Shown piece by piece: positions 1 to 20,639 of a DNA stretch of 20,639 nt (position 1 is its first letter; each line of letters starts with the position of its first letter). The DNA is from a virus. Location: positions 1-20,639 of the IMG/VR virus record IMGVR_UViG_3300037558_002077, one strand, 5' to 3'. A model generated the notes under the pieces. The model did not search any database and was not told the DNA's origin. It was given only the letters and a program-made list of their open reading frames with translations. Made by a program: the position numbers and the translations under genes.

Positions 1-31
1 TATCACAACAAATTTCAAAATATTTTTATGA

Positions 32-38
32 TATTTAT
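32..38 (+). promoter_or_regulatory. TATTTAT promoter-like element
   Basis: TATTTAT lies 5 nt before the ATG at 44. It belongs to a set of sense-oriented copies that precede most transcription units in this window (see findings). If it acts as a -10-type element, the mRNA would start at or within a few nt of the ATG. Confidence 0.5.
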
Positions 39-43
39 GTATA

Positions 44-271
44 ATGAGAATAGTAGTAAGTGAAAAACAGTTAGGTATGCTAGCGTCATACCAGTCTGAT
101 CTTGACGAACAAGAATCAGGTGATACAGGTGGTTCAGGAACTACGGCAGGATCTAAAGGACAGTGGGAAACAGGGGTATCAAGAGGTCCTGATAACCAAA
201 TTGGTCTTACTAAATGGTCTGACATAGTTGGATCTAAAATAAGTAGAGGTAAAGCAAACCCACTATATTAA
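44..271 (+). CDS. Small hypothetical virion-region protein (75 aa)
   Basis: I do not recognise a family. The N-terminus (MRIVVSEKQLGML) is a short hydrophobic/amphipathic stretch with a Ser-Glu, followed by a Gly/Ser/Thr/Asp-rich, probably disordered middle and a C-terminus with Trp and Lys/Arg. There is no signal peptide or membrane segment. The start is supported by TATTTAT 5 nt upstream. The stop is separated by 1 nt from the next ATG, so the two genes are almost certainly co-translated in one operon. The N-terminus resembles the short leaders on several neighbouring proteins, which may be capsid-targeting or propeptide sequences (inference). A structural or packaged role is a guess from position only. 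Confidence 0.65.
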   Translation: MRIVVSEKQLGMLASYQSDLDEQESGDTGGSGTTAGSKGQWETGVSRGPDNQIGLTKWSDIVGSKISRGKANPLY

Positions 272-272
272 G

Positions 273-1526
273 ATGGTAGTACAAAGAGACGGTTTAATAT
301 TAGAAAGACATAATAGTATGATTAACTATAATGGTCATTCTTCAATTACCAAAGAAAAAAGAAATTATGTATTTGAAGCACATCTAACGGTAGACGAGAG
401 ATATTTCGTTTTACATGATGAAGTGTTCGATATTCAAGAACAGACGAAATTGGGTAACTTATGGGAGTCTGTAGATATATTTAAAACGATATTTTCAAAT
501 GTACAGGTGGATAACCCCGAATATAAAGAAATTCAAGAAGGATGGGCAAACTTACCTGTATTAGAAAATAGTGATAATTTATATAAATTAAGAGACTTCC
601 TATTAGAATGGGACTTTTTTGATGATACATGGGTTGGTAGAAAAGTATCTGACGCAGGTACCGCAATAAAAGACACCGCAAGTGCTGCATGGGATAAAGT
701 TAAGGAAATGGGTGTCGCCATAAGTAAGGGAGATTGGACAGAAATATTAAGTTTATTAGGAAAGGGTGTTTTATTTATATTAAGAAAATTAAAAGATGCC
801 GCTTATAGTACTATAGGTATTATTGTGGATGCGATACTAGTAGCTACAGGTATTGGTAAAACAGCACAGGTTGTTGTTTGGGGATTAATCACGGCATTGG
901 ATGTATACCAAATTGCAAATAACGATTGGCCCGACGGTGATGATCGTGAACCACTATGGAAATACTTGGACTTAGGTTTTGATATTTTAGGATTAACACT
1001 CGCAGGGGTTGCCGCTAAAGGTGCACGTGCAGTCTTTAAACCATTATCAGGATTAAGTTCAAAACAAATGGCGGTAAAGGTTGCAAAGAGTCCAAGAATG
1101 AAAAGTTTTATTCAAAAGATGTATAATGGTAGTAAGAAAACTGCAAGTAAATTAAAAAGTATACAATCGAGAATTGCGAAGAAGTGGCCATCAGGTGCTA
1201 AGTTCATCGGTAAGATAATTGGGGGGTTAGCATCAATAGTAAAAAAATTACAATCTTATTTAGGTAGGATACTAAGTAAATCTAACTTAAAAGGAGTACA
1301 AAAGGGTGTAAAACCAGGAAAAGGTTTCGTACCTACAGTAAAAACAGGTAAAGAGTTTGCCAAGAGGGCGGCTGTTGCTGGTGGTGTCGCAGGAGGAATC
1401 TCCTACGGTGCAGAAAAAATAATCGGGGCTAAGGGTAATCAAGAAGACCCACTTGACTATATTAATAATACAGGTAGGGGTCCTGCCTTTGGTGTGGAAC
1501 TCGATCAGGACGCAATCGATTTATAA
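273..1526 (+). CDS. Large basic protein with hydrophobic centre, possible virion/ejected protein (417 aa)
   Basis: Family not recognised. Three regions are visible: an acidic N-terminal part (residues 1-120); a hydrophobic middle with membrane-compatible helices at about 160-215 and 232-255, both rich in Gly/Ala/Ile/Leu; and a strongly Lys/Arg-rich part (about 258-360) followed by a Gly/Ala-rich helix near 364-385 (AAVAGGVAGG). Alternating amphipathic and basic segments with no enzyme motif are typical of tape-measure-like or internal ejection proteins, but 417 aa is short for a tape measure. It starts 1 nt after the preceding stop and is followed by a new TATTTATA element and a 735-aa gene that also carries a membrane segment. 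A pore or DNA-delivery role is plausible but unproven. Confidence 0.75.
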   Translation: MVVQRDGLILERHNSMINYNGHSSITKEKRNYVFEAHLTVDERYFVLHDEVFDIQEQTKLGNLWESVDIFKTIFSNVQVDNPEYKEIQEGWANLPVLENSDNLYKLRDFLLEWDFFDDTWVGRKVSDAGTAIKDTASAAWDKVKEMGVAISKGDWTEILSLLGKGVLFILRKLKDAAYSTIGIIVDAILVATGIGKTAQVVVWGLITALDVYQIANNDWPDGDDREPLWKYLDLGFDILGLTLAGVAAKGARAVFKPLSGLSSKQMAVKVAKSPRMKSFIQKMYNGSKKTASKLKSIQSRIAKKWPSGAKFIGKIIGGLASIVKKLQSYLGRILSKSNLKGVQKGVKPGKGFVPTVKTGKEFAKRAAVAGGVAGGISYGAEKIIGAKGNQEDPLDYINNTGRGPAFGVELDQDAIDL

Positions 1527-1528
1527 CA

Positions 1529-1536
1529 TATTTATA
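1529..1536 (+). promoter_or_regulatory. TATTTATA promoter-like element
   Basis: TATTTATA ends 13 nt before the ATG at 1550. The intervening sequence is A/T only and contains no Shine-Dalgarno. It is one of the recurrent sense-oriented elements and would give a leader of about 5-8 nt. Confidence 0.5.
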
Positions 1537-1549
1537 TATAAAATTAAAA

Positions 1550-3757
1550 ATGAAATTATTAGACGTATTAACCGAAAGTAATAAAGAAGTTGAAGAACAA
1601 CTACAAGGTATTCTTAGAGGTGCCGCGAAAAACATATCTAAAGTAAAGGGAGCTATAGATGATGTTGTAAAATTTGCACTTAATTCAGGTCAAGTTATTA
1701 AAAATGTAGATGGTGTTGCATTAGCAACATCTGATGACATTATAAAAGCGATGAAAGCGGGAACTTTAGGTTCTACGGGAGCATCTCAATTAGCATCTGG
1801 ATTACTCAAATCAAACAGGTTACCTAAAGACATACAAAGAACATTAGTTAATGAAATTGCTGCGGGGTCTAAATTTCAGAAAGTCGTTGGTAGTGTTAAA
1901 TCTGAGAAAGCATTAAAAACAAGACTCAGTAAAAAAGGTTATACTGCAGAGACTATCGAACTTATGATTGGTAGGGCTAAAGACCAAAAGATTGGTCCTT
2001 TTGCAGTAGTAAGTAAGGTTAAACCTAAAGTAAAGACAACCACAACAAAGAAAGCCACAACGACTACCAAAGCAACCACTACCAAGGCAGCAACAACAGG
2101 TACGAGTACAGTAAGTAAAAAATTAGATGATATTCTTGCCGCCCTAACGGGTACCGCTAAGAAGTCGGGTCAGGGTCAAAGAATATTAAAGTCTGCAAAT
2201 AGATGGAAAAATTCTAAACTTGGAAAAGGTTTAGTTGGTGTTGTTACGAGAGTTGGATCTTTTGCACTCATCAAGAATTTACTATGGTTATTACTAATTG
2301 CGGGTGTTGGAGGATACATTATTTCAAAAATGTGGAAAAACTTTTGGTCTGAGGGAGATCCAATCCCATCTGATGACGATTTGATACCAGTAAACGATTG
2401 GCTTGAATGTATTGTAACACCTTTAGGTGATGACGCAAATGCAGAGATCATCGAACAAAATGGTGTAGCAGTAAAATATAAAATTGATAAGTTTGGTGGT
2501 AAAGAAACAGGTGGTCATGTAATTTTCACACCTGACTATAGAGTGAAGGCGGCGAACGGTATTGAAGGTACTTGGTCTTGTAACCAAACAGGTTTAGAGG
2601 AATCAATCAATGAACAAGGATTAAGTGGAATTGGTGATTCAAACTCATCTAATTCAAACTCATCTAATTCAGATTCATCTAAAATTGAGATATCAGCGAA
2701 AGATATGAGTAGAGCCATAGACAGTATTGAAGACAACTTAAGTGGTGATTATTTAGAATCAGATTCTACAGACCTTAAAGACGCTTATAATATCGTAAAA
2801 GGTTTACAAAACAGATCATATAAAGGTAGAGATGCCATACGTGTACTTATTAAGAATTACCCAAAAATTAAGGGTAAAGAATTAGGTACTCACATATTAG
2901 AACTTGAAAACTTAGATTTTGAAGCAACTGAAATAAGAGACGAACTTTTAAGTTTACTTGGATATTCAGTAGAAAAAAGTGGTGGTAACGATGATTCATC
3001 TAATAAGAAAGGTGATTCTGATGGTGGTGATGGAAACCCTAAAACAGGTTTATCACATATTACAGTTGTATGGGATGGTAAAGATGGTGGAGGAAAAGGA
3101 AAAGGTATTAAGTATGTACCATGTGATAGTTTCCCATTCAAGATCGGATGTATCAGTGATAAAATTAAAGACGTTCAAAAATGTGCTGGTGATTTAAAGG
3201 TGGATGGTTATTATGGACCAAAGACTGATGCAAGACTTGCCAAAGTTATAATTGGTTATTCTAAAACAATTACAAAAAAGAGTTATGATAAAATAACAAA
3301 AGAATGTAAAGGTAAAAAGTCTGACGGTGTTACTAAATTGAAGGCAGTTGATCCTGTAAAAAAGAGAGAGAAACTTACTAAGATCACACCATTAGAAATA
3401 CAACCTATTGTATTACCAAAATTAGACATAGAAAAAATGATCAAGGTTCATGGACCTGAGAAGTTAGAGAATTACATTCAAAAAACTATTGACGGTAAAC
3501 GAATAAAAGATATCATTGATAATGAGGTAAAATTCAGAGGTGGAAGGTTCATATTGAAATTGAAAGAAGAACTTACTGAGAAACAGTTAAAGGCAATAAA
3601 TTACTATTTTGCATCAAAAGGTTTCAGTTTAGATAAAAAGAAAGAAACCCTTAAACAAGGAAAGTATGTTTGGAAGGCGGAGACATCAACCGCAAGAAGA
3701 ATTGCAAGAAAGGAATTATCAATTGAGAAACTAAAAGACAAGCAAAATGAAAATTAA
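1550..3757 (+). CDS. Virion-associated protein with membrane segment and peptidoglycan-binding-like domain (735 aa)
   Basis: No whole-length family is recognised. Features in order: a short leader (MKLLDVLTES); a helical region to about 155; a Thr/Lys low-complexity linker at 163-187; a Lys/Arg stretch followed by a clear transmembrane helix at about 240-260 (LLWLLLIAGVGGYII); a Ser/Asn repeat (SNSSN) at 364-377; a helical region at 380-475; a Gly/Asp/Lys linker at 480-520; and at about 530-570 a segment resembling a PG_binding_1 repeat (IKDVQKCAGDLKVDGYYGPKT). The C-terminal 130 residues are Lys-rich and helical. A protein combining one membrane helix with a possible cell-wall-binding module could act in genome delivery across the envelope. 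It overlaps the next gene by 11 nt. The role is inference; the domain resemblance is by eye. Confidence 0.75.
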   Translation: MKLLDVLTESNKEVEEQLQGILRGAAKNISKVKGAIDDVVKFALNSGQVIKNVDGVALATSDDIIKAMKAGTLGSTGASQLASGLLKSNRLPKDIQRTLVNEIAAGSKFQKVVGSVKSEKALKTRLSKKGYTAETIELMIGRAKDQKIGPFAVVSKVKPKVKTTTTKKATTTTKATTTKAATTGTSTVSKKLDDILAALTGTAKKSGQGQRILKSANRWKNSKLGKGLVGVVTRVGSFALIKNLLWLLLIAGVGGYIISKMWKNFWSEGDPIPSDDDLIPVNDWLECIVTPLGDDANAEIIEQNGVAVKYKIDKFGGKETGGHVIFTPDYRVKAANGIEGTWSCNQTGLEESINEQGLSGIGDSNSSNSNSSNSDSSKIEISAKDMSRAIDSIEDNLSGDYLESDSTDLKDAYNIVKGLQNRSYKGRDAIRVLIKNYPKIKGKELGTHILELENLDFEATEIRDELLSLLGYSVEKSGGNDDSSNKKGDSDGGDGNPKTGLSHITVVWDGKDGGGKGKGIKYVPCDSFPFKIGCISDKIKDVQKCAGDLKVDGYYGPKTDARLAKVIIGYSKTITKKSYDKITKECKGKKSDGVTKLKAVDPVKKREKLTKITPLEIQPIVLPKLDIEKMIKVHGPEKLENYIQKTIDGKRIKDIIDNEVKFRGGRFILKLKEELTEKQLKAINYYFASKGFSLDKKKETLKQGKYVWKAETSTARRIARKELSIEKLKDKQNEN
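2639..2683 (+). repeat. 15-bp tandem repeat, three copies, coding for SNSSN-type units
   Basis: Copies at 2639-2653, 2654-2668 and 2669-2683 read TCAAACTCATCTAAT, the same again, then a third copy differing at two positions. They encode the Ser/Asn spacer of the 735-aa protein. The first two copies are identical, which suggests recent expansion. Confidence 0.8.
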
Positions 3758-4397
3758 TATAGATAACTTAGTTAAACAGACCTTAAATGAGAGGTACGAA
3801 TTAAATAATAAATTCAAACTCATTTTAGAGAATGAAGAAACTAACGACGATGGTAAGTTTGATGATGTTGTGGATGCACTTGCCGATTTAGAAGGAATGG
3901 GTAAGAGTGATGATGAAATCGAAGGTTCTTTAGATGAAGGTATTACTGATTTCTTATCTCAGTATATTTCACCAGGTGGTGACAACGCATCTGATTCCGA
4001 AGGTAATTCTTTATCAAAGGGGGATCTGAAAAATAAAGTTAGTAGTGGTTTAATGTCACAAATACGTGAGTATATTATTAGAAAACTATTAGGTATGGTT
4101 GGATTCACTGGTGATTTACGTGATGCTGTAGCAGCTGCACTTGCAGATTTAAATTTGGGTGATGTATTAATTGTGTTCAAAGGACAAGAAAGTTGTAAAA
4201 AACATGGAGATAAATTAGCCGATGCATTTATGGAAGGATTATTTGTATATGTTTCGGGTGGTGCAGAAAAAAATTCAGCAGCAGCCAACTTCCTAAGACA
4301 GGTTGGTGGTGAGTATTTGAAAGGTACTAACTTTGGGGAGATGTTGGCAGATTCTATCTGTGGTATGAACCTTAGAAGTAAGTTGAAAGTTAATTAA
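3747..4397 (+). CDS. Acidic hypothetical protein, probable packaged or structural (216 aa)
   Basis: Family not recognised. The N-terminus MKINIDNLVKQTLNER is a short amphipathic helix with an L-x-E triad, followed by a second ILE at about 27-29. An acidic Asp/Glu-rich region follows to about 65, then a Gly/Ser/Asp linker. Residues 90-210 look folded and mostly helical, with Cys at about 149 and 205. The start overlaps the upstream gene by 11 nt in another frame, which implies translational coupling. A terminator follows 34 nt after the stop. The leader is comparable to T4 capsid-targeting sequences cleaved after (L/I)-x-E by the prohead protease, so an internal head protein is a reasonable but weak guess. 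Confidence 0.75.
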   Translation: MKINIDNLVKQTLNERYELNNKFKLILENEETNDDGKFDDVVDALADLEGMGKSDDEIEGSLDEGITDFLSQYISPGGDNASDSEGNSLSKGDLKNKVSSGLMSQIREYIIRKLLGMVGFTGDLRDAVAAALADLNLGDVLIVFKGQESCKKHGDKLADAFMEGLFVYVSGGAEKNSAAANFLRQVGGEYLKGTNFGEMLADSICGMNLRSKLKVN

Positions 4398-4430
4398 CAT
4401 TCACAAAAAAATCTGTTCAAAAAAATGTTA

Positions 4431-4461
4431 AATACCCTGTTGATTCGGGGTATTTTTTTTA
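4431..4461 (+). terminator. Rho-independent terminator after the 44-4397 gene cluster
   Basis: AATACCC (4431-4437) pairs with GGGTATT (4448-4454), with a 10-nt loop followed by a run of T to 4461. Confidence 0.8.
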
Positions 4462-4471
4462 TCTAAAAGAT

Positions 4472-4479
4472 ATTTATAG
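4472..4479 (+). promoter_or_regulatory. TATTTATA promoter-like element before a non-coding region
   Basis: TATTTATA lies 10 nt after a terminator, with no credible open reading frame downstream on this strand. This suggests it drives a small RNA. Confidence 0.45.
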
Positions 4480-4485
4480 TAAGAG

Positions 4486-4592
4486 ATTGGGATTTTGGTC
4501 GATCCACAATTGATAAACGAGAACAAAACAAAAGGAGGTGTAATCTAATATCTCGGCAAAGGGGTCATATGACCTCTTTGTTCGTTTTACAC
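4486..4592 (+). ncRNA. Predicted small RNA carrying a perfect extended Shine-Dalgarno
   Basis: The segment lies between a terminator and the tmRNA terminator, preceded by TATTTATA at 4472. It contains AAAGGAGGTG at 4531-4540, complementary over 10 nt to the CACCUCCUUU at the 3' end of 16S rRNA, but no start codon at a usable distance (the next codon is GTG-TAA). Downstream, AAAGGGGTCAT (4558-4568) and ATGACCTCTTT (4569-4579) form an inverted repeat with one G-U pair, followed by a T-rich stretch that could terminate the RNA. AAACGA-GAAC (4515-4524) could pair with GTTCGTTT (about 4580-4587) and GTGTAA (4538-4543) with TTACAC (about 4587-4592), which would make a pseudoknot-like fold. A 19-nt block and CGGCAAAG are shared with 8732-8773. 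Ends and function are predicted, not known. Confidence 0.4.
4505..4561. repeat. Diverged intergenic repeat, copy 1
   Basis: CACAATTGATAAACGAGAA (4505-4523) matches 8732-8750 at 17 of 19 positions. CGGCAAAG (4554-4561) recurs at 8766-8773 in the same order and orientation. Both copies lie in convergent gaps just after a + strand terminator. Confidence 0.55.
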
Positions 4593-4607
4593 TTCAGAGT
4601 TTAGCAT

Positions 4608-4639
4608 AAAAAAAATGAACCATTTTCACAGTTCATTTT
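4608..4639 (-). terminator. Terminator of the tmRNA
   Basis: Read on the minus strand, AAAATGAAC (4639-4631) pairs with GTTCATTTT (4620-4612) and runs into a T tract to 4608. The hairpin begins only 2 nt after the tmRNA discriminator base at 4642. Confidence 0.85.
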
Positions 4640-4641
4640 AG

Positions 4642-5024
4642 TGGAGGTGGAGGGTTTCGAACCCTCGTCTTGCTAGTCCCAACTATAGAGGACTACACGT
4701 TTAGGATAGTATTTTCTAATACTCCAAAATTTGATGACCATTTTTTAACTATTGTGATCAACACCCAATAGACCATTCGATTTTGGGTTCAATGGTAATC
4801 CACCTTTTTAGGAGTTTCTGTTTCTAGGTATTTCACTCTCTAACCCATTGTAGTAATAACCTTAGGATACTGCTACTTTAGAATCAACAGATACTAGACC
4901 CATTAATTCCATTTGTGAATAAACGTCTCCGTTTAAAAATATTCTCCATAGATTTAAGTGATAGGAAACATCTCACTACGTGCCCTGTTATAATTGATTA
5001 CTCCAATCAATTCCAGTCACCCCC
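4642..5024 (-). ncRNA. ssrA: Phage-encoded tmRNA (transfer-messenger RNA) with divergent tag
   Basis: tmRNA rescues ribosomes stalled on broken mRNA and adds a tag that marks the product for proteolysis. The tRNA-like ends are clear: 5' GGGGGUG (5024-5018) pairs with CACCUCC (4649-4643), one G-U, followed by discriminator A (4642). The T-arm is GAGGG-TTCGAAA-CCCTC (4666-4650), preceded by AAGAC. CCA is not encoded (CTA follows). The tag frame resumes at GGA 4930-4928 after UUAAAC and runs 22 codons to UAA at 4864-4862, beginning GDVYSQMELMG and ending SVDSKVAVS. The last codons and the stop sit in an H5-like hairpin (4850-4876): GTAGCAGTA pairs with TATTACTAC with one mismatch, stop in the loop. 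This supports the frame. Known Bacteroidetes tags are about 9 residues, begin Gly-Glu and end Ala-Ala, so this tag is longer and lacks the LAA end read by ClpX. It probably shares a transcript with the 59-aa gene just upstream. Confidence 0.92.
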
Positions 5025-5026
5025 AA

Positions 5027-5206
5027 TTATTTTACCTCTTTTATAAGATCTTTTGTTGGTTTCTTAGGTGATTTTGGTTTAGAACCACCACCTGATGTCT
5101 TTTTTCTTGGTTTTCTGTTTGGTTTTGGTTTAGAAACCACTACAGGTTTCACCTCTTCCTTTTTGATACCAAAGAGTTTTTTAAAAAAGTCGATAATTTT
5201 TTTCAT
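5027..5206 (-). CDS. Small Lys/Pro-rich basic protein upstream of tmRNA (59 aa)
   Basis: A complete short frame begins MKKIIDFFKKLFGIKKEE, an amphipathic Phe/Lys/Ile helix, and continues as a Lys/Pro/Arg-rich tail with a GGGS spacer and a C-terminus DLIKEVK. Family not recognised. The start is chosen because A-rich sequence and a TATTTAT element (5226-5232) precede it at 18 nt. The stop lies 2 nt before the tmRNA 5' end, so gene and tmRNA must share a transcript unless a promoter is hidden inside the gene, and 5' processing of the tmRNA would start right at the stop codon. Basic composition suggests nucleic-acid or ribosome contact, and the amphipathic N-terminus membrane contact; neither is shown. 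Confidence 0.65.
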   Translation of the reverse strand: MKKIIDFFKKLFGIKKEEVKPVVVSKPKPNRKPRKKTSGGGSKPKSPKKPTKDLIKEVK

Positions 5207-5225
5207 AATTTTAGTTTGTTTTTAG

Positions 5226-5232
5226 ATAAATA
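5226..5232 (-). promoter_or_regulatory. TATTTAT promoter-like element for 59-aa gene and tmRNA
   Basis: On the minus strand TATTTAT precedes the ATG at 5206 by 18 nt. No other candidate lies between the glycosyltransferase stop (5261) and this gene. Confidence 0.5.
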
Positions 5233-5260
5233 TACTGTTATATGTGTTAATTGTAAATCT

Positions 5261-5986
5261 TTATTTTGTTGGTACATACTCGACTATTGAGGGAGACTCA
5301 GTGTTAATAGGGTTTTCACCTTGACAATTTAGTGGAAAATGTTTCTCATATAACGCCTCAAAAAATAGTTTGTTTTTTAACCATTTTTTATCAGTTTCAC
5401 CAATAGACTTATGATAGAGTTTAATTTTAGTTGTTACACCAATCTTTATACCTTCAATATAATTTAAAAGACATATTGGTAGATCATAAAAGTGAAACCC
5501 TTCAAATTGAGGGTCAAAGTTATGTTTAATTCTTTTTTTATGTACCATCATAAATAACCCGTCAATTACTACGACATCTTTGATTGTGTCCCCAAACGAT
5601 TTAGAATAATTAGACATGTATTTTTTTGGTCCATTGATATGACCCACCTGACCTTGCATTGATTCTCTATCTTTCCACCATTGTCCTGAAATAAGTTTAT
5701 CTGTTCCCGCAATTCCTAAAATACCATATTCGGGATTTTTGTTAAACAACTTTAAGATTTTAGGTGTAATGTTTTTGGTTTCAAACTCTAAATCATCATG
5801 AATGAATACAACAACATCGTTTGATGATTTTTCTAATCCTTCGTTATATATGTCTGATAAAGATCTTTCACCATTATTTTCATAAACCAAATATTCATTT
5901 TTTGGGTGTGAGAAAAACTTCTTTACATGACTTAAATAATCTTGATCTATTTTTCTTGTTGAGTAAACTACGGTAATTGTATTCAT
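5261..5986 (-). CDS. Glycosyltransferase, GT-A fold, StrF-like (241 aa)
   Basis: The protein looks like a small family-2-type glycosyltransferase of the group annotated as StrF-domain (Glyco_tranf_2_5). Visible motifs: a beta-strand start MNTITVVYSTRK; NEG at 48-50 in the nucleotide-binding half; VVVFIHDDLEF at 58-68, where the Asp pair would bind metal and nucleotide-sugar; VVIDGLFMMVHKKRI at 138-153; and GFHFYDLPICL at 163-173, matching the usual position of the acceptor/catalytic Asp; a His at 192 (LYHKS) follows. It would transfer a sugar to an unknown acceptor, such as a virion protein, DNA or host surface glycan. A sugar-isomerase-type cupin two genes upstream supports a link to glycan metabolism. 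Length is normal for the group. A TATTTAT element lies 9 nt before the ATG. Confidence 0.8.
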   Translation of the reverse strand: MNTITVVYSTRKIDQDYLSHVKKFFSHPKNEYLVYENNGERSLSDIYNEGLEKSSNDVVVFIHDDLEFETKNITPKILKLFNKNPEYGILGIAGTDKLISGQWWKDRESMQGQVGHINGPKKYMSNYSKSFGDTIKDVVVIDGLFMMVHKKRIKHNFDPQFEGFHFYDLPICLLNYIEGIKIGVTTKIKLYHKSIGETDKKWLKNKLFFEALYEKHFPLNCQGENPINTESPSIVEYVPTK

Positions 5987-5995
5987 GTAGTAATA

Positions 5996-6002
5996 ATAAA
6001 TA
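5996..6002 (-). promoter_or_regulatory. TATTTAT promoter-like element
   Basis: Minus-strand TATTTAT ends 9 nt before the glycosyltransferase ATG at 5986. It lies in the 27-nt gap after the upstream 62-aa gene. Confidence 0.45.
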
Positions 6003-6013
6003 AAAAACTACAA

Positions 6014-6202
6014 TTAATCAACTTCTTTTTTCTCCTCGATAAGTTTATTAAGTTCTTCTTGTGTGAAAGTTACTGCAAGATTCATATCCCAATCCTTATC
6101 AGACTCTGAAAATCTTTTTTCTACTCTCTTTCTTAATATGGACAAAACTCCGAGGTCATGTGCTCGATGGTACAATTCTTCATAAAAATCACTATTTGTC
6201 AT
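6014..6202 (-). CDS. Small hypothetical protein (62 aa)
   Basis: Family not recognised. It is highly charged, predicted helical, with no membrane segment: MTNSDFYEELYHRAHDLGV, then Arg/Lys-rich RKRVEKRF, an acidic middle and a C-terminal helix FTQEELNKLIEEKKEVD. It sits between the cupin and the glycosyltransferase, all on the minus strand, with its own TATTTATA 21 nt upstream. Support comes from the promoter-like element, the intact frame and the tight fit between neighbours. Confidence 0.6.
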   Translation of the reverse strand: MTNSDFYEELYHRAHDLGVLSILRKRVEKRFSESDKDWDMNLAVTFTQEELNKLIEEKKEVD

Positions 6203-6223
6203 TGAACTAGTTTTTAAGTGTTT

Positions 6224-6231
6224 TATAAATA
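6224..6231 (-). promoter_or_regulatory. TATTTATA promoter-like element
   Basis: Minus-strand TATTTATA lies 21 nt before the ATG at 6202, directly after the stop of the cupin gene. Confidence 0.5.
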
Positions 6232-6240
6232 CATCAAAAA

Positions 6241-6612
6241 TTAAACTCTATCATAGTCATCCTCTACTCTTATAATATCATCTTCACCGAAGTAATCACC
6301 TGTTTGAACTTCTATAAATTCAATAATCTCATCAGTTTCATTTATCGCTCTGTGTCTACCCCCTAAAGGTATTCTTATACTTTCACCGTAAGATCTAAAT
6401 ATCTTTTGGTCGTCTAATATTATCGATAGTTCACCTTTAATTACTGTCCATGATTCCCTTCTTCTTAAGTGGTATTGATATGAGAGTTTAGAATTGGGGT
6501 TTATTCTTATATGTTTTACTTTAACATTTTCGTTTTCAAATAATATTGTATAGTCACCCCACGGGCAATCAACTTTTGATTTGTCTACACCTTTCCACTT
6601 TATATCTATCAT
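6241..6612 (-). CDS. Mannose-6-phosphate isomerase-type cupin (123 aa)
   Basis: This is the C-terminal cupin domain of type II phosphomannose isomerase/GDP-mannose pyrophosphorylase, here standing alone. Motifs, numbered from MIDIKWKG: PWGDY at 18-22; LSYQYHLRRRESW at 43-55 (metal-binding His and Glu of cupin motif 1); GE at 60-61; IRIPLGGRHRAIN at 79-91 (motif 2); and the signature EVQTGDYFGEDDIIRVEDDYDR at 101-122. Such enzymes interconvert fructose-6-P and mannose-6-P, or act on related nucleotide sugars. An upstream extension of the frame runs through a tRNA-like element, so I reject it. I chose ATG 6612 because TATTTAT at 6617-6623 stands 4 nt before it, the spacing seen at several other starts; ATG 6618 overlaps that element. 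It may supply a sugar for the nearby glycosyltransferase (inference). Confidence 0.82.
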   Translation of the reverse strand: MIDIKWKGVDKSKVDCPWGDYTILFENENVKVKHIRINPNSKLSYQYHLRRRESWTVIKGELSIILDDQKIFRSYGESIRIPLGGRHRAINETDEIIEFIEVQTGDYFGEDDIIRVEDDYDRV

Positions 6613-6616
6613 ATTC

Positions 6617-6623
6617 ATAAATA
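6617..6623 (-). promoter_or_regulatory. TATTTAT promoter-like element overlapping a near-start ATG
   Basis: Minus-strand TATTTATGAATATG: the element ends 4 nt before the chosen start of the cupin gene, so the mRNA would be leaderless or nearly so. Confidence 0.45.
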
Positions 6624-6632
6624 TACCTTGGG

Positions 6633-6709
6633 TTGGGAAGATGGGGATTGAACCCATATGTAACCAATTACTCTTTCTACTGCGTATAAGACAGAGGAGA
6701 TACTTCCCA
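6633..6709 (-). tRNA. tRNA-like element, unusual fold, possible Ile (UAU)
   Basis: On the minus strand the acceptor stem TGGGAAG/CTTCCCA (7 bp, extendable to 8) and T-arm ATGGG-TTCAATC-CCCAT are perfect, and the discriminator is A. The 45 nt between them do not make a normal D-arm plus anticodon arm. CTGT-CTTATAC-GCAG gives a 4-bp stem with a 7-nt loop, T at position 33 and anticodon UAU (reads AUA). It leaves only about 7 nt where the D-arm should be and about 21 nt before the T-arm, in which GTAA-TTGG-TTAC can form a hairpin like a long variable arm. It is either a divergent or D-armless tRNA or a decayed one. No CCA is encoded. Confidence 0.45.
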
Positions 6710-6715
6710 ATATAG

Positions 6716-6794
<79 letters not shown>

Positions 6795-6880
6795 TACCGA
6801 AGGACGGACTCGAACCGTCACGGACATTACTGTCCAAGGGATTTTAAGTCCCTCGTGTCTACCAATTCCACCACTTCGGC
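6795..6880 (-). tRNA. tRNA-Leu (anticodon UAA)
   Basis: Type II tRNA of 86 nt with long variable arm: acceptor GCCGAAG/CTTCGGT, D-loop with TTGG, anticodon arm AGGGA-CTTAAAA-TCCCT, variable arm GGACAGTAATGTCC, T-arm GACGG-TTCGAGT-CCGTC, discriminator A. It reads UUA, the main Leu codon in this AT-rich DNA. CCA is not encoded (CAA follows). Confidence 0.95.
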
Positions 6881-6940
6881 ATGGTGTAAATGTATGAACC
6901 AAATTATTTAGAATCAACCCCCCACCCCATATAAACAAAA

Positions 6941-6964
6941 AAACCCCACATTTCTGTGGGGTTT
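6941..6964 (-). terminator. Terminator after the 107-aa gene
   Basis: AAACCCCACA pairs with TGTGGGGTTT. On the minus strand it is followed by a run of T (6943 down to about 6937). It separates the tRNA-Glu/107-aa unit from the downstream tRNA-Leu. Confidence 0.85.
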
Positions 6965-6992
6965 ACTATCATTCTTTAACGTTTATTTTTGA

Positions 6993-7316
6993 CTATTCAG
7001 TCAACAACTGTTTAGATGTTTTTACGGGTTCACACCCATCTTTATCGATCTTAGTTAACCTATTCTCGAACTTATCAAATCTACTGTCAATGTGACGATA
7101 TAGATTATCAATTTGATTGTTGAGGTCTTTCACCTCACCATCCACCCTAAGGTGGATCTCTCTTTGATTATTGTCTAAATCTAATTGTGTTCCATTTATG
7201 ACTTCCTCGAAATCATTGGAACGTTGTTTAACCTTAAATATACCTACTATAGCATACCCTAAACCGAGCACACCAATTGATGTAAACATACCTAAAACGA
7301 ATTCTAAATTTTCCAT
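6993..7316 (-). CDS. Membrane-anchored coiled-coil protein, spanin-like architecture (107 aa)
   Basis: One N-terminal transmembrane helix (residues about 5-27, FVLGMFTSIGVLGLGYAIVG) is followed by a basic stretch KVKQR and a long hydrophilic helix to about residue 90 with heptad-like spacing (LDLDNNQREIHLRVD, VKDLNNQIDNLYRHID). One membrane anchor plus periplasmic coiled coil is the layout of inner-membrane spanins, but also of many small phage membrane proteins; the holin and amidase are nearby but on the other strand. No enzyme motif is seen. The gene follows tRNA-Glu with a 43-nt gap and ends at a strong terminator, so the two are probably co-transcribed from the TATTTAT at 7443. Confidence 0.7.
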   Translation of the reverse strand: MENLEFVLGMFTSIGVLGLGYAIVGIFKVKQRSNDFEEVINGTQLDLDNNQREIHLRVDGEVKDLNNQIDNLYRHIDSRFDKFENRLTKIDKDGCEPVKTSKQLLTE

Positions 7317-7359
7317 AATTTATAATTTTAATTTAATTTATGTCAAAGAACGATAGTTG

Positions 7360-7431
7360 TACTCCGTAGGAGAATCGAACTCCTATTACCAGGATGAAAA
7401 CCTGGCGTCCTAACCGTTAGACGAACGGAGC
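7360..7431 (-). tRNA. tRNA-Glu (anticodon UUC)
   Basis: Complete cloverleaf: acceptor GCTCCGT/ACGGAGT, D-arm GTC-TAACGGTTAG-GAC, anticodon arm CCAGG-TTTTCAT-CCTGG, T-arm GGAG-TTCGATT-CTCC extended by flanking A-T, discriminator A. It reads GAA, by far the preferred Glu codon here. CCA is not encoded. Confidence 0.95.
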
Positions 7432-7442
7432 ATCTGTCTAAA

Positions 7443-7449
7443 ATAAATA
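7443..7449 (-). promoter_or_regulatory. TATTTAT promoter-like element before tRNA-Glu
   Basis: Minus-strand TATTTAT ends 11 nt before the 5' end of tRNA-Glu. Because the first downstream gene is an RNA, this copy argues that the element is a promoter and not a ribosome-binding signal. Confidence 0.55.
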
Positions 7450-7490
7450 ATAAGAAATATAATTTAGATAATCAATCCCATAGTTCCGAC

Positions 7491-7498
7491 TATTTATA
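7491..7498 (+). promoter_or_regulatory. TATTTATA promoter-like element for the lysis genes
   Basis: TATTTATA lies 42 nt before the holin-candidate ATG at 7541 and back-to-back with the minus-strand copy at 7443. The leader between them is A-rich with no Shine-Dalgarno; GGGTgaatgACCC (about 7503-7515) can form a small hairpin in it. Confidence 0.5.
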
Positions 7499-7540
7499 TA
7501 TTAGGGTGAATGACCCATTAAAAAAGTAAAAATAAAAATT

Positions 7541-7783
7541 ATGGCATTTAAAGACTTATTTAAAGACGAAAACGACATTAATGAAAAATCTGTCGTTGGA
7601 TTTGCATCATTTGCAATTATGACTTTGTTCGCACTTGCAGATTTACTTACAGGGTATTTTGGTACAGACCTTGTAATCAATGAGTTTATCTATAACTCAT
7701 TCGTAGTTATTACATTAGGTTCTTTTGGTATTGCTGAAGTTGGTAAAATCTTTGGTAAAAAAGGACAAGAAGGACAAGAATAA
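7541..7783 (+). CDS. Putative holin (80 aa)
   Basis: Holins form pores in the inner membrane and let the endolysin reach peptidoglycan. This 80-residue protein has a short charged N-terminus (MAFKDLFKDENDINEKS), a hydrophobic helix at about 18-38 (VVGFASFAIMTLFALADLL), a short acidic/polar turn, a second hydrophobic helix at about 48-66 (FIYNSFVVITLGSFGIAEV) and a charged tail KIFGKKGQEGQE. Size, two membrane helices and position 10 nt before the endolysin gene fit a class II holin. No sequence family is recognised with certainty. Confidence 0.7.
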   Translation: MAFKDLFKDENDINEKSVVGFASFAIMTLFALADLLTGYFGTDLVINEFIYNSFVVITLGSFGIAEVGKIFGKKGQEGQE

Positions 7784-7793
7784 AAAACAAAGA

Positions 7794-8675
7794 ATGATTT
7801 TAAAAATTGGATCAAGAGGAAAAGAAGTCAAAGAACTTCAAGAATTTCTTGAAATCGGAGCGGATGGTGTCTTCGGTTCAGGAACTGAATCTGCAGTTAA
7901 GAAATGGCAGTCCGAAAATGGTTTGGGGAGTGACGGTATTGTCGGTCCTGCCACTTGGGATGCTATGGGTATTGCTACTACTGATAATTCAGAAAAAATA
8001 TATGAAACGGAAAATGGATTGATTGTTAATAGACATCTTTTACCTGTGGGGGAATATAAACAAGGTCCCACAAATAAAGAATATGTTTTCATACACCACA
8101 CAGCGGGGTGGCATAATCCATATAATTGTATTGACCAATGGGCCAGAGATACTAGAGGTGCGGTAGCCACTGAATTTGTATTAGGTGGTCCGTCCGTAAA
8201 AGGTAACGACACTAAATATGATGGAGAAATGGTACAATGTATACCCGAGGGTGGATACGGTTGGCATTTAGGAAAAAATGGTTCACGACACATGCACACA
8301 CACTCAGTTGGTATCGAGGTTTGTAACTTCGGTTGGGTTAAGAATGGTAAAACATACGCAGGTACAAGAGTACACGAAAGTCAATTAGTTACACTTGACC
8401 AAGAGTTTAGAGGACACAAAACATGGCATCGTTATTCTGATACACAAATAGAATCACTAAGAAAGTGGATTTTATGGGTTGGTGAGAGAGATTCAATAGA
8501 TGTTCGTAAAGGTTTACCTGAATCAATTAAAAAAATTGGTGTCTCCGCATTTGAATTTAATGAAGATGCATACTACGGTAGAATCAAAGGGTTATGGACC
8601 CATACTAACACTCGTAAAGATAAGGTTGACATGTTCCCACAAAAAGAGTTGGTAGACATGTTAGTTAGTTTATAG
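7794..8675 (+). CDS. Endolysin: PG-binding domain plus N-acetylmuramoyl-L-alanine amidase (293 aa)
   Basis: It cleaves the amide bond between MurNAc and L-Ala in peptidoglycan to lyse the host. Domains: PG_binding_1 at 3-58 (IGSRGKEVKELQEFL, GVFGSGTESAVKKWQ, DGIVGPATWDAMG), then Amidase_2 at about 93-280. Motifs: FIHHTAG at 99-105 with a zinc His; GWHLG at 156-160; HTHSVGIEVCN at 168-178; and a late zinc/catalytic region WTHTNTRKDKVDMFP at 268-282. A frame extension starting at 7725 overlaps the holin gene; the ATG at 7794 is preferred because PG_binding_1 begins directly after it and A-rich sequence precedes it. No signal peptide is present, so export depends on the holin. It is followed by a terminator. 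Confidence 0.92.
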   Translation: MILKIGSRGKEVKELQEFLEIGADGVFGSGTESAVKKWQSENGLGSDGIVGPATWDAMGIATTDNSEKIYETENGLIVNRHLLPVGEYKQGPTNKEYVFIHHTAGWHNPYNCIDQWARDTRGAVATEFVLGGPSVKGNDTKYDGEMVQCIPEGGYGWHLGKNGSRHMHTHSVGIEVCNFGWVKNGKTYAGTRVHESQLVTLDQEFRGHKTWHRYSDTQIESLRKWILWVGERDSIDVRKGLPESIKKIGVSAFEFNEDAYYGRIKGLWTHTNTRKDKVDMFPQKELVDMLVSL

Positions 8676-8683
8676 GGCAAAAA

Positions 8684-8712
8684 TAAACCCCAACAAGGAT
8701 TGCTGGGGTTTT
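8684..8712. terminator. Bidirectional terminator between endolysin and clpC-like genes
   Basis: TAAACCCCA (8684-8692) faces TGGGGTTTT (8704-8712) across an 11-nt loop. There are T runs on the + side and, on the minus strand, after GGGGTTTA, so it can serve both strands. Confidence 0.8.
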
Positions 8713-8731
8713 AGGTCTTCAACGGTTTCAA

Positions 8732-8773
8732 CACCATTGATTAACGAGAAAAACGAGAAGGTTATCGGCAAAG
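8732..8773. repeat. Diverged intergenic repeat, copy 2
   Basis: CACCATTGATTAACGAGAA (8732-8750) and CGGCAAAG (8766-8773) match copy 1 at 4505-4561. Here CGGCAAAG lies in the loop of a small hairpin, AGGTT (8759-8763) with AACCT (8776-8780). A second inverted repeat, CAACGGT (8720-8726) with ACCATTG (8733-8739, one G-U pair), lies just upstream. On the minus strand a TATTTATA at 8787-8794 could start transcription through it to the terminator at 8712-8684. Confidence 0.5.
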
Positions 8774-8786
8774 AGAACCTCTGATG

Positions 8787-8794
8787 TATAAATA
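8787..8794 (-). promoter_or_regulatory. TATTTATA element in the convergent gap
   Basis: Minus-strand TATTTATA between two convergent gene ends. The only downstream content before the terminator is repeat copy 2, so it may drive a roughly 95-nt RNA. The surrounding sequence is very AT-rich and a chance match is possible. Confidence 0.3.
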
Positions 8795-8825
8795 TATATA
8801 AAAATCAAAAAAGTTACGATATCTC

Positions 8826-10844
8826 CTAAATTAGGGGTAAATTTCCTAAAAAAGTTAAAGAATCATTTTCGTACTTGATCTCCACTGTCGTGTTTTCTAC
8901 AATTTGACCTAATAAAATTTGATCACTTATAAAGTCTTCACACATATTTTGTATAATTCTCCTAATAGGTCTTGCACCATATTCCTCTTCAGAATTTCTT
9001 GAAAGAATTTCCTTATACACTGTTGGATGAAATTTTATATTGTAATTCTTATCTCTCAATCTACTCTTCAATTTGTTCATTTCGATAGTGACAATCTTCT
9101 TCAAAGACTTATTATCTAATTTATTGAATACGATTATATCATCAACCCTATTGAGAAACTCAGGACTAAATTGTTGTTTCAAAGATTTTCTAATTATAGA
9201 GTCTTTAACCTTTTCTCTATTAGTTCCATCGTCAAAACCTACACCACTACCAAAATCAGCAACTTTTTTAGCACCGATATTAGATGTCATGATTATTAAA
9301 GTATTTGTAAAGTTTACTTTTCTACCGAAAGAATCAGTTAAATGTCCTTCGTCCAAAATTTGAAGTAATAAATTAAAAACGTCTTTATGTGCCTTTTCAA
9401 TCTCATCAAATAGTATAACAGAGAAAGGATTGTTTTTAATTTTTTCTGTTAATTGACCACCTTCATCATAACCAACATACCCTGGTGGAGAACCAATTAG
9501 TTTTGATAAATTATGTTTCTCCATAAACTCACTCATATCAACCCTGATTATTTTTTCGGGATCATTGAATAGTGTTTCGGCTAAAGTTTTTGCGAGGTAA
9601 GTTTTTCCCACCCCCGTTGAACCTAAGAACATGAATGACCCAATCGGTCTATTAGAACCTCTAACACCAACTCTATTTCTTCTTATCGCTTTAGAGATTG
9701 TTGCGATGGCATCGTGTTGTCCGATAACCTTTTTCGTTATGTGGTTCTCTAAATTGAGTAAGTTTTTAGATTCTTTAGTATCGAGTTTATTGATGGGTAC
9801 ACCAACAGTATCACTTATCATTTCGTAAACATCATCAATATCGATAGGTTTCTTATTTTGTTTTTGTTCTTCATTCCATTTCCTTTTCTCAGTTTCCAAT
9901 TTTTTGAGGACGTTCTTTTCTTGATCTCTTAGATTTGCCGCCAGTTCATAGTTTTGGTCTTTAACTACTTCAAGTTTCTGAAGTTTAATGTCTTCCGCAT
10001 TTTTTTTCAATTTTTCTATTGAGTCAGGAACTTTCACAGTAATTTTCTTTTCAGAACCCAACTCGTCTAATATGTCAATTGCCTTATCGGGAAATTGTTT
10101 GTCTGTTATATATCTCTTTGATAATTTGACTATGGTTTCAATAACACCTTTAGTATATAAGACCCTATGATAATCCTCGTAAGATAATTTTAAGTTCTTT
10201 AATATTTCAGTAGTCTCATCAGATGTTGGTTCTCTAAGGATAATTTTTTGGAATCTTCTAACCAACGCACCATCTTTCTCAATGTTCTTTTTAAATTCAT
10301 CGAAAGTGGTTGCCCCAATACATTGTATTTCACCTCGGGCTAATGCGGGTTTAAGTATGTTTGCTGCATCCATAGAACCTGAAGCATTACCTGCACCCAC
10401 CATCGTGTGTAATTCATCAATGAATACAATTACGTTTGGTGCATCTTCTAATTCATTTAGTATTGCCTTGATTCTCTCCTCGAATTGTCCACGGTATTTT
10501 GTTCCCGCAACCAATGCCGTTAGATCAAGTGCCATAATCCTCTTATCTAACAAGTTAGTTGGACAGGTACCTTCTGTTATCATAATTGCCAATTTTTCAA
10601 CAAGTGCGGACTTACCGACACCCGCTTCACCGACAATAACAACATTATTTTTCTTTTTCCTTGATAGGATCCTCGCAATTCTCATTACCTCTTTATCCCT
10701 ACCAATAATAGGGTCAATCAAGCCCTCACTTGCAAGTTTTGTTAGGTCCCTTGAAAAATTATCGAGTACAGGTGTGTTACTGTTTTTCTTACCTTTTCTT
10801 TGAGTTTGACCCTCATCCTTGTCTTCATAAAAATCTATAGACAT
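8826..10844 (-). CDS. clpC: ClpC-like AAA+ unfoldase lacking the N-terminal adaptor domain (672 aa)
   Basis: Clp ATPases of this class unfold proteins and thread them into ClpP. Two AAA+ modules are intact. D1: Walker A GEAGVGKS at 72-79, pore loop KYRG at 116-119, Walker B VIVFIDE at 138-144, sensor GATT, arginine-finger RRF at 196-198. A short middle region holds a UVR-like motif (DQNYELAANLRDQE, about 296-309), typical of ClpC and not the long ClpB middle domain. D2: Walker A GSTGVGKT at 408-415, pore GYVG at 455-458, FDEIEKAH at 479-486, TSNIG at 520-524, sensor 2 GARPIRR near 632. GVGF at 534-537 is in the place of the ClpP-docking loop (V/I/L-G-F). The usual 140-150-residue Clp-N domain is missing; a 25-residue charged tail replaces it. 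No clpP is seen here, so host ClpP is the likely partner. Divergent from Hsp20. Confidence 0.93.
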   Translation of the reverse strand: MSIDFYEDKDEGQTQRKGKKNSNTPVLDNFSRDLTKLASEGLIDPIIGRDKEVMRIARILSRKKKNNVVIVGEAGVGKSALVEKLAIMITEGTCPTNLLDKRIMALDLTALVAGTKYRGQFEERIKAILNELEDAPNVIVFIDELHTMVGAGNASGSMDAANILKPALARGEIQCIGATTFDEFKKNIEKDGALVRRFQKIILREPTSDETTEILKNLKLSYEDYHRVLYTKGVIETIVKLSKRYITDKQFPDKAIDILDELGSEKKITVKVPDSIEKLKKNAEDIKLQKLEVVKDQNYELAANLRDQEKNVLKKLETEKRKWNEEQKQNKKPIDIDDVYEMISDTVGVPINKLDTKESKNLLNLENHITKKVIGQHDAIATISKAIRRNRVGVRGSNRPIGSFMFLGSTGVGKTYLAKTLAETLFNDPEKIIRVDMSEFMEKHNLSKLIGSPPGYVGYDEGGQLTEKIKNNPFSVILFDEIEKAHKDVFNLLLQILDEGHLTDSFGRKVNFTNTLIIMTSNIGAKKVADFGSGVGFDDGTNREKVKDSIIRKSLKQQFSPEFLNRVDDIIVFNKLDNKSLKKIVTIEMNKLKSRLRDKNYNIKFHPTVYKEILSRNSEEEYGARPIRRIIQNMCEDFISDQILLGQIVENTTVEIKYENDSLTFLGNLPLI

Positions 10845-10860
10845 ACTTTTTTAGTTTTTA

Positions 10861-10891
10861 AAAATATACAAAAAATTATACCAAATGTCAA
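10861..10891 (-). promoter_or_regulatory. Host-type promoter for the clpC-like gene
   Basis: On the minus strand TTG (10891-10889, within TTGACA) is followed after 20 nt by TATATTTT (10868-10861), close to the Bacteroidetes consensus TTG...TAnnTTTG. The ATG is 16 nt further on. A TATTTATA on the same strand at 11006-10999 could be an additional distal start. Confidence 0.5.
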
Positions 10892-10954
10892 CCTCGACAT
10901 ATACCTAAATTATATAATGTCAATATGTCACGTATAATTATTATATTTGTGACA
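10885..10954. promoter_or_regulatory. Inverted repeats in the clpC-hsp20 divergent region
   Basis: ATGTC (10885-10889) faces GACAT (10896-10900) across 6 nt. TGTCAC (10926-10931) faces GTGACA (10949-10954) across 17 nt. ATGTCAA occurs twice (10885, 10917). TATATTTG (10942-10949), a good Bacteroidetes -7 box pointing to hsp20, lies against the second repeat, so a shared operator for a stress-type regulator is possible. No regulator gene is visible in the window. Confidence 0.4.
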
Positions 10955-11026
10955 AAATAACATGTTTTGTCTATTGGTACGTATTTGGTACTATAAATTA
11001 TAAATAAACAATTAAAATTTAAACAC

Positions 11027-11395
11027 ATGTTATTATTTAAAAAAGACCCATTTTTTAATTTGGTTGGTGAGTTCCTTAACGATCATAATGTATCTCATAG
11101 AGAATCAATAAATGTTTTAAGGAACGTTACAGAAAACGAATATGAATTAGAGTTCGTTTTACCTGGCCTTTCAAAAGAGGATGTTAATGTAGTCGTTGAA
11201 GACAATAAACTAAAGGTGTCTTATAAAGACGAAGAAAATGAAAATTCTTATACAAGATCATTCGATAGATCTTATGAATTACCCGAAGATGTTAATCAAA
11301 CTAAGATTAGTGCCAAGTCACAAGACGGTATTTTAAAGATTACAATACCGAAAGTAAAGAAGTCGTCTAAACAACGAACCATCTTAATCAAATAA
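11027..11395 (+). CDS. Small heat-shock protein, Hsp20/alpha-crystallin family (122 aa)
   Basis: Small heat-shock proteins hold unfolded proteins soluble for other chaperones or proteases. The alpha-crystallin domain spans about 30-115: ENEYELEFVLPGLSKEDVNVVVEDNKL with the typical PG turn, and the signature GILKITIPK at 101-109. The C-terminal I-x-I (ILI, 119-121) that mediates oligomer assembly is present. The N-terminal arm is short (about 28 residues), and the total is slightly shorter than most bacterial members. It is divergent from the clpC-like gene across 182 nt, which suggests joint control and a joint role in protein quality control. It is followed by a strong terminator. Confidence 0.93.
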   Translation: MLLFKKDPFFNLVGEFLNDHNVSHRESINVLRNVTENEYELEFVLPGLSKEDVNVVVEDNKLKVSYKDEENENSYTRSFDRSYELPEDVNQTKISAKSQDGILKITIPKVKKSSKQRTILIK

Positions 11396-11398
11396 ATT

Positions 11399-11428
11399 AA
11401 ACCCCCGTAATTGGGGGTTTATTTTTTT
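11399..11428 (+). terminator. Terminator after hsp20
   Basis: AAACCCCC (11399-11406) pairs with GGGGGTTT (11413-11420), followed by A and seven T. Confidence 0.9.
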
Positions 11429-11433
11429 ACAGA

Positions 11434-11440
11434 TATTTAT
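11434..11440 (+). promoter_or_regulatory. TATTTAT promoter-like element
   Basis: Located just after the hsp20 terminator and 66 nt before the ATG at 11507. A closer TTG...TATAAT-like pair (about 11460-11490) is also present, so the true start is uncertain. Confidence 0.35.
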
Positions 11441-11506
11441 TTAGAACATCAGACTAACTTGATTTTGTCTTGAATAATTGGTATAATTAATATAAAACAG
11501 AATAAT

Positions 11507-11752
11507 ATGGCAATTATAACAGAAAAAATCGAAGGGAAAAACATTTTCGTAGAGATTCAATCGTCGAATTTACAGTCTGCGTCTTATAATACTGAAGACG
11601 AAACATTACAAGTCACTTTCAAGAGTGGTGTTGTTTATGAGTATTATAAAGTTCCGTGGCAGAAGTTCACAAAACTTAGAATGGCGGAATCGCAAGGTAG
11701 GTACTTTAATTTGAATATATCTAAGACCTATGAGTATAAGAAAATGGAATAA
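11507..11752 (+). CDS. KTSC-domain protein (81 aa)
   Basis: The whole protein is a KTSC domain, named after the C-terminal extension of some lysyl-tRNA synthetases and common as stand-alone phage proteins. Hallmarks: VEIQSSNLQSASYN (about 15-28), LQVTFKSGVVYEYYKVP (35-51) and a helix ending MAESQGRYFNLNISKTYEY. Function is not established; RNA or protein binding is usually suggested. The stop codon shares its last A with the next ATG (TAATG), so the nucleotidyltransferase is translationally coupled. Confidence 0.85.
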   Translation: MAIITEKIEGKNIFVEIQSSNLQSASYNTEDETLQVTFKSGVVYEYYKVPWQKFTKLRMAESQGRYFNLNISKTYEYKKME

Positions 11753-12519
11753 TGAATAACACGATTGTTGATGAACTGATTGAGGAAATCGGAAACAACC
11801 AAGAGATTGTTAAATCTTTTGAAATAAGAACTTCACTATCAGAAGATATTTTTGAAAATAAGGATGGTGAATTTTCTATGCATGATGAGATCAGAAATAG
11901 ACTTGTTGAAGTAACTCAGAAATTCATGGATTTTTTAGATATCGAATTCTTTATACATGATATCATTCTTACAGGTTCCCTATCAAACTATAATTGGTCA
12001 AAATATTCAGACGTTGATTTACATATATTAATTGACTACAACGAGACAGAGTACAATTTAGACTTATTAAAGGGTTTCTTTAATAGTAAAAGAAGTTTGT
12101 GGAACAAACAACACGAAATTTTAATAAAAGGTTTTGATTGTGAAATTTATGTTCAAGACGTAAATGAAAAACATACCGCTTCGGGTATATATTCTGTATT
12201 GAATGATAATTGGATTGTTGAACCTAAACAGACAATACAATCTATTGATAAGAGTATGATCATAAAAAAGGCATCAATTTTCGAAGATAAAATCGATGAA
12301 ATAGAAGAAAACTTCTCTAAAGGAGAGGATGTAAGTGACGATATCCTTAAGACTAAAAAGAAGTTAAAAAAGTTTAGACAGAGTGGTTTAGATAAAGGGG
12401 GAGAGTTTTCCTATGAAAATCTCGCATTCAAATTATTAAGGAGAAATGGATACATAGGCAAGTTATTAGACATCCAAACTAAAACCACTGATAAGAAATT
12501 ATCTATAGCACAACAATAA
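11752..12519 (+). CDS. Nucleotidyltransferase, pol-beta superfamily (255 aa)
   Basis: It has the catalytic signature of the DNA-polymerase-beta-like nucleotidyltransferases: TGSLSNYNWSKYSDVDLHIL at about 78-97 (GS followed by DxD) and a later acidic strand, FDCEIYVQD near 129-137, as the third metal ligand. An N-terminal helical part (EIRNRLVEVTQKFMDFLD) and a C-terminal helical part (about 165-255) frame it. Members transfer NMP to protein, RNA or small molecules; the substrate cannot be told from sequence. Homologous short forms are common in T4-like marine phages. A CCA-adding role is conceivable because no tRNA here encodes CCA, but the residues distinguishing those enzymes are not evident. 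The start overlaps the KTSC stop by 1 nt. Confidence 0.82.
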   Translation: MNNTIVDELIEEIGNNQEIVKSFEIRTSLSEDIFENKDGEFSMHDEIRNRLVEVTQKFMDFLDIEFFIHDIILTGSLSNYNWSKYSDVDLHILIDYNETEYNLDLLKGFFNSKRSLWNKQHEILIKGFDCEIYVQDVNEKHTASGIYSVLNDNWIVEPKQTIQSIDKSMIIKKASIFEDKIDEIEENFSKGEDVSDDILKTKKKLKKFRQSGLDKGGEFSYENLAFKLLRRNGYIGKLLDIQTKTTDKKLSIAQQ

Positions 12520-12545
12520 ACGATATTTTTTTCTCGATATTGTAG

Positions 12546-12553
12546 TATTTATA
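12546..12553 (+). promoter_or_regulatory. TATTTATA promoter-like element, distal copy
   Basis: The first of two copies before the 348-aa gene, 34 nt before its ATG. It follows the end of the nucleotidyltransferase gene by 26 nt. Confidence 0.4.
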
Positions 12554-12577
12554 GAATAAGAATAAGTTATTAACTAA

Positions 12578-12585
12578 TATTTATA
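12578..12585 (+). promoter_or_regulatory. TATTTATA promoter-like element touching the start codon
   Basis: TATTTATAATATG: only 2 nt separate the 8-mer from the ATG at 12588. Transcription from it would give a leaderless message or one starting inside the codon, so the distal copy at 12546 may be the working one. Confidence 0.45.
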
Positions 12586-12587
12586 AT

Positions 12588-13634
12588 ATGTCAGATCTTA
12601 AACCATTAGGTAGTGAAAAATTATCTGGTGACGATAAATTAAAAAGAATTATGGAGATCGCCAACTACGGTAGGTCAACTAAAAATTCTGTCACCGAAAA
12701 TAAAAACTCCTCTATTGAATTCTCAAAAGAATCAAATAACGGTACATATGGTATCGTAAGAGAGAAAGATGGATACTACGTAAAGAAAGGACTTAATGAA
12801 AGTACCTTAGATTATATCGGTGGTATTTTCATGAAGAATAAAAATCGTTTTAAATCATACGCAGAAGCGTTTAAAAGATTGGAATTGATTAGTGGTCAAG
12901 AATCACTCAATGAAGCGAAAAAGTACGTTTTAAAATCCAAAAGTAAACCTGCGGAATCGGTAGCACCCGAGGCACCAATAGAAGATATTCCTGCACCTGT
13001 TGCGGAACCTGAAATTGGTCCTGAACCTGAAGAGGCTCCTGTTGACGATTTACCACCTGCAGATGCGGGTATCGAAGGTGATGAAGAAATGGGTGGTGAA
13101 GATGATGGTAAAAGGTCAGACTATATGGCTGAAGTACAAAAATTCTCAGGAAAATTAGGACAATCGTTAAGAGACGTTAAAGAGAGAATGGAAAGTGACG
13201 ACATCAAATATGTTATTAATATGGTTCTTTCAGCGGTAAATCTTGATTCACTTGATGAAGATGATAGAGAAGAAATTGCGGAAAAATTCGAACCAAAAGA
13301 CGAAGATTTCGGTGGTGATGAATTACCATCTGTAGACGATGAACTACCTTCTAATGATGGTGAAGAGGGTGACGAAGAAGAAGTAGATGAAATCATGGAT
13401 AAACTTGAGAGTTTTGTTAACGACGAACCCACTATTCAAAAAGAAGAATTACCTGAAGATGAGAAATCCATCGAAGACTACGCAGATTTAAGTGTTAAAC
13501 ACGAAGAAGAAGTGGGTGAAATGGAAACTTACGAAGGTGATACTAACGAAATAGAAACTGAAATAGATTTGGATGAGCTTAAGTCGGAAATCAACAAACA
13601 CGTTGACGAGACTATAAGCAAATATTTCGAATAA
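12588..13634 (+). CDS. Highly acidic Pro/Glu-rich protein, possible head core/scaffold (348 aa)
   Basis: Family not recognised. Residues 1-120 are mixed-charge, including a KDGYYVKKGLNES segment. 124-165 is a Pro/Glu/Ala-rich, probably disordered acidic linker (APEAPIEDIPAPVAEPEIG). 170-220 is helical (YMAEVQKFSGKLGQSLRDV). 225-290 is extremely acidic with DDELPS repeats, and the C-terminus is helical and acidic. Strong acidity, low complexity and helical ends are typical of prohead core or scaffolding proteins. It heads a run of four abutting genes before the terminase. Proteins like this often migrate anomalously and lack recognisable homologues. The start is supported by the TATTTATA copies. 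Confidence 0.75.
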   Translation: MSDLKPLGSEKLSGDDKLKRIMEIANYGRSTKNSVTENKNSSIEFSKESNNGTYGIVREKDGYYVKKGLNESTLDYIGGIFMKNKNRFKSYAEAFKRLELISGQESLNEAKKYVLKSKSKPAESVAPEAPIEDIPAPVAEPEIGPEPEEAPVDDLPPADAGIEGDEEMGGEDDGKRSDYMAEVQKFSGKLGQSLRDVKERMESDDIKYVINMVLSAVNLDSLDEDDREEIAEKFEPKDEDFGGDELPSVDDELPSNDGEEGDEEEVDEIMDKLESFVNDEPTIQKEELPEDEKSIEDYADLSVKHEEEVGEMETYEGDTNEIETEIDLDELKSEINKHVDETISKYFE

Positions 13635-13635
13635 A

Positions 13636-14040
13636 ATGAGACTGATCTATATCAATGAAATTGGATCTGACTATAAGGGACAGAAACAATATGAGTTCAT
13701 TTTCAGTAAACATACTGAGTTTGATATAGATGAGTGGTACCACATTCCCGCATCCTCTTACCCCGATTCACTATCCCCCGATTTAGAATATGTCGATTTA
13801 GTTGGTGTTTTAAAGAACACTAACATTGATTTGGACCTTGTGCAGAAATCTGATTATTTTGGTATAATCGATGCTGTTGATGGGGTCATATCTTTAGGAT
13901 GGGAAAAATTTGATGAAGAAGGTGAAGAAGATAGACTCACTTTCAAATTTTCAGAGAAAATAGAGAGTGTAAAAGAAAAATTAAAAAGTAGAGGGTACAA
14001 CCTTATAAACGAAGAACTAAAATATAATTTAGGGGTATGA
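13636..14040 (+). CDS. Hypothetical protein (134 aa)
   Basis: Family not recognised. It appears to be a compact alpha/beta domain: a beta-rich start (MRLIYINEIGSDYKGQKQYEFIFS), FDIDEWYHIPASS with aromatic residues, a central hydrophobic DYFGIIDAVDGVISLGWEKF, and a C-terminal acidic/lysine helix. It begins 1 nt after the previous stop and overlaps the next gene by 4 nt (ATGA). It is part of the head-region operon, so a virion or assembly role is likely from position only. Confidence 0.75.
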   Translation: MRLIYINEIGSDYKGQKQYEFIFSKHTEFDIDEWYHIPASSYPDSLSPDLEYVDLVGVLKNTNIDLDLVQKSDYFGIIDAVDGVISLGWEKFDEEGEEDRLTFKFSEKIESVKEKLKSRGYNLINEELKYNLGV

Positions 14041-14627
14041 AAAATAGAAAACAAATTATAAATAAACTTATAAATGAGGGTTTATCAGATAAACTTTTAA
14101 GTGGTTTGAATGACAAACAATTAACTGAATTGTCTGAAAGACTCATTTCGGAACAAACCCTAAACATCTCTAAAGATGATAATCAAGCCATAGACAAGGC
14201 GAAGAATGACAATAAAACTTTTGTAACTTATGAAGAAGATCAAACAGACGTTGATGAAGAAAACGATTGTGATGAGTGTCAAGAAAATGTTGAAGAAGAT
14301 CAAGAAGAAATTAACGAATGGGTTGAAGGGTTAGTAAATGAAAAATACTATCACGGTACAACAACTAAAAAAGAAATTTTCGAATTGATTGGGTCATTAT
14401 CTGACACGGCAGATAGTTTAGTTGATGCACAGAGTATGTTCGACGTTGATGAACAACAACCTGCACCTTCTAAACCTGATGTAGACACACCAACAAGGGA
14501 GAAACCAAGTAAACCAGGAAGAGAAAATCCTTTCAAACCAAAACATAAACCAAAACCAAAGGCAAGATTACCTAAAGTATTGTCATTTGACGCGATTGGT
14601 ATCAATTTAAAACAAGCGGCAGAATGA
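14037..14627 (+). CDS. Acidic hypothetical protein with Lys/Pro-rich C-terminus (196 aa)
   Basis: Family not recognised. The N-terminal leader (MKNRKQIINKLINEGL) is a basic amphipathic helix ending in an I-x-E, followed by repeated Leu/Ser/Asp helices (LLSGLNDKQLTELSERLISE). Residues 55-102 are strongly acidic with a CDEC pair at 79-82. A short ordered region (about 105-140) precedes a Pro/Lys-rich tail (FKPKHKPKPKARLPKV, about 162-181). The start overlaps the upstream stop by 4 nt and the stop overlaps the next start by 4 nt, so translation is coupled. The leader resembles T4-type capsid-targeting sequences (inference). Confidence 0.75.
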   Translation: MKNRKQIINKLINEGLSDKLLSGLNDKQLTELSERLISEQTLNISKDDNQAIDKAKNDNKTFVTYEEDQTDVDEENDCDECQENVEEDQEEINEWVEGLVNEKYYHGTTTKKEIFELIGSLSDTADSLVDAQSMFDVDEQQPAPSKPDVDTPTREKPSKPGRENPFKPKHKPKPKARLPKVLSFDAIGINLKQAAE

Positions 14628-15940
14628 TAACGAAAAAAAACTTATTAGAAACAATCAAAAAAATTAAGGAAGCACCAATGGATTATGGTGACAATCCCGA
14701 AAGAATTGAAAAAGGTATTGAGGATAAATTAAGAGATAAAGAAACACCCTTCAAAGATAACCCATCTTTTCCTGAAGAACAACCAGACGGTTTACCTTCT
14801 AATTGGGAGGAATTATTAGCGTCTAAAAGATTTAAGGACGTTGTAGAAAAGGTAAAAAGATATACAGGATTTGAAGGTGATGTAAGTACACAAGGGTCAT
14901 TAATGTCCTTACAACAAACATTAATGGGCACTCTAAGATCTGTTATGTCTTTTGAAGTAGAGAATAAAGAATACTTAGAAAACTTAGCGGTAGAATTAGT
15001 AAAGAAAGAAATGGCACTTCCTGAAGATCAATTACAGTTTGATGCCAAGATAGTACCAATGGGTGGTATTGACCCTGAAGGTTTTCAAATGCAAGGTGAA
15101 GACCCAAGTGAGGAAGAAGTAGAACAACAATTTGGTGTTGATAATGAAAGTGCAGAAGATGATGTGGAAGAGTTTATCACCGCAATGGAAAAATTTGATG
15201 CTGAGACCGCAAAAAGAAGATTTATAAACGCACTTATACAAGGTGCATCGAAGAAAGGACATTACATGTTTGAATTAGTTGCAAATGAGTTAACTGATAG
15301 AAACCCTAATATTGTAAACCAATATGGTGTATTAATGTCTGTAAATGATTTGATGTATTGGTTATTACCCGATGGGGTTATCGAAGGTCAATTTGGTCAA
15401 GGTGGTTTTGCGGGTAAAGAAGAAGTTGATACGGAAACAGATCCACCAACAGTTAAGGCAAGGGCGGTGTTTTTTCCTGCACTTGTACATGAACTAATTA
15501 AAGGTGTAATGGAAATTTTAGGTACACAAGGTTTACCTGATGACCCAAGATCTGCAGAAATGGTTATGAATAAAACAGATACTATACCTTCTGAAATTTG
15601 GGATTTAAGATTAGGACCTATTATTTGGGAAAAATTCTACGAGTCATACCCAAACAAATTATTTGATGAGGATTTAAGATACATACAAAACTACCTATTC
15701 TCAAGGTTCTCCGCATTGAATACAGAAGAATTCTTTAAAGTTTCAAGAGAAATACTTAGAGGTAGTGAACTTGGTAAAGACATTGTAAATAAAATGGTTA
15801 ATCAAATTATCGAAGATTTGAAAAGAGAAGATTATGAGGAGGACGAATATAATCGAGAAATTGGTAATGACGATGACGATGGGTTAAGTGGTTTGTTAGG
15901 ATCTTTAGGAATAACCTTAGGACCCGAAGACGACAACTAA
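14624..15940 (+). CDS. Hypothetical protein in head-gene cluster (438 aa)
   Basis: Family not recognised. It starts with a basic helix (MITKKNLLETIKKIKEAP), then a Pro/Asp/Glu-rich region to about 65, a helical region (66-135), an acidic hinge (about 150-190) and a large ordered region (190-415) with well-spaced hydrophobics and aromatics (FFPALVHELIKGVMEIL, WDLRLGPIIWEKFYESYP). The C-terminus is acidic and Gly-rich (about 405-438). No ATPase, nuclease or membrane motif is seen. Directly before the terminase, a neck, core or portal-associated protein is possible. It is the last gene of its operon: a terminator begins 17 nt after the stop. Confidence 0.75.
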   Translation: MITKKNLLETIKKIKEAPMDYGDNPERIEKGIEDKLRDKETPFKDNPSFPEEQPDGLPSNWEELLASKRFKDVVEKVKRYTGFEGDVSTQGSLMSLQQTLMGTLRSVMSFEVENKEYLENLAVELVKKEMALPEDQLQFDAKIVPMGGIDPEGFQMQGEDPSEEEVEQQFGVDNESAEDDVEEFITAMEKFDAETAKRRFINALIQGASKKGHYMFELVANELTDRNPNIVNQYGVLMSVNDLMYWLLPDGVIEGQFGQGGFAGKEEVDTETDPPTVKARAVFFPALVHELIKGVMEILGTQGLPDDPRSAEMVMNKTDTIPSEIWDLRLGPIIWEKFYESYPNKLFDEDLRYIQNYLFSRFSALNTEEFFKVSREILRGSELGKDIVNKMVNQIIEDLKREDYEEDEYNREIGNDDDDGLSGLLGSLGITLGPEDDN

Positions 15941-15957
15941 TCTACACGAATTATAGG

Positions 15958-15983
15958 AAAGTGGTCATAGGACCACTTTTTTT
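15958..15983 (+). terminator. Terminator immediately upstream of the terminase promoter
   Basis: AAAGTGGTC (15958-15966) pairs with GACCACTTT (15971-15979), followed by T to 15983. Only 13 nt separate the T run from the terminase ATG, so any terminase message must begin in that gap or read through. Confidence 0.88.
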
Positions 15984-15984
15984 G

Positions 15985-15992
15985 TATTTATA
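15985..15992 (+). promoter_or_regulatory. TATTTATA promoter-like element for the terminase gene
   Basis: TATTTATA is squeezed between a terminator's T run and the ATG at 15997, with 4 nt to the start codon. This is the strongest positional case for a leaderless message in the window. Confidence 0.6.
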
Positions 15993-15996
15993 GGAT

Positions 15997-17784
15997 ATGG
16001 ATAAACATAAATTAATACAGTTAAAGGAGTACGCTAAGATCATGAAGGATACTCCGTATGCCCTAAAAACGTATTTGACTACATATGATAACACAAAAAA
16101 GACATATGTACCATTAGAACTGTTTCCTGACCAAGTTCAATTACTTGAGGACTACGATAATTACAATGAAAATATTACTCGTAAATATAGACAGGCAGGT
16201 GTATCAACTGTAACCGCAGCATGGTTATCTAAAAGAATACAAACAGCAAAACCTGACAATCCCGAAAGAATTCTTATTATTGCGAATAAGAGAGATACCG
16301 CAATTGAGATGGCTAACAAAGTAAGAAGTTTCTTAGAACAGTGGCCTGAGTGGATTAACGTAGGTTTCTCCGCAGATAAAAACTCTGAAAGTCGTTACAG
16401 AATGAATAACGGTTGTGAGGTTAAAGCCGTCGCAACATCCGCAGATGCATTACGTGGTTATACACCAACAGTACTTGTATTTGACGAAGCGGCATATATT
16501 GAAGCGGGAGAAGACTTTTGGGCTGCGTGTATGGCATCTCTATCTACGGGTGGTAAGGTTATTTTAATTTCAACACCTAACGGACATGATCCGATATACT
16601 ACGGTGTTTATGATCAAGCACTAAGAGGTATGAATGACTTTAAAATTACAGATTTAAGATGGTTTAAAGATCCTCGTTATGCTGGTGATTTAAAGTGGAT
16701 ACGAGTTGATGATATTATTCATTATATGTTGAATAGAGAACAATATAATGATGACGAAATAATTTTAGAACAAGGTTGGAAGGGTTATGAGGATTTACTC
16801 GAAAAAGGATATAAACCCTATTCTCACTGGTTTGAGAATATGGCAAAAAAATTCAAATATGATAAGAGAAAAATCGCACAGGAATTGGAGTGTGACTTCC
16901 TCGGGTCTGGTGATGGTGTTATCCCAAACACCGTACAGGACATCATAAGAAAAACTATGATCAAGGACCCCATTGAAAAATATATGCAGGGCACTTTTTG
17001 GTTATGGAAAGAACCTATTGAAGGTCACAGATATATTATGGGTGTTGACGTATCCCGAGGTGATAGTGCCGATTCATCATCAATATGTGTTATTGATTTT
17101 GATGAAAATGAACAAGTCGCAGAATATGTTGGTAAGATCCCCCCTGATGATTTAGCGTCAATAGTTTATAAGTGGGGTACGTTATATAAGGCGTTTGTTG
17201 CTACTGACATAACAGGTGGAATGGGTATTGCAACATCTCGTAAATTACAGGAGATGGGTTATAACGACCAATATGTTGACGGTGTAAACACAAATGATAT
17301 TTGGAAGTATAACAAAAAAGCACAGGAAAAGATACCTGGCATTAATTTTAACAATAAAAGAACACAGATAGTTGCCGCTTTTGAGGAGAGACTTAGACAC
17401 GGTTTTCTTGTCAGATCCTCAAGGTTACTTAATGAATTAAACACATTCGTTTATATTAACGGTAGACCTAACCACATGAAAGGTGCTCATGATGACGCAA
17501 TAATGGCAATGGCGATTGCTATGTATGTGGGTGATGTTTGTTTTACTCAGTTAAAGAGAAACGACACCGCAAATAAAGCGATGTTAGATTCTTGGGTATT
17601 ATCTGAAAGAACATATGAGACTAAGAAATCGTTTTATTCCCATGGAACCGCGTTTGATGCAATTGGTTCTATGAAAACTGACCAAGGAACAATACCTATG
17701 AACCCTAATGGTGACGGTAATTTAAGTCTTGATCAATACAAAGAATATATGTGGTTATTCGGGGGTAGAAATAAACAGGTTTAA
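15997..17784 (+). CDS. terL: Terminase large subunit, T4 gp17 type (595 aa)
   Basis: It powers DNA packaging into the prohead and cuts the concatemer. ATPase domain: RKYRQAGVSTVTAAW with the variant Walker A RQAGVST at 65-71 (Val replaces the usual Lys next to Ser; the Arg/Gln form is common in this family), Walker B VLVFDEAA at 159-166 and coupling motif ISTPNG at 191-196. The nuclease domain begins near 340: VDVSRGDSADSSSICVIDF (first catalytic Asp at 351), FVATDITG (Asp 404) and HDDAIMAMAIA (Asp 499/500). Length matches gp17-like proteins (about 600). The portal gene follows 46 nt later, the usual phage order. No small terminase is recognised in this window. Confidence 0.95.
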   Translation: MDKHKLIQLKEYAKIMKDTPYALKTYLTTYDNTKKTYVPLELFPDQVQLLEDYDNYNENITRKYRQAGVSTVTAAWLSKRIQTAKPDNPERILIIANKRDTAIEMANKVRSFLEQWPEWINVGFSADKNSESRYRMNNGCEVKAVATSADALRGYTPTVLVFDEAAYIEAGEDFWAACMASLSTGGKVILISTPNGHDPIYYGVYDQALRGMNDFKITDLRWFKDPRYAGDLKWIRVDDIIHYMLNREQYNDDEIILEQGWKGYEDLLEKGYKPYSHWFENMAKKFKYDKRKIAQELECDFLGSGDGVIPNTVQDIIRKTMIKDPIEKYMQGTFWLWKEPIEGHRYIMGVDVSRGDSADSSSICVIDFDENEQVAEYVGKIPPDDLASIVYKWGTLYKAFVATDITGGMGIATSRKLQEMGYNDQYVDGVNTNDIWKYNKKAQEKIPGINFNNKRTQIVAAFEERLRHGFLVRSSRLLNELNTFVYINGRPNHMKGAHDDAIMAMAIAMYVGDVCFTQLKRNDTANKAMLDSWVLSERTYETKKSFYSHGTAFDAIGSMKTDQGTIPMNPNGDGNLSLDQYKEYMWLFGGRNKQV

Positions 17785-17819
17785 AAATTGAAATTTTTTT
17801 CTTATATTATAATGTATAA

Positions 17820-17827
17820 TATTTATT
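17820..17827 (+). promoter_or_regulatory. TATTTAT promoter-like element for the portal gene
   Basis: TATTTATTAATATG: the 7-mer ends 4 nt before the portal ATG at 17831, in the 46-nt gap after the terminase stop. Confidence 0.5.
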
Positions 17828-17830
17828 AAT

Positions 17831-19654
17831 ATGGCCAAACAAAATCTAACAGTATATCAAAGACTTACAAAGGTGTTCGGGTTTACCGCAGAGAGACCTA
17901 CTACACCACAATATAAGTTCGATAGAGATCAAATTCTTAAAACAGATAGTAGAGAGGATTATGAGAAGGAGATGTTGCAACAACAACAGTCTGCATACAT
18001 ATCTGACAAGTGGACAAAACTTGATCAGTCACTTTATAATCAATCAGTATACTATGAACCAAATAGGTTAGCAGCATACTACGATTACGAATCAATGGAG
18101 TTTACACCTGAGATTTCTGCGGCATTGGATATATACTCTGAAGAGTCAACAACACTTTCAGAAAAAGGTGAAATCTTAACCATATATTCAGAATCTAAAA
18201 GAGTAAAAAATATTTTAGAAGATTTATTTTATAACATATTAGATATTAATACAAATCTACAAATGTGGTGTCGTGGTACTTCAAAGTACGGTGACAACTT
18301 CGTTTATTTAAAAATAGATCCAAGTAAAGGTGTTATTGGTTGTCAACAACTACCAAACATAGAAATAGAAAGACAAGAGGGGGCAGCATCACAAGTACAT
18401 AAGTCAGAACAACCTTCAGGTGTTCAACTACCGAGTAGAGAACTTAGGTTTACATGGAAAAACAAAGACATGGAATTCCAAGCTTGGGAGGTTGCACACT
18501 TTAGACTTTTAGGTGATGATAGAAAATTACCTTATGGTACATCGATGTTAGATAAGGTTAGACGTATATGGAAACAATTACTTCTTGCGGAAGATGCGAT
18601 GTTAATATATAGAACATCAAGAGCACCTGAAAGAAGAGTATTCAAAGTCTTTGTTGGTAATATGGATGATAAAGATATTGAATCATACGTACAAAGAATT
18701 GCAAACAAGTTCAAAAGAGATACTATAGTAGATCCAAAAAATGGTCAGGTTGATATGAGATATAACCAAATGGCTGTTGACCAAGATTATTTTATACCTG
18801 TTAGGGATCCTTCACAAACATCACCTATTGAAACTCTACCAGGAGCACAAAATTTAGGTGAGATTGCGGATATAGAATATATCCAAAAGAAATTATTAGC
18901 GGCACTAAGAATACCTAAGGCATTTTTAGGTTTCGAAGAAATAGTGGGTGAAGGTAAAAGTCTCGCATTGATGGACATTCGTTTTGCGAGAACAATCAAT
19001 AGAATTCAAAAATCATTGATTCAAGAACTTAATAAGATTGCATTAGTACACTTATATCTATTAGGTTTGGAAGATGAGTTAGATAATTTTACATTATCAT
19101 TAACTAACCCATCGGCACAATCTGATCTCTTAAGAATTGAACAATGGAAAGAAAAAGTAACTCTATATAAAGATGCAACTTCAGATCAATCACAAATAGG
19201 TATTCAACCTGTTTCACATACTTGGGCTAAAAAGAATATCCTTGGTATGAGTGATAATGATGTAGTTCTTGATTTACAACAACAACGACTCGAAAGAGCG
19301 ATGGGTGCGGAATTAGGTATTACTCAGAACATTATTAAACGAACGGGCATATTTGATGAGGTAGATAAGAAATATGGTATTCCTGAAGAAGAAAGACAAT
19401 CGATGGATGATTCAGGTCAATCCGCACCCGCAGATGGTGGGGGAGGTGATGACTTTTTATCGGGAGGTGGAGATAGTTCGCCACCACCGCCAGACGATGC
19501 ACCTTTAAGTGAAGGTCAAAAAACAAAAAAGACTAAAATATTAGGTGAATTGGGAGACGAAAAATTAGAATTTGATGATCTTTTTGATTCCGAGAAGGCA
19601 CAACGTAATATTTATGAGATAGAGAATAAACTCAAAGACATTATAAACGAGTAA
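17831..19654 (+). CDS. Portal protein, T4 gp20 type (607 aa)
   Basis: It forms the dodecameric portal ring at the head vertex through which DNA is packaged and ejected. Recognised from the gp20-like layout: an N-terminal segment with LDQSLYNQSVYYEPNRLAAYYDYESME and FTPEISAALDIYSEEST (about 58-105), a central wing/stem with WKNKDMEFQAWEVAHFRLLGDDRKLPYGTSMLDKVRRIWKQL split by linkers (about 209-251), RTSRAPERRVFKVFVGNMDD (about 260-280), DYFIPVRDPSQTSPIETLPG, and the crown region with AALRIPKAFLGFEE. The C-terminal 80 residues are Gly/Asp/Pro-rich (DDFLSGGGDSSPPPPDD) and then helical. The length is somewhat above T4 gp20 (about 520), mainly through this tail. The stop is 2 nt before the next ATG. 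Confidence 0.9.
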   Translation: MAKQNLTVYQRLTKVFGFTAERPTTPQYKFDRDQILKTDSREDYEKEMLQQQQSAYISDKWTKLDQSLYNQSVYYEPNRLAAYYDYESMEFTPEISAALDIYSEESTTLSEKGEILTIYSESKRVKNILEDLFYNILDINTNLQMWCRGTSKYGDNFVYLKIDPSKGVIGCQQLPNIEIERQEGAASQVHKSEQPSGVQLPSRELRFTWKNKDMEFQAWEVAHFRLLGDDRKLPYGTSMLDKVRRIWKQLLLAEDAMLIYRTSRAPERRVFKVFVGNMDDKDIESYVQRIANKFKRDTIVDPKNGQVDMRYNQMAVDQDYFIPVRDPSQTSPIETLPGAQNLGEIADIEYIQKKLLAALRIPKAFLGFEEIVGEGKSLALMDIRFARTINRIQKSLIQELNKIALVHLYLLGLEDELDNFTLSLTNPSAQSDLLRIEQWKEKVTLYKDATSDQSQIGIQPVSHTWAKKNILGMSDNDVVLDLQQQRLERAMGAELGITQNIIKRTGIFDEVDKKYGIPEEERQSMDDSGQSAPADGGGGDDFLSGGGDSSPPPPDDAPLSEGQKTKKTKILGELGDEKLEFDDLFDSEKAQRNIYEIENKLKDIINE

Positions 19655-19656
19655 TT

Positions 19657-20400
19657 ATGGAGACATTCGGAACAATTAAAAACAAAATATTAATAAAACT
19701 CACCGAAAGTTACGGTGATGATAAATTCAAAGAACACCTTAATAAGGTTTTTAGACCTATTATGGAAAATGAGTCTCTTAAAGAATTATATTCTTTATAT
19801 GAAGAGATAGAGACAATGTCTTTTGGAGATAAAGAAACAGCAATAATTTATGTGGATGAAATATCTAAAGTATTAAATACAAGATATGATAAGATGACAG
19901 ATACGTTCCACACAAGATTATTAAAGACGATAAATGAACATTTAAAGGATGTTGAGTGTAAACCAAATGAATTGTATGAACACTTAGATACTCTATTAAT
20001 TCCTGATACTTTAACAAACATATCAAAGAAAGTCTTGGCAAAGAAAAAACTTGTAGAACATCTTACAACTCCAAAGACGATTGAAAATGTTACATTTAAG
20101 TCAGTGAATGAAAACTTATTAAATTCAGTTTTAGTAAATAACTTTAACGTTTCATATGATGAACAGTTAACAGAAAATGAGAGGGAGAAATTGAAAGATT
20201 ATATGTCTTTAAGTGGAAAAGAGATCCAAGAAAAATTTTCTGAACTAAAGGAATCTGTATATGAAAAGTTAGATACACTTAGTGAGGGTGAGAAAGATTT
20301 CACAGAGAAATCTAAGCAAGTCAAAGACGAGGTAGGGGAAATGGGAGTAACCCGTTACAATCTATTTCGATTAGAGGATTTATCAAACAATCTAATTTAA
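19657..20400 (+). CDS. Hypothetical protein downstream of portal, possible prohead core/scaffold (247 aa)
   Basis: Family not recognised. Almost entirely helical and charged: leader METFGTIKNKILIKLTESYGDD with L-x-E, then long Lys/Glu/Leu helices and near the C-terminus KEIQEKFSELKESVYEKLDTLSEGEKDFTEKSKQVKDEV (about 188-228, broken here by natural heptads). In T4-like genomes the prohead core genes (67, 68, 21, 22) follow the portal, so a core/scaffold role fits position and composition. No protease motif is visible, so it is unlikely to be the prohead protease. It is translated 2 nt after the portal stop and ends at a terminator. Confidence 0.75.
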   Translation: METFGTIKNKILIKLTESYGDDKFKEHLNKVFRPIMENESLKELYSLYEEIETMSFGDKETAIIYVDEISKVLNTRYDKMTDTFHTRLLKTINEHLKDVECKPNELYEHLDTLLIPDTLTNISKKVLAKKKLVEHLTTPKTIENVTFKSVNENLLNSVLVNNFNVSYDEQLTENEREKLKDYMSLSGKEIQEKFSELKESVYEKLDTLSEGEKDFTEKSKQVKDEVGEMGVTRYNLFRLEDLSNNLI

Positions 20401-20407
20401 AACAATT

Positions 20408-20435
20408 AAAGTGTCCCATCGGACACTTTTTTTTT
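20408..20435. terminator. Terminator between convergent core-protein and bS21 genes
   Basis: AAAGTGTCC (20408-20416) pairs with GGACACTTT (20421-20429), followed by T to 20435. The T run overlaps the bS21 stop codon (20434-20436); on the minus strand the hairpin is followed by TTTAATTGTTTT, so it may act in both directions. Confidence 0.85.
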
Positions 20436-20631
20436 ACTTCTCTTCTTCGGTCCTAATTTTTTGAATGTAGATTGCCTTTTGTTTTTGAAGTCTTTTTTTA
20501 ACAGAGGGTTTTGTGAATTGTTTACCTTCTCTTAATTTGTTAATTTGTTTTGTTCGTCTAACCTTTTTTCTGAGTCTTTTTATTGCCGACTCAATTCCAC
20601 CTTTATCTTTATTTACTTTTATTATTAACAT
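20434..20631 (-). CDS. rpsU: Ribosomal protein bS21, Bacteroidetes type (65 aa)
   Basis: bS21 is a small basic protein of the 30S subunit near the 3' end of 16S rRNA. The sequence begins MLIIKVNKDKGGIESAIKRL and continues KKVRRTKQINKLREGKQF, then TKPSVKKRLQKQKAIYIQ; the FxKPSV-K/R-R block and KAxYIQ end are those of Bacteroidetes bS21. Length (65) and the run of Lys/Arg are normal. In Bacteroidetes, bS21 with bS18 and bS6 is known to occlude the anti-Shine-Dalgarno. Virus-encoded bS21 is known from several phage groups and may replace or compete with the host copy. Only 8 nt upstream are in the window, so its promoter cannot be judged. It ends against a shared terminator. Confidence 0.92.
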   Translation of the reverse strand: MLIIKVNKDKGGIESAIKRLRKKVRRTKQINKLREGKQFTKPSVKKRLQKQKAIYIQKIRTEEEK

Positions 20632-20639
20632 ACTAGAAT

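Follow-up and report, generated by a model that had tools for sequence, protein, structure and literature searches.

A phage-encoded ribosomal protein bS21 with the features of a second, Shine-Dalgarno-free class of bS21 in Flavobacteriaceae

Results

The bS21 gene and its surroundings

The stretch of viral DNA analysed here, the window, is 20,639 nucleotides long (IMG/VR record IMGVR_UViG_3300037558_002077). Its distal part carries the genes of a T4-like large terminase (gp17, TerL; 15997-17784, plus strand) and a T4-like portal (gp20; 17831-19654, plus strand), each with the sequence TATTTAT just before the ATG, and the phage as a whole, which has Flavobacteria-like bacteria as hosts, is classed by its sequence as T4-like. 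The portal gene is followed on the same strand by a hypothetical protein of 247 residues (19657-20400), found in the same place in relatives, which converges with an rpsU-like open reading frame on the minus strand (20434-20631, ATG start, 65 residues) encoding bS21. Between the two lies an intrinsic terminator (20408-20429) consisting of a hairpin and a T-run that reads on both strands, confirming the proposal of an earlier note on this DNA that bS21 and the head operon converge across one terminator. The terminator scan detected this hairpin, although a search for inverted repeats with exact seeds returned nothing at the site. In two related loci (L028 and L029) the stem is altered on both sides with the pairing kept.

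Beyond bS21, as contig L002 with its identical sequence shows, lies the prohead protease gene. The phage group of the window and two others have bS21 as a single reversed gene flanked by the convergent hypothetical gene after the portal and a divergent hypothetical gene before the protease. Flavobacterium phage immuto is among the nearest cultured relatives by portal (38% identity), and its head operon from portal to protease has no annotated bS21. The relevant passages of Chen et al. 2022 (PMC9723584) describe bS21 in the same place and orientation in Bacteroidetes myoviruses and advance the same functional hypothesis as the earlier note; the finding is therefore not new in kind. As in the window, the myoviruses in those passages have a lone reverse-strand bS21 with a hypothetical gene on either side, in the neighbourhood of TerL, portal and prohead protease, the bS21 is Bacteroidetes-like with Tyr54, the host lineage is SD-less (lacking Shine-Dalgarno, SD, sequences), and Clp and Hsp20 genes occur in the same phages. 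They are described there as TerL clades a-e with genomes of 293-331 kb; the present sequence is a 20.6-kb fragment whose relatives are incomplete contigs of up to 199 kb.

The bS21 protein

bS21 is a small ribosomal protein that controls the choice of messages on which the ribosome starts, and it is the ribosomal protein most common in phages. The window protein matched the Pfam family Ribosomal_S21 (PF01165) with 38.6 bits (cut-off 27, E 8.9e-10), passed the NCBIfam S21p model (TIGR00030) with 30.5 bits (cut-off 28.95), and its PHROG match was 'ribosomal protein S21'. The best matches in the PDB were the Bacteroidota bS21 chains 9i5v_9 and 7jil_z (E approximately 4e-9), while Firmicutes-type chains gave E values of 0.03 or worse; the fold is settled by these solved relatives. 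Both marks of the Bacteroidota type that cover the anti-SD, Tyr54 and the C-terminal QKAxYIQ, are present. Tyr55 of the window protein corresponds to Tyr54 of Flavobacterium johnsoniae, in a column that is invariant in the alignment (A1), so that at the sequence level the aromatic residue that blocks the anti-SD has been kept. The protein resembles F. johnsoniae bS21 (7JIL; McNutt et al. 2023, PMC9976891) in length, Tyr54, QKAxYIQ and membership of the S21 family, and differs from this canonical class at residues 5, 24, 27, 28, 30 and 34. The profile and PDB matches and Tyr54, together with the rooted tree described below, agree with the earlier description of the protein as a Bacteroidetes-type bS21.

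A scan of IMG/VR returned at least 80 related viral loci, ranging from identical down to approximately 50% identity, indicating that the gene is maintained. At an E value of 0.001 no relative was found among cultured phages; there were five records only, all of them uncultured huge phages. Tyr54 is present in 25 of the 30 distinct phage bS21 proteins and in the window protein. A separate group of phage proteins (L057, L064, L071, L080 and L081) has neither Tyr54 nor QKAxYIQ, and with these proteins the anti-SD might stay free.

Translation starts and the TATTTAT element

Only 8 bases of the bS21 leader, those next to the start codon (ATTCTAGT; 20632-20639, minus strand), fall within the window. 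The rest was read as TATTTATTATATATTCTAGT-ATG in contig L002, which stands in for the missing part, being 100% identical along the final 6,203 bases of the window. SD energies were calculated for pairing with UCACCUCCUUUCU, which we take to be the tail of the 16S rRNA. The L002 leader is rich in A and has no SD (0.6 kcal/mol), and an SD was equally missing from all 29 distinct phage bS21 leaders accessible to measurement (median 0.1, strongest -5.1 kcal/mol). When the same code was applied to 80 loci of Bacteroidota rpsU, the extended SD known from these genes was seen, with a median of -17.9 kcal/mol and 85% of the loci below -10. The possibility of a host-rpsU-like SD in the phage leader was thus rejected, and the mark of a canonical autoregulated rpsU, an extended SD of about -13 kcal/mol or stronger, is absent from it.

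The same holds for the window as a whole. None of 19 genes had an SD pairing of -5 kcal/mol or stronger, compared with 26% of mock sites further upstream, and SD-like sequence is therefore depleted before the genes. The relatives G001, G003 and G006 showed a similar pattern, while the T4 control, run identically, gave 53%; one simple caller based on open reading frames was used for all genomes. The content of A at positions -20 to -1 of the window starts was 51% as against an average of 33%. Both the absence of SD sites and the A-rich starts, as claimed previously, were therefore substantiated.

In 6 of 20 window genes (0.5 expected), TATTTAT lies on the coding strand no more than 40 bases before the start, and the same placement was found for 30 of the 142 genes of the relative G001 (3.5 expected). 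The G001 genes preceded by it include TerL, portal, bS21, prohead protease and scaffold, the last named by position only. In the bS21 leader read from L002 the element ends 13 nt before the ATG. It was also present in the bS21 leaders of a second phage group (L033-L055, L060-L079) and was absent from those of L031, L052, L056 and their allies. In the leaders of L056 and L073, a host-like TAnnTTTG promoter sequence was seen by eye in its place. A T4-like late promoter, TATAAATA, driving bS21 was sought and not found, ATAAATA occurring at chance frequency in these phages; in the T4 control the known TATAAATA was detected in place of TATTTAT.

TATTTAT is probably a late promoter element. Since it is common to bS21 and the head genes, bS21 would appear to belong to the same late class. 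The earlier note had suggested that bS21 is timed separately from the head operon. That suggestion found no support, as TATTTAT stands before bS21 just as it does before TerL, portal, protease and scaffold in G001, and in the transcript data within the relevant passages of PMC9723584, phage bS21 of Bacteroidetes myoviruses is expressed late, together with the capsid genes. In many cases only 0-20 bases separate the end of TATTTAT from the ATG, which makes leaderless messages, or messages with a very short leader, plausible as read from the DNA.

Two classes of bS21 in Flavobacteriaceae

The sequences collected here divide the bS21 proteins of Flavobacteriaceae into two classes, a distinction that is new. 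The canonical class has Asp or Glu at position 24, Gly at position 27 and an extended SD, which was -13 kcal/mol or stronger for 75 of 76 distinct proteins. The second class has Arg or Lys at 24 and Lys at 27, and none of its 21 distinct proteins had an SD of that strength, one of them being at -9.8 kcal/mol; as the samples were gathered by similarity to the phage protein or to one second-class protein, these proportions do not represent population frequencies. At least two bS21 matches occurred in 76 of 199 Flavobacteriaceae genomes, as counted from the table of matches. No description of a second Flavobacteriaceae bS21 was found in the open-licence papers searched, and neither phage bS21 leaders nor a second host class is discussed in the relevant passages of PMC9723584.

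SD-less second copies with Arg24 and Lys27 were found in Flavobacteriaceae genomes at loci L082-L085, L100, L123, L126, L129, L219-L222 and L257-L260. In many genera the second copy lies directly after a gene that we take, from its sequence, to be that of the primary sigma factor, rpoD, and the genome usually has a canonical SD-bearing rpsU as well. The cellular sequences nearest to the window bS21, from Mesonia and Salegentibacter (58-59% identity), are second copies in their genomes, and the other bS21 genes of these genomes have an extended SD wherever the leader could be read.

The window bS21 carries the sequence marks of the second class, Arg or Lys at position 24 (its Arg25), Lys or Arg at position 27 (its Lys28) and an SD-less leader. 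The second-class proteins of Mesonia, Salegentibacter, Gelidibacter, Gaetbulibacter and others have Arg24, Lys27, no SD and Tyr54, as does the phage. They differ from it in being chromosomal, often right after rpoD, and in forming a group of their own in the tree once columns 24 and 27 are omitted.

Descent of the phage protein

The bS21 trees were built on about 64 alignment columns. In a tree without outgroup that included the five phage proteins lacking Tyr54, phage sequences were split from all hosts. When the tree was rooted with Gram-positive and E. coli outgroups, the 24 phage proteins of the Tyr54 type joined the second-class copies with support of 100/99. Placement of the phage protein outside Bacteroidetes, which the phylogeny against host bS21 proposed in the earlier note might have revealed, was not seen; the window's clade lay inside the Flavobacteriaceae sequences. 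Phage and second class also grouped at 99/98 without the outgroups and the Tyr54-less group, and at 88/79 in a tree with more rows. When columns 24 and 27 were removed, the second-class host copies formed their own group, and the joint group with the phage had a p-AU of 0.586. The joint group is then neither supported nor rejected, and the residues shared at positions 24 and 27 could therefore be convergent. Common descent of phage bS21 with the second class is likely, with moderate rather than secure support, and an origin from canonical host rpsU is less supported. The possibility was also considered that the source was a mobile host copy. This was rejected because the second-class gene keeps its rpoD neighbourhood in several genera and so does not look prophage-borne.

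Discussion

Possible roles of phage bS21

Ribosomes of F. johnsoniae that lack bS21 have an exposed anti-SD; they prefer rpsU and initiate inefficiently on messages without an SD (PMC9976891). A bS21 of any kind that occupies its site and retains Tyr54 should therefore cover the anti-SD and lower the translation of host rpsU. The rpsU of F. johnsoniae is autoregulated by its extended SD, which the phage gene lacks; the phage gene should therefore lie outside that limit and gain over host bS21. We give an even chance to the reading that a phage-borne bS21 of the late class supplants host bS21 in the 30S subunit and is itself exempt from the SD-based feedback on rpsU. The phage protein would enter 30S subunits, whether new or exchanging, and close the anti-SD pocket, so that ribosomes stay competent to start on messages without an SD. 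Host rpsU would be repressed, as its extended SD needs ribosomes that lack bS21, and the SD-less phage copy, not being shut off by its own success, would gradually displace the host protein. The changed N-terminal helix of the phage protein may, in addition, bias ribosomes towards phage messages. The link between residues 24 and 27 and the extended SD turns this into a testable account, in which the phage copy satisfies the ribosome outside the host feedback loop, and repression of an rpsU reporter is predicted. No measurement of displacement of host bS21 by a Bacteroidota phage bS21 was found in the literature searched. A different phage bS21, that of Pelagibacter phage HTVC008M, which has a proteobacterial host (Mizuno et al. 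2019, PMC6375957), enters E. coli ribosomes, as reported in the relevant part of PMC9723584.

A broader version, which we regard as somewhat unlikely, is that in Flavobacteria the SD-autoregulated and SD-free classes are interchangeable and make distinct populations of 30S subunits, these phages carrying the SD-free type for ribosome takeover; host rpsU would be shut by its own SD feedback, from which the phage copy would escape.

The explanation shared by the earlier note and Chen et al., that phage bS21 reprogrammes 30S subunits late in infection to the advantage of phage over host messages, is considered unlikely. The N-terminal helix does differ from canonical host bS21 at positions 5, 23, 24, 27 and 28, the relevant passages of PMC9723584 place phage bS21 expression late, and phage starts are A-rich and SD-less. 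However, host messages are SD-less too, so that SD-less or A-rich starts by themselves do not separate phage from host and cannot favour the phage, and the changes at 24 and 27 are common to second-class host bS21 rather than specific to phages. The suggested preference of ribosomes with phage bS21 for leaderless or A-rich phage starts is thus putative and logically weak, and selectivity for phage messages needs something beyond SD-less starts.

Simple supply, in which extra bS21 completes ribosomes made or damaged during infection with neither a displacement advantage nor selectivity, would accord with the SD-less phage genes but leaves unexplained why the phage protein has second-class rather than canonical residues, and appears quite improbable. 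A role outside message choice, such as counter-defence or delivery of bS21 with the virion, is suggested by the position of bS21 inside the head gene cluster and is raised in the relevant passages of PMC9723584, but it is very unlikely, as the conserved ribosome-contact residues are best explained by ribosome binding. Feedback takeover is the reading that is preferred here.

Other features of the window

A full-length Rfam match to tmRNA was found at 4639-5024 on the minus strand (68.6 bits, cut-off 47) and was not called by ARAGORN. A tmRNA was not found in the searched stretches of the relatives G001 and G006, and a phrase search of open-licence papers found none on phage-encoded tmRNA. Genes for tRNA-Arg(tct), tRNA-Leu(taa) and tRNA-Glu(ttc) lie on the same strand at 6715-6789, 6794-6880 and 7359-7431, respectively. 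A ClpC-like AAA+ protein (8826-10844, minus strand) has a VGF loop at residue 535, and no N-terminal Clp domain was matched for it among the families listed; its gene adjoins an Hsp20 gene (11027-11395). The ClpC-like protein is a candidate for the bS21-directed proteolysis on which PMC9976891 speculates.
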